Positions 1 through 64,000 of a DNA stretch of 64,000 nt are shown here, piece after piece (position 1 is the stretch's first letter; each line of letters opens with the position of its first letter). The notes under the pieces are model-generated. The model did no database searches, was not told the origin of the DNA, and was given only the letters and a program-made list of their open reading frames with translations. A program made the position numbers and the translations under genes. The stretch is from Flammeovirgaceae bacterium 311 (GTDB taxonomy: Bacteria > Bacteroidota > Bacteroidia > Cytophagales > Cyclobacteriaceae), in NCBI GenBank assembly GCA_000597885.1, contig CP004371.1:3302501-3366500 (forward strand), given 5' to 3'.

Positions 1-707
1 GTTGCTGTAAACCACAGGCCTATTAGCACTATATGGAGCACCATCAGTGCAATGGAGAGCCAGCGGGTATTGCTAATCCCGATCAGGCCCGGAATTGTCA
101 GCAGGTCCCTTTGTTCGTCTTTCCAGTAATCGCGGATATCAAAGGGCAGGGTGATGGCTGTTATAAAAAGCAGCTGTGCTGTAAAAAGGCGTGCTGCAAC
201 AGCAAGATCTACCGGCAGCATTAAGGCTGGCAGCCAGCTGCCAATGGCGGCCCATACGTAGGCAATCAGAAAAACCTTGATAAGTGGTATGCTTCTGATG
301 GAGCGGTAATGTTGATGCAGGTATTGATCGGGCACGTTATACAGCAGCGATACAATACCCAGGTGGGCAAAAAAAACCAGAATTCTGAAGGGGACAAAAA
401 AGAAGGAAACCAGCAAAATCAGTAATGCACTCACCAGCAGTGGGTACATCACGTAATTCCAGCGCTTGAACCACTGTACCCTGGTGCTGGCGGTGGTTCT
501 TTTAGTGCGCAGCTCTATCAGAAAAATGCTAAGGTTATAGATTAAAAAAGTAGCACTCCCTACTATGGCCACCACTGCAAGCAGCTGAGCATTTAAGGTA
601 GTATAGCCATATATGAGATAGCCCGTCACTACAAACGCCATGGCACACAGTGCAATAAAACCATTGCTCCTGATCAGGAATGACATTATGTGCTTTATAA
701 GCTTCAT
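1..707 (-). CDS. UbiA-like polytopic membrane protein (partial)
   Basis: This is an open frame running off the left window edge, so its C-terminus is missing. The chosen ATG at 707 opens with MKLIKHIMSFLIRSNG. About 235 residues are visible, with roughly six or seven hydrophobic segments. A polar, acidic segment reading PFDIRDYWKDEQRDL, followed by TIPGLIG, recalls the second aspartate-rich loop of UbiA-type prenyltransferases, and related Bacteroidota membrane proteins carry it. No classical first loop (NDxxDxxxD) is seen, so the enzymatic role is uncertain. The start lies only a few bases past the T-tract of the hairpin that follows atpG, so expression probably depends on read-through from the atp operon or on a promoter overlapping that hairpin. 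It could also be a non-catalytic relative. Confidence 0.6.
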   Translation of the reverse strand, partial: MKLIKHIMSFLIRSNGFIALCAMAFVVTGYLIYGYTTLNAQLLAVVAIVGSATFLIYNLSIFLIELRTKRTTASTRVQWFKRWNYVMYPLLVSALLILLVSFFFVPFRILVFFAHLGIVSLLYNVPDQYLHQHYRSIRSIPLIKVFLIAYVWAAIGSWLPALMLPVDLAVAARLFTAQLLFITAITLPFDIRDYWKDEQRDLLTIPGLIGISNTRWLSIALMVLHIVLIGLWFTA

Positions 708-712
708 ACATG

Positions 713-744
713 AAAAAAGCCCGCATGAGGTACATACGGGCTTT
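713..744 (-). terminator. Intrinsic terminator after atpG
   Basis: On the minus strand, AAAGCCCG and CGGGCTTT form a stem around a loop of about 13 nt, followed by a run of six T. It lies between the atpG stop (771) and the start of the UbiA-like gene (707), and its T-tract ends only a few nucleotides before that start. Confidence 0.75.
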
Positions 745-770
745 GTATTATATTAAAGTTTGTGCTGCAA

Positions 771-1649
771 TTAGCCGTTGCTCAGGGCCTCTGCACCACC
801 TACAATTTCAAGAATTTCTTTAGTAATAGCCGCCTGGCGGGTACGGTTATAGGTAAGCTTCAATTCTTTGAGCAGTTCTCCGGCGTTATCAGTAGCCTTA
901 TCCATGGCTGTCATCCTGGCGCCTTCTTCAGATGCCCTTGACTCCAGCAACATTTTATAAAACTGTATCTTGATAGACTTAGGAATCAGCTCGGTTACAA
1001 TTTCTTCTTTGGTAGGCTCGAAAATGTAATCGATGTTAGAAGCCGTTGTATTTTCAGTTTGTTCTGCAGGCAGCAGGGGTAAAAGCTGTTCTGCTCTTAC
1101 AATTTGTGTGGCTACGTTTTTAAATTCGTTGTACACCACAATCACCTTGTCGTAACGCTTTTCCAGAAAACCATTCATGGCAAATTCTGCGACCCTGCGC
1201 GCTTCATCAAAACTAAGATTGGGCCAGAGACCACTAAACTCGGTATTCGACTTCACTTTACGGCGCTTATAGAACTCAAGGCCCTTCTTACCGATAGGCA
1301 TGATTTCCAGAGTGCCCTGTGTCTGGTAGCTGCGAAGCTCCTCATCAAGCATTATATTAATCCGCCTGAAGATATTGGCATTGAAAGCACCGCTAAGGCC
1401 GCGATCTGAGGTAACAGCAATCAGGAGCACCCGCTGTACGTCCCGCTGCTCTGCATAAGGGGTTTCAACCTGGGCAGTAGATACGTTTTGCAGGATTTCA
1501 TTCAGCTTTTGCGCATAAGGGCGCATTTGCGTAATAGCCTCCTGGGCTCTGCGCAATTTTGCCGCCGCCACCATTTTCATGGCTTTGGTGATCTGCTGCG
1601 TAGAGGTAACAGAAACAATCCGGTTTTTTACTTCCTTTAAATTAGGCAT
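771..1649 (-). CDS. atpG: F1Fo ATP synthase gamma subunit
   Basis: This is the central stalk of F1, about 292 residues. The N-terminus MPNLKEVKNRI followed by VTSTQQITKAMKMVAA, and the C-terminal helix with LTYNRTRQAAITKEI, are the conserved coiled-coil ends of gamma that rotate inside the alpha3beta3 ring. A TTG ten codons upstream (1679) keeps the frame open, but the family start matches the ATG at 1649. It is the last atp gene of this operon. atpD and atpC do not follow, which fits the split F1Fo arrangement known in many Bacteroidota. A hairpin separates it from atpA upstream and a terminator follows it. Confidence 0.97.
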   Translation of the reverse strand: MPNLKEVKNRIVSVTSTQQITKAMKMVAAAKLRRAQEAITQMRPYAQKLNEILQNVSTAQVETPYAEQRDVQRVLLIAVTSDRGLSGAFNANIFRRINIMLDEELRSYQTQGTLEIMPIGKKGLEFYKRRKVKSNTEFSGLWPNLSFDEARRVAEFAMNGFLEKRYDKVIVVYNEFKNVATQIVRAEQLLPLLPAEQTENTTASNIDYIFEPTKEEIVTELIPKSIKIQFYKMLLESRASEEGARMTAMDKATDNAGELLKELKLTYNRTRQAAITKEILEIVGGAEALSNG

Positions 1650-1668
1650 GCTTGCAATTTTAAAGAAT

Positions 1669-1690
1669 CCCCTCTGCAAATACAGAGGGG
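1669..1690 (-). other. Hairpin in the atpA-atpG intergenic region
   Basis: This is a perfect 8-bp stem (CCCCTCTG / CAGAGGGG) with a 6-nt loop, between the atpA stop and the atpG start. It is followed on the minus strand by only a short, interrupted T-rich stretch. It may be an mRNA-processing or stability element rather than a full terminator. Confidence 0.5.
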
Positions 1691-1707
1691 ACTATCTCAA
1701 GCTATTT

Positions 1708-3288
1708 TTAAGCAGTGTAACGCTTAGTTAATTCACGGGCAACCTTTGTCAGCACATCGGTCTGCTCATCTGTGTAAACACCGGCACGGAGCTTATCCAG
1801 CACGCCGCGGTGTTGTGCGCGCAGCAGCCCTATGTATTCGTTTTCGAACTCTTTTACACGATTTACCGGCACTTTATCCACAAGTCCTTTGGTAGTAGCA
1901 AAAATAATTGCCACCTGCTCCTCTACCGGCACCGGAGAGTACTGGGCCTGCTTCAGGATTTCCAGGTTTGCACGACCACGGTCGATGGTACGCTGAGTGG
2001 CAGGGTCAAGGTCAGAACCAAATTTGGCAAATGCCTCCAGCTCGCGGAACTGGGCCTGATCCAGCTTAAGGGTACCAGCCACCTTTTTCATAGACTTGAT
2101 CTGTGCATTACCACCCACACGTGATACCGAAATACCTACGTTGATGGCCGGACGGATACCTGCGTTGAAAAGGTTAGTCTCCAGGAATATCTGACCATCG
2201 GTAATAGAAATTACGTTGGTCGGGATATAGGCCGATACGTCACCGGCTTGTGTTTCAATAATCGGAAGTGCTGTGAGTGATCCGCCACCTTTCACCAGCG
2301 GACGGATAGACTCAGGAAGGTCATTCATCTGCTTGGCCAGCTCATCGGAGCTGTTAATTTTAGCAGCACGCTCCAGCAAACGGCTGTGCAGGTAAAATAC
2401 GTCACCTGGGTAAGCCTCGCGTCCCGGAGGGCGACGCAGCAGCAGCGACACCTCGCGGTAAGCTACAGCCTGCTTGGAAAGGTCATCATAAATTACCAGG
2501 GCCGGACGGCCGGTATCGCGGAAGAACTCGCCAATGGCAGCACCGGTAAAGGGTGCAAAGAACTGCATGGGCGATGGATCTGCCGCAGAGGCTGAAACTA
2601 CTACGGTATAGTCCATGGCGCCACCTTTTTCAAGGGCAGCCACAATACCGGCTACGGTAGAGGCTTTCTGACCACAGGCTACATAAATACAGAATACAGG
2701 CTCTCCTTTATCGAAGAACTCACGCTGGTTCAGGATGGTATCAATTACCACCGCGGTTTTACCCGTCTGGCGGTCGCCGATGATGAGCTCGCGCTGACCA
2801 CGACCAATGGGAATCATGGCATCAATAGCCTTGATACCTGTCTGAAGCGGCTCGTTTACCGGCTGGCGGTAAATAACACCTGGTGCTTTACGCTCCAGGG
2901 GCATTTCGTATAACGGACCCTGAATCGGACCTTTGCCATCAATTGGTATACCAAGTGTATCAACAACACGGCCTACCATGCCTTCGCCTACATTAACAGA
3001 GGCAATGCGGTTGGTGCGTTTTACTGTATCACCTTCTTTGATGTGGTTAAAGTCACCCAGTAATACAGCACCCACATTGTCTTCTTCAAGGTTAAGCACC
3101 ATGCCGATGATACCACCCGGAAACTCCAGCAGTTCACCAGACTGTGCACTTGATAGTCCATATATGCGAGCAACACCGTCGCCAACTTGCAGCACGGTGC
3201 CTACTTCTTCAAGCTCTGCCTCTGTTCTGAATCCGGACAGCTGCTCTCTTAATATTGCCGAAACCTCGTCTGGTCTTACTTCTGCCAT
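1708..3288 (-). CDS. atpA: F1Fo ATP synthase alpha subunit
   Basis: This is the non-catalytic nucleotide-binding subunit of F1, 526 residues, full length. The N-terminus [17 protein letters not shown] is the delta-contacting helix. The P-loop [10 protein letters not shown] lies near residues 170-180. The signature [14 protein letters not shown] lies in the C-terminal half. It sits 56 nt downstream of atpH and 58 nt upstream of atpG, in one transcription direction, and the ATG start is unambiguous. Nothing unusual is visible in the sequence. Confidence 0.99.
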
Positions 3289-3344
3289 TTTGTAGGTTTT
3301 TTATCTGGTTTATATAATAGACGCTCCTTTGCAGGAGCACCCTT

Positions 3345-3905
3345 TTAAAATTGTTTTACGTAAGGATTGTGCTTGAACTCTGCTTCGAGTTCCTCAAGCT
3401 TGGTACGAATACTTTCGTCTATCTGCTTGTCGCCCACGCGCAGCACATAGCCGCCAATAAGCGTAGGGTCTATTTTTTCTATCAGCTCTACCGTACCACC
3501 GGTAATTTCAACAACAGTGGCAATAAAACGTTCACGCAGTGCGGCTGTAAGCGGAAAAGTGGTTACCACTTCTGCCCTGGTGATTCCTTTAGTAAACCTG
3601 TATTGCCTCAGGAATTCAACAGCAATGGCCGGAACATAATCTTCGCGGCTTTTGCTGCTGATGATGTCCAGAAACTTGCCTGTCATCATGCTAACCTTAG
3701 AGGCAAACAAGGCCCGCAGTATGGCTTTCTTTTTTTCGCTCTTTACAATTGGATTCCTCAGCAACAACTCAAACTCACGATTGTCCTTAATCGTTTTGTT
3801 CAGGAGAGTCATATCCTGATAAACCTCCTCTAAAACGCCTTTCTCCACTGCCAGGTCCAGCAGTGATTTAGCGTATCGGGAGGCTACTCTTGCTTCTGCT
3901 GCCAT
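3345..3905 (-). CDS. atpH: F1Fo ATP synthase delta subunit
   Basis: This is the peripheral stalk subunit joining the b dimer to the top of F1 (OSCP homologue), 186 residues. The N-terminal helical bundle starts RVASRYAKSLLDLAVEKG. The conserved C-terminal region includes LIEKIDPTLIGGYVLRVGD. The start is only 2 nt after the atpF stop, so the two are probably translationally coupled. A large open frame on the opposite strand (3351-3833) is a shadow of this gene. Confidence 0.97.
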   Translation of the reverse strand: MAAEARVASRYAKSLLDLAVEKGVLEEVYQDMTLLNKTIKDNREFELLLRNPIVKSEKKKAILRALFASKVSMMTGKFLDIISSKSREDYVPAIAVEFLRQYRFTKGITRAEVVTTFPLTAALRERFIATVVEITGGTVELIEKIDPTLIGGYVLRVGDKQIDESIRTKLEELEAEFKHNPYVKQF

Positions 3906-3907
3906 AA

Positions 3908-4402
3908 TTACTGAACGTTCAGATTACTTACATAATCCTGCACCAGTGCTCTTTGAGCACTTTCGTTGCTTAGCTCGCGGCGCAGCAGTTTTTCGGCAAT
4001 CTCCAGCGAAAGCTTGGCTACCTGTTGTTTCACTTCGGCAAGTGCTGCCTGCTTTTCTGTATTGATGGCAATACGTGCCTCATCAAGCTGACGCTGCGCC
4101 TGTTTTTGCGCTTCGCCTTTTGCCTCTTCAATCAGGTTTTTAGCAGCTACGTTTGCTTCACGAATTATTCTTTCACGCTCTGCACGGGCATCATCCAGCA
4201 GGCGCTCATTTTCTGCACGGAGGTTAGCCATTTCTGCTTTGGCATTCTCGGCAGCACGAATCGATTCATCTATAAAATCTTCACGCTGGCGCAGGCCTTC
4301 CATGATAGGATTCCAGGCAAACTTGCGCAGCAACAGCAACACAATGATGAATGTAATGGCGGTCCAGATAATAAGACCAATGCCGGGATTTACTAATTCC
4401 AT
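3908..4402 (-). CDS. atpF: F1Fo ATP synthase b subunit
   Basis: This is the peripheral stalk b subunit, 164 residues. One N-terminal membrane helix (about residues 8-25, LIIWTAITFIIVLLLLRK) is followed by a long charged alpha-helical coiled coil rich in E, A, K and R that dimerises and ends at the delta subunit. It lies between atpE and atpH. The gap to atpE (88 nt) holds a terminator-like hairpin that could reduce transcription of genes after atpE. Confidence 0.97.
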   Translation of the reverse strand: MELVNPGIGLIIWTAITFIIVLLLLRKFAWNPIMEGLRQREDFIDESIRAAENAKAEMANLRAENERLLDDARAERERIIREANVAAKNLIEEAKGEAQKQAQRQLDEARIAINTEKQAALAEVKQQVAKLSLEIAEKLLRRELSNESAQRALVQDYVSNLNVQ

Positions 4403-4446
4403 TTTAAAACAACTTTTAGGTGTTACTCCTCAATCACAATTAAAAG

Positions 4447-4490
4447 AGAAAAACCGGCCCCGCCCTAATGGCAGCGGCCGGCTTTTTTTC
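4447..4490 (-). terminator. Terminator-like attenuator between atpE and atpF
   Basis: On the minus strand, CCGGCC and GGCCGG pair across a GC-rich inner loop and are followed by five T, then a CT-rich stretch. The element is also flanked by A/T runs that extend the stem. It sits inside the atp operon directly after atpE, the gene whose product is needed in the highest copy number. Confidence 0.7.
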
Positions 4491-4775
<285 letters not shown>

Positions 4776-4803
4776 TTATTTATTAAAAGATAGAAATGGT
4801 TTC

Positions 4804-5889
4804 TTATATAAGTGCTTTATCAACCTGTGCTTCTTCTTCTTTGGCATGCTCCTCGTGGTGGTGCTCCTCTACAGCACCCCCAAAGTACATGGCTGCCAGC
4901 AGGGTAAAAATATACGCCTGCAGTAAGGCAACAAAGAGCTCCAGGAAGTACATAAAAGTAGCAAACGCCACACTGATGGGACTTACCGCAACACTCTGGA
5001 AAATAAAAATCAGAGAGAAAAGGCTAAGGATGATAATGTGACCCGCCGTAATGTTTGCAAACAAACGGATCATGAGAGAGAAAGGCTTTGTAAAAATACC
5101 GATAAATTCTACAATCGGCATGATGGGCAGCACTGTTTTCAGCCACCAGGGTACACCAGGTGTATTGAAAATGTGACCCCAGTATTCTTTTGTGCCGCTA
5201 AAGGTAGTAATGATAAACACAATGGCTGCCAGTACCAGCGTTACCGCGATATTACCCGTTACGTTTGCTGCACCAGGCAACAAGCCTAACATGTTGTTGA
5301 TCCAGATAAAGAAGAACAGGGTAAGCAAAAACGGCATAAAGCGGCGGTATTTATGCCCAATATTTGGCCTGGCAATATCGTCGCGTATAAACAGGATAAT
5401 AGGCTCCAGGAAAGACTGCAGGCCTTTTGGCGCCGACACAGCACCTTTTTTATAACGGCTGGCAATGCTGGAGAAGATAATAAGCATGATTACTGCACTT
5501 AGCAGCATGGAAGCCACATTTTTGGTGATGGAAAGATCCACCACATCGCCGCCACCCACACGCTCAATATGGCCATGATTTACCTGATAGCCATTGTAAG
5601 AAACCAGCTCGTGGTTATCATTATAGAACCTGGAAGACATAAAAGCCTCCAGACCACGATCCTGAGAATAAAGAATTACAGGAAGGTAGAGTGTTCCGAA
5701 AGGACCATCCCAGAAATGCCACTCATGGGCATCGGAAATGTGGTGCAAAATCATATCACCTGCACTGAAGGGCTCGCCTTCGCCTGAAGCAGCTGATACT
5801 TTTGCGGTGTTCACACCCAACAATAGAACAACTAAAATACTGATTTTGAGAACTTTACAGATATTACGAGCCTTTTCAGATATTTTCAT
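4804..5889 (-). CDS. atpB: F1Fo ATP synthase a subunit
   Basis: This is the proton-channel stator subunit, 361 residues, longer than E. coli a because of an extended N-terminus with a hydrophobic segment ending KVSAAS (a likely signal peptide) and an aromatic, His-rich segment before the first core helix. The essential arginine is in SLMIRLFANITAGH. The C-terminus is rich in His and Glu (EEHHHEEHAKEEEA). The ATG at 5889 overlaps the 3' end of the preceding small membrane protein gene by 14 nt. A leader-bearing a subunit is common in Bacteroidota. Confidence 0.96.
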   Translation of the reverse strand: MKISEKARNICKVLKISILVVLLLGVNTAKVSAASGEGEPFSAGDMILHHISDAHEWHFWDGPFGTLYLPVILYSQDRGLEAFMSSRFYNDNHELVSYNGYQVNHGHIERVGGGDVVDLSITKNVASMLLSAVIMLIIFSSIASRYKKGAVSAPKGLQSFLEPIILFIRDDIARPNIGHKYRRFMPFLLTLFFFIWINNMLGLLPGAANVTGNIAVTLVLAAIVFIITTFSGTKEYWGHIFNTPGVPWWLKTVLPIMPIVEFIGIFTKPFSLMIRLFANITAGHIIILSLFSLIFIFQSVAVSPISVAFATFMYFLELFVALLQAYIFTLLAAMYFGGAVEEHHHEEHAKEEEAQVDKALI

Positions 5890-6280
5890 CTTGGGGGTTT
5901 TCCAAATGCGCCCGCAAGTTAGTCACAAGTGATGTAATTTCAAACACCTGAAAACACAAATACAGCACAAAGAAGTTAGCCACAAACACCAGAACTGCCT
6001 GTATTCCTGCCACTACCGCTACTGTAATAAAGATTACACTGGCAAAAAAACGAATGATCATGGCCGCAAAGAAAAAGGCATTAAAGCTGTTTTTAAACTT
6101 TTTGGCGCCCCACAACACAAAAATACCGGTTAATAAAGTTAATACCGCAAAGAACAAAACTACCCACCAAACCAGCGGATGCAATGCCTGAGGAGCAGCC
6201 GTGCCAATTGCCCACACTAAAAGCGCAAGCCCTGCGACCAATAGAAAGAGTCGCAGGGCATGCTGTTTATATAAATTCAT
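5876..6280 (-). CDS. Small four-helix membrane protein of the atp operon
   Basis: This encodes 134 residues with four hydrophobic segments (about 10-28, 38-58, 72-92 and 95-118). I do not recognise an enzymatic motif. By position it replaces atpI: it lies between the atpZ-like gene and atpB and overlaps atpB by 14 nt. Bacteroidota atp operons commonly carry an uncharacterised membrane protein here, so a role in c-ring or a-subunit assembly is plausible but unproven. The start is taken at the ATG (MNLYKQH). A TTG three codons upstream is also in frame. Confidence 0.75.
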   Translation of the reverse strand: MNLYKQHALRLFLLVAGLALLVWAIGTAAPQALHPLVWWVVLFFAVLTLLTGIFVLWGAKKFKNSFNAFFFAAMIIRFFASVIFITVAVVAGIQAVLVFVANFFVLYLCFQVFEITSLVTNLRAHLENPQDENI

Positions 6281-6421
6281 TCTTGACAAACCTCAATAAT
6301 TTGTAGTCGCACTTACCCTCATGCTGCTTTTCCGGTGGCCGGGCAGACAATCAGAATTCAGTACAAAGTAAATGAATAAAACATTCATTACTTAGCAACT
6401 ACAGGCCAATCCATACCCGAT

Positions 6422-6667
6422 TTATTCTTTTGGCAGGCTTTTAATGGTGATGACGAGCGTTGCCGCCACCGACATCAGGGTAAGGGTTATCAGAAAAACA
6501 GGAAAACGCATACCAAGCCAGGCATCCAGCTTCATGCCACCCCAGACTGCCAGACCCATCACGGCCATCATCTGAAAGGCAAGGCCCGAGTACCTCAGAT
6601 AGCTGTTAAGCTGACTTTGCTTTTGCTGCTTGCTGGATTCGCTCGGTTTCTTCTTTGGCTGCTCCAT
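6422..6667 (-). CDS. atpZ: AtpZ/AtpI family protein
   Basis: This encodes 81 residues with two membrane helices. A lysine- and glutamine-rich N-terminus is followed by LRYSGLAFQMMAVMG, VWGGMKLDAWL and PVFLITLTLM, the pattern of AtpZ/AtpI family proteins that accompany F1Fo operons and are linked to Fo assembly or cation transport. The first 62 nt overlap the 3' end of the bactofilin gene. No later Met precedes the first helix, so the overlap looks genuine. A 141-nt gap follows before the next gene. Confidence 0.88.
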   Translation of the reverse strand: MEQPKKKPSESSKQQKQSQLNSYLRYSGLAFQMMAVMGLAVWGGMKLDAWLGMRFPVFLITLTLMSVAATLVITIKSLPKE

Positions 6668-7064
6668 CCAGATTACTGTTTATTCTAATTTCTTTTGCCT
6701 TTGCCTGGTCTCCTACATTACAGCTTGCAGTAAACACAGCGCCGGCTTCCACTATAATTTTATTAGTAACAATATCGCCATTTATTTTGGCAGTTGGTTT
6801 CAAAATCAATAGTTCTGCTACCTCTACACGGCCTGTTACCTCACCTTCAATTTCGGCATTCTGAGCAAGAATGTTACCATCAATAACAGATGTATTTCCC
6901 AAAACAAGTTTATTTTTGGTAGTAATGTTTCCCTTTACTTTGCCATCAATGCGAATGCTGCCAAAGGTTTCTACATCACCAACAATGCTGGTACCATTGC
7001 TGATACTGTTGTTGCTGTTAGCCAATTGCTCTACTGCTACTTTTTTCTCCTGCTTGTTAAACAT
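6606..7064 (-). CDS. Bactofilin (polymer-forming cytoskeletal protein)
   Basis: This encodes 152 residues. The core (about 25-125) is a right-handed beta-helix with regular glycine-spaced strands such as GTSIVGDVETFGSIRIDG, KGNITTKNKLVLG and INGDIVTNKI, as in bactofilin/CcmA proteins that polymerise without nucleotide and localise wall enzymes. The ATG at 7064 (MFNKQEKK) is preferred because the longer open frame upstream lacks family similarity. It lies directly after an M23 peptidase gene. Bactofilin-M23 pairs are known to control cell shape in other bacteria. Its 3' end overlaps atpZ by 62 nt. Confidence 0.93.
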   Translation of the reverse strand: MFNKQEKKVAVEQLANSNNSISNGTSIVGDVETFGSIRIDGKVKGNITTKNKLVLGNTSVIDGNILAQNAEIEGEVTGRVEVAELLILKPTAKINGDIVTNKIIVEAGAVFTASCNVGDQAKAKEIRINSNLDGAAKEETERIQQAAKAKSA

Positions 7065-7077
7065 AACACCACTTATA

Positions 7078-7947
7078 TTAGAATGAAACAAATTCTTCCG
7101 GATTAACGGGATTACCGTTATACCATAATTCAAAATGCAAATGAGGACCGGTGGTGAGCTCACCTGTGTTGCCAATAATGGCCACTATTTCTCCTGCCCG
7201 TACATAATCGCCCGCTTCTTTTAGAAGCGCCGAGTTATGCTTGTACAAGGTTACCACATTTGCACGGTGCTGTATGGCCAGCACATATCCTTCCTTTTGC
7301 GTCCAGGAGGCAAACAAAACAGTACCATCTGCCGCGGCTTTAATGGGCTCATTTTGCTTGGATACTATGTCAATCCCTAAATGCTTGATCTTGGCATTGT
7401 AAGGGGAGGTAACCAGACCACTGCCAATCGGAGCCATGAAATACAACTCCTGCAGTTCGCTGGATGAGTTGTTCATAAACATACGCTCATCCACACCAGA
7501 ACCCTCAAACTCTGCCCGCAGCACAGAATCAACACTCGACATATTGTATATGCCGTCATCATCTGTTTTAGCGGCTACTATTCCTATTTCAGCCTCCCGT
7601 ACCAGCGTATCATGTGCAACCGCCCCGGTAGTGAGCTTTTGAAAAGACTGTATAAATACATTCTTCCTGTTAACTTCTGTTTCCAGAGAATCGACGGCAA
7701 GCGTAAGCTCAATGAGCTGCCGGTTGGCCTCAACTTCTACATGCCGTGGATCTAACCAGGCAGCCAGCAGTGTTGTAACTAAATACAAGCTAACCAGTAG
7801 CATAATGAGGAAAACGGTAACTAAAAAAAGTATACCTTTGGCATAGGTAAAACTTAGGGTAGTACGCTCGGCAAAGTTTTCCTCATTGCGCAAGATCAGC
7901 AAGTATCGGTTAGACAGCCACTCTGATAATGTTTTGCGATTCCTCAA
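7078..7947 (-). CDS. M23 family metallopeptidase
   Basis: This encodes 289 residues. A basic cytoplasmic N-terminus with NRYLLILRNEENFAERTT is followed by one membrane helix (about 36-62), a coiled-coil region and a C-terminal LytM/M23 domain. The zinc ligands are visible in KHLGIDIV and GPHLHFELW. The expected substrate is peptidoglycan cross-bridges. No ATG lies in frame before the conserved N-terminus, so translation probably starts at the TTG at 7947. It is the first gene of the minus-strand run leading into bactofilin and the atp operon. Confidence 0.93.
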   Translation of the reverse strand: MRNRKTLSEWLSNRYLLILRNEENFAERTTLSFTYAKGILFLVTVFLIMLLVSLYLVTTLLAAWLDPRHVEVEANRQLIELTLAVDSLETEVNRKNVFIQSFQKLTTGAVAHDTLVREAEIGIVAAKTDDDGIYNMSSVDSVLRAEFEGSGVDERMFMNNSSSELQELYFMAPIGSGLVTSPYNAKIKHLGIDIVSKQNEPIKAAADGTVLFASWTQKEGYVLAIQHRANVVTLYKHNSALLKEAGDYVRAGEIVAIIGNTGELTTGPHLHFELWYNGNPVNPEEFVSF

Positions 7948-8068
7948 CAGCGCATTGATTTAGAATGATTAAAATTACAGCAAAAGTATCGGATTCACAT
8001 AATTGCACTTATGCGATGTACTAAAAATCCGGAGATTGTCGTTTTATTGGATTAAAAAGATATTAGTC

Positions 8069-10660
8069 TTGCGAAAGGTTCATTTTCATATAATTAAACT
8101 GCTATACCTGGCAGTTGGGCTAATTGTAATAGTAAGTGCTTGTTCGCCGGAAGGCACAGGCTTTATGAGCAAGAACTGGCATAACACCACTGCCCATTAC
8201 AATGCCTATTTTCTGGCCGATCAGAAGTTAAAGGAAATTGAGCAGCAGATTGCCGAAAGCCACAAGCGCAACTTTAACAACCTGCTCTACATACAGCCCC
8301 CGCTCGATACGGTAATGGCTCAGCAATATGCCGAACCCCTGGAAGAAGCCATGAAAATGGCTTCCCTGGCTATTGAAAGGCATAAAAATAGCAAATGGGT
8401 GGATGACAGTTACCTGCTGATTGGCAAAGCCCGGTTCTATGGCCGTGAGTTTGAACCGGCTATTGAAACCTTTAAATATGTAAATACCAGGAGTAAGGAT
8501 GATAACGTACGGCACAAGGCGCTCATTCACCTGATGCACACTTTTATGGACGATACCGCCCTGAACAATGCCAAGGGTGTGGCCGATTTTTTACGTAAAG
8601 AAAACCTGAACAAGGAAAATAAACGGGATTATAACCTGGCCCTTGCCTCCTTGTACCGTCACCGCGAAGAATGGGACCAAATGGCGGCTTCGCTGGAAAA
8701 TGCCGTAGCCGATACTAAAAAAAGTGATGGCCGGGCCGAACTGCATTTTATCCTGGGCCAGCTCTACCAGCGCATGGAGCAGCAGGAAGAAGCCTATAAA
8801 AACTTCAGGCAGGTGCTTCGCAGCAATCCCGATTATGAGCTTAGCTTTTTTGCACGCCTGCACATGGCACAGGTAGCCAATTTAACAGCCGAAGGCGACG
8901 AAAAACAAATACGCCGCTACTTCAACAAGCTGCTCAAAGACCGTAAGAACAAAGAATACCGCGACAAGATCTATTACGAGCTGGCAAACTTCGAAATGCG
9001 GCAGGGTAATGTGAAGGAGGCCATTGAAAACTACAAAAAATCTGTAGCCGTAAGCACCAATAACCCCCGACAGAAAAGCTACGCTTACCGCAAGCTTGCT
9101 GATTTCTACTATGCCGAGGGCAGCTATAAACTATCCAAAGCGTATTACGACAGCACCGCAACCACCACCCCCCAGGATGAAACCGATTTTGCCTACCTGC
9201 AGAACCGGCAGCGCATTATGGCAGACCTGGTGGAGCAGATAACCGTTATTGAGCAGCAGGACAGCCTGCTGCGGCTGGCCAGCATGGATCCTACTGCCCT
9301 GGAAGCGTACATAGATGATGTAATACGGCAGGAAGAGCAGGCCAGGGAAATAGCTCAGCGCAAAAATTCTGAAAAGATTAACCAGGTAAATGTACGCACG
9401 GGCTTTAACACCATACCCGATAAATTCGGTACCGCACAGGAATCTGGCAGCAACGTCTGGTACTTTTATAATACCTCACTGGTTAGCATAGGGCAAAGCG
9501 AGTTTGTAAAACGCTGGGGCAACCGCCCGCTGGAGGATAACTGGCGCCGCAGCAAGCGTGGCCGTGACAATAGCAATGTAACCACCCAGGCGCAGGCCCG
9601 CGAAGAATTTGAAGATGCCACTGCCGAAGTTGTTGACAATGATGCACGCCTGGCGGCACGCCGGGCAACGATGGTGGAAAACCTGCCAATTACACCGGAG
9701 CAACAAACAGCATCACTCCTGCAGATCGAAACCGCCTATTACAACCTGGGCAGAATCTTTAATTACGACCTGAAAGAGTTTTTACCCACAGTAGATGCCT
9801 ACACCACACTGATTAGCCGTTTTCAGGAGTCGGAGTACAGGCCGGAGGTGCTCTATAACTTATACCTGATGTATTTGCCCACCGACGAGGCAAAAGCAAA
9901 CCAGTACCGGGATGAGCTGCTAAGGCTATATCCGGAAAGCACCTATGCCCGAACCATTCTTAACCCAAATTACGAGCGCGAAGAGGATCAGGCCACTGCT
10001 CAGTTAAAACAGCTCTATGCCCAGGCATACAATTTGTATCAGCGCCAGGCTTATGCCAGGGCAGACAGCCTGCTGCAGCAGGGGCAGCAACTATACCCCA
10101 ACAGTAATTTCCAGAGCCACTTAGACCTGCTGCGTATCCTTATCATGGGGCATACCGCCGATATGCAAAGCTACCAGGCTTCTCTTGAGCAGTTTATCCA
10201 GGGCAACGAAGATCAGTCCCTGGACCAGTATGCCTCAGAGCTGCTGCAGGCAAGTCAGAAATTCTCTGCAGATACCACCCTGAGACTGGGAACGGTTTAT
10301 GAAGAAGACTTCAACCAGCCCCATTATTTTATAGCGCTTTACACCCCCGGCAATAAAAAGGCGAATGAGATTATCAGGCTGATAGATAGCTATAATGCAA
10401 AGCAGGAAGCTTCCCGAAAACTTAAAGCCACAACCATTATTTTGAATGACAGAAAATCGATGGTTTTTGTAAGTCAGTTTCCTGATAAAACCACGGCAAT
10501 GCAGTATTTTAGAGCCCTGGAAAGAAAAAATCCATTTGGCAGTGATTTCGAGAACGCTGATTTGGAATACTTTGTTATTTCTAAAGATAATTTCAGCATC
10601 TTGTATAACTCTAAGGATGTAGGAAGATATTCAGCCTTCTTTCAGAAATTCTACTATTAA
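8069..10660 (+). CDS. porW: PorW/SprE-like TPR lipoprotein of the type IX secretion system
   Basis: This encodes about 863 residues. A basic start followed by LLYLAVGLIVIVSAC is a lipobox signal (Cys about residue 30), so it is an outer-membrane-anchored periplasmic lipoprotein. The segment NWHNTTAHYNAYFLADQKL and the following long array of TPR-like helices resemble PorW/SprE proteins needed for T9SS secretion and gliding. No ATG precedes the signal peptide. TTG at 8069 gives a normal signal-peptide length, while another TTG at 8003 would add 22 residues. The C-terminal about 90 residues form a separate alpha/beta-looking domain. It is co-directional with a class A PBP gene 31 nt downstream. 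Confidence 0.78.
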   Translation: MRKVHFHIIKLLYLAVGLIVIVSACSPEGTGFMSKNWHNTTAHYNAYFLADQKLKEIEQQIAESHKRNFNNLLYIQPPLDTVMAQQYAEPLEEAMKMASLAIERHKNSKWVDDSYLLIGKARFYGREFEPAIETFKYVNTRSKDDNVRHKALIHLMHTFMDDTALNNAKGVADFLRKENLNKENKRDYNLALASLYRHREEWDQMAASLENAVADTKKSDGRAELHFILGQLYQRMEQQEEAYKNFRQVLRSNPDYELSFFARLHMAQVANLTAEGDEKQIRRYFNKLLKDRKNKEYRDKIYYELANFEMRQGNVKEAIENYKKSVAVSTNNPRQKSYAYRKLADFYYAEGSYKLSKAYYDSTATTTPQDETDFAYLQNRQRIMADLVEQITVIEQQDSLLRLASMDPTALEAYIDDVIRQEEQAREIAQRKNSEKINQVNVRTGFNTIPDKFGTAQESGSNVWYFYNTSLVSIGQSEFVKRWGNRPLEDNWRRSKRGRDNSNVTTQAQAREEFEDATAEVVDNDARLAARRATMVENLPITPEQQTASLLQIETAYYNLGRIFNYDLKEFLPTVDAYTTLISRFQESEYRPEVLYNLYLMYLPTDEAKANQYRDELLRLYPESTYARTILNPNYEREEDQATAQLKQLYAQAYNLYQRQAYARADSLLQQGQQLYPNSNFQSHLDLLRILIMGHTADMQSYQASLEQFIQGNEDQSLDQYASELLQASQKFSADTTLRLGTVYEEDFNQPHYFIALYTPGNKKANEIIRLIDSYNAKQEASRKLKATTIILNDRKSMVFVSQFPDKTTAMQYFRALERKNPFGSDFENADLEYFVISKDNFSILYNSKDVGRYSAFFQKFYY

Positions 10661-10691
10661 AATAGCTACCATTTAACGCGAATAATATTGT

Positions 10692-13067
10692 ATGGCCACC
10701 ACTGAGACGCCTGTTAAAAAGAAGAAGAAGAAGACCAAGAGTGGAACCAAGCAAAAAGTGCTTGGTGGAATTGTAATTGCGCTGTGGGTACTGTTCTTTG
10801 GAGTAGTGATAGGCTTACCCCTCTACATTTATTCAGTAAGCACCAATTTCCTGGGCCTTTACGGTGGCATGCCCGGCTTCAGTACGCTGGAGAATCCCGA
10901 AAATGACCTCTCCAGTGAGCTCTATAGTTCCGATGGTGTTCAGCTTGGCAAGTACTACCGTAAAAACAGGGTTAATGCAACCTATGAAGAGCTCTCGCCA
11001 AACCTGGTAAAAGCCCTCATTGCCATTGAAGACGTACGCTTTGAAGGCCACTCAGGCATTGATCCGGAAAGTATGGGTCGTGTTGCCTTTGGCGTTGTAA
11101 AGTATGCATTTACTGGCAATAAAGATAATCTGGAGGGTGGTGGCAGTACGCTTTCGCAGCAGCTGGCAAAAAACCTCTTTAGCCTCCGCAGCGACGAAAG
11201 GTACGAGGGCAAACTTTATGGGATAAACCGCAACATCGATATGCTCTTTAATAAAACAAAAGAGTGGATTACGGCGGTAAGACTGGAGCGCTCTTATACC
11301 AAAAAGGAAATTCTGGCCATGTACCTCAACACAGTTGAGTTTGGCAGCAACTCTTATGGCATTAAAACAGCCTCGCAGACTTTCTACGGTAAAAACCCCA
11401 ATGAGCTGGATGTGCAGGAAGCTGCTACCCTGGCTGGTATTGTGCAGGCCCCTTCGCGCTTAAGCCCTTTCTACCATCCCGAAGCAGCCCAGTTAAAGCG
11501 TAATACGGTGGTGCTGAAAATGGCTGAACATGACTACATCAGCAAGTCAACTGCCGATAGTATTCTGCAACAGCCCCTTGCCCTGAAGTATAGTGTAGAG
11601 AGCCATAATCAGGGTGTTGCTCCTTATTTCCGTTCTGTTATCAAGGACTTTCTTACCAAATGGGCCAGAGAGCATGGCTACGATATTTATGAGGATGGCC
11701 TGAAGATTTATACCACCATTGACAGCCGCCTGCAGAAATATGCTGAAGAAGCCGTAGCCGGCCATATGGGTAAACTGCAAACCAAGTTCGAAAAAGAATG
11801 GGCCGGCAGAAATCCGTGGGTAGACGAAAACAACCGTGAAATAAGCGGATTTATTGAGCAGGAAGCTAAAAGATCGGAGCATTACCAAAAGCTGGTACGC
11901 AAGTATGGCAAGGGTGCAGATTCTGTTGATATCGTGATGAAAGCAAAGCGACCGATGCGTATTTTCTCTTATAAGGGAGAGATTGATACACTCATGTCGC
12001 CGCTGGATTCTGTTCGCCACTACAAACGCTTTCTGCATACCGGCTTTATGGCCATGGATCCGTATTCAGGTGCCATCAGAGCATGGGTGGGCGGTATTGA
12101 TTTTAAGCACTTCAAGTTCGACCACGTGATGCAGAGCAAGCGCCAGCCCGGCTCTACCTTTAAGCCATTTGTGTATGCTACTGCTATAGAAAATGGTTAC
12201 TCGCCCTGCTACACGATATATGATGTGCCCCGCAGCTACCCAACCGGCGGTGATCCGCCAAGCTGGGAGCCTAAAAACTCAGATGGTAAATTCACTAACC
12301 AGCCCATGAGTCTTCGGGAGGCAATGGCGCAATCCATCAACTCGGTAACTGCCGATATCATGTACAAGATGAAGCCCGAAAATGTGGTTTCTCTGGCCAG
12401 GCGCATGGGCATTAAGAGCGATCTTGAACCTGTACTGGCGCTGGCTCTGGGTACCAGTGATGTATCTGTATACGAAATGGTAGGCGCCTACAGCACCTTT
12501 GTAAACAAAGGGGTATACACCCAACCCTTCTTTATTACCCGCATTGAAGATAAAAACGGCAATGTGCTTTTTGAACCACAGCCAAAGACCATAGAAGCGC
12601 TGAACGAGGAAACTGCTTACCTGATGGTGCACATGCTAAAAGGGGGCACGCAGTTAGGGGGTGGTACGGCTTTAGGATTAAGCCCTCAGCTTCGGCATAA
12701 TATTGAAATAGGTGCCAAGACGGGTACTACACAAAATGCATCAGATGGCTGGTTCATGGGCATTACCCCCGAGCTGGTGGCAGGTGCCTGGGTGGGTGGC
12801 GATAACCGCAGCATCCGCTTCCGCAGCTGGCTTTCCGGCCAGGGCGCCCGTACGGCCATGCCTATCTGGGAAGATTTCATGCTCAAGGCTTATAACGATC
12901 CGCAGCTGGACATTGATAAGACTACTTTTGATGCACCACGCGAGCCCCTTAGCATTGAGATTAATTGTGCCCGGTATAACCAAAACTACGGTGGTGCTTC
13001 AACCAACGAACCAGACACCTCCGGAATCAATACACAGGCACCTATTGACCCGGGCGATATATTTTAA
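10692..13067 (+). CDS. Class A penicillin-binding protein (PBP1A-like)
   Basis: This is a bifunctional peptidoglycan glycosyltransferase and transpeptidase, 791 residues. A lysine-rich cytoplasmic tail (KKKKKKTK) precedes one membrane helix (about 25-47). The GT51 domain shows EDVRFEGHSGID with the catalytic Glu, and GGSTLSQQLAKNLF. The transpeptidase domain shows STFK (nucleophile Ser near 488), SIN (near 548) and KTGT (near 676). The C-terminus is short and rich in N, T and P. A strong 15-bp-stem terminator follows the stop. Confidence 0.96.
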   Translation: MATTETPVKKKKKKTKSGTKQKVLGGIVIALWVLFFGVVIGLPLYIYSVSTNFLGLYGGMPGFSTLENPENDLSSELYSSDGVQLGKYYRKNRVNATYEELSPNLVKALIAIEDVRFEGHSGIDPESMGRVAFGVVKYAFTGNKDNLEGGGSTLSQQLAKNLFSLRSDERYEGKLYGINRNIDMLFNKTKEWITAVRLERSYTKKEILAMYLNTVEFGSNSYGIKTASQTFYGKNPNELDVQEAATLAGIVQAPSRLSPFYHPEAAQLKRNTVVLKMAEHDYISKSTADSILQQPLALKYSVESHNQGVAPYFRSVIKDFLTKWAREHGYDIYEDGLKIYTTIDSRLQKYAEEAVAGHMGKLQTKFEKEWAGRNPWVDENNREISGFIEQEAKRSEHYQKLVRKYGKGADSVDIVMKAKRPMRIFSYKGEIDTLMSPLDSVRHYKRFLHTGFMAMDPYSGAIRAWVGGIDFKHFKFDHVMQSKRQPGSTFKPFVYATAIENGYSPCYTIYDVPRSYPTGGDPPSWEPKNSDGKFTNQPMSLREAMAQSINSVTADIMYKMKPENVVSLARRMGIKSDLEPVLALALGTSDVSVYEMVGAYSTFVNKGVYTQPFFITRIEDKNGNVLFEPQPKTIEALNEETAYLMVHMLKGGTQLGGGTALGLSPQLRHNIEIGAKTGTTQNASDGWFMGITPELVAGAWVGGDNRSIRFRSWLSGQGARTAMPIWEDFMLKAYNDPQLDIDKTTFDAPREPLSIEINCARYNQNYGGASTNEPDTSGINTQAPIDPGDIF

Positions 13068-13092
13068 ATAACTTTCAAGAAGTATTTTAGTA

Positions 13093-13137
13093 AACTTTTA
13101 CAGCTACTTATGGTAGCTGTAAAAGTTTTTCTTTTTT
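13093..13137 (+). terminator. Intrinsic terminator after the PBP gene
   Basis: A perfect 15-bp stem (AACTTTTACAGCTAC paired with GTAGCTGTAAAAGTT) with a 5-nt loop is followed by a T-rich tract. An in-frame ATG at 13110 lies in the hairpin, which argues against it as the uvrC start. Confidence 0.92.
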
Positions 13138-13148
13138 CAGGCTTCTGT

Positions 13149-14981
13149 ATGCAAGCATCCTATTATACCCCCGATCAGATTGGCCTCCTGCCTACGGAGC
13201 CGGGCATTTACAAATATTATGATACTGACCGCCGGCTTATTTACGTAGGCAAAGCCAAGAGTCTTAAAAAACGGGTAAGCAGTTATTTTACCAAACAAAC
13301 GGGCGTAGACCGTAAAACCCGAAAATTGGTTTCAGAAGTACGCTTCATTGAATTTACCATCGTAAACAATGAATTTGAAGCGCTCTTACTGGAGAATACC
13401 CTTATCAAGGAAAATCAGCCCAAGTACAACATTCTATTGCGCGATGATAAAAGCTACCCCTACATCTGCGTTACCAACGAGCGTTTTTCACGCATTATAG
13501 CCATCAGAAGGTTTGAGCCCGGGCTTGGCACCTACTACGGCCCCTTTGCCTCTGTAAAGGCCATGAACAACGTATTTTACCTACTTAGGAGCCTGTATCA
13601 TATCCGCACCTGCACGCTTAATCTTTCAGAAGAAAACATCCGGAAAGGGAAATTCAAGGTTTGCCTGGAGTACCACATTGGCAACTGCAAAGGCCCTTGT
13701 GAAAACCTGGTGTCTGAAGAAGAATACAACAGGGATATTGAACAGGCCGAGTATATTTTAAAAGGACATCTTGCACAGCCACGCCAGTATTTTAAGGAAC
13801 GTATGCAGGAGGCGGCAAGCCAGCTTGAGTTTGAGCAGGCCCAGCGCTATAAAGATAAATATGAACTCCTGGAAAAATATCAGGCCAAATCGCTGGTGGT
13901 AAACCCTAACATAGCCGATGTAGATGTTTTTGCCATTACTTCTGATGACAAGTGTGCCTTTATCAATTATCTGAAGGTAATCAACGGTGCTATTACGGTA
14001 ACCAAAACGGTAGAGGTAAAGAAAAAGCTGGAAGAGACCGATGCAGAAATACTGGCCCTGATCATGGTTGAAATGCGAAGCCGCTATAACAGCAACACCC
14101 GCGAAATTATCACTAACATACCCCTGGAGATTGAGGTACAGGACCTGCACATATCAGTGCCTAAAATAGGCGATAAGCGTAAGCTGGTAGAGTTATCGCT
14201 TAAGAACGTATTGTACTTCAAAAAGGAGCGCATGAGCACGCTGGAGGATCAGCGCAATAAGCCGCACCGGGTGGTACTACAGCTGCAGAAAGACCTGCAG
14301 CTAAAGCATGCTCCTGTGCGGATAGAGTGTTTCGATAACTCCAACATACAAGGCACCAACCCAGTAGCGGCCATGGTTTGCTTTATCAATGGCAAGCCTG
14401 CTAAAAAAGAGTACCGCCATTACAACATTAAAACCGTTACAGGCCCTAACGACTTTGCCTCCATGAACGAGGTGGTGGGGCGCCGGTACAAAAAGCTGGT
14501 AGAAGAAGAAATTCCCCTGCCCGACCTGATTGTTGTTGACGGTGGCAAAGGCCAGCTTAGTGCAGCAACAGATGCACTGAAAGCGCTTGGTATTTACGGG
14601 CAGGTGCCCATTATTGGGATTGCAAAACGCCTGGAGGAACTCTATTTCCCCGAAGATCAGTACCCCCTGCACATCGATAAAAAGTCTGAATCGCTCATGC
14701 TGCTACAGCGACTGCGTGATGAAGCCCACCGTTTTGCCATAACACACCACCGACAGAAGCGCAGTAAAGCAGCTTTTACCAGCCAGCTGGAAAATATAGC
14801 AGGCATAGGCGAAACTACCGTTACCAAGCTGCTGCAACACTTCCGTACGGTTCAGAAAATACGGGAGGCTTCTTTTGAAGAAGTAAGCGCAGTGGTTGGT
14901 AAAGACAAGGCACAGCGCGTGAAAGAAGCACTTACACAGATGAGTAGCCAAACCTCTACTGCAAAAGGAGATCCTCAATAA
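13149..14981 (+). CDS. uvrC: UvrABC excinuclease subunit C
   Basis: This is the dual-incision nuclease of nucleotide excision repair, 610 residues. The GIY-YIG domain (PGIYKYY...LIYVGKAKSLKKRV) occupies about residues 10-90. A UVR motif (about 200-235) contacts UvrB. The RNase H-like endonuclease domain shows ECFDNSNIQG and VVDGGKGQL. A C-terminal helix-hairpin-helix pair includes ENIAGIGETTVTKLL. The start is set at MQASYYT because the upstream ATG (13110) lies within the terminator hairpin of the preceding gene. The true start is only 12 nt after that T-tract. Confidence 0.97.
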   Translation: MQASYYTPDQIGLLPTEPGIYKYYDTDRRLIYVGKAKSLKKRVSSYFTKQTGVDRKTRKLVSEVRFIEFTIVNNEFEALLLENTLIKENQPKYNILLRDDKSYPYICVTNERFSRIIAIRRFEPGLGTYYGPFASVKAMNNVFYLLRSLYHIRTCTLNLSEENIRKGKFKVCLEYHIGNCKGPCENLVSEEEYNRDIEQAEYILKGHLAQPRQYFKERMQEAASQLEFEQAQRYKDKYELLEKYQAKSLVVNPNIADVDVFAITSDDKCAFINYLKVINGAITVTKTVEVKKKLEETDAEILALIMVEMRSRYNSNTREIITNIPLEIEVQDLHISVPKIGDKRKLVELSLKNVLYFKKERMSTLEDQRNKPHRVVLQLQKDLQLKHAPVRIECFDNSNIQGTNPVAAMVCFINGKPAKKEYRHYNIKTVTGPNDFASMNEVVGRRYKKLVEEEIPLPDLIVVDGGKGQLSAATDALKALGIYGQVPIIGIAKRLEELYFPEDQYPLHIDKKSESLMLLQRLRDEAHRFAITHHRQKRSKAAFTSQLENIAGIGETTVTKLLQHFRTVQKIREASFEEVSAVVGKDKAQRVKEALTQMSSQTSTAKGDPQ

Positions 14982-15012
14982 GCTATTCATAAATTAATGG
15001 ATACACATAAAA

Positions 15013-15040
15013 AAAGAGCCACCAAAAATGGTGGCTCTTT
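15013..15040. terminator. Bidirectional terminator between uvrC and gldN
   Basis: An 11-bp stem (AAAGAGCCACC / GGTGGCTCTTT) with a 6-nt A-rich loop is flanked by A-runs on the left. It lies between the convergent uvrC and gldN genes, and both orientations have U-rich or T-containing ends. Confidence 0.88.
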
Positions 15041-15063
15041 CTAATAGATGTTATGAATGTGCA

Positions 15064-15960
15064 TTAGAATTCCCAAAGTTCGTGCTCCATTTCCAGGAGC
15101 TGCATCTCGATCCACTGAGAGGCCATTAAGCCTTTACCTTCGTAGATATCGATCAGCATATTGTCATCAGGGTTAGCCACCTTGATGATGCGGCCATTAA
15201 ACAGGCGTAATGTAAAGGCATCGGCCAGGTTCATGTGTGCGGCGCTGTTGTGCGGGTTAAACCAGATGGCTTCGCCCGGCATGCTGCGGAATAAAGCTTC
15301 TACATCCTTATACTTGAATACGGCTACCTCACGTAATAGACCTGTTTCAAATTCAGAAGCAGGAATTACAAGTTTAACAGCCAGAACATCCCAGTACAGA
15401 CGGCTGCGGCGCTTATCGAAGATCATATCTTCCATCAGCTCCAGAACCGTAATCTGGCGAGGCAGAAATTCATTCGCTGCAGGACCGGCAGTTGTAGTAC
15501 CAGTACCGGTGGCAGCATTGGCATTGTTATTTGCATTGGCAGCTCCGTTGTTACCCCAGCCGCTGTTTGTATCCCAGCCGCTGTTGGTTTCCTGGCTAAA
15601 GCCCATTGCTTTTTCTTCCTCTGTTAACCCGCCGCCTGTATCAGGCATTTCCAGGTTAGCAACAAAGTCTTCGCGAGACATACGTGTCTTGAGCGAGTCG
15701 TTTGCATAAGGTGTTAGCACACCCGCCTTCACTGCTTCGATCAGGATCTTGCTGATCTCATTGTTGAAGGCAAAGAAGGGCTTATTCTGCTTTTCCTTTA
15801 AGTCTATGCGACGCCACACCCGCTTTTTCAGCAGGATGTCAGATTCGCGGATTGGACGTACAGAATTTTCGTTGTACTCCAGGCTCGTTTCCTGTGCTAC
15901 TACAGGGCTGGAGACTGCTAAAAACAGCGCCAATGCACCAATAAACCAAAATCTTTTCAT
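15064..15960 (-). CDS. gldN: Gliding motility / T9SS protein GldN
   Basis: This is the periplasmic ring component of the type IX secretion core that works with lipoprotein GldK, 298 residues. It has a signal peptide (MKRFWFIGALALFLAV...VVAQ). The family core includes RESDILLKKRVWRRIDL and the C-terminal DVEALFRSMPGEAIWFNP. An unusual Asn/Gly/Thr/Ala-rich linker (about residues 120-160) with a repeated NSGW unit interrupts the middle. The ATG at 15960 is preferred over an in-frame alternative six codons upstream. It is the last gene of gldKLMN. Confidence 0.94.
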   Translation of the reverse strand: MKRFWFIGALALFLAVSSPVVAQETSLEYNENSVRPIRESDILLKKRVWRRIDLKEKQNKPFFAFNNEISKILIEAVKAGVLTPYANDSLKTRMSREDFVANLEMPDTGGGLTEEEKAMGFSQETNSGWDTNSGWGNNGAANANNNANAATGTGTTTAGPAANEFLPRQITVLELMEDMIFDKRRSRLYWDVLAVKLVIPASEFETGLLREVAVFKYKDVEALFRSMPGEAIWFNPHNSAAHMNLADAFTLRLFNGRIIKVANPDDNMLIDIYEGKGLMASQWIEMQLLEMEHELWEF

Positions 15961-15982
15961 ATACACCTGTTTTAACAAATCA

Positions 15983-17569
15983 TTAGTCGTTTATTGGAAT
16001 GGTGAAGGTTTTAGTACCCATTGGTACATCCAGAACTTCTTTCTTGAAATTCATACGCTTCACATCATTCACTTCAATTACGATCCTGTCGCCACCTTTA
16101 GCTTTAGCAGCCCACTGACGAAGGTTTACTTCCGGACCACTTACTTTTTGCTGATCAACAGGACGGTTACCACGTGCCAGGTATACTGTATAGCCTGTTA
16201 CACGGAAGTTAGCATCGTTTGGTAAGAATTCTTTAAAGCTGGCGTCAGCATCGGCTCTCATTACCAGACGGCCTAACTGCGATGCTTTGATACCAGTTTT
16301 CTGGTCAAGCTCACGGCCACCATCTGTAGGAATAATTTCCGGCTTAGGCACCAGGCGTACGCTGAAGTTTTCGCTGCCAATATAAGTACCGGCGCTGCTC
16401 ACGTTCAACTTAACGTTTTTAGAGTTAGGTACCAATACCACTACACCACGCTTGTTGCCTTCAATTGCCTGTGCACCTTCTGCAGAGAAGCTAGGCTGGT
16501 AGCTTGTACCCAGCGCTGGTACCTGAACATTAAGTTCGTTACCGCACTGCAGGTAAAGCGCCTGTACTGAAGCAGACTGCACCTGGATAACCGGCTTCGC
16601 TACAAAATACTCAATTGTGTTGGTATAAGTAGTATCCTTACCGCCAGGCAGCGTTACTTTAATCTCGGCTTTGTAAGTTTGCTTAGACAAGCCTTCTGCA
16701 TCGTAGTTGCTGGCAGTAGCCGGGAATTCAACTTTACCAAAACCATCTGCAACCGGCACTTTCTTACCGTTAACAAACATGTCTGGGTTGATGCTTGAAG
16801 AAGAAGCTGCAATAAACATGTCAGCCACATACTTGGTACCAGCTGCTACTACTTTAGCCTCCGGGCGCACCATTGGTACAATTTTGTCGAACTTCACGTC
16901 CTGTGCACCAACACTGCGGGCCAGTTCATCAAGGGCAACCTGCTCGCGCATCAGTACTTCAGTTTCGAACTGAGTAATGGTTGCCAGACCAGCCACAAGC
17001 GGCGTGCTGCCAAAGTTTAGTTCGGCAAAGCTTTTGTTCTTCTGGTTCGGGTTCTCGGCAAACATAGGGTGTTCAGAACCGCTGAATGCAATAGGATCTA
17101 CCCTCGCACCTGTTTGTTGCTGAAGAAACTGAGCATAGCCGTTAAGCATCTCTTTCAGCTCTTCGCCTCTCCCTTTAACGATCATCTGATTGGCAAGGTA
17201 TTCCTCGTCATTGATGTTCTTAGGAGTTATCTGGTCCTCGTCGAAACCGCCGGTTTCCTGCACGATTTCGGCCTTAAGCGCATTCAGGTCAGATATAACC
17301 TTCTGGGTACGCTCGCGTACCTGGCGTGCTTTATCTAAAACTGCTACGTCGGGCTTACGATTACCTTGTTCGTCTACCTGCTTTTGAATACGCGCTACTA
17401 CTGCTGAGTTACCAGCATTTGATTCTGCAACTGTATTTTCAAGGCTTCGGTTAATGAAGATGAACTTCTCGAGTACTGTGTTGCTCACCTGTAAGGCGAG
17501 CAGGGCTGTCAGCACCAGGTACATCATGCCGATCATCTTCTGCCTGGGTGTTTCTTTTCCTCCTGCCAT
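15983..17569 (-). CDS. gldM: Gliding motility / T9SS protein GldM
   Basis: This is the single-pass inner-membrane motor protein of T9SS, 528 residues. A short cytoplasmic start (MAGGKETPRQK) precedes one membrane helix (about 12-29, MIGMMYLVLTALLALQ) carrying the residues that pair with GldL. A large periplasmic part follows, with an alpha-helical D1 domain and beta-rich domains reaching GldK/GldN. Proton-driven rotation of the GldL-GldM complex is established for the family. Spacing to gldN is 22 nt and to gldL 48 nt. Confidence 0.97.
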   Translation of the reverse strand: MAGGKETPRQKMIGMMYLVLTALLALQVSNTVLEKFIFINRSLENTVAESNAGNSAVVARIQKQVDEQGNRKPDVAVLDKARQVRERTQKVISDLNALKAEIVQETGGFDEDQITPKNINDEEYLANQMIVKGRGEELKEMLNGYAQFLQQQTGARVDPIAFSGSEHPMFAENPNQKNKSFAELNFGSTPLVAGLATITQFETEVLMREQVALDELARSVGAQDVKFDKIVPMVRPEAKVVAAGTKYVADMFIAASSSSINPDMFVNGKKVPVADGFGKVEFPATASNYDAEGLSKQTYKAEIKVTLPGGKDTTYTNTIEYFVAKPVIQVQSASVQALYLQCGNELNVQVPALGTSYQPSFSAEGAQAIEGNKRGVVVLVPNSKNVKLNVSSAGTYIGSENFSVRLVPKPEIIPTDGGRELDQKTGIKASQLGRLVMRADADASFKEFLPNDANFRVTGYTVYLARGNRPVDQQKVSGPEVNLRQWAAKAKGGDRIVIEVNDVKRMNFKKEVLDVPMGTKTFTIPIND

Positions 17570-17617
17570 TTTTCTTTTTTTAGGTTTTAATACCTGTTAA
17601 TTTAGTTAAGGAGAGAA

Positions 17618-18448
17618 TTAGCGGGCTTGTTGTCCGCCGCCGCCACGCATAGCAGTCAGCATACTTCCGTACACATTGTTCAGTGAGCTTAGGTTAGTAG
17701 TAAGGGCTGATAGCTCTTTCTTGAACTGCTCACTTTCTTTGCTGGCCTGTGACATGTTGTCCATTGCGCTTGAAATGCTCGCATAGAACTTGTTCATGGC
17801 TTTCACGTGGCTGTTAGCATCCTGAAGCTCCATTTCGTACACTGCGTTAAGTGCACCAAGGTTCTTAGTAACGTTCTGTACCTGGTTATGGTATTCTTTG
17901 GCATCTTTGCTGGCGCTGGCCATGGCAGACATTGCCTCAACAGTAGCACCGTAAGATTTGTTCATTTCTACCAGCGACTTAGAGGCGCCACGTACATTGT
18001 TAGCATATTCTTCGGTAGCAACGGCAGCATTGCCCATGTTAGCCATTTGTTTGGCATTAACAGCAAGCTGTTGCATGCCCTGGCCAAGGCTTTGGATAAG
18101 CTCCGGACCAATTTTGTTGCTTTCCAGCATCTGGTCTAACTTTTTAGTAACAGAACCATTGCCATTATTTTGTACAGCTAAGCGGCCACCTGGCTCACCA
18201 TCCCAATCTTCAGCCAGTTCAGGATATACACGTGACCAATCTGGATCACTATGTTTAGGTTCGAACGCACTAAGGAAGAATATAATTGCCTCTGTCATAA
18301 GGCCGATAAATAGCATTGTATTAGCACCTTCCCAGTGAAGGATTTTAAACAGTGCACCTACAATTACAATTGCGGCACCAATGCCGTAAATTTTAGGCAT
18401 AATAGAACCATAGAGGAGGTTCATGAATCCACCTTTCTTTCTGCTCAT
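17618..18448 (-). CDS. gldL: Gliding motility / T9SS motor protein GldL
   Basis: This is the inner-membrane partner of GldM in the T9SS proton motor, 276 residues. Two membrane helices (about 15-35 and 42-60) include YGIGAAIVIVGALFKILHWEG, with the conserved membrane glutamate near LMTEAIIF. They are followed by a long helical, coiled-coil cytoplasmic region rich in Ala, Asn and Ser. The ATG at 18448 (MSRKKGGFMN) matches the family. The longer frame upstream would run back into the gldK 3' end. The C-terminus ends in a Gly/Gln-rich tail. Confidence 0.95.
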   Translation of the reverse strand: MSRKKGGFMNLLYGSIMPKIYGIGAAIVIVGALFKILHWEGANTMLFIGLMTEAIIFFLSAFEPKHSDPDWSRVYPELAEDWDGEPGGRLAVQNNGNGSVTKKLDQMLESNKIGPELIQSLGQGMQQLAVNAKQMANMGNAAVATEEYANNVRGASKSLVEMNKSYGATVEAMSAMASASKDAKEYHNQVQNVTKNLGALNAVYEMELQDANSHVKAMNKFYASISSAMDNMSQASKESEQFKKELSALTTNLSSLNNVYGSMLTAMRGGGGQQAR

Positions 18449-18483
18449 TTTCGTATGGGTTAGGGTTTTATGATGAAGCTTTT

Positions 18484-19524
18484 TTAGAAATCTTGTCTTG
18501 AACGGCCAATGTGAGTCATGGCACAACGGAAACCAATGTAAGAGCGGGCCGAATCCTGATACTCAAAACTACGAGTACCTGTTTGCAGGAAGTAAGACAC
18601 GTCTTTCCAGGAACCGCCACGAATTACTTTACGTGGTTCGTTGTCGTCGAAATAGGTAGGGTTAAGGTCCCACACCAGGGGTACAGAAGCCGGGTTAAAG
18701 GCATCTTCGCACCATTCAGCTACGTTACCGGCCATATCGTACAGGCCAAAGTCGTTAGCGAAGTAAGACTGTACCGGAGAGGTGTACGCGAAACCATCGT
18801 CGTAGTAGTTACCGCGGCCTGGCTTGAAGTTTGCCAGCATACAGCCTTTAGCGTTACGAATGTAAGGGTTACCCCATGGGTAAGTTGCCATATCGCGGCC
18901 ACCACGTGCTGCATATTCCCACTCTGCTTCAGACGGTAATCGGAAGCTTGGCATTACAAATTCGCCCTGGCTTACACGGTAAGCGTTCAGGTAATCGGTA
19001 CGCCATTTAGAGAAGGTTTTTGCCGCCACCCAGTCAACACCAACAACGGGGTAGTCGTCGAATGCGGGGTGCAGGTAGTAGTACTCTGTAAGAGGGTCGC
19101 CCATGTGGTGGGTAAAGTCTCTCATCCACACGGTTGTATCAGGATACAGTTCGTTAAAGATGAAATCTTCGCCAAGGGTGCTCACAGAATCCTCGAGCAT
19201 GGACATGATAAACTGACGATACTCGTTATTTGTGATTTCGGTATCGTCCATGTAGAAACTGCCGATAGTGATCTGCTTGTTGAAGTTTATCTGCGTAGCG
19301 GCAATGTCTTCTTCAGCCTGTCCCATATGGAACGTACCAGCCGGCACAACCACCATTCCGTAAGGAACAGTCATTACCCAGCCTTCGCGGCCTTGAACAC
19401 CCACCAGCTCGCCGTAATCTTCTCCGGCTCCACCACCGAACAGGCCGCAGCTTTGCACTGTAGCTGCTGTAGCTATTAACATGAAGTACGTAATAGCTTT
19501 CCTGAGGGATAGCACTTTAATCAT
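18484..19524 (-). CDS. gldK: T9SS outer-membrane-associated lipoprotein GldK
   Basis: This is the periplasmic ring lipoprotein that forms a complex with GldN, 346 residues. The signal peptide ends in a lipobox (ATVQSC). The rest is a formylglycine-generating-enzyme-like (SUMF1) fold, seen in MVVVPAGTFHMG, DTEITNNEYRQF, RLPSEAEWEYAARGG, GNVAEWCED and the C-terminal RGGSW...RSYIGFRC. It is the first gene of gldKLMN. A TAATTTTG element about 43 nt upstream may be the -7 promoter box. Confidence 0.95.
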   Translation of the reverse strand: MIKVLSLRKAITYFMLIATAATVQSCGLFGGGAGEDYGELVGVQGREGWVMTVPYGMVVVPAGTFHMGQAEEDIAATQINFNKQITIGSFYMDDTEITNNEYRQFIMSMLEDSVSTLGEDFIFNELYPDTTVWMRDFTHHMGDPLTEYYYLHPAFDDYPVVGVDWVAAKTFSKWRTDYLNAYRVSQGEFVMPSFRLPSEAEWEYAARGGRDMATYPWGNPYIRNAKGCMLANFKPGRGNYYDDGFAYTSPVQSYFANDFGLYDMAGNVAEWCEDAFNPASVPLVWDLNPTYFDDNEPRKVIRGGSWKDVSYFLQTGTRSFEYQDSARSYIGFRCAMTHIGRSRQDF

Positions 19525-19566
19525 AACACCTTTTATTGTTTAACATCTATTTAGCACCTGTAGACC

Positions 19567-19574
19567 CAAAATTA
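19567..19574 (-). promoter_or_regulatory. Possible -7 box for gldKLMN
   Basis: The minus strand reads TAATTTTG, matching the Bacteroidota -7 consensus TAnnTTTG, 43 nt upstream of the gldK ATG. A TTG-containing -33 candidate near 19600 is spaced longer than usual (about 25 nt), so this is tentative. Confidence 0.35.
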
Positions 19575-19707
19575 TGCTGTCTACTTATTCTATACCTGTC
19601 AATACCGCCTTAAATATGTAGCTTGTAATATTTAACCGGGATTGTAGAAAAATTAACACACCTGTATATTCTGTCTTTTATAACGCAACAACCTGACGCT
19701 TATTGGC

Positions 19708-20658
19708 TTACTCGTGCCTAAATCTGGGGTCACGAATAATTTTTTTTCTGTTAGGTTTGGCCTGAGGCATGGTGTAGGTTATCAGCGCTTCGTGCGAACC
19801 TGCACCTGATTTTGCATCACGGCCTTTTACTACATAATCAAAAGAGTAGCCAAAACGTAAAGATTTGTCCTTTAGTACGCTATAACCCGTAATAATGTTT
19901 ATAGATTCCCCTTGCCTGAAAGATAATCCTGCCCAATATTTATCGTCAAGATTAGCTATTGTAGAAAGGGTAAAGTTATAGGTATTAAAATCTGACTGAA
20001 CCAGTAGCGATGGCGTTAGCACAACTTTACGGCCGTACTCGTAGTCATAACCGAACAATACATACATATGGTTCTCCAGAGGATTACGACTTAAGTCATT
20101 CGCATACTGAAATTCGCTTTTCATTAAGTGGCTGAACGAAACCCCGCCAAAGACTTTAGAGGACTGGATATACACCCCTGCTCCAAAATCCGGCTGTATT
20201 TCATAAGCCTGGCCTAATTTTAACAACGGATCGTCTATATCGTTTGGTTCAAACCTTCCTTCGTCTATAGATTTGGCAACCGCACCAAAACGGGCACCAA
20301 AGCTCAACTTCGTTCTCAACTCTTTTAAATGCAGATGATAGGCATAAGAGCCCTGTAGTTGCATCACAGACTCGGGCCCCGCCCTATCCTGCACAAAGTG
20401 CACACCAAAACCGCTGCTTAAGCGGTAGATAGGGGTAGTAAAGCTTACAATCTGCGATATTGGATTACCATAACCATAGCCTGCCCATTGGGTACGGTGC
20501 GCTGCTGTGATTTTAGTTAAACCCTCTACACCTGCATAGGCAGGGTTGTAAAAAAGAGTATTAAAAGTGTACTGAGTAAACTGAGTCTCTTGCTGAGCCA
20601 GCAACTCACCGCCACTTAAAGTAAAAATGGCAATCAGGAAATAGTATAGCTTGCGCAT
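19708..20658 (-). CDS. PorP/SprF family type IX secretion membrane protein
   Basis: This encodes 316 residues. It has a signal peptide (MRKLYYFLIAIFTL...LLAQ), then the family opening QETQFTQYTFNTLFYNPAYAG followed by AHRTQWAGYG, and a series of amphipathic strands typical of the outer-membrane barrel of PorP/SprF proteins. Members attach to T9SS ring components or to secreted SprB-like adhesins. It lies upstream of gldKLMN in the same direction with a 183-nt gap, the usual neighbourhood in Cytophagales. The C-terminus is basic (KPNRKKIIRDPRFRHE). The start at 20658 gives a normal signal peptide. An ATG six codons upstream is possible. Confidence 0.92.
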   Translation of the reverse strand: MRKLYYFLIAIFTLSGGELLAQQETQFTQYTFNTLFYNPAYAGVEGLTKITAAHRTQWAGYGYGNPISQIVSFTTPIYRLSSGFGVHFVQDRAGPESVMQLQGSYAYHLHLKELRTKLSFGARFGAVAKSIDEGRFEPNDIDDPLLKLGQAYEIQPDFGAGVYIQSSKVFGGVSFSHLMKSEFQYANDLSRNPLENHMYVLFGYDYEYGRKVVLTPSLLVQSDFNTYNFTLSTIANLDDKYWAGLSFRQGESINIITGYSVLKDKSLRFGYSFDYVVKGRDAKSGAGSHEALITYTMPQAKPNRKKIIRDPRFRHE

Positions 20659-20690
20659 AGGCCTAATGTTCTGCATTTAATATAAACGAA

Positions 20691-20711
20691 AAATCCGGAA
20701 AAACCGGATTT
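20691..20711 (-). terminator. Terminator after hemD
   Basis: An 8-bp stem (AAATCCGG / CCGGATTT) with a 5-nt loop is followed on the minus strand by a short TT-C-GTTT stretch. It lies between the hemD stop (20762) and the porP-like start (20658). Confidence 0.75.
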
Positions 20712-20761
20712 ATTGCAATTTATAAATGTGTAGAATATTTACCTCCAGAATGTAATATTTC

Positions 20762-21541
20762 CTATTTTATTTTATTCGCCTTTTTTATATAGAGTTCCAA
20801 AGCCCCTGTCATGGAAGGAGCATTAGGCTGTGGAGCCTCAATATCAAGGTGCAGACCCGCATCGCGTACTGCTTTTGCAGTGGTAGGACCAAAGGCTGCA
20901 ATACGTGTATCCTTCTGCTGAAAATCAGGAAAATTAACAAAAAGTGAATTTATTCCCGATGGACTGAAAAAGGCAATGATATCATAATTTACATCGGCCA
21001 GGTCGGAAAGGTTGCTGGCAACGGTGCGGTAGATGATAGCTTCGGTATAGGCAATCTTATTTTCCTCCAGAAACTCGGGAATATCTTCCTTACGGATATC
21101 GGAGCAGGGGAAAAGGTATTTTTCGTTTTTATGCTTCTTTATGATCTCAATCAGATCGGCAGCCGTTTTAAAACCGGTAAATACCTTACGCTTGCGCACT
21201 ACTATGTACTTCTGCAGGTAGTTAGAGGTTTGCTCAGATATACAGAAATATTTCATATCCGGCGGAATCTCTACTTTGCTCTCCTGGGCTAAACGAAAGA
21301 AGTGATCTACTGCATTGCGGCTGGTAAAAATTACAGCCGTGTGTGCGAGTATATCGACCTTTTGTTTACGAAAGTCTTTTATGTCTGCAGGCTCTATCTG
21401 AATAAATGGCCGAAAGTCAACCTTCAGTTTATATTTCTCAGCCAGCTGGTAGTAAGGAGATTTACTGTCGCTGGGCTTAGGCTGAGATACGAGAATGCTC
21501 CGGACTTCTTTTAATTTAGGCTCTTTTTCCTTGTTTGTCAT
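20762..21541 (-). CDS. hemD: Uroporphyrinogen-III synthase
   Basis: This enzyme of tetrapyrrole synthesis closes and inverts ring D of hydroxymethylbilane. It has 259 residues in two alternating alpha/beta domains. Visible family features are ILVSQPKP at the N-terminus, AVIFTSRNAVDHFF, DIIAFFSPSGINSLF and RIAAFGPTTAKAVRDAG. Sequence conservation in this family is low, but the segment order is right. It follows a DUF4271-type membrane protein by 31 nt, a pairing often seen in Bacteroidota. Confidence 0.9.
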   Translation of the reverse strand: MTNKEKEPKLKEVRSILVSQPKPSDSKSPYYQLAEKYKLKVDFRPFIQIEPADIKDFRKQKVDILAHTAVIFTSRNAVDHFFRLAQESKVEIPPDMKYFCISEQTSNYLQKYIVVRKRKVFTGFKTAADLIEIIKKHKNEKYLFPCSDIRKEDIPEFLEENKIAYTEAIIYRTVASNLSDLADVNYDIIAFFSPSGINSLFVNFPDFQQKDTRIAAFGPTTAKAVRDAGLHLDIEAPQPNAPSMTGALELYIKKANKIK

Positions 21542-21572
21542 ACAGTTTAAGCTGTTTGCTCAGAAAGAATGG

Positions 21573-22736
21573 TTAGTCTATTAACAGTTTAAGACCAACC
21601 AAAAGCGGCAGTATTTCTGTGGCGCAAAGGTACGAAAATAAATAGGTTTTTCTAAACTCGGCTAATTGCATTAGCTTAAAAAAGATTAGTCCTATACGCA
21701 GCAACGCAAATACTAACAGTACTTTAAGTAGTATTTCGGCACCTTCCGGTATTTGCAGAGGCAGGCTCAGAAAAACTACTGCAACCGCAGCCAATAGAAC
21801 AGAAAAAAACATTTGAGATATCCGCAGAAAATCGAAATAGTGAATAGCGGCAAACCCCTGGAAGTTGAATACACCTGCTGTTACCTGCAGCATAAAGTAT
21901 TTTATAAGCTGCAAAAGCAACACCAGTCCGGTTAAGCGTAGCCATGTCCAGAAGTAGGTGCCAAAGCTTGCCTCCGGCCCCAGCCAGCCCAGCTCGGGCC
22001 AGTAACCTGCTGCATTTAAGAGCACCATCAGCAAAAAGCCAAAGAGTGCACTGTAGAGCACAATAAAAAGCAATTGCCCGGGACCGCCTAATTTATAAGA
22101 AAAGGTGGTGTTAAAAGAGGCCCGGGTAGTAAGCACCTCTCCCAGGTTATAATAACTCTGGAAAACCCGCGGAAACAGGTTACGCAACAGCGCCAGCCCT
22201 GCCATTAGCACCACAAGCACCAGTACAAAAAAGTCGTCGAAACTACGCGATGGCCGCTCCTGCACCCGAAGGAACTGTTCCCCTACATGGCTCTCTACCA
22301 CAGGCAGGGTTTGCTGCCCTACTACCGCCAGCTGCACATCATCCAGCGCAAGAGGCTGCCGGTAAAGGGTTACCAGGCAACTATCGCCATAGAGGGTGCG
22401 CAGGCTGTCCATAGCATACACCCAGGAGCCTGCTATCTTATAATGCGCTACTACGTTTTGATTGATCAACAAAGAAGAACCCTCGGAGGCGCCAACCAGC
22501 AATAAATAGCTTTGGTACTGCCGCAGGGGCAACCAGAAATTTGCGGCATTAGAGGGAAAAGGAGTGCCCCTTACATAGGGCAGGTAGGTTTCGTAATCAT
22601 CATCATACACCAGCAGGTCTGATTTCAGATTGTGCACCTGTGCATACTGGCGGCCCTGCACCTGCAGCAGCTGACCCAAAGCCGGCACTGCCAGCAACAA
22701 AAACAGTACTAAAATTCTAGCGCTACGCTTTAGCAT
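21573..22736 (-). CDS. DUF4271-type polytopic membrane protein
   Basis: This encodes 387 residues. It has a signal-like N-terminus (LVLFLLLAVPALGQ), then a periplasmic domain of about 150 residues and six or seven membrane helices in the C-terminal half. The helical part with NLFPRVFQSYYNLGEVLTTR resembles the DUF4271 family found beside hemD in Bacteroidota. Function is unknown. Its 5' end overlaps the WecA-like gene by 14 nt, which suggests translational coupling. Confidence 0.75.
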   Translation of the reverse strand: MLKRSARILVLFLLLAVPALGQLLQVQGRQYAQVHNLKSDLLVYDDDYETYLPYVRGTPFPSNAANFWLPLRQYQSYLLLVGASEGSSLLINQNVVAHYKIAGSWVYAMDSLRTLYGDSCLVTLYRQPLALDDVQLAVVGQQTLPVVESHVGEQFLRVQERPSRSFDDFFVLVLVVLMAGLALLRNLFPRVFQSYYNLGEVLTTRASFNTTFSYKLGGPGQLLFIVLYSALFGFLLMVLLNAAGYWPELGWLGPEASFGTYFWTWLRLTGLVLLLQLIKYFMLQVTAGVFNFQGFAAIHYFDFLRISQMFFSVLLAAVAVVFLSLPLQIPEGAEILLKVLLVFALLRIGLIFFKLMQLAEFRKTYLFSYLCATEILPLLVGLKLLID

Positions 22737-23751
22737 ACACTTTAGCTTCCCCTCTGCGAAACACCTCCAACATGATACTGATACTTACTGCAAGCCCTAC
22801 CTGAGTTAACAGCAGTACTGTGCTGCCCCACTCAGAAAATAAAATTGTTATTACAATCATTCCCATGTTAATCATCAGCATGAGGGTTACCACCATAATC
22901 TGTGGCAGGCCCAGGGCCAAAAAGCGGTGATGCAGGTGATTTTTATCGGGAGAAAAGGGCGAACGGCCATGGCTGATGCGTATGGCAAATACGCGCAGTG
23001 TATCGAACACCGGTATAAACAGCACAGCAACTGCAGTTGCCGGTGCAGCAGGCACAGCCTGTATTTCCATAAATTTGATGGAAAGCACCGCAATTACAAA
23101 CCCGGAAACAAGCGAACCGGTATCGCCCATAAAGATGCGGGCCTTATACATATTATAACGTAAAAAGCCCAGGATACCACCAGCAAGGCAAAATGCAACA
23201 AAAGCATATTCTATACTATAGAAGTAAAAGAAGGTGCCGAAACAAAGTGATATTGCTAATATAATAGTACCGGCCAGGCCATCAAGGCCGTCAATCAGGT
23301 TAATGGCATTGGTAATACCCACAATTACCAGAAATGTAAAGGCATAGCTGATGCCAAGCTCAAGTTCATAAACCCCCATAAAGCCCTGCAGGCTTGAAAT
23401 GCGGATGTCGCCCATGAACATAACAATAAAGGTGGCTACAATCTGCGAAAAGAATTTTTTAAAGGCCGATACCGTGATGATATCATCTTTGACGCCAATA
23501 AAAAACATAACGATACAGCCGGCCAGCAGCTGCTGAACGCCATCTCCAAACTTACCAAATATGGTTACGGCAGACATAAAGCCTGCAAAGATGGCCAACC
23601 CACCCAAACGAGGCGTTAGCATCTCGTGAATGGTGCGGTGATTTGGCTCGTCAAGTAGCTTTTTTGTATGGCTGATGTGTATAACAGAAGGAACAGTGAA
23701 GAGCGAGACAATCAGTGCCCACACGAATGCGATCAGCAGACTTAGGTACAT
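22723..23751 (-). CDS. WecA/TagO-like undecaprenyl-phosphate sugar-1-P transferase
   Basis: This membrane enzyme of the MraY/WecA superfamily transfers GlcNAc-1-phosphate (or a related sugar phosphate) to undecaprenyl phosphate to begin cell-surface glycan synthesis. It has 342 residues and about ten or eleven helices. Signatures are KDDI (the aspartate pair), NAINLIDGLDGLAG, FMGDTGS and DKNHLHHRFLALG, the last being the cytoplasmic His-rich loop typical of WecA rather than MraY. It overlaps the DUF4271 gene. The exact sugar cannot be told from sequence. Confidence 0.92.
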   Translation of the reverse strand: MYLSLLIAFVWALIVSLFTVPSVIHISHTKKLLDEPNHRTIHEMLTPRLGGLAIFAGFMSAVTIFGKFGDGVQQLLAGCIVMFFIGVKDDIITVSAFKKFFSQIVATFIVMFMGDIRISSLQGFMGVYELELGISYAFTFLVIVGITNAINLIDGLDGLAGTIILAISLCFGTFFYFYSIEYAFVAFCLAGGILGFLRYNMYKARIFMGDTGSLVSGFVIAVLSIKFMEIQAVPAAPATAVAVLFIPVFDTLRVFAIRISHGRSPFSPDKNHLHHRFLALGLPQIMVVTLMLMINMGMIVITILFSEWGSTVLLLTQVGLAVSISIMLEVFRRGEAKVYAKA

Positions 23752-23809
23752 AGAGATGGTTTTGTTGCAAAATCAAAAATAGTACTATTTTCCATCATCA
23801 CAAAACATA

Positions 23810-25513
23810 TCAGAAGCGACTAGTGTAGCCAAAATGCACTTGTGAGTTTCTGAGTGAAATTGTCTGATTTTGCTGATGGCCAAGGGCATACACCAGATTA
23901 AACTGACCGGCACCTGCCCGTAAACTCAGGCCTGCACCTGCGCCCAAAGGCCAATCCTGGTAGTTTGCAGCAGGGAGCTTATACTGGAGCAAACCCTGGT
24001 CATAGAACAGAAAAACATAGGAAGAGTTTCCTAGCTGCTGCCGAAGTTCTGTCTGCAGCACGGCATATTTACTGGCAAAAAGTGATTTTTCCCTAAAACC
24101 TCTGATAGATTGCAATCCGCCAAGCCTGTAAAGGTCTGGTAAAAACAAATTTTGATCGTAGAGCAGTGCAGCGGTGGCTCCAAAAGCCACTACTGTTCTG
24201 GCAGCAATTGGCCAGTAGCTCTGGGCATTCAGGGCTGCAGTCAGTTGCAGATTGGTGCCTAAATTATCTGTACTGCCATCGGCCATGCGTGAAATATGCT
24301 TGGGTCCTGCCAGCACTTCGGCTCCCAGCACAAGCCCCTGCCGTGGCAGCAACAGGTTATCCAGTTTTCTGTATTCTCCCCTTACTCCGTACTTGTGCAC
24401 CCTGAAACTGGCCAGGTTTTCTCCCCGGGCATCATCCAGCAGGCGGGTATCTTTAAACTGGTATTCCAGGCTAAGCAATAGCCCGGCTTTTTGCCTGGCC
24501 TGTAGCGCCACCCTTGCACTTCTGTTTAAAAATTGTTCCTGCTCTTTTAATAAGTCACCCTCCAGCACCACTGTAACAGGAGAGTTGAGCAGGTAAGGGT
24601 GCCTGTAGACCAAATCTAGCTGTTGTGATTCTTCATTTAAGCGCTGCCAGTTAACGGCAATTGTTTTGCCGCTGCCGAATGGATTCTGTAAAAACAGATC
24701 CAGCTGACCGGTAAGTAATATACCGCCGGTGGGTTTGCTTTGCATGCCCAGTATGCCATCGATACGGTTAGCCGGCTGCCTCCGCAGGTTAAGCAGCAGC
24801 CTGGCCTCCCGATTCTGAAAACTTAGCGCCGGGGCTTCTGTAAGTCTTATGTAAGGCAGCTCTTCCAAATGCTGTATGGCCTCTTCTATACGCTGCTGGC
24901 TATAAGGAGTGCCGGGTATGATTCCCAGATGCGCCGCAAGAAAGTGGTGCTTAATACGTACATCTCCTTCAATCCTGAGCGAATCGAAAGTAATGTAGGG
25001 TCCGGCATCATAAAAAAGGGAGGCTGCAATGCTGTTATCATCAATCTGCAGCGAATCCAGCCGTACCATTGCAAACGGGTAGCCGCTGTTTTCTGCCTGC
25101 TGAACGAGGCGCTGCATTAAACGGGCAACCTGCTGATAAGAAAATGGCTTTTGCCGGTAAAAGCGCTCCCGGTAGCCAGCCTGCTGTAAAAGGCGCTCCT
25201 CTACATTTCCTTTATTTAAGCTCACCCAGCTATAAGGTTCACCAGCTTTTATTTTTACCAAAGTACTATCAGAGCCCTGGTACAGACTGGAAAAACGGGC
25301 CAGCAAATAACCATTGGCATAGAGCTGCTGCAGCAGGAGGTGGGCTTCCTGCAGGGCTGCCAGCGAATCGGGCTGCTGGCGCTGGTAGCGGTACCTGCCA
25401 ACAACCGGGGCATCTGTTTGGGCATGGGGCTGTATTTGCAGCACATGCTGGCCTTCAACAGGGTGTATCAACAGGAGTAAGAGGCTAAATGCTAATGTCG
25501 CTAATGCTTTCAC
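23810..25513 (-). CDS. BamA/TamA-like outer-membrane protein (POTRA + barrel)
   Basis: This encodes 567 residues. It has a signal peptide (ALATLAFSLLLLLIHPVEG), a periplasmic part of about 200 residues with two or three POTRA-like beta-alpha-alpha-beta-beta repeats, and a C-terminal Omp85 barrel. YRLGGLQSIRGF matches the Omp85 loop-6 VRGF/IRGF signature. The strand at the end finishes with aromatic Phe (GYTSRF). At this size it is shorter than BamA and more like TamA or D15-type accessory translocases. The start is a GTG at 25513, because no ATG precedes the signal peptide. The 58-nt gap to the upstream WecA-like gene suggests its own transcript or a separate cistron. Confidence 0.85.
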   Translation of the reverse strand: MKALATLAFSLLLLLIHPVEGQHVLQIQPHAQTDAPVVGRYRYQRQQPDSLAALQEAHLLLQQLYANGYLLARFSSLYQGSDSTLVKIKAGEPYSWVSLNKGNVEERLLQQAGYRERFYRQKPFSYQQVARLMQRLVQQAENSGYPFAMVRLDSLQIDDNSIAASLFYDAGPYITFDSLRIEGDVRIKHHFLAAHLGIIPGTPYSQQRIEEAIQHLEELPYIRLTEAPALSFQNREARLLLNLRRQPANRIDGILGMQSKPTGGILLTGQLDLFLQNPFGSGKTIAVNWQRLNEESQQLDLVYRHPYLLNSPVTVVLEGDLLKEQEQFLNRSARVALQARQKAGLLLSLEYQFKDTRLLDDARGENLASFRVHKYGVRGEYRKLDNLLLPRQGLVLGAEVLAGPKHISRMADGSTDNLGTNLQLTAALNAQSYWPIAARTVVAFGATAALLYDQNLFLPDLYRLGGLQSIRGFREKSLFASKYAVLQTELRQQLGNSSYVFLFYDQGLLQYKLPAANYQDWPLGAGAGLSLRAGAGQFNLVYALGHQQNQTISLRNSQVHFGYTSRF

Positions 25514-25556
25514 TGCCCCTAATTAACAAATTTTGTGGCAACCCTTTATAAACAAA

Positions 25557-25585
25557 AAAGGCGCACCTGTTTATTGTGCGCCTTT
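25557..25585 (-). terminator. Terminator after the 25.6-kb lipoprotein gene
   Basis: A 10-bp stem (AAAGGCGCAC / GTGCGCCTTT) is followed by TTTTTTG on the minus strand. It closes the lipoprotein cistron just before the start of the Omp85 gene. Confidence 0.85.
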
Positions 25586-25617
25586 CCGTAATATTTATTA
25601 TTTCTTTTTATCCCTGA

Positions 25618-26466
25618 TTAATGAGCCATGGCCTGCTCATTACTACCACCCTTCAGGTTAATGGTGCGGGTAACAGGGTTATAGGGGCTCTGGATAAGAT
25701 TACCATCTCCATCCAGCAGCTCCAGTTTTATCGTATTTTCACCCATTGGCAGGCCGGTCATATGGTAGGGCTTCCAGTCGGTAATCATAAACTCCTGGCC
25801 ATTGATGGTAGCACGTACCTTGTTACCATTTTCCGATAGCTCAGTATTTACCAGGTAAAAGTCCAGCATGATCCTTTCGGTATCTTTGCCTTCGTAATCG
25901 CCTTTGGGGCGGCTGTAGAACATGTGCGGGGCATTCAGGTCTATATTCTGGCTTTGCTGGGCATTACCCACAGTAAACTGCCTTAATACATAAGCTTCCG
26001 GCGTTTTAATACTTTCATGATAAGAGCGGCTCAGGAACGACAGCTCTACATGATGGCCTTCTTCCAGCTCTTTTTTATAAGTAGTCTCGTAGAGCGCATC
26101 ATACGGCTCATTATCTACAATTAAATGTATGTGCTGTCCTTTTTCAGAATTGGCAAGCATGCTGGCATGCTCGCTCTCGGTCATCTGGGTTAACTGGAAA
26201 TTCTTAATATTGTACTGAAAAGTAACAGGGCCTGCCGGTAGCTTCTGGCCATTGGTAGGCTGAGTCTGCTCCAGCATTGCATCCGGAAACTCGGGTGAGT
26301 TTTCTGCTTTCTCCAGATTTATAGTACCGGTTGTACCGGCTTGTCCGGTAGTGTTGGTCGTAGCGGCGGTATCAGCTGTATTTTCTGTACTCCTGTTAGA
26401 GCCGGAATCGCAGGCTGTAAGCACAGCACCTGCAAGGAGGCAGGAAAAAAATAGCGTCTTTTTCAT
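25618..26466 (-). CDS. Lipoprotein of unknown function
   Basis: This encodes 282 residues. A type II signal peptide (MKKTLFFSCLLAGAVLTAC) precedes a Thr/Asn/Ala/Gly-rich low-complexity linker (about 22-50). The mature part has two beta-rich segments. One contains QKLPAGPVTFQYNIKNFQL and HIHLIVDNEPYDALYE, and the other MTGLPMGENTIKLELLDGDG, which read like Ig-like or carbohydrate-binding strands. I do not recognise a named family. The ATG at 26466 is chosen because the longer frame upstream would precede the signal peptide. It is monocistronic between a divergent oxygenase gene and a terminator. Confidence 0.8.
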   Translation of the reverse strand: MKKTLFFSCLLAGAVLTACDSGSNRSTENTADTAATTNTTGQAGTTGTINLEKAENSPEFPDAMLEQTQPTNGQKLPAGPVTFQYNIKNFQLTQMTESEHASMLANSEKGQHIHLIVDNEPYDALYETTYKKELEEGHHVELSFLSRSYHESIKTPEAYVLRQFTVGNAQQSQNIDLNAPHMFYSRPKGDYEGKDTERIMLDFYLVNTELSENGNKVRATINGQEFMITDWKPYHMTGLPMGENTIKLELLDGDGNLIQSPYNPVTRTINLKGGSNEQAMAH

Positions 26467-26588
26467 TATGTCTCTATTTTGGTTGAGTATATGTTCTCTA
26501 TACCAAAAGTAATTAAAATTAAATTTGTTTGAAAAATTAGTACTTTGCAGCACTGATCTTAATTAGGGAAAGAAACGAGTAGAAACTT

Positions 26589-27563
26589 ATGAGTCAGGAA
26601 TTATACGATGAGGTACCATCGCTGGACCTCGCAGATTTTTTGAGTGGAGATCCTGCACGCAAACAACGATTTGTACAGGAGCTGGGCAACGCCTATCAGA
26701 GCATTGGTTTTGTAGCCATTAAAAATCATGGCTTAAATGATGCATTAACCGAGCGGTTATACGCTACCATTAAGAAGTTTTTTGCCTTGCCAGACGAGGT
26801 AAAAATGAAGTACCACCGGGCAGACCTGGCCGGCCAGCGGGGCTACACCCCCAAAGGCAAAGAGCACGCCAAGGGCCGCAACACCGGCGATCTGAAGGAG
26901 TTCTACCATGTAGGGCAGGAGGTTGAAGGAGAGGATACCATCAAAAGCCAGTACCCTGATAATGTATGGCCTGCCGAGGTGCCGGAAATGGAAGAGGTAT
27001 GTGTTACTGCTTACAAAACCCTGGAGAAAGCAGGCAAACATATGCTACAGGCCATTGCCCTGTTTCTGGGGCTTGATGAATTTTATTTTGAAGACAAGGT
27101 ACGTAACGGCAACAGCATCTTACGCCCTATCCATTACTATCCTATTCAAAACCCGGATGAGGTACCCGAAGATGCCGTTCGTGCAGCTGAGCATGGTGAC
27201 ATTAACTTGATTACCCTGCTGATGGGTGCCAGTGCGGATGGCCTGCAGGTATTGCGCCGCGATGGCCGTTGGATACCCATTACCGCTCTGCCCGAGCAGG
27301 TGGTGGTAAACGTAGGAGATATGTTGGCCCGCCATACCAACGACCGCCTTAAGAGTACCATACACCGTGTAGTAAATCCGCCCCGTGAAAAAATGAATAC
27401 CAGCCGCTTTTCCATACCTTTCTTTATGCACCCACGCTCCGAAATGGACTTAACGGTGCTGCCTGATTGTGTGGATGAAAACAATCCCAAGCAGTATGAA
27501 GACATCACTGCCGGAGAGTTTCTGGAACAGCGTCTTGCTGAAATCGGTCTTTTAAAAAAATAA
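26589..27563 (+). CDS. 2-oxoglutarate/Fe(II)-dependent oxygenase (isopenicillin N synthase family)
   Basis: This encodes 324 residues. An N-terminal DIOX_N-like region (SIGFVAIKNHGLND) is followed by the double-stranded beta-helix. The Fe(II) triad is visible as H and D of EHGDINLITLL and H of STIHRVVNP. The 2OG-binding Arg is in TSRFSIPFF. The substrate cannot be named. Relatives hydroxylate or desaturate small molecules. It is divergent from the lipoprotein gene with a 122-nt gap and is followed by a long hairpin that reaches into the next gene. Confidence 0.92.
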   Translation: MSQELYDEVPSLDLADFLSGDPARKQRFVQELGNAYQSIGFVAIKNHGLNDALTERLYATIKKFFALPDEVKMKYHRADLAGQRGYTPKGKEHAKGRNTGDLKEFYHVGQEVEGEDTIKSQYPDNVWPAEVPEMEEVCVTAYKTLEKAGKHMLQAIALFLGLDEFYFEDKVRNGNSILRPIHYYPIQNPDEVPEDAVRAAEHGDINLITLLMGASADGLQVLRRDGRWIPITALPEQVVVNVGDMLARHTNDRLKSTIHRVVNPPREKMNTSRFSIPFFMHPRSEMDLTVLPDCVDENNPKQYEDITAGEFLEQRLAEIGLLKK

Positions 27564-27613
27564 TCGCTTAGCCTATGCCACACAGCGGGCATCAACGGTT
27601 CAGCTTATGTATC

Positions 27614-27660
27614 ATGCCTGAAGGTTCATGCTTATGAGCCTCAGGCATTATATTTTTTTA
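27614..27660 (+). terminator. Terminator-like hairpin enclosing the start codon of the ChrA-family gene
   Basis: A long stem (ATGCCTGA / TCAGGCAT outer, GGTTCAT / ATGAGCC inner, with one G-T pair and one bulge) and a GCTT loop is followed by TATATTTTTTT. It comes 50 nt after the oxygenase stop, and the candidate ATG codons of the next gene (27628, 27634) lie inside it. Confidence 0.8.
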
Positions 27661-28803
27661 AAAGATGTATTCTTTTTTGCCTTAAGTGCATTTGGCGGAC
27701 CACAGGCGCACTTCGCCATGATGTTCGATATTTTTGTACGCAAAAGGCGCTACCTTACCGAGCAGGAGCTCATTGAGCTGAATGCGCTCTGCCAGATACT
27801 TCCCGGTCCTACCTCAACCCAAACCATTACCGCCATTGGCTTCCGGCTGGGCGGGCCAAACCTGGCCTACCTTACCCTGCTGGTTTGGGTAATTCCGGGA
27901 GTTACTTTCATGACCTGTGCTGCCATTGCCATTCATTTGCTGGAAAAGCACAATATCTCGCTGGAGTTTACCAAATATATTCGCCCCATTGCTGTAGGCT
28001 TTGTTGCTTTTGCTGCTTACCGCATCAGCTTTAAAGTAATCCAATCTAAAATCAGCCTTTTTTTAATGGTGGTATCGGCGGTGGTTTCATTCTTTATCAG
28101 AACTCCTTATGTATTTCCCATCCTGCTGCTGGCAGCCGGCTGCGTAACAGCCTTCGATTATAAAAAGCACCCTAAGCAGGAGAAAGATCCTTTTCAGGTG
28201 AACTGGTCTAACTTTCTGCTGTGGGCTGGTGTACTCATTACTGCTGCGGTTTTGGGTGGCCTTACCAATTCGTTGCCGGTAAGGCTGTTCGAGAATTTTT
28301 ACAGGAACGGCAGCCTTATTTTTGGCGGAGGCCAGGTACTGGTACCACTGCTGTACACAGAATTTGTAGAATTCAAGCATTATCTCACTTCAGAAGAGTT
28401 CCTGACTGGCTACGGCATTGCCCAGTCGCTACCGGGCCCAACTTTTTCTTTTGCAGCTTACATTGGTGCCATGAGTATGCAAGATGGCGGCATCGGCAGG
28501 CAACTACTGGGCGCTTTTGTAGCATCTGCCGGCATTTTCCTGCCTGGCACTTTTCTGATCTTCTTTGTAATCCGCTTCTGGAACAGGCTTAAGCAATACA
28601 GGCCTGTTAAAGCTTCTCTGGATGGCATAAATGCTGCCAGTGCCGGCCTTGTGATCGGCGCAGCCATTTTATTGTTTGAGCCTATCCAGAATACCCCGGT
28701 CAACATAGGCTTTATACTTGTAACCTTTGGACTGTTGCTATTAAGCAGGGTTCCCTCTGCCCTTATTGTGCTGGTAGGCTTATTAGCAGGATGGATCTTT
28801 TGA
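27628..28803 (+). CDS. Chromate transporter (CHR/ChrA) family membrane protein
   Basis: This encodes 391 residues with about ten to twelve helices, a two-domain CHR protein. The first domain carries FGGPQAHFAMM and LCQILPGPTSTQTITAIG. The second repeats the motif as FGGGQVLVPLLYTE and YGIAQSLPGPTFSF. Characterised ChrA proteins export chromate, but many CHR proteins lack a tested substrate. The first in-frame ATGs (27628 and 27634) lie inside a terminator-like hairpin. Family alignment of the FLKDVFFFALSAFGG segment supports one of them. Expression may be controlled by that structure. Confidence 0.88.
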   Translation: MLMSLRHYIFLKDVFFFALSAFGGPQAHFAMMFDIFVRKRRYLTEQELIELNALCQILPGPTSTQTITAIGFRLGGPNLAYLTLLVWVIPGVTFMTCAAIAIHLLEKHNISLEFTKYIRPIAVGFVAFAAYRISFKVIQSKISLFLMVVSAVVSFFIRTPYVFPILLLAAGCVTAFDYKKHPKQEKDPFQVNWSNFLLWAGVLITAAVLGGLTNSLPVRLFENFYRNGSLIFGGGQVLVPLLYTEFVEFKHYLTSEEFLTGYGIAQSLPGPTFSFAAYIGAMSMQDGGIGRQLLGAFVASAGIFLPGTFLIFFVIRFWNRLKQYRPVKASLDGINAASAGLVIGAAILLFEPIQNTPVNIGFILVTFGLLLLSRVPSALIVLVGLLAGWIF

Positions 28804-28844
28804 TGGTGGAGGTATAAGGTGTGGGGTATGAGAAGGTAGGTGGA

Positions 28845-28863
28845 GGGCGCGTAGCCGCTGAGG
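28845..28863 (+). repeat. Intergenic repeat, copy 1
   Basis: GGGCGCGTAGCCGCTGAGG lies in the 287-bp gap between the ChrA-family gene and the GNAT gene. It matches the reverse complement of 30343-30361 at 16 of 19 positions. The rest of this gap shows G/T-rich low-complexity sequence and no gene. Confidence 0.5.
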
Positions 28864-29090
28864 TATCAGTAACTGCAGTGAAGAGAATATAGCTATCTGT
28901 TTTTTTTAGCAGGTACTGCTGCGGAACGGATCAGGTATAATTCCGGCTGTGCTGCTTGCCCGGCTAATGTTCTTGTGTTTATCTTCAGGTGTAATTGCTG
29001 TTGATTCAGGACTGCGCAGTCAGGGGCACGCAGCCTGGGCGCATAAGCTGCGGTAAAGCACGTTTATTCATCCCTTCACCAGAAAAGCAA

Positions 29091-29576
29091 ATGGTACAAT
29101 TAATCAGAACAGATTCCCAAAACCGGGATTTCAGGCACCTGGTGCATTATCTTGACAGAGAACTGGCAGAAAGAGATGGCGATGATCATGCTTTCTATCA
29201 TCAGTTTAACAAGATTGATAAGATAAAGCATGTCGTGGTAGCCTATCTTGACCATACGCCAGCAGGCTGTGGCGCAATCAAAGAATATGAAAGCGGCGTA
29301 GCCGAAGTAAAAAGAATGTTTGTGCTGGCAAACCAGCGCAGAATGAGAATAGCAAGCCAGTTATTGAAGGAATTAGAACAATGGGCTGCAGAACTAAACT
29401 ACCATACCCTGATCCTGGAAACCGGGCAGGCACAGCCAGAAGCCATTGCCCTTTACCGCAAAAGCGGTTATCAGCAAATCCCTAATTACGGACAGTATGC
29501 GGGTGTGGAAAACAGCGTGTGCATGAAAAAAACCTTATGGCAGGAACAGCAGCCTGAGCCTGAATCAGTACTTTAA
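29091..29576 (+). CDS. GNAT family N-acetyltransferase
   Basis: This encodes 161 residues. The GNAT fold is recognisable from VVVAYLDHTPAGCGAIKEY (strand and turn), EVKRMFVLANQRRMRIASQLL (acetyl-CoA motif A region), LILETGQAQPEAIALYRKSGY (motif B). In motif A the usual R-G-x-G-I-G/A is replaced by RRMRIA, so both P-loop glycines are missing. The start at 29091 is chosen for family length. A longer frame upstream (28995) starts in non-conserved sequence. The acceptor is unknown. It lies 50 nt before the DUF2459 gene. Confidence 0.88.
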   Translation: MVQLIRTDSQNRDFRHLVHYLDRELAERDGDDHAFYHQFNKIDKIKHVVVAYLDHTPAGCGAIKEYESGVAEVKRMFVLANQRRMRIASQLLKELEQWAAELNYHTLILETGQAQPEAIALYRKSGYQQIPNYGQYAGVENSVCMKKTLWQEQQPEPESVL

Positions 29577-29626
29577 ATAACTGTTTTAGCGTTGGTTACT
29601 AAAAACTCCTGCTGATTGATTAGAAC

Positions 29627-30304
29627 ATGAAACTACTTCTTAAACTTATCATCAGCCTGCTGGCAACCCTGGTGGGTGCTGCTATACTATATATAATAGT
29701 AGCGCTGGTGCTTTCTTACATTCCGGTAAATACCAGCCCAGCCCCCACCACAGAGGAAGTTGAAATCTATATTACTACCAACGGCGTGCACGCAGACTTT
29801 ACTGTTCCCATCGTTACTGCTACCATCGACTGGCGTACTTACCTGCCCTTGCGTGATTATCCCGGCACCAACACCTCCTTTCAGTACGTAGCATTTGGCT
29901 GGGGCGATAAGGGCTTTTACCTGCACACCCCGCAATGGAGTGACCTTACCTTATCTACCGCCGCAAATGCTATTCTATGGCCAAGCCCTACCGCCATGCA
30001 TGTAACCTACTACAGAAGGCCTCCTGTACCCGGAGATAAAGTAAGGCGACTGATGCTGGACACTGAGCAGTACCAGCAGCTGGTCCGCTACATACAGGAG
30101 AGCTTCGAAACCACAGAAGACGGGAGATTCATACTCATTACAGATGCAGGTTACTCTGCTTTCGATAATTTTTACGAGGCCGAAGGCAGCTACAGCTTTC
30201 TGTACACCTGCAACAATTGGGTAAACGAAGGATTAAAAAAGATAGGTGTTAAAACCTCTCTCTGGACTCCCTTCGATAAAGGTATTATGTACCACCTGGA
30301 ATAG
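29627..30304 (+). CDS. DUF2459 (TIGR02117-type) protein
   Basis: This encodes 225 residues. One N-terminal membrane helix (about 5-27) is followed by a periplasmic domain with TNGVHADFTVP, FGWGDKGFYLHTP, ALILWPSP-like AILWPSPTAMHVTYY, YSFLYTCNNWVNEGLK. The invariant His, Cys and Asn (TCNNW) fit a papain-like amidase fold proposed for this family, but no activity is established. The neighbours give no strong functional clue. Confidence 0.85.
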   Translation: MKLLLKLIISLLATLVGAAILYIIVALVLSYIPVNTSPAPTTEEVEIYITTNGVHADFTVPIVTATIDWRTYLPLRDYPGTNTSFQYVAFGWGDKGFYLHTPQWSDLTLSTAANAILWPSPTAMHVTYYRRPPVPGDKVRRLMLDTEQYQQLVRYIQESFETTEDGRFILITDAGYSAFDNFYEAEGSYSFLYTCNNWVNEGLKKIGVKTSLWTPFDKGIMYHLE

Positions 30305-30342
30305 TAGTGGGTAGTGAGTAGTAAGTATCATTCACTCATTCA

Positions 30343-30361
30343 CCGCAACGGCTATGCGCCC
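30343..30361 (-). repeat. Intergenic repeat, copy 2 (inverted)
   Basis: Read on the minus strand this is GGGCGCATAGCCGTTGCGG, 16/19 identical to copy 1. It lies in the 139-bp gap before pheS beside a GTAGTGAGTAGTAAGTAT low-complexity stretch. Confidence 0.5.
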
Positions 30362-30443
30362 CGGGCAGACCGTTCATTCAAAATAACTGGCACAGGGGCA
30401 GAAGTTTTCTTAACTTCGTTGTTTAAAGCGCAATTAGCTTATT

Positions 30444-31469
30444 ATGGCTGTTAACCTGCAAGCAATTAAAGACGAAATTTTAGCCTATACTGTCTCTACA
30501 GAAGAAGACCTGGAGCAATTCCGGAGGCAGTATATTGGCCGTAATAATATGATCGCAGCACTTTTTGCTGAAATGAAAAACCTGCCTGTCGAAGAGCGTA
30601 AATCATACGGCCAGCAGATCAACGAGCTAAAAGATGCTGCAACAGATAAATTCGGAGCCCTGATTGCCCAGCTGGAGGCAAACGGACAGCAGCAACAGGA
30701 GGAGCATCCTGATCTTAGCCTGCCTCCCCGGCCCGATGCGCTGGGTGGCATCCATCCTATTACCGCTACCAGGCGTCAGATTATCCGCATCTTTGAACGG
30801 GTTGGTTTCAACGTTTCCGAAGGACCTGAAATTGAAGACGACTGGCATAACTTTTCAGCCCTGAATTTTCCGGAAAACCATCCTGCCCGTGAAATGCAGG
30901 ATACCTTCTTCATTGAAAAGAAGCCAGATATTGCCCTGCGCACCCACACCTCTTCGGTGCAGGTACGGGTTATGGAAGGCCAGAAACCTCCTATCCGCAC
31001 ACTCTCTCCCGGCAGGGTGTACCGCAATGAGGCTATCTCTGCCCGTGCTCACTGTGTTTTCCACCAGGTAGAGGGCCTTTTCATTGATAAAGGCGTAAGC
31101 TTTGCCGATCTGAAACAAACCCTTTATTATTTTGCCAAAGAAATGTTCGGGCAAAACATTAAAGTACGTTTCAGACCTTCCTACTTTCCTTTCACCGAGC
31201 CCAGCGCCGAGATGGACATTAGCTGCCTTATCTGCGGCGGATCCGGCTGCAACGTCTGCAAACATTCAGGCTGGGTAGAGATTCTGGGATCCGGCATGGT
31301 AGATCCGGCCGTGCTGCAAAATTGCGGCATAGATCCTGAGGAGTACAGCGGCTTTGCCTTTGGTATGGGCATTGAGCGTATTACCATGCTTAAATACGGC
31401 ATAAAAGATCTGCGTTTATTTACCGAAAATGATGTGCGCTTTTTGCGCCAGTTCCGTTCGTTGATTTAG
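30444..31469 (+). CDS. pheS: Phenylalanine--tRNA ligase alpha subunit
   Basis: This is a class II aminoacyl-tRNA synthetase subunit that pairs with PheT, 341 residues. An N-terminal coiled coil (about 1-85) binds tRNA. The catalytic core shows HPITATRRQIIRIFE, TFFIEKKPDIALRTHTS (motif 1-2 area), RNEAISARAHCVFHQVEG, and motif 3 FGMGIERITMLKYGI. A cysteine cluster (CLICGGSGCNVCKH) inserted near residues 262-276 is a known Bacteroidota/alpha-subunit feature. pheT is not adjacent on this window. Confidence 0.97.
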   Translation: MAVNLQAIKDEILAYTVSTEEDLEQFRRQYIGRNNMIAALFAEMKNLPVEERKSYGQQINELKDAATDKFGALIAQLEANGQQQQEEHPDLSLPPRPDALGGIHPITATRRQIIRIFERVGFNVSEGPEIEDDWHNFSALNFPENHPAREMQDTFFIEKKPDIALRTHTSSVQVRVMEGQKPPIRTLSPGRVYRNEAISARAHCVFHQVEGLFIDKGVSFADLKQTLYYFAKEMFGQNIKVRFRPSYFPFTEPSAEMDISCLICGGSGCNVCKHSGWVEILGSGMVDPAVLQNCGIDPEEYSGFAFGMGIERITMLKYGIKDLRLFTENDVRFLRQFRSLI

Positions 31470-31510
31470 AGGCTTGGAAAATGAGTTGTGTGGTATGAGG
31501 TTATCCGGCG

Positions 31511-31529
31511 GGGTGCCCAACTGCTACGG
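31511..31529 (+). repeat. Intergenic repeat, diverged copy 3
   Basis: GGGTGCCCAACTGCTACGG is 12/19 identical to copy 1. The flank GTGTGGTATGAG resembles GTGTGGGGTATGAG beside copy 1. It lies in the 170-bp gap between pheS and the dehydrogenase gene. Confidence 0.3.
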
Positions 31530-31639
31530 GATCATGAAAATTGTGCTTCAGTTAATACTTTTATACGAGATCAGGCACTAGCATAGGACTTCATACCTTA
31601 TACTTTGTGCTCAACTATCTGCTTACTTAAACATTTTTT

Positions 31640-32509
31640 ATGCAGTTAAAGAATATTAAAACGGTTGGTGTGGTGGGCGCAGGCACAATGGGCCTTGGTA
31701 TTGCCCAGGTTTGTGCGCTGGCAGGCTACACCACCCTCATTTTTGATGCACGACAGGAAGCAGTAGCAGCTGCCATGCGCAAGATTGAAGAAAACCTTGA
31801 CAAGGGCATCGAGAAAAAAAAGCTGACAAGGAAGCAAAAAGACAAAGCCCTGAACAGGCTGGAGCCTGTTGTTCATATTAAGGGCATGGTAGCTGATCTG
31901 ATTATTGAGGCCGTTGTGGAACGACTGGATGTAAAGCATCAGATCTTTGAATTCCTGGAAAAAAATAACAGCCCGGAAACCATCCTGGCCACCAATACCT
32001 CCTCTATACCGGTTACACGCATTGCTGCTTCTTTAAAACACCCCGAGCGGGTAGTGGGCATGCACTTTTTCAACCCGGCCCACATCATGAAACTGGTGGA
32101 GGTAATTGCCGGTGCCGAAACCAGCGATAAGGTAACAAAGGTAAGCAAGGCCTTTGCAGAAAAACTTGGTAAAACTGCCATAATTGCAAAAGATGCGCCC
32201 GGCTTTATCGTTAACAGGGTAGCACGCCATTACTATGTAGAAAGTCTGCTCCTGGCCGAAGAGAACATTGCCGATTTTGACGCCATAGATGATTTGCTGG
32301 AAGCCAGTGGTTTTAAGATGGGCCCTTTCAGGCTCATGGACCTGATTGGGGTAGACACTAATTTTTCTGTGACCACCTCTATGTATAATGCTTTCTGGCA
32401 GGCACCAAAGTTCAGACCCAGCCGCTTGCAACAGTTAAAGGTAGATGCCGGCCATACAGGCCGTAAAAGTGGCCGTGGGTTTTATACTTATGAAGAAGAT
32501 AAAAGTTAA
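31640..32509 (+). CDS. 3-hydroxyacyl-CoA (3-hydroxybutyryl-CoA) dehydrogenase
   Basis: This encodes 289 residues, the usual length of the stand-alone enzyme. The NAD-binding motif GVVGAGTMGLGIAQ opens the protein. TNTSSIPVTRIA and GMHFFNPAHIMKLVEVI hold the catalytic Ser, His and Asn region. The helical C-terminal domain follows (GPFRLMDLIGVD, GHTGRKSGRGFY). It oxidises 3-hydroxyacyl-CoA to the 3-keto form in fatty acid or butyrate metabolism, cytosolic. Its last 20 nt overlap the next lipoprotein gene. Confidence 0.95.
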   Translation: MQLKNIKTVGVVGAGTMGLGIAQVCALAGYTTLIFDARQEAVAAAMRKIEENLDKGIEKKKLTRKQKDKALNRLEPVVHIKGMVADLIIEAVVERLDVKHQIFEFLEKNNSPETILATNTSSIPVTRIAASLKHPERVVGMHFFNPAHIMKLVEVIAGAETSDKVTKVSKAFAEKLGKTAIIAKDAPGFIVNRVARHYYVESLLLAEENIADFDAIDDLLEASGFKMGPFRLMDLIGVDTNFSVTTSMYNAFWQAPKFRPSRLQQLKVDAGHTGRKSGRGFYTYEEDKS

Positions 32510-32921
32510 CATTCCTTTATTATTTTCTTTTTTGCTGCTGATAGCTGCTGCCTGCTCAGGAGAAGATGAGCCTCAGGCTGAGATTCCATTTGTGGCGGTA
32601 GATATTGAATTTAACCTGCTGGACCTGCGCTATCAGGACTTACACACCAATGGCTGGATGTACATGAACGGAGGCGTGCGCGGCCTTATCATCATCAAAG
32701 AAAGCAACAACCGCTACCTGGCGCTTGAGCGGGCCTGCCCTTACCACCCGCAGGAAACCTGTGCTCAGGTAGATGTACACAGTTCTGGCTTCTACCTGCT
32801 GGATGACTGCTGCGGCTCCCGCTTTGATAAAGCAGGAAATGTTACTACGGGTCCTGCCCGCCAGCCGTTGCTCCAGTATAGTACCTACCAGAACGGAAAT
32901 TATCTGATCATCAGAAATTAG
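32490..32921 (+). CDS. Rieske-like lipoprotein with altered cluster ligands
   Basis: This encodes 143 residues. A lipobox signal (LLFSFLLLIAAAC) precedes a domain with Rieske-like layout. ACPYHPQETC replaces the first C-x-H ligand pair, and DDCCGSRFDKAGNVTTGPA replaces the CPCHGSRFD second loop. The His of the second pair is missing and Cys positions have shifted, so a normal 2Fe-2S Rieske cluster cannot be assumed. The start at 32490 is the ATG before the signal peptide and overlaps the dehydrogenase gene by 20 nt. Similar degenerate Rieske-fold lipoproteins are seen in Bacteroidota, with unknown function. Confidence 0.7.
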   Translation: MKKIKVNIPLLFSFLLLIAAACSGEDEPQAEIPFVAVDIEFNLLDLRYQDLHTNGWMYMNGGVRGLIIIKESNNRYLALERACPYHPQETCAQVDVHSSGFYLLDDCCGSRFDKAGNVTTGPARQPLLQYSTYQNGNYLIIRN

Positions 32922-33002
32922 CCCCTTCTTTTGCTGCCCTGCTCCCTGCAACTATTTTTATTTTAAAGGGGTAAGTATAGCTGTAACCAAACCCGTTCAG
33001 CT

Positions 33003-33257
33003 ATGACGAAAGACCACGGCAACCAGATTAAAAACGATAAGCAATATGAAGCGCTGCGTGATCAGGGGTACAGCAAAGAAAAATCTGCCCGCATTGCCAA
33101 TGCAGATGCGCATGAAACAGGCAAAAAGGGCGGTAGCAGCAGTAAGTATGAGGACAGAACCAAAGAGGAGCTTTATCAGAAAGCTAAGGAGGTAGGTATT
33201 AAAGGGCGCTCAAAAATGAGCAAAGAAGAACTGATCGATGCGCTGAGAAACCACTGA
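33003..33257 (+). CDS. Small Rho-N-like (DUF7218-type) protein
   Basis: This encodes 84 residues, highly charged. The N-terminal half (NQIKNDKQYEALRDQGYSKE, KSARIANA) is followed by a Gly/Ser linker and a C-terminal Rho N-terminal/SAP-like helix pair (RTKEELYQKAKEVGI, SKMSKEELIDALRNH). This layout is widespread in plasmid- or stress-linked small proteins of many bacteria. Nucleic-acid binding is inferred. It is a separate short gene with a clear ATG, converging on the next gene (3-nt gap). Confidence 0.75.
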   Translation: MTKDHGNQIKNDKQYEALRDQGYSKEKSARIANADAHETGKKGGSSSKYEDRTKEELYQKAKEVGIKGRSKMSKEELIDALRNH

Positions 33258-33260
33258 TTT

Positions 33261-33992
33261 TTATAGTGACAGGCCTGCAAGTGCTTTTCTGGCAGCAGGC
33301 AACACCCTGCCTTCAAATACCTCAGGCCATGGGTTTCGCTTATTGTTATTTACCATCAGTTCCATTTCCTGCAAACACAGGGCCGGCACACGTTTTCTGC
33401 CAAACTTCAGCTCCCGCAGCTCGCCATCAATCAGGTGCTTGGCCTTGGTGGGCGATACATCAAAAAACAAACTGATAGTTTCCAGGCCGCTTAACAAGAT
33501 CACTTTAGGCTGGGCAAGCAAAACCTCGTCTTCCAGCCACGGCAGGCTTTTTTCGCCCCATTCCTTAAAATTGAACTCATCCGGGGCTACCTTAAAGTTA
33601 CCCAGCTTGTTGTACTTAACCACATCTTTGCTGCTGAAGAGGTAAACCTTGATCAAGGTGGTTATCCAGCTGCTGCTGCGCTCCAGGCCCAGCTTTTCCA
33701 GCACCTCATCCAGGTATTCACTACCCCCGATGCGTTTTATCTCCCGGCCATCAAAAAAGTGCTCATCTGAATAGGGAAAGTTCGCGCTGTATAAGGGTAC
33801 CTCTTTCTGGTCTTTTACTTCGTAAGTTTTAGCAGGCGGATAAAAACCAACGACCATTGCCCCGCCAACAGCAGTCTCTGCAGGAACAACCACCTCCACA
33901 GGGTTTCCCCACAGGTAACTGCGCTCTGCAGGATAGCCGATACTTTTTTTGTACTGGCGATAACATTTCTTCTGGTAAGCTTGAATTTCCAT
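33261..33992 (-). CDS. Uracil-DNA-glycosylase-superfamily-like protein, possibly inactive
   Basis: This encodes 243 residues. GGAMVVGFYPPAKTY resembles the first UDG loop (vvGqnPs type), SSSWITTLIKVYLF the region that follows it, and LAQPKVILLSGLE the strand before the glycosylase C-terminal part. NPWPEVFEGRVLPAARKAL matches the end of Bacteroidota members. Where those relatives carry a His-Pro-Gly motif, this protein has ALCLQEMEL, so the catalytic His appears lost. The assignment rests on pattern recognition and remains tentative. It follows the MoxR gene by 104 nt. Confidence 0.5.
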   Translation of the reverse strand: MEIQAYQKKCYRQYKKSIGYPAERSYLWGNPVEVVVPAETAVGGAMVVGFYPPAKTYEVKDQKEVPLYSANFPYSDEHFFDGREIKRIGGSEYLDEVLEKLGLERSSSWITTLIKVYLFSSKDVVKYNKLGNFKVAPDEFNFKEWGEKSLPWLEDEVLLAQPKVILLSGLETISLFFDVSPTKAKHLIDGELRELKFGRKRVPALCLQEMELMVNNNKRNPWPEVFEGRVLPAARKALAGLSL

Positions 33993-34096
33993 GACACAAC
34001 TAGGTAGAAGTTAAAAAAAGAAGGAAACAAACAGACACCCAAGAGAAATTAATACTACCTGGCCTTCTTCAGATACACATGATTTGGGGCTGGTAT

Positions 34097-35065
34097 TTAC
34101 AGCAACCGCTCTATGATGCTGTCAACCGTATAACCTTCGGCATCAGCTTTAAAGTTCCGCACCAGGCGGTGACGTAAGATTGGCTTTGCTACCGCCTGAA
34201 CATCCTCAATATCAGGAGAGTACTTACCATTTAACAATGCATTACATTTAGCACCAAGCACCATGTTTTGCGAGGCGCGGGGTCCTGCCCCCCATTCCAG
34301 GTACTGGTTGGCCAGCTCGTGTGCTCCCGCCCTGCCCGGACGGGTCTTGTGCACCAGCTTAACTGCGTATTCTATTACATTATCGGCAATTGGCACCTGT
34401 CTTACCAGCTGTTGGTAAAATAAAATTTCTTCGGCCGTAAGTATCTGGTTTACCGTTGCCTGGTTGGCAGTGGTGGTGCTTTTAACAATCTCTACTTCAG
34501 ACTGGTAAGCCGGGTAATCCAGCAGTACATTAAACATAAAACGGTCCAGCTGTGCCTCTGGCAGTGGGTAGGTACCCTCCTGCTCAATCGGGTTCTGGGT
34601 GGCCAGTACAAAAAACGGACGCTCCAGCTTAAACTCCTGTCCCGCAATTGTTACAGAGTATTCCTGCATACTTTCCAGCAGGGCAGCCTGTGTTTTTGGC
34701 GGGGTACGGTTTATTTCGTCGGCCAATATAATGTTGGCAAATACCGGCCCCTTAATAAATTTAAAATTACGGTCTTTATCCAGCGTTTCAGAGCCCAGAA
34801 TATCAGAGGGCATCAGGTCCGGTGTAAACTGTATGCGGTTATAACTAAGGTGCAGCGTAGCAGCCAGCGTCTGTATCAGCCTGGTTTTAGCCAGACCTGG
34901 TACGCCAATCAGCAAACTGTGCCCCTGGCAAAAAATAGAGGTGAGCAGCAGCCTAACTACTTCATCCTGCCCTATAATTATTTTTTGAACTTCCTTCTGC
35001 AGTCGCTGATAGGCTGCATGCAGGCCATCGGCAGCTTCTACTTCAGATGCAAAGCGTTTCTCCAT
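34097..35065 (-). CDS. MoxR family AAA+ ATPase
   Basis: This encodes 322 residues. The variant Walker A GVPGLAKTRLIQTLA (about 53-67) and Walker B with NIILADEINRTPPKTQAALLE are characteristic of MoxR proteins. The sensor segment FVLATQNPIEQEGTYPLPEAQLDRF is also present. MoxR ATPases chaperone metal-cofactor or envelope complexes, usually with a DUF58/VWA partner gene. None follows here: the gene is downstream of three PpiC/SurA genes and upstream of the UDG-like gene. Confidence 0.95.
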   Translation of the reverse strand: MEKRFASEVEAADGLHAAYQRLQKEVQKIIIGQDEVVRLLLTSIFCQGHSLLIGVPGLAKTRLIQTLAATLHLSYNRIQFTPDLMPSDILGSETLDKDRNFKFIKGPVFANIILADEINRTPPKTQAALLESMQEYSVTIAGQEFKLERPFFVLATQNPIEQEGTYPLPEAQLDRFMFNVLLDYPAYQSEVEIVKSTTTANQATVNQILTAEEILFYQQLVRQVPIADNVIEYAVKLVHKTRPGRAGAHELANQYLEWGAGPRASQNMVLGAKCNALLNGKYSPDIEDVQAVAKPILRHRLVRNFKADAEGYTVDSIIERLL

Positions 35066-35078
35066 GAGTGAGTTTTAG

Positions 35079-35160
35079 GTATTGAGTATCAGGTAACGGG
35101 TATTAAAACAGGAAATCTAAGAATAAGTAAGAGAAAGTCTCAATACTCTTAACCCAATAC
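35079..35160. repeat. Imperfect inverted repeat between the surA-like and moxR genes
   Basis: GTATTGAG (35079-35086) pairs with CTCAATAC (35139-35146), and GGGTATT (35098) partly mirrors AACCCAATAC near 35151. It occupies most of the 94-bp gap. Similar GTAGTGAGTA-type sequence occurs in other gaps of this window. Confidence 0.35.
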
Positions 35161-36509
35161 TAATTTGCTATGTTACAATAGTCGTATTCAGGATCGATAT
35201 CAATAAATACCTCTCCAACAGCATCATTAAACCAGCGCGCAATAATCTTGTTTTTCTTCTCGTTTAGGGCAGCTGCCTGTATTTTCTGGTAATCGTCTTT
35301 CAGGTTTGCCTCATGCGGACCAACCTTAGACTTGTAGTAGACAATGCGCACGGCTGCTTTACCATCTGCTGTACGGTAAGGGATTGGTTTAGTGATGTTA
35401 CCTACTTTCATGGTATCAATCACAAAATACAGCGATGGATCAATATCTTCCACAGAAGTAGTTTGCGAACCATCGGCATCTACAAAATATCCGCCGCTGG
35501 ATTGTGTTGCTTTATCTTCTGAATATTCTTTAGCTGCTTTGGAAAAGCTTATTTTCCCGCTCTGGATAACATTGCGCAAGCTATCCAGGTACTGCTCGGC
35601 CAGCCTAATATCTGTTTCACTCGAGTTAGGCTTCATTAAAATATGGCGGCTGTTGTAAGTGTTACCCCTGCGCTCAATCAGCTGAATAATATGGAAACCA
35701 AATTCTGTTTCTACCGGCTGCGAAATCTCGCCCGGCCTCATGCGCAGTGCGGTAGCCTCAAACTGAGGAGCAAGCTCACCGCGCTTCCAAAAGCCAAGTT
35801 CGCCGCCAGTGGCTGCAGAACCGGGGTCTTCAGAAAACTCCCTGGCCATTTCCGCAAAGGTAACTTCGTTGCTCAGAATCCGCTCCCGGATATCCTGCAG
35901 TTGCTTACTCACCTTTGCCTTTTGCTCTTTGCTGATTACAGGCAATTTAACAATGTGGCCTACCGTAACCTCTGTTGAAAAGTATGGTAAGCTGTCGGCT
36001 GGGATACGGTTAAAAAACCGGCGAACTTCTGCAGGGGTTACACTTACATCTTTGGTAATATGCTCCTGCATACGCGAAACAAGCAGCTGCTCTTTCATAC
36101 GGCCGCGCAGCTCTGCCTTAAACTGGCTTAGGGGCTTGTTATAGTACTTCTCAATTTCTTCCTCGCCACCCAATTGCTGCACCATATATTGCATACGGCG
36201 CTCCAGCTCGCGATTCACCTCGGCATCGGTAACCGTAATAGAGTCGATTTCGGCTTTGGCCAGCATAAGTTTATTTTGCACCAGGTTGCGCAAAACCTCA
36301 CACTTTGTTACCGTGCCAAACTGCCCCTGCGACTGCAGGTCGAGGTAAGTCAGGTCCAGTTCAGATCTCAGAGCAATGTAGTTATCTACCTTTGCCACAA
36401 TTTTATCTACTACCTGCCGGTTTGCCTGTGGGGCCGCAGACTGCGCAGCGGCAGCCAGGGAGCTTAGGCAAAGAACAGCCAGGAGCAGGGCTTTACAGCT
36501 ATTTTTCAT
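35160..36509 (-). CDS. SurA-like periplasmic peptidylprolyl isomerase
   Basis: This encodes 449 residues. It has a signal peptide (MKNSCKALLLAVLCLSSLAAAAQ), a SurA N-terminal helical domain (about 30-150), then two parvulin/PpiC domains with AREFSEDPGSAATGGELGFW and AAKEYSEDKATQSSGGYF. It is expected to chaperone unfolded outer-membrane proteins. The start at 36509 lies after several in-frame Met codons and is the one that directly precedes the signal peptide. It overlaps the upstream lipoprotein gene by 11 nt. It is the last of three co-oriented SurA/PpiC-type genes. Confidence 0.93.
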   Translation of the reverse strand: MKNSCKALLLAVLCLSSLAAAAQSAAPQANRQVVDKIVAKVDNYIALRSELDLTYLDLQSQGQFGTVTKCEVLRNLVQNKLMLAKAEIDSITVTDAEVNRELERRMQYMVQQLGGEEEIEKYYNKPLSQFKAELRGRMKEQLLVSRMQEHITKDVSVTPAEVRRFFNRIPADSLPYFSTEVTVGHIVKLPVISKEQKAKVSKQLQDIRERILSNEVTFAEMAREFSEDPGSAATGGELGFWKRGELAPQFEATALRMRPGEISQPVETEFGFHIIQLIERRGNTYNSRHILMKPNSSETDIRLAEQYLDSLRNVIQSGKISFSKAAKEYSEDKATQSSGGYFVDADGSQTTSVEDIDPSLYFVIDTMKVGNITKPIPYRTADGKAAVRIVYYKSKVGPHEANLKDDYQKIQAAALNEKKNKIIARWFNDAVGEVFIDIDPEYDYCNIAN

Positions 36510-37374
36510 ATACCTCGAAAGCATTGTTCTTACGTGCATTTTCATATATCTCTTCTTCCAGTCTGGCGGCCAGCTCGGTTTTTCGCCTGCTGACAATAAT
36601 AGTTTCTATCTGGTCCCGAACAAACTCTAACGGAGATATTTCGTCCGTTATTTTATAATCCTGGATTTTCAGGAAGTAAACGTTTTCCTCATCAGAGGTT
36701 TCGGCATACTTATTATTCTTTAACCACTGTACCTTGTTAGGAATTCCAGCCAGGGGTGTATTCATGATCAGTTCGTCAAAATTTACCCACACCCCGTCAT
36801 CAAGCATATAATCTGTTGCAAAGCGGTAAGCATAAGACTTTACCTTTTCCCTGTCGCCCGGCTTTTGCAGGGGCATGAACTCGCGCAAATTATTAATTTT
36901 AGGAGCATTTTTAGGCACTTTCACAAACAGACCCCGGATGATGTTCTGCTTTAGCTGAAAATTGTCTTTGTTGCTTTCATAATACTGCTGCACTTCTTCT
37001 TCAGAGACAGCCCTTTCCAGATGTTTGCTAACATACTGCTTTTCATACTCATAAACCATGAGTGAATAGCGGTAGTCCTGCACTTTACGTTCCAGTTCCT
37101 GCTGATCAAGCTCTATTTTTCTGGCTGCTTCAGATATTAACAGCTGCTTGCGTACCCAGCTACGAATATAACGATCGGCCATACGGCCGCTGTCTTCTGC
37201 ATTGATGCCTTTAGGCAGCAGTTCGCTAAGATCTCTGGCATACAGGTACTGGTCGTGCACCCGTGCCACAACCTGCTCTCCTCCGGCTGCGCTACCGGAC
37301 TTAGGGCGAAAGTAATCGCAACCTGCCACCAATAGCAACACCACAATAACAAAGTACTTATCTATTCTGCCCAA
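36499..37374 (-). CDS. PpiC/SurA-related lipoprotein lacking a clear isomerase domain
   Basis: This encodes 291 residues from a TTG start (no ATG precedes the signal peptide). The lipobox is VIVVLLLVAGC. The body is mostly alpha-helical (RYIRSWVRKQLLISEAARKI, VSEEEVQQYYESNKDNFQL) like the N-terminal chaperone part of SurA/PrsA, but the parvulin GG-LG signature is absent. The TTG lies 17 nt inside the end of the upstream PpiC gene, and its own 3' end overlaps surA by 11 nt, so the three are likely translationally coupled. Confidence 0.8.
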   Translation of the reverse strand: MGRIDKYFVIVVLLLVAGCDYFRPKSGSAAGGEQVVARVHDQYLYARDLSELLPKGINAEDSGRMADRYIRSWVRKQLLISEAARKIELDQQELERKVQDYRYSLMVYEYEKQYVSKHLERAVSEEEVQQYYESNKDNFQLKQNIIRGLFVKVPKNAPKINNLREFMPLQKPGDREKVKSYAYRFATDYMLDDGVWVNFDELIMNTPLAGIPNKVQWLKNNKYAETSDEENVYFLKIQDYKITDEISPLEFVRDQIETIIVSRRKTELAARLEEEIYENARKNNAFEVYEK

Positions 37375-39601
37375 CCTGATCCAACAGTTTTTGTAGCTCT
37401 TTCTTATTAACGCGCACCTCGTACTTTTCGCGCAGGCGTGCCACCCATTGTTGCTCCAGGTAGGTTTGATAATCAGAAACTGCCTGTCCGCGTACATCAG
37501 ACAACTGCTTGGGTCCTGCCGGAAGTACCTCATCTACCACCACCAGGTAGTGGCGCCCATCCTGCACCAACCTGTAGCGTCCTTTTTCCCATTTCACAGC
37601 ATCAACCACCGGGTGATCGGCACGCTCAAACGGCCCCTCGATTACCTGCAGGCTCAAGGGGTTCTGTGTACTGAAGATTTGCTCCAGTGCCGTGGGCGAT
37701 GTGCTTACCAGCCTTAACATAACAGGCTGCTTTGCTCCAATTTTTTTAATCTGGTAACGCTCTGTTGCCAGACCTGCACGTTGCAGCTGCTCGCTGAATA
37801 AATTGCCAATTTCCTGCGGCGCCTCTATCTGCAGCTGGTACTCCGGCCTGTACTGCATGGCCGACAGCATCTGCCCCAGCTCCTGCTGGCTTTTAGCGCT
37901 AAGCTTACCTTTTTCAGCAACTGGCTCGCCCAGTGCTTTATTGGAAATAGGATAAGGTGCCTGTCCAAGCATTGCTTCAGCTCTTTTCAATACCTCTTCA
38001 CTGGCGGCATTCAGTACCAAACCATTCACCCGCTCCTGCCACTGATAGTTGGCCTGGTTCTGCTGAAAAAACTGCTGCAGGCCTGTGGTATCCTCTATGG
38101 CTTTTGCCCATACATTATCCTCCATCAGCTGAAACAGCAAAATACCATCATGATACTCCTGCACCAGCATACGGTAATCTTCGTATTTCTCATCCAGGTG
38201 CGCTTCTTCATAGTCAATGAGCTGCTCTTTTTGCCAGTCCTGGTACAGGCGTTCCAGCAGGCTTTGCGGGGCAACTGCCTGGGGCGGGTAAGACAGATCT
38301 TTTACCCACTCCACAAAGCTGCTTACGGTATAGGTACTATCGGCAATAGAAAACAAGGTCTGACTGGCCAATGTGGCAGGCTGGTAATTCCAGCGGCCGG
38401 CAATCAGGCTCGAATCTGCCTTTTGGTAAAGATTTTGGAGTACTGATTTATTTTCTGTAAACCTGTTTTCTTTTTTCAAACGTGTTATCAGCGCTTCTTC
38501 CTGCAGCTGGGAGCGGCTATCGCGGCTTACGCGGGCCTCCAGCTCTGCCTGCAGTTCTTCGAAAGGAGGCAGCGACTCCCGATCCAGCAGCTTAATAATA
38601 TGCCATCCATAAGGTGTTTTAACAGGCTGAGAAATATTGCCTTTCTCTTTAAGTGCAAATGCCGATTTTTCAAATTCAGGGATCATCTGGCCGGTACCAA
38701 AGGGGGGCAGCTCGCCTGCTTTAGAGGCTGTTGCTTTATCTTCGGAGAACTGCCGCACCAGCGCCTCCCATGACTCGCCCTGGCTAAGCTGCTGGTACAG
38801 GGCATCAACGCGCGCCTTTGCTGCTGTTAACTCTTCCTCCGACATATCGGCATGGGTGCGGATCATTAAATGTGCCACCCTGGCTTTTCCCTGAGAAGGA
38901 CGCTTGTCGTTCACCTTAATAACATGATAACCAAAACGGGTACGAACCGGTGCCGAAACAGCACCAACGGGGGTAGTATAGGCAGCATTTTCAAAGGGAT
39001 ACACCATTTGCAGGGCTGTAAAGTAGCCCAGGTTGCCCCGGTTACTCTGTGCGGAAGGATCGTCGGAAAAGCGGCGGGCCAGATCGCCAAAATCGGCACC
39101 TGCCTGTGCTTTTTGCCTGATCTCTACAGCTTTTTGCCAGGCTGCGAGGGTATCTGCCGGAGAGGCACCCTCCTGCACCGCCAGCAATATATGTGAGGCA
39201 TTCACCTCGGTACCCATCCTGTCATAAGCCTCCTGTACCAGCTGTTCGGTAACGCTGTGCTCAGTAAGGTAGGGCCGGGCAAGCTGCTTTTTATAGGTAG
39301 ATAGTTCTTCCTGAAAAGATTCCTGCTGGTGCAGCCCCATTTCCCTGGCTTCGCGTACCTTCAGCTTAAAATTAACGTAAAGATCCAGGTACTCGCGCAG
39401 GTCGGCATCTGCAGTAGTTGCAGTATCCCTGCCTATGCTATTTTTATTGTACACATACAGAAACTCCTGTTCGCTCACCGGATCGCCGGCTATGGAGAAA
39501 ATAGTATTTTGGGAAGGGGTGTTGCCAGCACTATTGTTTTGCTGTGACTTGCAGCCAAACAGCAGCAAACCACACAGGGCCGGCATATAAATTTTCTTCA
39601 T
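37358..39601 (-). CDS. Large two-parvulin-domain lipoprotein (PpiC/SurA type)
   Basis: This encodes 747 residues. The lipobox is MPALCGLLLFGC, after MKKIY. A helical N-terminal domain is followed by two PpiC domains with ARRFSDDPSAQSNRGNLGYF and VRQFSEDKATASKAGELPPF. The C-terminal about 330 residues lack a motif I recognise. It is probably an outer-membrane-anchored folding factor. The start at 39601 places the signal peptide first. It is preceded by the terminator of the anti-sigma operon. Confidence 0.9.
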   Translation of the reverse strand: MKKIYMPALCGLLLFGCKSQQNNSAGNTPSQNTIFSIAGDPVSEQEFLYVYNKNSIGRDTATTADADLREYLDLYVNFKLKVREAREMGLHQQESFQEELSTYKKQLARPYLTEHSVTEQLVQEAYDRMGTEVNASHILLAVQEGASPADTLAAWQKAVEIRQKAQAGADFGDLARRFSDDPSAQSNRGNLGYFTALQMVYPFENAAYTTPVGAVSAPVRTRFGYHVIKVNDKRPSQGKARVAHLMIRTHADMSEEELTAAKARVDALYQQLSQGESWEALVRQFSEDKATASKAGELPPFGTGQMIPEFEKSAFALKEKGNISQPVKTPYGWHIIKLLDRESLPPFEELQAELEARVSRDSRSQLQEEALITRLKKENRFTENKSVLQNLYQKADSSLIAGRWNYQPATLASQTLFSIADSTYTVSSFVEWVKDLSYPPQAVAPQSLLERLYQDWQKEQLIDYEEAHLDEKYEDYRMLVQEYHDGILLFQLMEDNVWAKAIEDTTGLQQFFQQNQANYQWQERVNGLVLNAASEEVLKRAEAMLGQAPYPISNKALGEPVAEKGKLSAKSQQELGQMLSAMQYRPEYQLQIEAPQEIGNLFSEQLQRAGLATERYQIKKIGAKQPVMLRLVSTSPTALEQIFSTQNPLSLQVIEGPFERADHPVVDAVKWEKGRYRLVQDGRHYLVVVDEVLPAGPKQLSDVRGQAVSDYQTYLEQQWVARLREKYEVRVNKKELQKLLDQVGQNR

Positions 39602-39682
39602 GTAGTTTAGCAGCCTATCACACTCAAAATCAACCGCAAGTTTAACGAAAAATTGCGTCAGAACCATATAGCCTTATAAATG

Positions 39683-39702
39683 AAAAAAGCCCGTAAACGG
39701 GC
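39683..39702 (-). terminator. Terminator after the anti-sigma kinase gene
   Basis: A short GCCCG / CGGGC stem with a 4-nt loop is followed by six T on the minus strand, 54 nt beyond the stop of the HATPase gene. Confidence 0.8.
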
Positions 39703-39755
39703 AAAGAAAATTCGTGCACTCAATATATGGTGCCAGAAGAAGCAGGAAAAGGTAA

Positions 39756-40187
39756 TCAGGCAGCTACCAGGGGTATTTTCTTTACCATCCGGCAAACATT
39801 TGTATGGTCTTTGGTTTTAAACTCCACATCATCCATGATGCGGCGCACTAACATTAGCCCTAAACCACCTTTGCGGCGGGTTTTAACCAGATCTTCCAGT
39901 TTAGGCTCACGGTAGTTGCTGAAGTCAAAGCCATGATCTTTCTGATCTATTACCTCAAAAACTATTGTATTCTTCCTTACTAATATATTAAGCACAATGC
40001 ATTCGTCCGACATTTTATCATCCATGTCGGCATGCACAATCAGGTTAGCACAGACTTCGTCTACTGCTAACACCAGCATATTTAAATCAATATCTGATAA
40101 AACGTATTGCCCCAATGTCTCATCAACAAAAGACCGTATGGTCTTCAGCTTTGATTTACAACATGGAACTTTTATACTATACTTCAT
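39756..40187 (-). CDS. Anti-sigma regulatory factor (RsbW/SpoIIAB-like serine kinase)
   Basis: This encodes 143 residues, a HATPase_c domain. The N-box DEVCANLIVHAD (Glu and Asn for Mg-ATP), the G1 box EVIDQKDHGFDF, and the lid/G2 box RKGGLGLMLVRRIMDDVEF are visible. Such kinases phosphorylate a STAS antagonist and bind a sigma factor. No sigma gene is adjacent. The start overlaps the STAS gene by 11 nt. With the PP2C gene it makes a classic partner-switching set. Confidence 0.9.
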   Translation of the reverse strand: MKYSIKVPCCKSKLKTIRSFVDETLGQYVLSDIDLNMLVLAVDEVCANLIVHADMDDKMSDECIVLNILVRKNTIVFEVIDQKDHGFDFSNYREPKLEDLVKTRRKGGLGLMLVRRIMDDVEFKTKDHTNVCRMVKKIPLVAA

Positions 40188-40524
40188 CGCTAACTCTCAT
40201 TAAAGCCTCCTCCCGGGTTTTGACAATAGTCAATAATTGGTCGAGGCCAAGAATCTCAAAAACTCCAGCGACACGCTCGCTTAGTCCAAACAACACAAAT
40301 TGGGAATCGCTTTTTTCAAAATCCTGTATATATGACATAAACACACCAAGTCCTGCAGAGGAGATATATTCCAGTTCGGTGCAGTCTATCAAAATCTTCT
40401 TCTGCCCCCTGGATAGCGCATCACTGATGGCTTTATCCAGGTAAATGGAAGAAGCAGCATCTACATCACCCTCAACTTTTATGATGTGTACATTTTGCTC
40501 TGATTCTTTTGTGATGTTTATCAT
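40177..40524 (-). CDS. STAS-domain anti-sigma factor antagonist (RsbV/SpoIIAA-like)
   Basis: This encodes 115 residues. The STAS core shows KVEGDVDAASSIYLDKAI, KILIDCTELEYISSAGLGVF and VLFGLSERVAGVFEILGLD. The phosphorylatable Ser is in YISSAGL. It is the expected substrate of the downstream kinase and of the PP2C phosphatase. A 28-bp perfect palindrome lies 52 nt upstream of its start and may be an operator. Confidence 0.93.
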   Translation of the reverse strand: MINITKESEQNVHIIKVEGDVDAASSIYLDKAISDALSRGQKKILIDCTELEYISSAGLGVFMSYIQDFEKSDSQFVLFGLSERVAGVFEILGLDQLLTIVKTREEALMRVSDEV

Positions 40525-40575
40525 CCTACAATACGCTTAAGGGGCTCTGATGTTACGACTTGTTAAATAAATATT

Positions 40576-40603
40576 AATTGTTATAATCGTAATTATAACA
40601 ATT
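40576..40603. promoter_or_regulatory. 28-bp AT-rich palindrome upstream of the STAS gene
   Basis: AATTGTTATAAT and ATTATAACAATT form a perfect 12-bp inverted repeat around CGTA. No T-run follows in either direction, so it looks like a protein-binding operator rather than a terminator. The 186-bp gap (40525-40710) otherwise shows only AT-rich sequence. Confidence 0.55.
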
Positions 40604-40710
40604 TCTTGTGAAAAAGTACTTGCTTTTGCTATTTCATCAGAATAACTATTCCACAATTACACTTTTTATACTATAAATCAACCTTTTAGCTATATGTCAT
40701 CTTTGCACAT

Positions 40711-42795
40711 TTAAATGAATTTAAGCACTAAGGTTGTAAAATCATCCTGTATGTCCTTTTTGCCTGCATGTAGATGAAGCTCTTCCATCAGCATACTGCA
40801 AACTTCTTCAACGCTATTGCTGCGCTGTTCTGCATGTTTTTTAAAGCTTTGGGCCAGACGTTCCTGTCCATACTCTTCTCCTGCTCCATTCCTGCATTCA
40901 ATAATGCCATCGGTGTACAGCAGGAGCGAATCACCTGGTTTATAACGAATTACCTGCTCCTGTATGTGTCCCTGGTAGGAATTATTTCGCAGCAATCCTA
41001 AACCCATGCCTTTGCCATTGTACACTTCTACCTGATTGTTTTCACTGCTGTAATACAGTACCGGACAATGCCCTGCCCGAACAAATGTAAAAGTCTTATC
41101 AGCGCAATTTAATATACCATAAACCAATGTTACAAAGGTAGTGCGGCCTAAACCACGGCTCAGGGCACTATTTGCCTGCATCAGAAAATCGCGACAGCTA
41201 AGGCCCAGTGGCACCAGGCTATGAAATACCCCTTTAAGCTGCGACATGGTAAAAGCCGCAGAAGTACCATGCCCCGACACATCTGCCACTACCAGTGCCA
41301 CCCGATCACTATCCAGCCTGAAAGCATCGTAGTAATCTCCGCCAACATCATCGGCAGATTCACTAAATACGTACAGCTGACAGTCTGTGTTACAGCAAAT
41401 TTGCCGGGGCAGCAGACTTTCCTTCACCCGGCGGGCAATGGCAAGCTCCTCCTGGTAACGCTCCAGCCTGATGGCTTCATCCAGTAACTGAAGGTTTTCT
41501 ATGGACAGGCAGGTTTGTTCAGCATACAGGCGGGCAATTCCTATGGCATCTTTATTAAAACCGCTTGGTACATTTTTCAGCAATGTGAGGTAACCGCTTA
41601 AACTTTCCTGTGCCCTGAGCGGAATAACCAGCGCCGATTTATAAAGAGGATGTTGTACCGAGGAAAGGTAGAAAGGTCTGCGGCGGCCTGGAATACGGCC
41701 TGCCGAAAGGCCATCCTTTACACGGCTGTTGGTGAAATTGCTGACCAGGGCAGTTACCGACAGGCTGGGCAGCTCTTCTGACTGAACAATTTTCTCGGTG
41801 CCCTGATGATGCTTCACCCATATCCACCCCCATTGGGCATCGGTAGCTTTTAAGGCATTTTGCAGCAATAACTGGTAAAGCTCCTCTTCGCTCTGTTTTT
41901 TTCTGAGGCTTTGCTGAAGTTGTTTTATGCCATTCAGGTCTTCGAGCTTTTTTTCGAAAACAGAAGAGGTTGGCAGGTTAAAGAAGATCACCAGTACCGA
42001 AAGTGCCGTGCAAAAAAGTGAAAAAGAGAGCAGCACCAGCAGCAGCATATTGTCTTCTGCATAATAGAGCAGCTGCGTATCTGATGAATAAAAATATAGA
42101 AACCAGGTGAAGAAAAGCAGGCAAAGCAGCTGCACAACCAAAAGGCCCAGGGCCTGCAGTTTTTGCCTGAAATCGAGGTAACCTACCCATTTGAGGTTTA
42201 CTGATAACAGCAATCCCAAGCCTGTAAGTGCAATAAATATAAGGTTATAAAAAAAGGAGTTGAACTGAATGTTAAAAATGCTCAGGATGGTGCTTGTTAC
42301 CAGGCCATATTCAAAGATGCGCCAGGAGACCACCAGCAGCCTGGTTTTTTCAAACATGATCAGCCGCTTAAATCCTATCAGCAGCGTACTCAGTACCATG
42401 CCTCCGGCCAGTATTTCCAGGGTATAAATTACGGTGGCCACCATGGGTGTGGAGAACAGCTGCACATTGTTGAACAACGCAATCAGCGCTTCCAGAATTA
42501 GTATGCCAAGAATACCGGCTCCTGTAAAGGTGCAAAGCTTAATGAGCAGTGGCAGAAAAGACGGCCGGTCTACAGCTTTGATATGGATGCGGCTGTAGAA
42601 CACCATGGCAATCAGCACCAGGCTGAGCACTAAATGAGGAGCCCATACCCTTACCTCAGGAGTAATGATATCATTCCTGAGGCTTATAATGATTACAAGA
42701 TTGACAAGCAGTAGCACAATCCAGTTCAGGTGGTGCGAACCCAGACTTCTGATATCAGGAATACTGCTGCTTAGGGGCTTCAAGAAATTGTTCAT
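40711..42795 (-). CDS. Membrane PP2C/SpoIIE-type phosphatase with GAF domain
   Basis: This encodes 694 residues. The N-terminal half has about eight or nine membrane helices, then a short coiled coil (about 275-300), a GAF domain (about 300-440) and a C-terminal PP2C-like phosphatase (about 460-694). Metal-binding motifs are VGGDYYDAF, VVADVSGHGTSAAF and LLYTDGIIECRN. It should dephosphorylate the STAS antagonist in response to a membrane or ligand signal. It lies 187 nt upstream of the STAS gene and just after the guaB terminator. Confidence 0.92.
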   Translation of the reverse strand: MNNFLKPLSSSIPDIRSLGSHHLNWIVLLLVNLVIIISLRNDIITPEVRVWAPHLVLSLVLIAMVFYSRIHIKAVDRPSFLPLLIKLCTFTGAGILGILILEALIALFNNVQLFSTPMVATVIYTLEILAGGMVLSTLLIGFKRLIMFEKTRLLVVSWRIFEYGLVTSTILSIFNIQFNSFFYNLIFIALTGLGLLLSVNLKWVGYLDFRQKLQALGLLVVQLLCLLFFTWFLYFYSSDTQLLYYAEDNMLLLVLLSFSLFCTALSVLVIFFNLPTSSVFEKKLEDLNGIKQLQQSLRKKQSEEELYQLLLQNALKATDAQWGWIWVKHHQGTEKIVQSEELPSLSVTALVSNFTNSRVKDGLSAGRIPGRRRPFYLSSVQHPLYKSALVIPLRAQESLSGYLTLLKNVPSGFNKDAIGIARLYAEQTCLSIENLQLLDEAIRLERYQEELAIARRVKESLLPRQICCNTDCQLYVFSESADDVGGDYYDAFRLDSDRVALVVADVSGHGTSAAFTMSQLKGVFHSLVPLGLSCRDFLMQANSALSRGLGRTTFVTLVYGILNCADKTFTFVRAGHCPVLYYSSENNQVEVYNGKGMGLGLLRNNSYQGHIQEQVIRYKPGDSLLLYTDGIIECRNGAGEEYGQERLAQSFKKHAEQRSNSVEEVCSMLMEELHLHAGKKDIQDDFTTLVLKFI

Positions 42796-42806
42796 CGGCC
42801 AACAAC

Positions 42807-42837
42807 AAAAAGGCTGATATTCTGCATCAGCCTTTTT
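42807..42837 (-). terminator. Terminator after guaB
   Basis: A 12-bp stem (AAAAAGGCTGAT / ATCAGCCTTTTT) with a 7-nt loop lies 58 nt past the guaB stop and only 12 nt before the PP2C start codon. Confidence 0.88.
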
Positions 42838-42894
42838 AATATGCTAACCCCTACGGGAATGCCTCTAAAATGTTATTGTATCGTTGTGTTTTTT

Positions 42895-44367
42895 TTAACG
42901 GGTGGTGTAATTAGGTGCTTCGCGGGTAACCGTTACATCATGCGGGTGGCTCTCGCGCATACCTGCGGCCGTAATTTTCACAAAGCGAGCTTTTTGCAGC
43001 GCTTCTATGGTAGGCGCTCCGCAATAACCCATACCTGCCCGCAAACCTCCTACCAGCTGATAGAGTACCTCTGCCACTTTACCTTTAAAAGGCACCCGCC
43101 CAACAATACCTTCCGGCACCAGCTTTTTTATATCATCTTCGGCATCCTGGAAATAACGGTCTTTAGAACCATCTTCCATGGCTTCCAGCGAGCCCATGCC
43201 TCGGTAGCTTTTAAACTTGCGGCCCTCGTAAATGATTACTTCCCCGGGAGCTTCCTCGGTACCTGCCAGCAGAGAACCTATCATAACGCTGTGTGCTCCA
43301 CCAGCCAGTGCCTTTACCACATCGCCGCTAAAACGAATACCGCCATCGGCAATAATGATAGCACCTGTACCTTTTGCTGCTTTTGCCCCTTCGTAAACGG
43401 CCGAGAGCTGCGGCATCCCTACGCCGGCAATCACGCGGGTGGTGCAGATGGAGCCAGGGCCTACGCCTACTTTTACAGCATCGGCGCCGGCTTCAATCAG
43501 GGCTTTGGTACCCTCTGCCGTTGCCACATTGCCTACAATAAGCTCCAGCTCAGGAAACTGCTGCTTTACCCTTTTGCAGGCATCGATCACCCCTTTGGAG
43601 TGGCCGTGGGCGGTATCAATACTGATTACATCCACGCCTGCCTCCTTCAGCAGCTTGATGCGGTCGTGCATATCGGGTGTTACGCCCACGGCAGCACCTA
43701 CACGCAGGCGGCCAAATTCGTCTTTACAGGCATTGGGCCTGTCCTTGTTTTTCAGAATGTCTTTGTAGGTGATCAGGCCGGTTAGCTTGCCTTCTTTATC
43801 AATAATAGGCAGTTTTTCAATCTTGTGCTGCTGCAGAATATCTTCTGCCTTTTCCAGCCCAATGTTGCTGTCGGCAGTAATAAGCTTTTCTTTGGTCATA
43901 ACCTCAGTAACCGGCACACGCATGTTTTTCTGAAAACGCAGATCGCGGTTGGTAATAATGCCCACAAACTTACGGTCTCCGTCTATTACAGGAATGCCAC
44001 CAATGTTATGATCGCGCATCAGGCGTACCGCATCACCCACCATAGCATTCACATGGAGAGTAACCGGATCGAGGATCATGCCGCTCTGGGAGCGTTTTAC
44101 CATGCGCACCTGATCTGCCTGCCGCTCGGCCTTCATGTTTTTGTGAATGAAACCCAAGCCACCCTCCAGTGCCATGGCAATGGCCAGGTCTGACTCGGTA
44201 ACGGTATCCATAGCCGCAGAAACAAGCGGAATATTGAGCCAGATGTTACGGGTTAGTTGTGTTCGGGTGCTGGTATCGCGCGGAAGTACTTCGGAGTACG
44301 CGGGGAGAAGCAGTACGTCATCGTACGTAAGTGCTTCAAAGATGAGTTTGTCGGTATCGCCGTTCAT
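42895..44367 (-). CDS. guaB: IMP dehydrogenase
   Basis: This enzyme oxidises IMP to XMP with NAD in guanine nucleotide synthesis, 490 residues. The TIM barrel carries [16 protein letters not shown] at the N-terminus, the catalytic Cys in [15 protein letters not shown], and the flap ending with [18 protein letters not shown]. Two CBS domains (about 95-220) are inserted. The start at 44367 ([10 protein letters not shown]) is the family start. A TTG three codons earlier is also in frame. An antisense frame of 314 codons (42841-43785) is a shadow. Confidence 0.98.
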
Positions 44368-44497
44368 AGCAAACAAAGCCTTTCTTTATTTGCCGGTTAA
44401 AATTACAACCCGCACCGGCTGCTTTGCAACAAATGGATTGGATTTATTTTAGTTGTTGCTGCTTCGTTACTAAAGAAACGAATATCGCTGCCCCGGC

Positions 44498-44830
44498 TTA
44501 GTACCTTGGTAACTGCGGTTCCACGTCATCTGCCCAGGCATCAATACCGCCTGTAAGGTTGTAAAGCTCTGTAAAACCCTGCTGTTCCAGGTATTGAATT
44601 GCATACTGACTGCGAATGCCATGATGGCAGTAAACGGCAATGGGTTTATTGTTTGGTATTTTTTGCTCATAGGCAGGTAAACTGCTGAGGGGTGCCAGTA
44701 AGGTTTTTGCCTGATGGCTTAGGTTACAGACCTGGTACTCCTCCGGCTCCCGCACATCTAATAGAAACCAGTCTTCGCCTTTTTGCAGGCGCTGCTGTAA
44801 ATCTTTTGGGTTTAAGTGATTCATATTCAT
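44498..44830 (-). CDS. Rhodanese-like protein
   Basis: This encodes 110 residues, a single rhodanese domain. FLLDVREPEEYQVCN is the CH2-like strand and AVYCHHGIRSQYAIQYL is the active loop with the persulfide Cys (CHHGIRS). It may carry sulfur or detoxify cyanide. The partner is unknown. The ATG at 44830 fits the domain boundary. An in-frame ATG at 44911 would add a 27-residue unconserved extension. It is co-directional with guaB, 130 nt away. Confidence 0.9.
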   Translation of the reverse strand: MNMNHLNPKDLQQRLQKGEDWFLLDVREPEEYQVCNLSHQAKTLLAPLSSLPAYEQKIPNNKPIAVYCHHGIRSQYAIQYLEQQGFTELYNLTGGIDAWADDVEPQLPRY

Positions 44831-44944
44831 CAAAGATGCAGTTTCAGCCTGTTTTTTCCTATCATCAAGCGCCTGAGTAGCTATAGCTGATTTGCAACTG
44901 TAGCTACTCATGCTCTACCTTTAGGTATTTCCAAGCAATTAACA

Positions 44945-45580
44945 ATGGAGTGGAGCGATTTTCAGGATGCTGTTAGCGCCATGGGCTGGATTGAAGGCGT
45001 GGCGGTACTACTGGCCCTGGTGTATGTATTATTAGCAGCTGTGGAAAGTATCTGGTGCTGGCCGGCAGCCTTTTTCAGCACATTGCTATATTTACTGCTG
45101 TGCATAGAAGCTAATTTATGGGCAGAGTCGGGTTTGCAGGTATTCTACATTGTAATGGCAGTTGTAGGATGGATGCAATGGCGCCGGCGACGGCCGGAAC
45201 ATGAAACCGGCCATCCGGTATCTGACAAAAAAGGCATTCCCATTATTCGCTGGTCCTGGCAAAGGCATCTGGTTATTATTTTGGCTAACGGTTTCCTTAC
45301 GTTACTGGTGGCCTGGCTGTTAGCCACCTATACCACAGCAGCTAATCCTTACCTCGATTCTTTCACTACGGTTTTTAGTTTGTTTACAACCTGGATGGTT
45401 ACACAGAAGGTTTTGGAAAATTGGCTATATTGGGTGGCAATTGATGCGGCCTCGATTTTTTTGTATGCCAGTAGGGAATTTACTTTAACGCCGTATCTGT
45501 TTGCTCTTTATACACTTATTGCCATAGCCGGTTATTTACGCTGGCGCAGGCTCTATTTAAGTCAAACACTTTCTTATTAA
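44945..45580 (+). CDS. pnuC: PnuC family vitamin transporter (nicotinamide riboside or thiamine)
   Basis: This encodes 211 residues with about seven membrane helices. IEGVAVLLALVYVLLAAVES plus WCWPAAFFSTLLYLLLC and VFYIVMAVVGWMQWRR are typical of PnuC proteins, which import nicotinamide riboside. A subgroup called PnuT imports thiamine and is TPP-riboswitch-linked in Bacteroidota. The kinase gene that follows overlaps by 1 nt (TAATG). The TPP riboswitch 0.8 kb downstream makes a thiamine role plausible, but the transporter itself is outside that riboswitch unit. Confidence 0.9.
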   Translation: MEWSDFQDAVSAMGWIEGVAVLLALVYVLLAAVESIWCWPAAFFSTLLYLLLCIEANLWAESGLQVFYIVMAVVGWMQWRRRRPEHETGHPVSDKKGIPIIRWSWQRHLVIILANGFLTLLVAWLLATYTTAANPYLDSFTTVFSLFTTWMVTQKVLENWLYWVAIDAASIFLYASREFTLTPYLFALYTLIAIAGYLRWRRLYLSQTLSY

Positions 45581-46095
45581 TGCTACGCATCGCACTAACC
45601 GGGCCCGAATCTACAGGTAAAACTACCTTAGCCGAACAGCTGGCCCAACATTATAACACCGCCTGGGTACCCGAACGGGCCCGAACTTACCTGGCTGAAT
45701 TAGGCAAGCCTTACCAGGAAAAAGACCTGCTGCAAATTGCCCGGCAGCAAATGGCACAGGAAGACGAACTTGCCAGGCAGGCAAAGGGACTTCTTTTCTG
45801 CGACACCGATCTGCTGGTGATGAAAATCTGGAGCCAGGTAAAGTACGGACGGGTAAACGAATGGATTCTGGAAGAGCTGGAAAAAAAACGCTACGACCAT
45901 TACCTGCTGCTCTACCCAGACCTTCCCTGGACCCCCGATCCACAACGGGAGCACCCTCACCTGCGCGAGCAAATGTTCCGTCTGTACCAGGGCGAGCTTA
46001 AAAAATTAAAAAGGCCTTATACCATTATCCAGGGAGAAGGCGAAGACCGCCTGCAGGCTGCCATCAGAGCCATTGACAGGATAGTGGCTAGTTAA
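45580..46095 (+). CDS. NadR-like P-loop nucleoside kinase
   Basis: This encodes 171 residues. The Walker A GPESTGKTTLAEQLA opens the protein, followed by WVPERARTYLAEL, FCDTDLLVMKIWSQV (the Asp and LID region) and YDHYLLLYPDLPWTPD. These match the ribosylnicotinamide kinase domain of NadR without the adenylyltransferase part. It is coupled to the PnuC gene (1-nt overlap), so it probably traps the imported substrate by phosphorylation. NR is the textbook substrate. Thiamine is a possible alternative in this locus. Confidence 0.88.
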   Translation: MLRIALTGPESTGKTTLAEQLAQHYNTAWVPERARTYLAELGKPYQEKDLLQIARQQMAQEDELARQAKGLLFCDTDLLVMKIWSQVKYGRVNEWILEELEKKRYDHYLLLYPDLPWTPDPQREHPHLREQMFRLYQGELKKLKRPYTIIQGEGEDRLQAAIRAIDRIVAS

Positions 46096-46225
46096 GAAGA
46101 CTTGACAGGCCAGTCCCCTGCAGCTAACTCAAGCTTAGCGTACCCAGGTTTATACACCCCGGCTCATCAAAAGAGCTGCTAAATCTTTTCTTACAGGAGC
46201 ATATAGCTATGCCAGGTTTATTTGG

Positions 46226-46255
46226 GCCCCGGACATCAGTCCGGGGCTTGTTTTT
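46226..46255 (+). terminator. Terminator after the pnuC-nadR operon
   Basis: A 9-bp GC-rich stem (GCCCCGGAC / GTCCGGGGC) with an ATCA loop is followed by TTGTTTTT. Confidence 0.92.
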
Positions 46256-46363
46256 ATAATAGAGCAGAAGCTACTCCTATCAGTACCTTTCTCAGTTAGC
46301 ACTTTGTAGCATTAGCACATCAGGTCATTAATTGCCGTATTAGCACATTAACTAATTAACCGC

Positions 46364-46371
46364 TATCTTTG
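46364..46371 (+). promoter_or_regulatory. Promoter -7 box for the TPP-riboswitch transcript
   Basis: TATCTTTG matches TAnnTTTG and lies about 10 nt upstream of the riboswitch aptamer, so transcription would start just before P1. No clear TTTG -33 element is seen at normal spacing. Confidence 0.55.
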
Positions 46372-46380
46372 CAGTATCGA

Positions 46381-46482
46381 ACAAGGGGTGCCTAAAACAA
46401 CAGGCTGAGATTATACCCTTTGCTCCTGGCGCAGCCGGGGCAAGCACCTGATCCGGGTAATACCGGCGTAGGGAACGTTTGT
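46381..46482 (+). ncRNA. TPP riboswitch (THI element)
   Basis: The conserved cores are present: GGGGTGCC, CTGAGA (46405-46410), then an extended GC-rich P3 arm, and ACCTGATCCGGGTAATACC with GCGTAGGGAA. ACAA and TTGT can close P1. The aptamer precedes the TonB receptor gene by about 95 nt. No strong intrinsic terminator is seen between aptamer and ATG, so translational control is likely in this leader. Confidence 0.97.
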
Positions 46483-46573
46483 ACACCACACCCATTTGCT
46501 GCCCGCACTTTGTAGCAACAGTCCTCAAAACCTGGTGCTGCTATTGTATTTGTTATTTTTTACAGAAAGAGCA

Positions 46574-49027
46574 ATGAAAAGAACATTGATACTGCTGGCA
46601 GCCCTGCTGTGGATGCCAGCTAGCCTGTGGGCGCAGTACACACTTAGCGGCGAAATACGTTCTTCCGAGACAGGAGAACCCCTTGATGGTGCCAATGTAT
46701 ACCTGGCAGAGGTCAGACGCCTTACGGCCACCAACCATCAGGGTGCCTTTAGTTTCGAGAACCTGAAGGAAGGTACTTATACGCTGCGCATTAGCTATGT
46801 TGGCCATGAAATCTGGCAGGAGGAGCTTCCTCTGGGCGCCAACCAGCACCTGATCATAAAACTGGCCGATGATGGCCTGCTGGCCGATGAAGTGGTGGTG
46901 ACTGCCACCCGTGCAACCGAAAAAACCCCCACTACTTTTACCGAAGTAAACAAGGAAGAGATCAGAAAGCAGAACCTGGGACAGGACATTCCCTATCTGC
47001 TGCAGTTTACGCCTTCTGTAGTGGCCACCTCCGATGCAGGAGCCGGCGTAGGCTATACCGGCATACGCATTCGTGGTTCTGATGCCACCCGCATTAATGT
47101 TACCGTCAATGGTATTCCGCTAAATGATTCCGAGTCGCATGGCGTGTTTTGGGTAAATACTCCCGATATGGCCTCTTCCGTAGATAATATCCAGATTCAG
47201 CGTGGCGTTGGCACTTCCACCAATGGCGCAGCTGCCTTTGGCGCTACCATAAACATCCAGACGGAGCGCCTGAATCCCGAACCCTATGGAGAGGTGCAGA
47301 CCAGCTATGGCTCCTTCAATACCCAGCGTTATACTGTTAAGGCAGGTACCGGTCTGCTAAACAAGCATTTTGCAGTAGATGCCCGCCTCTCCAAATTATC
47401 GTCTGATGGCTATATTGACCGCGCCTCATCCGATCTGAAATCGTTCTTTGTAAGTGCCGGCTATTATGATGATAAAACCCTGCTGAAAGCAAATATATTC
47501 AGTGGCAGAGAACAGACCTACCAGTCCTGGTACGGCACACCAGAGGCCGTGGTGCGGGGCGATAGCGCAGGCATTGAGGCCTATATTGCACGTAATTACA
47601 TTGAAGACGAAGATGAAATCGATAACCTGCGGAATGCCGGCCGCACTTATAACTACTACACCTACGACAACGAAACCGACAATTATCAGCAAGACCATTA
47701 CCAGCTGCTGTTTGGCCGCGACCTTACCGACAACATCCAGCTAAACCTGGCAGGGCACTACACCCGCGGCAGGGGGTATTTTGAGCAGTTCCGCAAAAAC
47801 GACAGGCTATCCAACTACAGCCTTCCTGCAGTAGATGTTGGCAATACCACCATCAGCAGAACAGACCTGATCCGCCGCCGCTGGCTGGATAACGACTTCT
47901 ATGGTTTTACCTATGCTGCCGCCTGGGAACCTGCCGGCAAGCTTAAGCTAACTTTAGGTGGTGGCTGGAACAAATACAAAGGCGATCACTTTGGCGAAAT
48001 CATCTGGGCCCGCTATGCCAGCACCAGCAACATACGCGACCGCTACTATGATAACAGTGCTACCAAACGGGATTTTAATACTTTCCTGAAAGGCTATTAT
48101 GAGCTTACGCCCAAGCTGGACCTGTTCGCTGACCTGCAGTACCGCACCATCAGCTATCAGTTTGGCGGGCTCGATCAGGGTGGGGATAGCATATCGGGTG
48201 ATTACAACTACAATTTCCTGAATCCTAAAGCAGGCCTTACCTACCGCTTTAACCCCGGCAGTCGCCTCTATGCCTCTTATGCCATAGGCCAGCGCGAGCC
48301 GGTACGCAGCGATTTTATCGATGCACCCACCAATAACATTCCCGAACCGGAAGTACTGCGCAATCTCGAAACCGGTATTGATGTACGGGTAAACCGCCAA
48401 CTTCAGTTTAGCACCAACTACTACCTGATGGACTACAAAAACCAGCTGGTACTTACCGGCGAGTTGAACGATGTAGGAGCCCCCATTCGCATCAATGTAC
48501 CGAGAAGTTACCGCACTGGGGTGGAGCTGCAGGCGGTTTATTCACCATTGGAAGTGCTAAGGCTGCAGGGTAATGCTTCTTTCAGCCGCAATATTATCCG
48601 CAATTTTGATGATGTGCTCTTCAACTACGATGACGAAACGTTTGTAAGAACTGAAATAAAGGACTCTCCCATTTCATTCTCGCCCAATATTGTAGCCAAT
48701 GCAATTATTACAGTGCTGCCGGTACAGAACCTGGAGCTAAGCCTGCTTTCGCAGTATGTGGGCAGGCAGTACTTGGATAACACCGGTAGCGACAGCCGTA
48801 GCCTGAACAGGTATTGGGTAAACGACTTCAGGGCCAACTACCTGCTGCGCCCCGGTCTTGTAAAAGAGCTTCGCCTGAACCTGTTGGTCAATAATATCTT
48901 CAATACCATGTACGCCAGTAATGGCTACACCTACGGATATATTTCAGGGGGCGAAACCATATATGAAAATTTCCTGTACCCACAGGCAGGCACTAATTTT
49001 CTGCTTGGTGTATCAGTAGGTTTCTGA
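46574..49027 (+). CDS. TonB-dependent receptor, TPP-regulated (thiamine uptake)
   Basis: This encodes 817 residues. It has a signal peptide (MKRTLILLAALLWMPASLWA), an N-terminal carboxypeptidase-regulatory-like beta domain (about 22-100, GEIRSSETGEPLDGANVY), the plug (about 110-225, TRINVTVNGIPLNDSESHG), and a 22-strand barrel ending in a C-terminal aromatic strand. Because a TPP riboswitch sits in its leader, it is inferred to import thiamine or a derivative across the outer membrane. The longer frame from 46496 begins at a TTG inside the leader. A terminator follows. Confidence 0.95.
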   Translation: MKRTLILLAALLWMPASLWAQYTLSGEIRSSETGEPLDGANVYLAEVRRLTATNHQGAFSFENLKEGTYTLRISYVGHEIWQEELPLGANQHLIIKLADDGLLADEVVVTATRATEKTPTTFTEVNKEEIRKQNLGQDIPYLLQFTPSVVATSDAGAGVGYTGIRIRGSDATRINVTVNGIPLNDSESHGVFWVNTPDMASSVDNIQIQRGVGTSTNGAAAFGATINIQTERLNPEPYGEVQTSYGSFNTQRYTVKAGTGLLNKHFAVDARLSKLSSDGYIDRASSDLKSFFVSAGYYDDKTLLKANIFSGREQTYQSWYGTPEAVVRGDSAGIEAYIARNYIEDEDEIDNLRNAGRTYNYYTYDNETDNYQQDHYQLLFGRDLTDNIQLNLAGHYTRGRGYFEQFRKNDRLSNYSLPAVDVGNTTISRTDLIRRRWLDNDFYGFTYAAAWEPAGKLKLTLGGGWNKYKGDHFGEIIWARYASTSNIRDRYYDNSATKRDFNTFLKGYYELTPKLDLFADLQYRTISYQFGGLDQGGDSISGDYNYNFLNPKAGLTYRFNPGSRLYASYAIGQREPVRSDFIDAPTNNIPEPEVLRNLETGIDVRVNRQLQFSTNYYLMDYKNQLVLTGELNDVGAPIRINVPRSYRTGVELQAVYSPLEVLRLQGNASFSRNIIRNFDDVLFNYDDETFVRTEIKDSPISFSPNIVANAIITVLPVQNLELSLLSQYVGRQYLDNTGSDSRSLNRYWVNDFRANYLLRPGLVKELRLNLLVNNIFNTMYASNGYTYGYISGGETIYENFLYPQAGTNFLLGVSVGF

Positions 49028-49060
49028 TTGGCAGCTTCTTTTTGTTAGTAAAGAAATAGA

Positions 49061-49101
49061 GCAGTCTTTCTGCTATAAACCGGAAAGACTGCCACTTTTT
49101 T
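49061..49101 (+). terminator. Terminator after the TonB receptor
   Basis: A 10-bp stem (GCAGTCTTTC / GAAAGACTGC) with a 12-nt loop is followed by CACTTTTTT. It separates the receptor from the next gene, so the riboswitch unit may be monocistronic. Confidence 0.88.
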
Positions 49102-49163
49102 ATACTAATTCTTTTTTTTAATTGAAATAAAGCAGCATTTTTAAAGTCGTATTTTTTAACCTG

Positions 49164-50297
49164 ATGCCTGCAAAAATTTTTATACCTTTTTCAGCTATCC
49201 AGGAACACAACAATGTACTGGTGGTAGACAGCTATCATCCGCGCGGATTTGTGCTCTCACATTGGCGGGGTGCCCCAAAACTACCCGGGCTACACGATGA
49301 TACCAGCACCGGCATTGTGCTAAACGCAATCAAAGCAGATGTTCCGCAACTACATACGCATGAGTATGTAACCAATAATCATTTTGACGTGGATGGCTTT
49401 TTAGGCATCTGGAGCCTGATGAATCCCGAACAGGCACTGGAGCACGAATGCCTGCTGCGCAAAATGGCACTGCTGGGCGACTTTAGAGAAATGCACCTTC
49501 TCTCCGAGGAAGACCACCTTGCTCTGAAGCTGGTCTGCTGGATCAATACAGTGGAAACTAAGCGTTTTTATGCACCTTTTGCCTCCTATGCGCCACGCCA
49601 GAGCGAGGTAAAGCTTAGCGTACCAAAGTATAAACACTTCCTGCAGGAATTCGGAAATGTGCTGGAAAACCCAGAGGCTTACCACAAAGACTGGCTAAAA
49701 GAATATGAACAGGTGCTGAAAGATTTCGAGGTGCTCCAGAGCTCTAAATCTATCCTGACCCTGGAGAAGAGCATACGCTTACTGATTGTGGAAACACCGG
49801 AACCACTCCATTATTATGCCCTCTTTGGCCAAAGCGCCCCTGCGGATGTGGTGATGAGCATTTACAGCAATAACCGCTATGAGCTGGAGTATAAATACAC
49901 CAGCTGGGTAGATACCGCCTACAGGCCTTCTTATCCGCGCCTGGACCTGCAACAGCTGGCCCGCCAGCTTAACCAGCTCGAGGAGGGGCCTTACCTATGG
50001 GGTGCGGATAAAATTACCGATACGGGGCCAATTTTGCGACTGCAAGGCAAAGCACTTACAAAGGAAGAACGCTTTGACCATCCATGCAACCGGCCTGTCT
50101 ATTCCTCCAGCATTCCTGTGCGAAAATTCAAATCAGTGGTTTGCCAGTTTTTTGAAGAAGCCTACAGAACCTTATCTAAAAAAACCAGCTGGACGTGGCC
50201 GGAGCTAAAAGCTATCAATGAGCAGTTGTTTAGCTGCGAACATGATTTGACATTGGGCTCACTCAAGCACAGAAAGGGAAAACTCCCTTCTGCTTAA
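49164..50297 (+). CDS. Conserved protein of unknown function in the thiamine locus
   Basis: This encodes 377 residues, with no signal peptide or membrane helix. I do not recognise the family with certainty. A segment HTHEYVTNNHFDVDGFLGIW (about 62-81) is reminiscent of the His/Asp-rich H-x-D-x-DG motif of DHH-type phosphoesterases, followed by GDFREMHLLSEEDHLALKL. The second half has charged helices and a C-terminal positively charged tail. It lies between the TonB receptor and the TPK-like gene, 107 nt before the latter, which hints at a role in vitamin or nucleotide metabolism. Confidence 0.85.
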   Translation: MPAKIFIPFSAIQEHNNVLVVDSYHPRGFVLSHWRGAPKLPGLHDDTSTGIVLNAIKADVPQLHTHEYVTNNHFDVDGFLGIWSLMNPEQALEHECLLRKMALLGDFREMHLLSEEDHLALKLVCWINTVETKRFYAPFASYAPRQSEVKLSVPKYKHFLQEFGNVLENPEAYHKDWLKEYEQVLKDFEVLQSSKSILTLEKSIRLLIVETPEPLHYYALFGQSAPADVVMSIYSNNRYELEYKYTSWVDTAYRPSYPRLDLQQLARQLNQLEEGPYLWGADKITDTGPILRLQGKALTKEERFDHPCNRPVYSSSIPVRKFKSVVCQFFEEAYRTLSKKTSWTWPELKAINEQLFSCEHDLTLGSLKHRKGKLPSA

Positions 50298-50404
50298 TAT
50301 CATCTCCTGCACCCGAAATAAGGATAGCAGGTGGCAACTGTAACTTTCAGACCTTCTTCAGCACCTTTATCTGTTCAGTTAAATCAATCAGTTCCCTTAT
50401 TTAA

Positions 50405-51040
50405 ATGTCGAGCCACCATATTGTACGCGACGAGCAGGAGCCAACCCTGCTGCTTTGGCAAGCAGGGCAGCTATCTTTTGAGCAGGCAGGCCAGCTGCTG
50501 GAGTGGAGTCCGCGGGTAGTGGTGCACCAGCCTGCGCTGAATGAAGCGCTGGCCTGGGGCATTAAGCTCGATGCTATCTGCACCCCGCCTGATGCAATAA
50601 CAGCGGCTGTAGCAGCTGTTGAACACCAGCAGCCGGTAGATGTACTGTCACTACCAGGAGATGATGCGCTACAGGCCGTTCTCCAATGGCTAAGAGACAA
50701 GCAGCAGGCCAGCCTTTACCTTATTGCCGATGCAGCCGCAGATTACTTTTTGCTTTTACGACAGCTGGAACCACTACAACAGCTGGCACAGATACAGGTA
50801 ATAAGCCAGGGCTGGCGCTACAGTTATTTTAAATCAGGTGTGTTACAAAAATGGCTGCCCCGGGACAGCAGCTTAAGGCTTATTTCCTTTGGTGAGCAGC
50901 CTCTGCTGAGTGGTGCACAATTTACAGTTGTTATACAAAACCCTATACTGCAGGAGCTGGTACTGGAGCAGTCTGGTATGGTACAGCTAAAGTGTGCTAC
51001 ACCAGTGGCTACTGCTTTCTGGATTGGCGAAGAATTGTAA
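50405..51040 (+). CDS. Thiamine pyrophosphokinase-like protein, catalytic motifs lost
   Basis: This encodes 211 residues. MSSHHIVRDEQEP and GQLLEWSPRVVV match the N-terminus of Bacteroidota thiamine pyrophosphokinases, which attach pyrophosphate to thiamine. In those enzymes a GDFD motif follows LGIK(I/V)D. Here it is LDAICTPPDA. The TDLEKA stretch is replaced by GDDALQAVLQWL, and the R-x-DH motif by AADYFL. The fold seems retained, but Mg/ATP and substrate-coordinating acids are missing, so it is either inactive or changed in function. The start ATG is unambiguous. prmC converges on it. Confidence 0.75.
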   Translation: MSSHHIVRDEQEPTLLLWQAGQLSFEQAGQLLEWSPRVVVHQPALNEALAWGIKLDAICTPPDAITAAVAAVEHQQPVDVLSLPGDDALQAVLQWLRDKQQASLYLIADAAADYFLLLRQLEPLQQLAQIQVISQGWRYSYFKSGVLQKWLPRDSSLRLISFGEQPLLSGAQFTVVIQNPILQELVLEQSGMVQLKCATPVATAFWIGEEL

Positions 51041-51089
51041 AGGATTAAAAGCTGCACTGCCTTGTTACATTCGGGCAGCAAACATATTA

Positions 51090-51944
51090 TTAGTTTACCC
51101 CGGGCTTCATGCCTTCGGCCATACGCATTTTGCCCTGCATATCGGGCAGCACCTGCACCCGCTCAAAGCCAAGCTCCTGCATAAGGCCAGCTACCTCTGC
51201 TGCATAAGCTTCATTGATCTCGAAATAAAGCCAGCCACCGGGCTTGAGCTTTTTTGCTGCTTCGCCGGCAATGGCCCTGTAAAAAAGCAGGGCATCTTCA
51301 TCTGGCACAAACAGGGCCAGGTGTGGTTCAAAGTTCAGCACATTGGGCTGCATCTGCTTTGCCTCACTTTGCCGCACATAAGGCGGGTTGCTCACCACCA
51401 CATCCAGTTTTGTTACCGGAAATGAGTCTTTCAGGGCATCTGCCTCTATTAATTGTGCCTCCACCTGCAGGCGCTGCCTGTTTTGTTCGGCAACAGCCAG
51501 TGCTTCGGGGCTAATATCGGTTGCCCAAATCTTTATATCAGGCAACTCTTTGGCAAGGGTAAGGGCAATACAGCCACTGCCCGTACAAATATCAAGGATA
51601 TTTAGCTGTCCCTGCGCTTTATGGCGATCAACTATCCGGTGCACCAGCTCTTCGGTTTCAGGCCGGGGTATTAGCACAGCGGGTGTTACCAAAAAATCAT
51701 GTCCGTAAAAATTGGCCACCCCCAGCACATATTGCAATGGCTCATGCTGCAGGAGCCGCTCCACCGCCTGCTGCAGCCGGGCTTCTTTTTCGGGACTTAG
51801 CGTTATTGCCTTATCCAGTACCACATCCATCAGGTTAATGTCCAGCACGGACTTCAGCAACCAGTAAGCCTGCTGGCTGGCAGATTCGCCCAAAGAGATG
51901 AGCTGCTGATAGGTTTGTCTGTAAAGAGGGCCGGCGGTTTGCAT
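51090..51944 (-). CDS. prmC: Peptide chain release factor N5-glutamine methyltransferase
   Basis: This enzyme methylates the GGQ glutamine of release factors with SAM, 284 residues. The N-terminal helical domain is followed by PRPETEELVHRI, the SAM motif ILDICTGSGCIALTLAKELP and the NPPY signature (VVSNPPYVRQSE). It is cytosolic. It is divergent from the GMC oxidoreductase gene and converges on the TPK-like gene. Confidence 0.97.
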   Translation of the reverse strand: MQTAGPLYRQTYQQLISLGESASQQAYWLLKSVLDINLMDVVLDKAITLSPEKEARLQQAVERLLQHEPLQYVLGVANFYGHDFLVTPAVLIPRPETEELVHRIVDRHKAQGQLNILDICTGSGCIALTLAKELPDIKIWATDISPEALAVAEQNRQRLQVEAQLIEADALKDSFPVTKLDVVVSNPPYVRQSEAKQMQPNVLNFEPHLALFVPDEDALLFYRAIAGEAAKKLKPGGWLYFEINEAYAAEVAGLMQELGFERVQVLPDMQGKMRMAEGMKPGVN

Positions 51945-52093
51945 GGGGCAAAGATAGGAAGGGTGCCATTATAATGCAGGCGCCTTAGCAGGAAGAAAGC
52001 AAAAGCATTTCTTTACTCCTTCTTAACCAACAATAAAACAAACTAATAGCGCCAGAATATTATAGACAGATTTTGGTGAGTACAGGCTCCGAT

Positions 52094-52133
52094 AAATACT
52101 GGCAGGCAAGTAATTCTTTGCCTGCCAGTATTT
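52094..52133 (+). terminator. Strong hairpin with T-tract in a divergent intergenic region
   Basis: A 16-bp stem (AAATACTGGCAGGCAA / TTGCCTGCCAGTATTT) with an 8-nt loop is followed by TTAC. No gene precedes it on the plus strand in the 268-bp prmC-GMC gap, so it could end a small RNA or act as a leader attenuator for the GMC gene. Confidence 0.65.
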
Positions 52134-52212
52134 TTACATTTGTTAAGCTACACCAGGAATATGTATATTTAATGGACAAGTCAGGCAAAACAATCCCTAC
52201 TCCTGCAGTGCC

Positions 52213-53922
52213 ATGAGCCAGAAAACAGACTTTGATTATATCGTGATCGGATCAGGTTTTGGTGGCAGTGTAGCTGCCTTGCGCCTGAGCGAAAAAGGCT
52301 ATAAGGTAGCCGTAATGGAAATGGGCCGCCGCTGGACACCCGATAGCTTACCCAAAAGCAACTGGTCGCTCTCCCGCTGGCTTTGGTACCCCGGGCTGGC
52401 ATTGCGGGGCTTTTTTCGCATGCGGCTTTTCAGGCACATGCTGGTACTGCATGGCTGTGCCGTTGGAGGCGGTTCTATTACCTATGCCAGCACCCTGCTA
52501 CGGCCAAAAGGCAGTATCTGGCGCAGTGGCAGCTGGGCAGGCCTGGCACCCTGGGAGCAAGAAATGGATACCCACTACGCCACCGCCAGCCGAATGCTGG
52601 GGGTTACCGAAAATAAAATTCTGGGCCCTGCCGACGAGTTGCTCAGGCAGGCTGCCGAAGCCATAGGCCGGGGCAATACCTTCTACCGCACCAGTGTGGG
52701 CGTATTTCAGGAAACAGATGGAGCTCCCGGCGGCAATACCTATCCCGATCCATATTTTGGCGGCGAAGGCCCCGAGCGCACCACCTGCACGGGCTGCGGT
52801 GGCTGCATGATGGGCTGCCGGCATGGCGCTAAAAATACACTGGACCTCAACTACCTCTACCTGGCCGAAAAGCGTGGCGCTCACATTTTTCCTGAAACAA
52901 AAGTAGTAGATGTAAAGCCTCTCGGCAATAAAGCAGACGGCAGCGAGGGATACCAGGTAACCACCGAAAGCTCCACTTCCTTTTTCAGGAAAAACAGGAA
53001 AACCTTTAGCTGCAGGGGAGTAGTATTTTCGGCCTCTGCACTAGGCACCATGGAACTGCTGTTTCAGCTGAAAGACAAAGGATCACTGCCCCGCATAAGC
53101 TCTAAGCTGGGCAGCTATGTGCGTACCAACTGCGAATCGCTGATTGGTGTACGCACGGCAGGCAAGGTTGATTACAGCAGGGGCGTTGCCATTGGCTCGG
53201 GCATTTACATCGATGATCACACCCACATCGAAGCTACCCGCTATCCATCCGGCTCCGACGCCATGAGTCTGATGACCACCCTGCTTACCATTGGCAGGCC
53301 TGATCCTTCGCGTATTCTGGTGCTGCTCAAAAACCTGCTCCTCTCCTTTCTTCGCCATCCGGTTAAAACCTTTCGTGTGCTGCAGCCAGCCGGCTGGGCC
53401 AGGCAGTCGGTCATTATGTTATGCATGCAGGCGCTGGAAGGGCACATTAACATGCGCTATAAACGCAGCTGGTACTGGCCTTTTGCCAAAAGCATGCAAA
53501 GCAGCGGCCACAAAATACCCACCTTTATTCCGGAAGCCAATGATTTTGCCCAAAAGCTTTCGGCGCTGAGCGGTGGCACTGCCATGAGCATGGTATCTGA
53601 AATCCTCTTTAATATTCCCAGCACAGCACACATCCTTGGGGGCTGTGTAATGGCCCAATCTGCAACAGCAGGAGTGATTGACCACCGGCACCGGGTGTTT
53701 GGTTATAAAAATATGTATGTTTGCGATGGCTCTGTGGTATCGGCCAATTTGGGAGTAAATCCAAGCCTTTCCATTACCGCCCTTAGCGAACGAGCCATGA
53801 GCTTTTTGCCCCCTGCCCCGGAAAACAGCTGGACTGATACTGCCGGTGCTGCAGGCGTAGAAAAAGATCTTTTAACAAGTGAAACGGCATCGGCCACTGG
53901 AATAAAAACCACTAGTCATTGA
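52213..53922 (+). CDS. GMC family oxidoreductase (cholesterol-oxidase-like)
   Basis: This encodes 569 residues. The FAD-binding YIVIGSGFGGSVAALRL opens the protein. GCAVGGGSITYAST and the C-terminal NLGVNPSLSITALSER are GMC features, and the FAD-site segment CTGCGGCMMGCRHGAKN is Cys-rich. Oxidation of a sterol-like or other alcohol is the family reaction. Its substrate here is unknown. The stop overlaps the TTG start of an MFS gene by 4 nt, so the pair is probably coupled. Confidence 0.9.
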   Translation: MSQKTDFDYIVIGSGFGGSVAALRLSEKGYKVAVMEMGRRWTPDSLPKSNWSLSRWLWYPGLALRGFFRMRLFRHMLVLHGCAVGGGSITYASTLLRPKGSIWRSGSWAGLAPWEQEMDTHYATASRMLGVTENKILGPADELLRQAAEAIGRGNTFYRTSVGVFQETDGAPGGNTYPDPYFGGEGPERTTCTGCGGCMMGCRHGAKNTLDLNYLYLAEKRGAHIFPETKVVDVKPLGNKADGSEGYQVTTESSTSFFRKNRKTFSCRGVVFSASALGTMELLFQLKDKGSLPRISSKLGSYVRTNCESLIGVRTAGKVDYSRGVAIGSGIYIDDHTHIEATRYPSGSDAMSLMTTLLTIGRPDPSRILVLLKNLLLSFLRHPVKTFRVLQPAGWARQSVIMLCMQALEGHINMRYKRSWYWPFAKSMQSSGHKIPTFIPEANDFAQKLSALSGGTAMSMVSEILFNIPSTAHILGGCVMAQSATAGVIDHRHRVFGYKNMYVCDGSVVSANLGVNPSLSITALSERAMSFLPPAPENSWTDTAGAAGVEKDLLTSETASATGIKTTSH

Positions 53923-55109
53923 CCTCCACCATCACCACCAACTACACTACCCCTTCGCGCATTCTTCCAGTTATCGTTATCTCTCAGGTAGCGGGCACAT
54001 CGCTCTGGTTTGCAGGTAATGCAGTTATGGCCAGCCTGCAGCAGGAGCTGGCACTGCCTGTCTCTGCACTGGGGCATGTTACCAGCGCTGTACAGATTGG
54101 GTTTATACTAGGCACGCTGGCCTTTGCCATCCTTACCATTGCCGACCGCTTTTCTCCCTCGAAGGTTTTCTTTAGCTGCGCACTTTTAGGGGCATTTGCC
54201 AACATAGGTGTACTCCTGGCAGAGGGATTCTTTTCTTTACTGCTGCTGCGCCTGCTCACCGGATTTTTCCTGGCCGGCATTTATCCTGTAGGGATGAAAA
54301 TAGCCGCCGACTGGCACGAGAAGGGGCTGGGAAGAGCCTTAGGATATCTGGTAGGAGCACTGGTGCTGGGTACTGCTTCGCCGCACCTGCTAAAAGCCCT
54401 TACCGGTGCTTTACCCTGGCGATGGGTGTTTTTACTCACTTCTGGCTTTGCGGTACTGGGAGGAATCCTGATGCTGCTGTTCGTTCCAGATGGCCCCTTT
54501 CGCCAAAAGAGCCAGGGTTTTGACCCCAGATCATTGCTGCGGGTTTTCAGTAACAGAGCTTTTCGTTCTGCTGCTTTTGGATATTTTGGGCATATGTGGG
54601 AGTTGTATGCATTCTGGGCCTTTATGCCCCTGATGCTCCTGGCTTATAAAAATCAGCAGGCAGGCGTGCTGCCAAACATATCGCTGCTTTCATTTGCAAT
54701 CATAGCTGTTGGCTGCCTTGCCTGTATCTGGGGGGGCTATATCTCCCAAACAATCGGAAGTAACAAGGTAGCCTTCCGGGCACTGCTGGTTTCATTCTGC
54801 TGCTGCCTGCTTTCCCCGCTTCTGTTTCAGGCACCGCCACCCCTCTTTTTGGCCTTTTTGTTACTCTGGGGCATGGTGGTAGTGGCAGATTCTCCTCAGT
54901 TCTCGGCAATGGTAGCCCAAAATGCACCTAAAGAAGCTACAGGTACAGCGCTTACAATTGTAAATTGCCTGGGCTTTACCATTACCATCCTGAGCATACA
55001 GCTCATGAACCTGCTCGACAACTGGGTAACAGCAGAATACCGCTTTATGCTTTTAGCCATAGGCCCTCTCCTTGGCCTGGTTGCCCTAAAAAAAGATGCA
55101 AAGCCTTAA
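53919..55109 (+). CDS. MFS transporter
   Basis: This encodes 396 residues with twelve predicted helices, without a signal peptide. Helix-2/3 loop ADRFSPSKVFF and the repeat-like pattern after helix 8 fit the major facilitator superfamily. SQVAGTSLWFAGNAVM and GMKIAADWHEKGLGRALGYLVGA are typical of small MFS uniporters/antiporters of the nitrate/sugar-like type, but the substrate cannot be told. Translation begins at TTG 53919, overlapping the GMC stop as TTGA. No ATG occurs before helix 1. It probably moves the GMC substrate or product. Confidence 0.9.
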   Translation: MTSTITTNYTTPSRILPVIVISQVAGTSLWFAGNAVMASLQQELALPVSALGHVTSAVQIGFILGTLAFAILTIADRFSPSKVFFSCALLGAFANIGVLLAEGFFSLLLLRLLTGFFLAGIYPVGMKIAADWHEKGLGRALGYLVGALVLGTASPHLLKALTGALPWRWVFLLTSGFAVLGGILMLLFVPDGPFRQKSQGFDPRSLLRVFSNRAFRSAAFGYFGHMWELYAFWAFMPLMLLAYKNQQAGVLPNISLLSFAIIAVGCLACIWGGYISQTIGSNKVAFRALLVSFCCCLLSPLLFQAPPPLFLAFLLLWGMVVVADSPQFSAMVAQNAPKEATGTALTIVNCLGFTITILSIQLMNLLDNWVTAEYRFMLLAIGPLLGLVALKKDAKP

Positions 55110-55564
55110 GAACTTATCTCCCCACCAAAGGCATATTTCTGTGCTGTAGCCTTTGCTGGCAAGATATTATTTGTTGTATATTTTTGACTAATCTTTAGTC
55201 ATACCGTAAACAACTACCCTGAATATTTCATAAATGCAGCCACTGATCAGTAGTTATACACATGCTGGTTTTCACTATCCACCAACGCTAAAGCTCTAAA
55301 AGAATAGAGCAAAGCATTCTATAAAAGCCACTATCGGGAATGGTATTATTGCTATCAGACAATAATAAAAGAAGCTATTTTTGTGAATTCTGAATAAAAC
55401 ACGACCTTAACGGCAACTTGCCGGCAGGATTTGCAGTTGCATCTCTGTATTATTTTTTTTATAAAATATAAAACAAGATAATTTCATTAATGCAGGACTG
55501 ATGCTATGCAGCATTGATCTTAATGCTTAAGAATGGTAGGGCGTATTTTTTAAAATCCACTCAT
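55110..55564. other. 455-bp gene-poor gap
   Basis: This stretch is AT-rich and holds no open frame of note. I see only a short inverted repeat near 55185 (GACTAA / TTAGTC) and no clear terminator. The promoter for the PAS gene probably lies in the last part. Confidence 0.6.
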
Positions 55565-56053
55565 ATGAAACCTAAAAAGAAGAAACCTCTAAAAGTAATA
55601 CCACTACTTTGCTGGGATGTGTATAAGATGCAGGAATATGCCATAAGCCTACCCAGAGAAGATGTTCGCCTGCTGGAGGCGCTGGCTATGGAAAAGGGCT
55701 GGAGGCACAGCTGGAATTTTGAAGAAAAGATATTTCGGCAGAAAAAAACCATTCTGGTTACAGATACTAATCAGCAGATCGTATTTGCCAGTAACAGCCT
55801 CTATGAGATGGCAGGCTATTTTCCAACAGAAGTTTTAGGCAAAACACCTCATCTGTTTCAGGGGCCGGAAACCAGCACAGAAGTTAAAGCACATATACGA
55901 AATGCCATTGTGCAGCAACAGCCTTTTACTGGCACCCTTACCAATTACAAAAAGAACAAATCGCTTTACAACTGCTCCATAGAAGGCTTTCCTGTGTTCA
56001 ATAAAAAGGGAGAGCTTATGAACTATATTGCCTTTGAGACAGCACTGCCCTGA
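55565..56053 (+). CDS. Single PAS-domain protein
   Basis: This encodes 162 residues. A lysine-rich start (MKPKKKKPLK) and a helical linker precede one PAS domain (about 60-162): ILVTDTNQQIVFASNSLYEMAGYFPTEVLGKTPHLFQGP, followed by GTLTNYKKNKSLYNCSIEGFPV. The LOV signature GRNCRFLQ is replaced by GKTPHLFQ, so flavin-Cys photochemistry is unlikely. No output domain is present, so it probably works by protein interaction. The ATG at 55565 is preferred over an upstream in-frame start (55514). Confidence 0.85.
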   Translation: MKPKKKKPLKVIPLLCWDVYKMQEYAISLPREDVRLLEALAMEKGWRHSWNFEEKIFRQKKTILVTDTNQQIVFASNSLYEMAGYFPTEVLGKTPHLFQGPETSTEVKAHIRNAIVQQQPFTGTLTNYKKNKSLYNCSIEGFPVFNKKGELMNYIAFETALP

Positions 56054-56078
56054 TTATTCCTAAACCAAAATTCCGTAT

Positions 56079-56467
56079 ATGGACCTGAAGGCAAAGATCT
56101 AAAAATCTGGACCCGCATCTTAAAATCCCTATTCCTCCATATTACCAGCCATTACATTGCCTTTTCTGGTGGCACTGCATTGTTCCTAAAAGATAGAGCA
56201 GCTTTTATAACCGCATTACGATTTTAACGTAAAAGGAGTAGTAACTGTCTCGTTGGGCAGCATTGATTTTTCGAATCCATTCCTTCAGGAAGCATTATCA
56301 AAATGGCTGGCAGAATACAAAAGAGTGCTATTGGCAAAACCAGGCTGAAAGTGCAGGTAGATATATTTAATGAAAAATTACATCCTTTCCACAGGGAGAA
56401 AGCACTAAGCTGCACTTCTACATTTGTAGCGATTGATAAAAACAAAACACCACTTAAGGCCTTTTAA
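56079..56467 (+). pseudogene. Decayed acyl-CoA thioesterase (hotdog) pseudogene
   Basis: Reading across frames restores a hotdog thioesterase. Frame pieces are ATG at 56079 (MDLKAK), then TRILKSLFLHITSHY, then GGTALFLKDRAAFITALRF, then KGVVTVSLGSIDFSNP, then KMAGRIQKSAIGKTRLKVQVDIFNE, then CTSTFVAIDKNKTPLKAF. The reference family reads GGTALxWMDEAAFITA; here WMDE became FLKD. Several frameshifts and stops break it, so it cannot make an intact enzyme. It fills the 585-bp gap between the PAS and J-domain genes. The 73-codon minus-strand frame here is spurious. Confidence 0.8.
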
Positions 56468-56638
56468 AAAAGATACTTTTTAGAGCAGATATCTGATTTT
56501 CTGTTATAAAATTATACCAAAGTTAGTATACCTATTGTAAAATCATGAGCATTAGAAGTATGGAAATTGTGTGATTTTACTAAATAATTGTGATGTTTTG
56601 ATAAGGACAATCATTTGCTTATCTTTACAGACTTGCCT

Positions 56639-57445
56639 ATGAAAGACTACTACAGAATACTTCAAATCGCTCCGGACGCATCTCAGGAAGAGGTTAAGAA
56701 AGCATACAGACGTCTGGCGAAGGTACACCACCCCGATGTTGCGGCTATTGGCAAACGTGAAGTACAGGAAGTATTTATTCTGGAATTGAACGAAGCATAC
56801 CAAACACTTCGCAATCCGGAAAAACGTTCTCATTACGACTGGATCAGAACCTACGGAGATACCAGTAATTCAGTAACTACTTCCACCATACAAAATACTT
56901 CTCAGCGGACCCGTTTTAACCGAAGACCCTTTTTTAAAAATCCTTTGGATGAACAGGAGCTGGTGAAGCCCTATTTACATTACGCTTATGCCCTTAGTAA
57001 AATAGCACTGGTATTCTGTTTTTTGCTATTCATTGACTTTTTACTTCCTCTGCGCCTGCAAAAAGACCGGGCTGTGTATCTCACAGATGTTTACTCCGTT
57101 CAAAAAGGCAATACTGTTCATGATCATACAAAAATCGAAACCTGGTCGGGTAAACAGGTAAAAGTATCCAAAGAGGCTGGCATGCAGTTTTCCAGTAATC
57201 CCAACATGCTGGTTTACAAAACGCGTCTTTTCTCTAAAGCCCGCTACGTTACCTCAGTGCTGAAGCGGGAAACCCGCTATCTTATTGGACGTTCTATTTA
57301 CGGTAACTTTATTTTTCTACCCCTTATTCTGCTCTTAACTGCTTTTCTGGGTAGCATTAAACGCTTTACACCTGAACTTGATTTTTCGCTCGGGCTTGTA
57401 TCTGGTGTACTCATGCTGATTTGCACAGGCCTGCTACTGGTTTAA
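56639..57445 (+). CDS. Membrane-anchored J-domain protein
   Basis: This encodes 268 residues. The J domain (about 1-68) has DYYRILQIAPDASQEEVKKA and the HPD motif (AKVHHPDV). No Gly/Phe-rich or zinc-finger region follows. Instead two or three hydrophobic helices (about 120-140 and 220-265) and a small extracytoplasmic segment are seen. It likely recruits a DnaK-type Hsp70 to the membrane. The ATG at 56639 starts exactly at the J domain. Confidence 0.9.
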   Translation: MKDYYRILQIAPDASQEEVKKAYRRLAKVHHPDVAAIGKREVQEVFILELNEAYQTLRNPEKRSHYDWIRTYGDTSNSVTTSTIQNTSQRTRFNRRPFFKNPLDEQELVKPYLHYAYALSKIALVFCFLLFIDFLLPLRLQKDRAVYLTDVYSVQKGNTVHDHTKIETWSGKQVKVSKEAGMQFSSNPNMLVYKTRLFSKARYVTSVLKRETRYLIGRSIYGNFIFLPLILLLTAFLGSIKRFTPELDFSLGLVSGVLMLICTGLLLV

Positions 57446-57570
57446 GCAGCTTTCAATGCACTGCAAGCCTGCTTCGCTACCACAGCGCATAGCGCAACCA
57501 CACCTGGCATTAAGCCGTAAGACAGCAACACCTTGCACCTCCCTGTTTTTACTTTTACCTTTACCCGCAT

Positions 57571-58608
57571 ATGCAGGAGCAGGACACGCTATATATGCAA
57601 AGGGCACTGGAGCTGGCCAGGCTTGGCCTGGGCTACGCAAGCCCCAACCCTATGGTGGGCTGTGTGGTGGTACACCAGGAACGTATTATTGGCGAAGGCT
57701 GGCACCGCCAGTACGGCGGCCCCCATGCCGAGGTAAATGCTGTTGAGAGCGTGGCCGATAAAAGCCTGCTGCCCCAAAGCACCGTTTATGTAAGCCTGGA
57801 GCCCTGCAACCACTGGGGCAAAACACCGCCCTGCACCGATCTGCTGCTTCAGCACAAGCCAAAAAGGGTGGTAATCTGCAATACCGATTCCAATCCCCGT
57901 GCAGCCGGTGGCCTGCAGCGGCTACAGGCAGCCGGCATTGAGGTAGAAGCCGGGCTGCTTGAAAAAGACGGCCGATGGCTTAACCGTCGCTTCTTTACCG
58001 TTGTAGAAAAAAAACGTCCCTATATTATCTTAAAATGGGCCCAGACGGCCGATGGCTTCATGGCCCGCAGCGACTACAGCAGCAAATGGATCAGCAATGC
58101 CTATGCCCGTCAGCTGGTGCACAAATGGCGGAGCGAGGAAGATGCCATCCTGGTAGGCAGTAACACAGCCCGCTACGATAATCCGCAGCTCACTAACCGC
58201 GACTGGCCCGGTTACCCGCGCCAGCCCCTGCGTGTGGTGATAGACCGACAACTTTTACTGCACCAAAACCTGCACCTGTTCGACGCATCTTACCCCAGTA
58301 TTTGCTATAACCTGAAAGAAGATCGAGAAGCTCCGAATTTAACGTTTCGGCAGCTAGCTGCAGATAATTTCCTGGAGCACCTGCTCGAAGATCTTAAAGG
58401 GCGTGGGGTACAGTCTGTTCTGATAGAAGGAGGACCCCGGCTGTTTACCCAATTGTTTGAACTGGGGCTTTGGGATGAAATACGTATGTTCGTAGCTCCA
58501 CATTCCTTTGGCAGCGGCATAGCTGCGCCCCACCCCCAGGGCTATCTGTTAAAAAAAGAAGTTCTGGATGATAATGAGCTTCAATGGCGGGTACGGCAGC
58601 CCTGGTAA
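57571..58608 (+). CDS. ribD: Bifunctional riboflavin deaminase/reductase
   Basis: This encodes 345 residues. The zinc-binding deaminase (about 1-145) shows PNPMVGCVVV, HAEVNAV and EPCNHWGKTPPC. The C-terminal reductase (about 150-345) shows WAQTADGFMARS, ISNAYARQLVH and VLIEGGPRLFTQL. It catalyses two steps of riboflavin synthesis after GTP cyclohydrolase II. It starts 126 nt after the J-domain gene. A shadow frame overlaps its 5' region. Confidence 0.97.
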   Translation: MQEQDTLYMQRALELARLGLGYASPNPMVGCVVVHQERIIGEGWHRQYGGPHAEVNAVESVADKSLLPQSTVYVSLEPCNHWGKTPPCTDLLLQHKPKRVVICNTDSNPRAAGGLQRLQAAGIEVEAGLLEKDGRWLNRRFFTVVEKKRPYIILKWAQTADGFMARSDYSSKWISNAYARQLVHKWRSEEDAILVGSNTARYDNPQLTNRDWPGYPRQPLRVVIDRQLLLHQNLHLFDASYPSICYNLKEDREAPNLTFRQLAADNFLEHLLEDLKGRGVQSVLIEGGPRLFTQLFELGLWDEIRMFVAPHSFGSGIAAPHPQGYLLKKEVLDDNELQWRVRQPW

Positions 58609-58724
58609 CAGGCCAGCCTACTGTAACACCACAAATACTTCGTTGTAATTTTTTCTGAAACCTACATCAGAAACCGGGCAAAGCCAATCTTTCATTATCT
58701 TGTGGTTCTGTACCTGATACCATT

Positions 58725-60029
58725 ATGGATGAAATGATTAAAAACCTGGAAGAAGCGCTTCTGGTATCGCCCGATAACCTGCCGCTGAGGCGTATGCTGG
58801 CCCGGAAGTTTGCTGAAACAGGTAATGCTGCCAAAGCCGAAGAGCACTGGAAGATTGTACTGGAGCAGCAGCCCGGCGACAGGGACGCACAACTGGGATT
58901 AGCCCAGGCTTGCTATGCCCTGCAGAAATACTCTACGGCACTGGTGGTACTGGAAGAAATGGCCGCTAACAACCCTCCGCTGGAGGCTATGCTACTATAC
59001 GCCAAAGCCCTTATAAAAGATGGCGACCTGCTGAAAGCCCGCGATGTATATGCCGAAGTGCTGGTGCAAAATTCAGAGATGCAGGATGCAGAGCTGGATG
59101 CTCAGTTCAGGCAGGCAGCAGCCTTTGAAGCTGAAAGCTCAACAGCCGAAGCCGAAGACAACAGGGTGGAGCGGCCCAGGATCACCTTTGAGGATGTGGG
59201 CGGCATGGAAGCCGTAAAGGAAGAAATTGAGCTGAAGATCATTCGTCCGTTGCAGCACCCCGAGCTTTACAAGGCGTATGGCAAGAAAATAGGCGGTGGC
59301 ATACTGCTCTATGGCCCTCCCGGCTGCGGTAAAACCTACCTGGCACGCGCCACTGCCGGCCAGGTAAAGGCACGTTTTATTAATGTAGGCATCAATGATG
59401 TGCTGGACATGTGGATTGGCAACAGCGAAAAAAACCTGCACCAGCTTTTTGAATTAGCCCGTGCCCATAAACCCTGCGTGCTTTTTTTTGATGAAGTAGA
59501 TGCCCTGGGCGCCAGCCGTTCCGATATGCGGCAATCTTCCGGACGTAACCTCATTAACCAGTTTCTTTCTGAACTGGATGGGCTGGAGAGCGATAACGAA
59601 GGCGTGCTGGTACTGGGAGCCACCAACGCACCCTGGCACCTGGATGCTGCCTTCAGGCGGCCGGGCCGTTTTGACCGAATTATTTTTGTAGCGCCGCCCG
59701 ATGCAGCCGGCCGTGCTACCATTCTGCAACTGCTGCTGCGCGACAAACCGACCCAGCAGCTCGATCTGCAGGCGGTAGCCAAAAAAACAGAAAACTATTC
59801 CGGCGCAGACCTGCAGGCCCTGGTTGACATTTGCATAGAGCAAAAGCTGCGGCAATCTTTCCGCACCGGCGTACCTGAGCCCATCAGCACCCGCGATCTT
59901 CTGGAAGCAGCAGGCAAACACAGGGCCAGCACCCAGGAGTGGTTCAACACTGCCCGCAATTATGCACTTTATGCCAACCAAACCGGCCTTTACGATGATA
60001 TTTTAGAGTATTTACGCATTAAGAAATAA
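58725..60029 (+). CDS. TPR-AAA+ ATPase (CDC48/ClpB-unlike single-domain)
   Basis: This encodes 434 residues. TPR repeats (about 1-130: LEEALLVSPDNLPLRRML, KIVLEQQPGDRDAQLGLAQA) precede a single AAA domain of the CDC48/FtsH-like group (about 150-430). Walker A is GPPGCGKTYL, the pore loop MWIGNSEKNL, Walker B CVLFFDEVDALG and sensor/arg-finger RRPGRFDRIIF. The fusion suggests a substrate-remodelling ATPase with its own adaptor. It is coupled to the next gene by a 1-nt overlap. Confidence 0.93.
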   Translation: MDEMIKNLEEALLVSPDNLPLRRMLARKFAETGNAAKAEEHWKIVLEQQPGDRDAQLGLAQACYALQKYSTALVVLEEMAANNPPLEAMLLYAKALIKDGDLLKARDVYAEVLVQNSEMQDAELDAQFRQAAAFEAESSTAEAEDNRVERPRITFEDVGGMEAVKEEIELKIIRPLQHPELYKAYGKKIGGGILLYGPPGCGKTYLARATAGQVKARFINVGINDVLDMWIGNSEKNLHQLFELARAHKPCVLFFDEVDALGASRSDMRQSSGRNLINQFLSELDGLESDNEGVLVLGATNAPWHLDAAFRRPGRFDRIIFVAPPDAAGRATILQLLLRDKPTQQLDLQAVAKKTENYSGADLQALVDICIEQKLRQSFRTGVPEPISTRDLLEAAGKHRASTQEWFNTARNYALYANQTGLYDDILEYLRIKK

Positions 60030-61285
60030 TGGAATTAAAGCTGCACCCGGCGCTGCAACGCGCACAACTACTTGCCGAGCACAAACGTTTTGCCGAAGCC
60101 GAGCGGGAAATCCGCCAGCTGCTGGCAGAAACACCCGACCATGTGTACGCCCTGTACATACTGGCAGAAATACTGCTGGAGCAGGAAAGGCTGGCCGATG
60201 CCGAAGAAACAGTGCACCAGATTCTGCACCTGGAACCTGCCAGCGCGCCAAGCCACTACCTGCACGCCAGGCTGTTATCAGCACAGGATCAGCCTAAAAA
60301 GGCCATAGAAGCCATTCAACAGGCCATTAGCCTGGATCCCGCCGATCCAGACTACCACGGTATCCATGCCATTATCCTGTTCAGCGACCGCCAGCACAAT
60401 GCAGCACTGGAGGCAGCCGAAAGGGGCTTGAGCTTTGATCCGGAGCACATTAACTGCCTGAATGTACGCTCCAGGGTGCTCTTCAAGCTGGGGCGCAAGC
60501 AGGAGGCCGTACAAACCATCGATAAGGCCCTTGAACAGGATCCCGACAATGCCATTACCCATGCCAACTACGGCTGGGCCTGGCTGGAAAAAAACGATCC
60601 AAAGCAGGCACTGGAGCATTTCCGGGCTTCGCTTCAGCTGGACCCAACCTTGATCTATGCAAAAGAAGGCATGACAGAAGCTCTGAAGGGGCGCTACTGG
60701 ATATACCGCCAGTACCTGCGCTATGCTTTCTGGATTGGCAGCCAGAGCAAAAGAAACCAGTGGATATTCCTGATAGGCCTCTATGTTGCTTTCAGGTTCC
60801 TTAGGTCGGCGGCAGATGCAAACGAATCCCTGGCTCCCTTCCTGATGCCGCTGATAGTCCTGTACATCCTGTTTGCTTTTTCCTCCTGGCTGCTGGGGCC
60901 GTTAGGCAACCTCTTCCTGATGCTGAACCCTTATGGCCGCTATGCCCTTTCCGAAAGCGACAGGCGTACTGCCACTTATGTAGGCAGTGCATTAGCCGTT
61001 TCTGTAGCAGCCTTTATGGGCTGGGCCATCATGGGCAATGAAGGTTTAATGGCCCTTGGCTTTCTTGGATTCAGCATGATGGTGCCGCTGGGCTCCATGC
61101 ATCATCCTGATAAACCAAAAGACAGGCGATTCTTAACCATCTACACCCTTGGCCTGCTGTTGGTAGGTATAGGTGCTGTAGGGATTTCGTTGCTGGATAA
61201 CAGCCTCACTAATGGTTTATCTTTTATATACCTGTTAGGCTTTATGGCCTACCAATGGGTGGCCAATGCAAAAATTATGCAGTAA
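60029..61285 (+). CDS. TPR membrane protein coupled to the AAA ATPase
   Basis: This encodes 418 residues. Five or so TPR repeats (about 1-210: EREIRQLLAETPDHVYALY, GLSFDPEHINCLNV, ALEQDPDNAITHANYGWAW) are followed by four or five membrane helices in the C-terminal 190 residues. The start overlaps the AAA stop as TAATG, so they are co-translated and likely act together at the membrane. Family identity beyond TPR is unknown. Confidence 0.85.
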   Translation: MELKLHPALQRAQLLAEHKRFAEAEREIRQLLAETPDHVYALYILAEILLEQERLADAEETVHQILHLEPASAPSHYLHARLLSAQDQPKKAIEAIQQAISLDPADPDYHGIHAIILFSDRQHNAALEAAERGLSFDPEHINCLNVRSRVLFKLGRKQEAVQTIDKALEQDPDNAITHANYGWAWLEKNDPKQALEHFRASLQLDPTLIYAKEGMTEALKGRYWIYRQYLRYAFWIGSQSKRNQWIFLIGLYVAFRFLRSAADANESLAPFLMPLIVLYILFAFSSWLLGPLGNLFLMLNPYGRYALSESDRRTATYVGSALAVSVAAFMGWAIMGNEGLMALGFLGFSMMVPLGSMHHPDKPKDRRFLTIYTLGLLLVGIGAVGISLLDNSLTNGLSFIYLLGFMAYQWVANAKIMQ

Positions 61286-61363
61286 AAGCATACACTGCAG
61301 ATTTCCTGGCATCAATTGTAAGACCCATAAAATAAAAACTGAAGACCAGGATTTTTATGCAGG

Positions 61364-61395
61364 TTTGCGCACAGCCCACTTGTACTGTACCTTTG
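61364..61395 (+). promoter_or_regulatory. Bacteroidota-type promoter of the fRMsr gene
   Basis: TTTG (61364-61367) and TACCTTTG (61388-61395) are separated by 20 nt, close to the consensus TTTG-N19-TAnnTTTG. The ATG at 61415 is 20 nt downstream, giving a very short leader. Confidence 0.7.
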
Positions 61396-61414
61396 CAGCA
61401 TTAACCAATGCAAC

Positions 61415-61897
61415 ATGGCAGAAGAACTCTATATATCCGAAACAGCTACCAGGGCTGAAAAATATGAATCACTCCTTCCGCAGATCCAGGCACTAACCAC
61501 TGGCGAAAGCGATCTGTATGCTAATCTGGCAAATACAGCGGCAGCGCTGCACCAGGCTTTTGGCTTTTTCTGGGTGGGATTTTACCTGGTAAAGGAGGAG
61601 GAACTGGTGCTGGGTCCTTTCCAGGGACCCATTGCCTGCACCCGTATCCGCAAGGGCAAGGGGGTATGCGGCGGCAGCTGGGAGCGCAAAGAAACCATAC
61701 TGGTGCCCGATGTTGAGCAGTTTCCGGGCCATATAGCCTGCAGCAGCGCCAGCCGCAGCGAAATTGTAATACCCGGTTTTAAAGGAGGCGAAGTGGCTTT
61801 GGTGCTGGATGTGGACAGCGATCAACTCAACGACTTCAGCGAAACCGACCAGAAATACCTGGAACAGCTCATGCGTCTTGTGGAGCAGTGGTTCTAA
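61415..61897 (+). CDS. msrC: Free methionine-(R)-sulfoxide reductase (GAF family)
   Basis: This encodes 160 residues, a stand-alone GAF fold. LGPFQGPIACTRIRKGKGVCG and VPDVEQFPGHIACSSASRSEIV carry the three conserved Cys of the fRMsr family (about residues 73, 83 and 107). It reduces the free amino acid form of Met-R-sulfoxide. A consensus promoter lies directly upstream and a bidirectional terminator follows. Confidence 0.96.
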   Translation: MAEELYISETATRAEKYESLLPQIQALTTGESDLYANLANTAAALHQAFGFFWVGFYLVKEEELVLGPFQGPIACTRIRKGKGVCGGSWERKETILVPDVEQFPGHIACSSASRSEIVIPGFKGGEVALVLDVDSDQLNDFSETDQKYLEQLMRLVEQWF

Positions 61898-61914
61898 CAT
61901 TGGCCGTTGGTATC

Positions 61915-61960
61915 TAACAGAAAAGAAGCAGTGGAGAAAACCACTGCCTCTTTTCTGTTA
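61915..61960. terminator. Bidirectional terminator between msrC and ruvB
   Basis: A long imperfect stem (TAACAGAAAAGA..GCAGTGG with CCACTGC..TCTTTTCTGTTA) and a 6-nt A-rich loop lies between convergent genes. Both arms end in A/T-rich tracts. Confidence 0.85.
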
Positions 61961-61998
61961 AATAGACTGGCAAGACTTATTGGTAGATCATCAATCGC

Positions 61999-63036
61999 CT
62001 ATCCCATGCCTTCAAACAAACCACCCATTTGTGAGGGGGGTACAATACCCAGGTGGCGGTATGCCTGTTCGGTAGCCTGTCGGCCACGGCTGGTACGCTT
62101 GATATAGCCTTCCTGGATCAGGAAAGGCTCATACACTTCTTCAATGGTTTCGGCCTCATCGCCCACAGCGGTGGCAATGGTGCTAAGGCCAACAGGTCCG
62201 CCTTTAAATTTCTGGATAATGGTCTGCAGGATACGGTTATCCATTTCGTCCAGACCATGCTCATCTACATCCAGCGCATTAAGGGCCATTTTAGCAATGG
62301 CACGGGTAATGGTGCCGTTGCCTTTTATCTGGGCAAAATCGCGGGTACGGCGCAGCAGGTTATTGGCAATACGCGGGGTACCACGGCTGCGGCGGGCAAT
62401 TTCATAGGCAGCATCATCGTCGATAGGGGTATTCAGGATGCTGGAAGAACGATGCACAATGGTGGTGAGCAGCTTGGCATCGTAGTACTCCAGGCGAGAG
62501 TTAATGCTAAAACGTGCCCGCAGTGGTGCCGTTAGCAGGCCGGAGCGGGTGGTGGCACCAATAAGGGTAAAAGGGTTCAGGCTGATTTGTACGCTGCGGG
62601 CATTGGGGCCACTGTCCAGCATAATATCAATCTTATAATCTTCCATTGCCGAGTAGAGGTACTCTTCTACCACGGCGTTCAGGCGGTGAATCTCATCAAT
62701 GAACAGCACATCGCCCTGCTCCAGGTTGGTAAGCAAACCTGCCAGATCGCCAGGCTTATCCAGTACCGGCCCGCTGGTGATCTTGATGTTAGAGCCCAGC
62801 TCGTTGGCAATAATGTGCGAAAGCGTGGTTTTACCCAGACCGGGAGGGCCGTGCAGCAGCACGTGGTCCAGAGGTTCCTGGCGTTTCTTTGCCGCCTGCA
62901 CAAAAATGCGCAGGTTTTCCAGGATCTTTTCCTGACCGGTAAAATCCTCAAACGACAGCGGCCGTAAAGCTCTTTCTATATCTCGTTCTCCCTGGGATAG
63001 TGCTTCTCTATCGCCACTCAAATAATCTTCTCGCAT
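61999..63036 (-). CDS. ruvB: Holliday junction branch migration helicase RuvB
   Basis: This encodes 345 residues. The AAA domain shows Walker [18 protein letters not shown] and Walker [12 protein letters not shown], followed by the sensor [17 protein letters not shown] with arginine finger. The C-terminal winged-helix DNA-binding domain includes [20 protein letters not shown] and [13 protein letters not shown]. With RuvA (not in this window) it drives branch migration in recombination repair. Confidence 0.98.
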
Positions 63037-63174
63037 GGAGTAAAGGTCTAAATAAACAGCAAATTCTCCTTACCCTCCGGGCAAGATTCTTTCACCTATT
63101 CAAAACAAAAATGGAAGCATTAAAAGTCCCGAAACAGCAGTTAAAGCTGTTTTTTCTGTACCCGGAAATAGAGA

Positions 63175-63480
63175 TCAGAAATTAAATTCAGGCGATGCCA
63201 GGTCCTTGTAACGCTCCTGGTGCCGGCGCAGATAAGTTGCCATGTAGGTGCAGTAGGGCATTACTTTCATGTTGGTTTCTTCTGCATACAAAAGAGCTGC
63301 TTCTGCCAGGCTTGCGGCATGGCCTTTTCCTCCATGTGCTGGCGGCACCTCGGTATGCATGATCATAAAAGTACCATCTTTAGCCTGCTCATACTCCAGG
63401 TAAGCCTTCTCCCCTTCCAGCTCTATCACAAACATGTTCTGCTCGGGCAGGTGTACAACTTTATCGTTTTGTTCAGGCAT
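63175..63480 (-). CDS. Small GNAT-fold protein (YjdJ/GCN5-related type)
   Basis: This encodes 101 residues. LEYEQAKDGTFMIMHTEVPPAHGGKGHAASLAEAALLYAEE with CTYMATYLRRHQERYKDL shows the acetyl-CoA motif (GGKGHAA) and the short C-terminus of the YjdJ-like GNAT subgroup. The acceptor is unknown. The start at 63480 (MPEQNDK) is preferred over an ATG ten codons upstream. Confidence 0.88.
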   Translation of the reverse strand: MPEQNDKVVHLPEQNMFVIELEGEKAYLEYEQAKDGTFMIMHTEVPPAHGGKGHAASLAEAALLYAEETNMKVMPYCTYMATYLRRHQERYKDLASPEFNF

Positions 63481-63587
63481 AAAAATAATCGGGTTTAGGG
63501 TTACATGCATATTTCAGCAGTCATTCGTTACCTTTGCATGCGCTACGAAAGCGTATCCGTTAAAGCTATAAAATATATTATCAATCC

Positions 63588-64000
63588 GTGTCACCCACTC
63601 AACGTAAAAATATTATTTATTCACTGGTGCTGGCGGCAGCTTTTCTGGCCATCTGGGGCTATCGCCAATTAAGCCAGCCAAGTGCTGCCCGGGAAGTAAG
63701 CAACCTCAAAAAGATTGCATTACAGGGCACTACCATGGGCACTACCTACTCGGTAAAATACATGGATGCCCGGGGGCGTAACTTTAAGCCTTCGGTAGAT
63801 TCCCTGCTGGAGGCATTCAACATGTCTATGTCTACCTATATTCCCGAGTCTGAAATAAGCCGCTTTAATCAGGACGCGCTGTTAAAATACGAGAGTCCTT
63901 TCTTTTACCCGGTTCTCAGTAAGAGCAGGGAGATCCATCAGAAAACCGGGGGAGCTTTTGATCCTACGGTAGGCCCGCTGGTAAATGCCTGGGGTTTTGG
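63588..64000 (+). CDS. apbE: FAD:protein FMN transferase (ApbE) (partial)
   Basis: The frame runs off the right edge. The first 137 residues are visible: a membrane/signal anchor (SLVLAAAFLAIWGY), then LQGTTMGTTYSVKYMD, MSTYIPESEISRFNQ and TGGAFDPTVGPLVNAWGFG, which are ApbE signatures including a flavin-site loop. ApbE flavinylates targets such as Rnf or Nqr subunits. No ATG precedes the anchor. GTG at 63588 is the likely start. Confidence 0.88.
   Translation, partial: MSPTQRKNIIYSLVLAAAFLAIWGYRQLSQPSAAREVSNLKKIALQGTTMGTTYSVKYMDARGRNFKPSVDSLLEAFNMSMSTYIPESEISRFNQDALLKYESPFFYPVLSKSREIHQKTGGAFDPTVGPLVNAWGF

Follow-up and report, generated by a model that had tools for sequence, protein, structure and literature searches.

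A Bacteroidota thiamine locus with a NadR-like kinase and a thiamine pyrophosphokinase homolog with an apparently degenerate active site

Organization of the locus

The window analyzed here is a stretch of 64,000 nucleotides from Flammeovirgaceae bacterium 311 (contig CP004371.1). Six parts of it lie in series on the plus strand: a PnuC-type transporter, a NadR-like kinase, a TPP riboswitch, a TonB-dependent receptor, a DUF6687 protein and a protein with the fold of thiamine pyrophosphokinase (TPK). The open reading frame coordinates of an initial sequence-only reading were confirmed, as were its order of riboswitch and receptor and its coupling of transporter and kinase, where stop TAA and start ATG share one base (1-nt overlap).

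The PnuC/PnuT-type vitamin transporter (44945..45580), whose identity was verified by a match to PF04973 (E 5.5e-51), is probably an inner-membrane thiamine facilitator. It is followed by a standalone NadR-like P-loop kinase of 171 aa (45580..46095; PF13521/AAA_28, E 2.7e-40), and a pattern scan detected a terminator-like hairpin of 12 pairs with a T-rich tail 3' of the kinase (46223..46250). The TPP riboswitch (46374..46492) stands immediately before the TonB-dependent receptor (46574..49027), which starts about 80 nt 3' of it and matches PF00593 (E 2.2e-26), PF13715 and PF07715. This protein is probably an outer-membrane thiamine receptor, with thiamine as the presumed cargo. Another terminator-like hairpin was found 3' of the receptor by the pattern scan (49061..49092). 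The protein that had been called unrecognised (49164..50297) belongs to DUF6687 (PF20392, E 1.5e-139), and the series ends with a predicted TPK-fold pseudoenzyme (50405..51040).

The Bacteroides OMthi-pnuT-tnr3 thiamine locus, as outlined in the available text of PMC5613172, likewise has a TPP riboswitch, a TonB receptor, a Pnu-type transporter and a phosphorylating enzyme. Compared with that description, the candidate enzyme in the window is a NadR-like kinase encoded upstream of the riboswitch, and the TPK homolog appears inactive. A literature search, in which few subscription papers were covered, returned nothing on thiamine kinases resembling NadR, on TPK pseudoenzymes of this group or on DUF6687.

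TPP riboswitch

No riboswitch match was obtained when the whole window was scanned against Rfam at the gathering score. A local scan gave RF00059 at 41.6 bits (E 1e-6), below the gathering score of 54.3. The core motifs of RF00059 align while the variable arm bears an insertion that probably depresses the score. With a lineage model trained on 26 riboswitches, including that of the window, the latter gave a full-length match of 82 bits; its training loci overlap partly with the loci later scanned with it. Folding of the leader RNA was no better than that of shuffled sequences (z -0.53).

The riboswitch lies on the same strand as the kinase and downstream of it in all 23 loci measured, so it exerts no obvious control over the kinase. 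Since a terminator-like hairpin additionally separates the two in the window, control of the kinase in cis is only conjectural.

NadR-like kinase

The nearest curated model of the kinase is NadR TIGR01526 (E 6.6e-28), although its 97.9 bits compare with a cut-off of 341. Like the NadR kinase domain (PDB 1lw7, 6gye, 8x7f, 9x6f), the window protein is a P-loop kinase paired with a PnuC-family transporter; unlike NadR, it consists of the kinase domain only, with the NMN adenylyltransferase domain absent. When 51 kinases were placed in a tree, a branch with SH-aLRT 98 grouped it with 39 others, away from the side holding the NadR-type kinases. Differences in two motifs run across this supported branch, KIWS and DPxREHP replacing QIY and DGxR. 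The window kinase reads KIW in motif 1 (LFCDTDLLVMKIWSQVK, 45793..45843), which in NadR-type kinases is like CDTDLITTQIY...Y, and DPQREHP in motif 2 (45937..45957), which is like DGLRDxG in the NadR type. These residues may touch the substrate. We use the name KW for this subgroup, which was defined post hoc once the alignment had been inspected.

A PnuC gene was found near 78 of 102 KW kinases in the stretches fetched around each kinase. The WxxWxxxD motif of PnuC was considered as a marker of thiamine specificity and proved uninformative: it occurs with both kinase types and does not separate them. TPP riboswitches were detected in the examined stretch of 46/102 KW loci, compared to 1/30 NadR-like and 2/11 other loci (KW versus NadR-like p 7e-6; in two of the 30 NadR-like loci, L296 and L297, the riboswitch was sought by text pattern over 3 kb alone). 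The examined stretches of the other 56 KW loci showed no riboswitch, those of G019 and G034 included. Each of these two genomes encodes, besides the KW kinase, a kinase of the NadR clade adjoining a PnuC. In families f2, f4, f5 and f20, kinases of the fetched members were NadR-like or unclassified.

TPK homolog

The TPK-like protein matched no family in Pfam or NCBIfam, and phmmer gave no match among PDB sequences. A profile of its family placed the B. thetaiotaomicron TPK (2omk) first in the PDB, yet at E 0.073. Its AlphaFold model (pLDDT 92.6) has the TPK fold, a Rossmann-like domain plus a beta sandwich. Foldseek placed 2omk at the top (E 4.2e-12), and the 28 chains at E <= 0.001 comprise 24 named thiamin pyrophosphokinase and four of 3cq9 (lp_1622 protein), which is in turn related to an active TPK. 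Comparison with active TPKs by hhalign gave 100% probability and E 1.5e-46 over 193 columns. The resemblance to TPK thus rests on fold, profile-profile comparison with active relatives, and alignment. In common with TPK/ThiN proteins (PF04263), the window protein has fold, length and homology; it differs in lacking the Mg/ATP motifs and the thiamine-side residues and in falling outside every Pfam model.

That the catalytic motifs are absent, as initially read, held up when the protein was aligned with active TPKs and GDxD and DH were scored. It has TPPD and DDA at the sites of the catalytic motifs (GDxD, KTD, GxRxDH), and DH is absent. Neither GD[FLM]D nor GxRxDH occurs in any of 85 homologs of this kind (83 unique), compared to both motifs in 22/22 active TPKs. 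H118 aligned in 0/83, 82 of which have a gap there, versus 22/22. E-L replaces S195-N196, which we take to be thiamine-side residues of TPK. The TPK of bacterium 311 and of many relatives therefore appears, from these alignments, to have lost its active site.

The motif-less form spans many genera and is under purifying selection rather than decaying, with dN/dS of 0.038-0.221 (20 pairs with a value out of 23 tried; where dS exceeded 1 the ratios are rough). Motif-less and active proteins lie on opposite sides of a single branch with SH-aLRT 100 in a tree whose root is not fixed.

Thiamine genes in the genome and its relatives

The sequence-only reading had raised the possibility of a true TPK elsewhere in the genome. 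The 6.67-Mb, one-contig genome contains no PF04263 match at E <= 10, and an active TPK used as query matched only the motif-less gene. ThiL is encoded elsewhere (323 bits), and ThiC and ThiE are also present. Among relatives, PF04263 TPKs above the cut-off were found in 2/59 genomes, and in 18/194 members of the order.

In the order sample, KW kinases were found in 0/18 genomes with TPK and in 72/176 without (Fisher p 1.8e-4, ignoring kinship, with 16 of the 18 TPK genomes in one family and kinases whose sequence was not fetched scored as non-KW). Counted by hand with kinase types mixed, a standalone kinase of any type was present in 117/176 genomes without TPK versus 2/18 with it; in both of the latter (G081, G149) the kinase was NadR-like when its sequence was inspected. 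Six TPK genomes had any kinase match: G046, G081 and G149 were inspected in sequence, while G135, G203 and G211 were classed as NadR from open-frame lengths of 324-339 aa.

ThiC is absent from 44/59 genomes, and a standalone kinase occurs in 39 of these 44 versus 8/15 with ThiC (p 0.007; G056 was scored as kinase-bearing on one search alone). Among 32 genomes with ThiL and neither ThiE nor TPK, 30 have a standalone kinase and 23 a KW kinase. ThiL alone is no proof of a route through TMP, since G044 has TPK and ThiL without ThiE. Two genomes of the family have an auxotroph-like gene content, without ThiC, ThiE, TPK and KW kinase (G006 and G026), and are not accounted for by the KW route proposed below; G026 is 89% complete and carries a NadR.

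Proposed function and alternatives

These findings suggest that the locus probably serves thiamine uptake and salvage with the activating enzyme swapped, a KW kinase together with ThiL replacing TPK, which is kept as a non-catalytic protein. Thiamine would enter via the riboswitch-controlled TonB receptor and then the PnuC-type transporter. The KW kinase would convert thiamine to TMP, as linkage, phyletic pattern and motifs suggest, and ThiL, whose gene was found, would convert TMP to TPP. TPK would have lost both its ATP/Mg and its thiamine-side residues, a pattern that fits a single loss in the ancestor of a large Cytophagales group; a single loss is proposed because one branch parts the motif-less from the active proteins. 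The motif-less protein would be retained for a non-catalytic task, most likely through its N-terminal tail and preserved core.

The sequence-only reading had offered takeover of phosphorylation by the NadR-like kinase, the DUF6687 protein or both, or a sensor role for the TPK homolog. Takeover by the kinase is backed by its linkage to riboswitch loci, its distinct motifs and its exclusion with TPK in the sample. Takeover by DUF6687 is disfavored by its presence in only 11/59 genomes, several relatives having the gene in the same block. The sensor role is disfavored as well, for reasons given below.

One alternative is that PnuC and the kinase are an ordinary nicotinamide-riboside salvage pair with the thiamine receptor a neighbor by chance, thiamine being activated by another kinase or, in prototrophs, not salvaged. 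Several observations would suit this: the closest characterized relatives of the kinase are NadR kinase domains, no riboswitch lies 5' of the transporter-kinase pair, the PnuC motif does not discriminate, the bacterium itself has ThiC and ThiE, and in five Roseivirga loci a kynureninase-like gene (named by eye) lies one gene from the pair. We nevertheless regard it as unlikely, given the frequent linkage of KW kinases rather than NadR-like ones to TPP riboswitches, motifs unlike those of NadR, the mutual exclusion of KW kinase and TPK in the sample, and the second, NadR-type kinase that adjoins PnuC in G019 and G034. A ThiK-type thiamine kinase elsewhere could also do the work, leaving the TPK homolog a mere relic; ThiK is among the B1 salvage enzymes listed in the available text of PMC6593275. 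This is very improbable, as it would leave both the riboswitch linkage and the exclusion with TPK unaccounted for, and the dN/dS values contradict the status of a relic.

The TPK-like protein could instead still work as a TPK by means of a remodeled active site. The kept fold and core and the purifying selection are compatible with this, as is the survival of an aspartate at catalytic positions in some motif-less members (D61 in 9/83, D63 in 16/83) and of a KTD-like string in two (L066, L073). We find it scarcely credible, however, when GDxD and GxRxDH occur in no such member; moreover, the residues kept in at least 75% of the set are mostly common to active TPKs, so no new catalytic set is apparent. 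A role as thiamine or TPP sensor, or as allosteric partner of the KW kinase, is quite improbable. Position is the one point in its favor: the motif-less gene lies inside a thiamine locus in several genomes (the window, L216, L218, L219, L223, L240, L285 and L288). However, the thiamine-side residues are gone, and in the window terminator-like hairpins part the transporter-kinase pair from the riboswitch and the receptor from the DUF6687-TPK pair. A TPP riboswitch was found at only 8/59 motif-less loci (among 80 loci scanned with flanks up to 10 kb), an M19-dipeptidase-like gene being nearby in 33 instead. In addition, G012, G021 and G026 have the motif-less gene but no standalone kinase, and 24/47 genomes with such a kinase lack the gene, a mismatch that rules it out as a general kinase partner.

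If the preferred reading of a swapped activating enzyme is correct, a missing B1 salvage step would be filled for a large environmental group of bacteria, with no TPK in 57/59 and 176/194 genomes, and annotation as NadR-like or nicotinamide riboside kinase may often be wrong in Bacteroidota. An enzyme kept after its chemistry was lost would also provide a natural experiment isolating a hidden second function.

N-terminal tail of the TPK homolog

The motif-less protein starts with a conserved tail, MSSHHIVRDEQEPT (residues 1-14, 50405..50446). In an alignment of 26 sequences, the window counted, M1, S2, S3, H4, Q11 and P13 are invariant; this set was retrieved with the whole window protein as query, in which the tail is the best-conserved part, and another sequence set was seeded on MSSHH and hence biased for it. 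A tail-less HMM searched over 3.19 Mb of loci (already gathered and thus not independent) gave 145 matches at E <= 0.01, among which only the active TPK of G192, present twice, was without MSSH. The start MSSHHxVRxxQEPAL is shared, along with LLEWSP and GIKxD, by active TPKs of G046 and of Flavobacterium- and Chitinophaga-titled loci. MSSH[HY] is kept throughout the motif-less family and is absent from some active TPKs; those of G192 and G044 have active-site motifs and no tail, so either feature can occur without the other. The mean pLDDT of residues 1-10 is 59.

A nucleic-acid element beneath the conserved N-terminus was ruled out for the motif-less set, in which tail codons are at or near background diversity (83 sequences; the lowest ratios to background are 0.76 for Ser2, 0.83 for His5 and 0.85 for Val7). 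Some tail codons of 22 active sequences are less diverse (as low as 0.31, at Val7), closer kinship weakening the test there. A survey of 81 loci (the window and 80 others; 60 motif-less, 21 active) found neighbor clusters of PrmC (37), kynureninase (36) and M19 dipeptidase (33), names assigned by eye, at motif-less loci and none of them at active loci. We see no functional link through which such a shared neighbor would account for the pseudoenzyme.

One tentative explanation is that TPK in these Bacteroidota also performs a task independent of catalysis, exerted via the N-terminal tail, and that this task alone was left after takeover by the KW kinase. It is conceivable, if somewhat doubtful, that the tail stayed nearly invariant as the active site dissolved, once the KW kinase had taken over the chemistry. 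The mature protein probably starts with SSHH after removal of Met. Purely speculatively, the free NH2-Ser-Ser-His-His end of such a protein would match a copper/nickel-binding (ATCUN-like) motif.

A thiamine-related locus with a TPK-like protein

The block opens with a PnuC-family transporter (44945-45580) and a 171 aa P-loop kinase (45580-46095), whose ATG overlaps the transporter stop. Downstream come a TPP riboswitch (46374-46492), then genes for a TonB-dependent receptor (46574-49027), for DUF6687 (49164-50297) and, last, for a TPK-like protein (50405-51040); every element is on the plus strand. Since terminator-like hairpins lie 3' of both the kinase and the receptor, in this genome the riboswitch clearly precedes the receptor only. 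It scores 41.6 bits against the Rfam gathering score of 54.3, a shortfall probably caused by an inserted variable arm; the alignment shows an intact core, and the riboswitch reaches 82 bits with a lineage model built from 26 riboswitches, itself included.

The full block was found again in three loci from relatives (L216, L218, L219), and L240 has it enlarged by one gene and a second riboswitch; L223, L285 and L288 carry shorter forms. Two serial TPP riboswitches lie between kinase and receptor in L222 (5500-5747; about 30 nt apart) and in L240 (5602-6831; separated by 1 kb and an intervening gene). DUF6687 was present in 11 of 59 genomes, and a sequence search found no solved structure related to it; the window and L218 copies have an NNHFDxDG segment in common. 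By eye, an NMT1/THI5-type protein appears within the riboswitch-TonB locus of L288, L240, L233 and L284, in L288 directly 5' of the TPK-like gene.

Fold, motif loss and descent of the TPK-like protein

The window protein matched no Pfam or NCBIfam family, and a 26-member alignment including it gave no TPK model, and no family common to two members, at E <= 1; the top PDB sequence for this profile was a weak match, TPK 2omk (E 0.073). An AlphaFold model built from 26 sequences (mean pLDDT 92.6) also had 2omk as its best Foldseek match (E 4.2e-12), and the 28 chains at E <= 0.001 comprised 24 named thiamin pyrophosphokinase and four of 3cq9 (lp_1622). Comparison with a profile of 20 active relatives gave probability 100 and E 1.5e-46 over 193 columns.

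The sequence-only reading had described a TPK without catalytic motifs, and alignment with active TPKs bears this out: TPPD replaces GDFD, DDA replaces KTD, E-L replaces S-N, and DH is absent. The dead set combines 26 sequences from a full-length search (window included) with a search seeded on MSSHH. Of 83 unique dead sequences, 9 retain D61, 16 retain D63 and none retains H118 (82 have a gap there), versus 22 of 22 active sequences at each position. None of 85 dead loci has a GD[FLM]D or GxRxDH pattern; a KTD-like string was found by pattern search in two (L066, L073).

Pairwise dN/dS among dead TPKs was 0.038-0.221 in the 20 of 23 pairs giving a value, some with dS above 1. One branch (SH-aLRT 100) parts 83 dead from 23 active rows. 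This sequence tree is consistent with a single loss of the catalytic site without proving it, since it has numerous long terminal branches and no fixed root. The dead gene is not tied to the thiamine locus, as in Algoriphagus and relatives it lies 3' of a gene read by eye as an M19 dipeptidase, near genes similarly read as kynurenine-pathway enzymes. In Flavobacterium loci (L102, L105, L107 and others), an active TPK lies 3' of a TonB-receptor-family gene and, by eye, a DUF4249-like gene. Scanning the 21 active TPK loci with the lineage model gave no TPP riboswitch. Two loci titled Rickettsiales (L098) and Klebsiella pneumoniae (L133) carry Bacteroidota-type TPK-family genes and are probably mislabelled records or contaminated metagenome bins.

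The N-terminal tail (MSSH[HY] start, residues 1-14) has M1, S2, S3, H4, Q11 and P13 invariant in 26/26 sequences, with H5 changed to Y in two. Within the dead set, codon variation over the tail is close to background, so selection appears to act on protein rather than RNA. Residues 1-10 are poorly modelled (confidence 59 in the dead model, 46 in the active one). The same tail occurs on active TPKs of genome G046 and of loci whose record titles name Flavobacterium or Chitinophaga, and persists in proteins that lost the active-site motifs; it is absent from the active TPKs of G192 and G044, and is thus not a fixed companion of those motifs.

A riboswitch-linked kinase subgroup

The window kinase belongs to the KW subgroup of standalone NadR-like kinases, with KIWS and DPxREHP motifs. 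Classes were set by four positions picked after the alignment had been viewed, and 143 sequences were divided into 102 KW, 30 NadR-like and 11 other. Within the roughly 3 to 12 kb scored per locus, a TPP riboswitch was linked to 46/102 KW, 1/30 NadR-like and 2/11 other kinases (Fisher p 7e-6, KW versus NadR-like). The three non-KW cases (G045, G064, G080; L262, L386, L380) all fall in family f10, possibly reflecting independent recruitment. In all 23 riboswitch-positive loci measured (21 KW, two other), the riboswitch is on the same strand and downstream of the kinase, at 11 to 2240 nt.

In a tree of 51 kinases, a branch with SH-aLRT 98 splits 40 standalone kinases (22 riboswitch-linked) from 11, namely all four full-length NadR, six standalone kinases and an f10 member. 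Genomes G019 and G034 each carry two kinases, one on either side of this branch; the one on the NadR side adjoins a PnuC, and the KW kinase is not riboswitch-linked, which takes a little weight from the pathway proposed below.

Thiamine genes across genomes and a proposed pathway

The observed gene content, linkage, motif loss, selection and KW/TPK exclusion in this sample are best explained, with fair probability, by a pathway in which receptor and transporter would import thiamine, the KW kinase would convert it to TMP and ThiL would convert TMP to TPP. The former TPK would then work as a non-catalytic protein via its tail. Substrates of kinase and transporter, pathway direction and tail role are what we infer here. 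PMC5613172 describes a Bacteroides locus of riboswitch, OMthi, PnuT and tnr3, and the relevant passages of PMC6593275 give ThiK, ThiM and ThiN as B1 salvage enzymes, a NadR-like kinase not being among them. PMC10881298 reports Bacteroidota clusters without described B1 synthesis and transport, and PMC7221760 concerns NadR of Lactococcus lactis. Searches of a largely open-access literature brought up no paper describing a NadR-like thiamine kinase or this TPK pseudoenzyme.

Among 59 genomes, this one included, PF04263 was above cut-off in two, ThiL matched in 58 (56 above cut-off), and ThiC and ThiE/TenI were found in 15 and 25. A ThiL match without ThiE or TPK occurred in 32, of which 30 have a standalone NadR-like kinase (23 of KW type). 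Standalone kinases were present in 39/44 genomes without ThiC versus 8/15 with it (p 0.007). In the window's family, 32/37 genomes have a KW kinase; of the KW-less ones, G012, G018 and G021 have ThiC and ThiE, and G006 and G026 lack both as well as TPK, a case that the proposed pathway does not account for.

TPK was found in 18/194 members of the order, and a KW kinase in 0/18 of these versus 72/176 others (p 1.8e-4), an exclusion representing few independent events since 16 of the 18 come from one family. In family f9, G044 has TPK without KW and eight others the reverse; G044, with TPK and ThiL and no ThiE, counts against taking ThiL by itself as evidence of a route through TMP.

A search for a true TPK elsewhere, proposed in the sequence-only reading, detected none besides the dead copy in this 6.67 Mb, one-contig, 100% complete genome. 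ThiL is encoded, and a second TPP riboswitch, outside the window, precedes a ThiC-ThiE/TenI synthesis cluster (G000:C1:3674782-3679063, L264), from which Flammeovirgaceae bacterium 311 is probably a thiamine prototroph.
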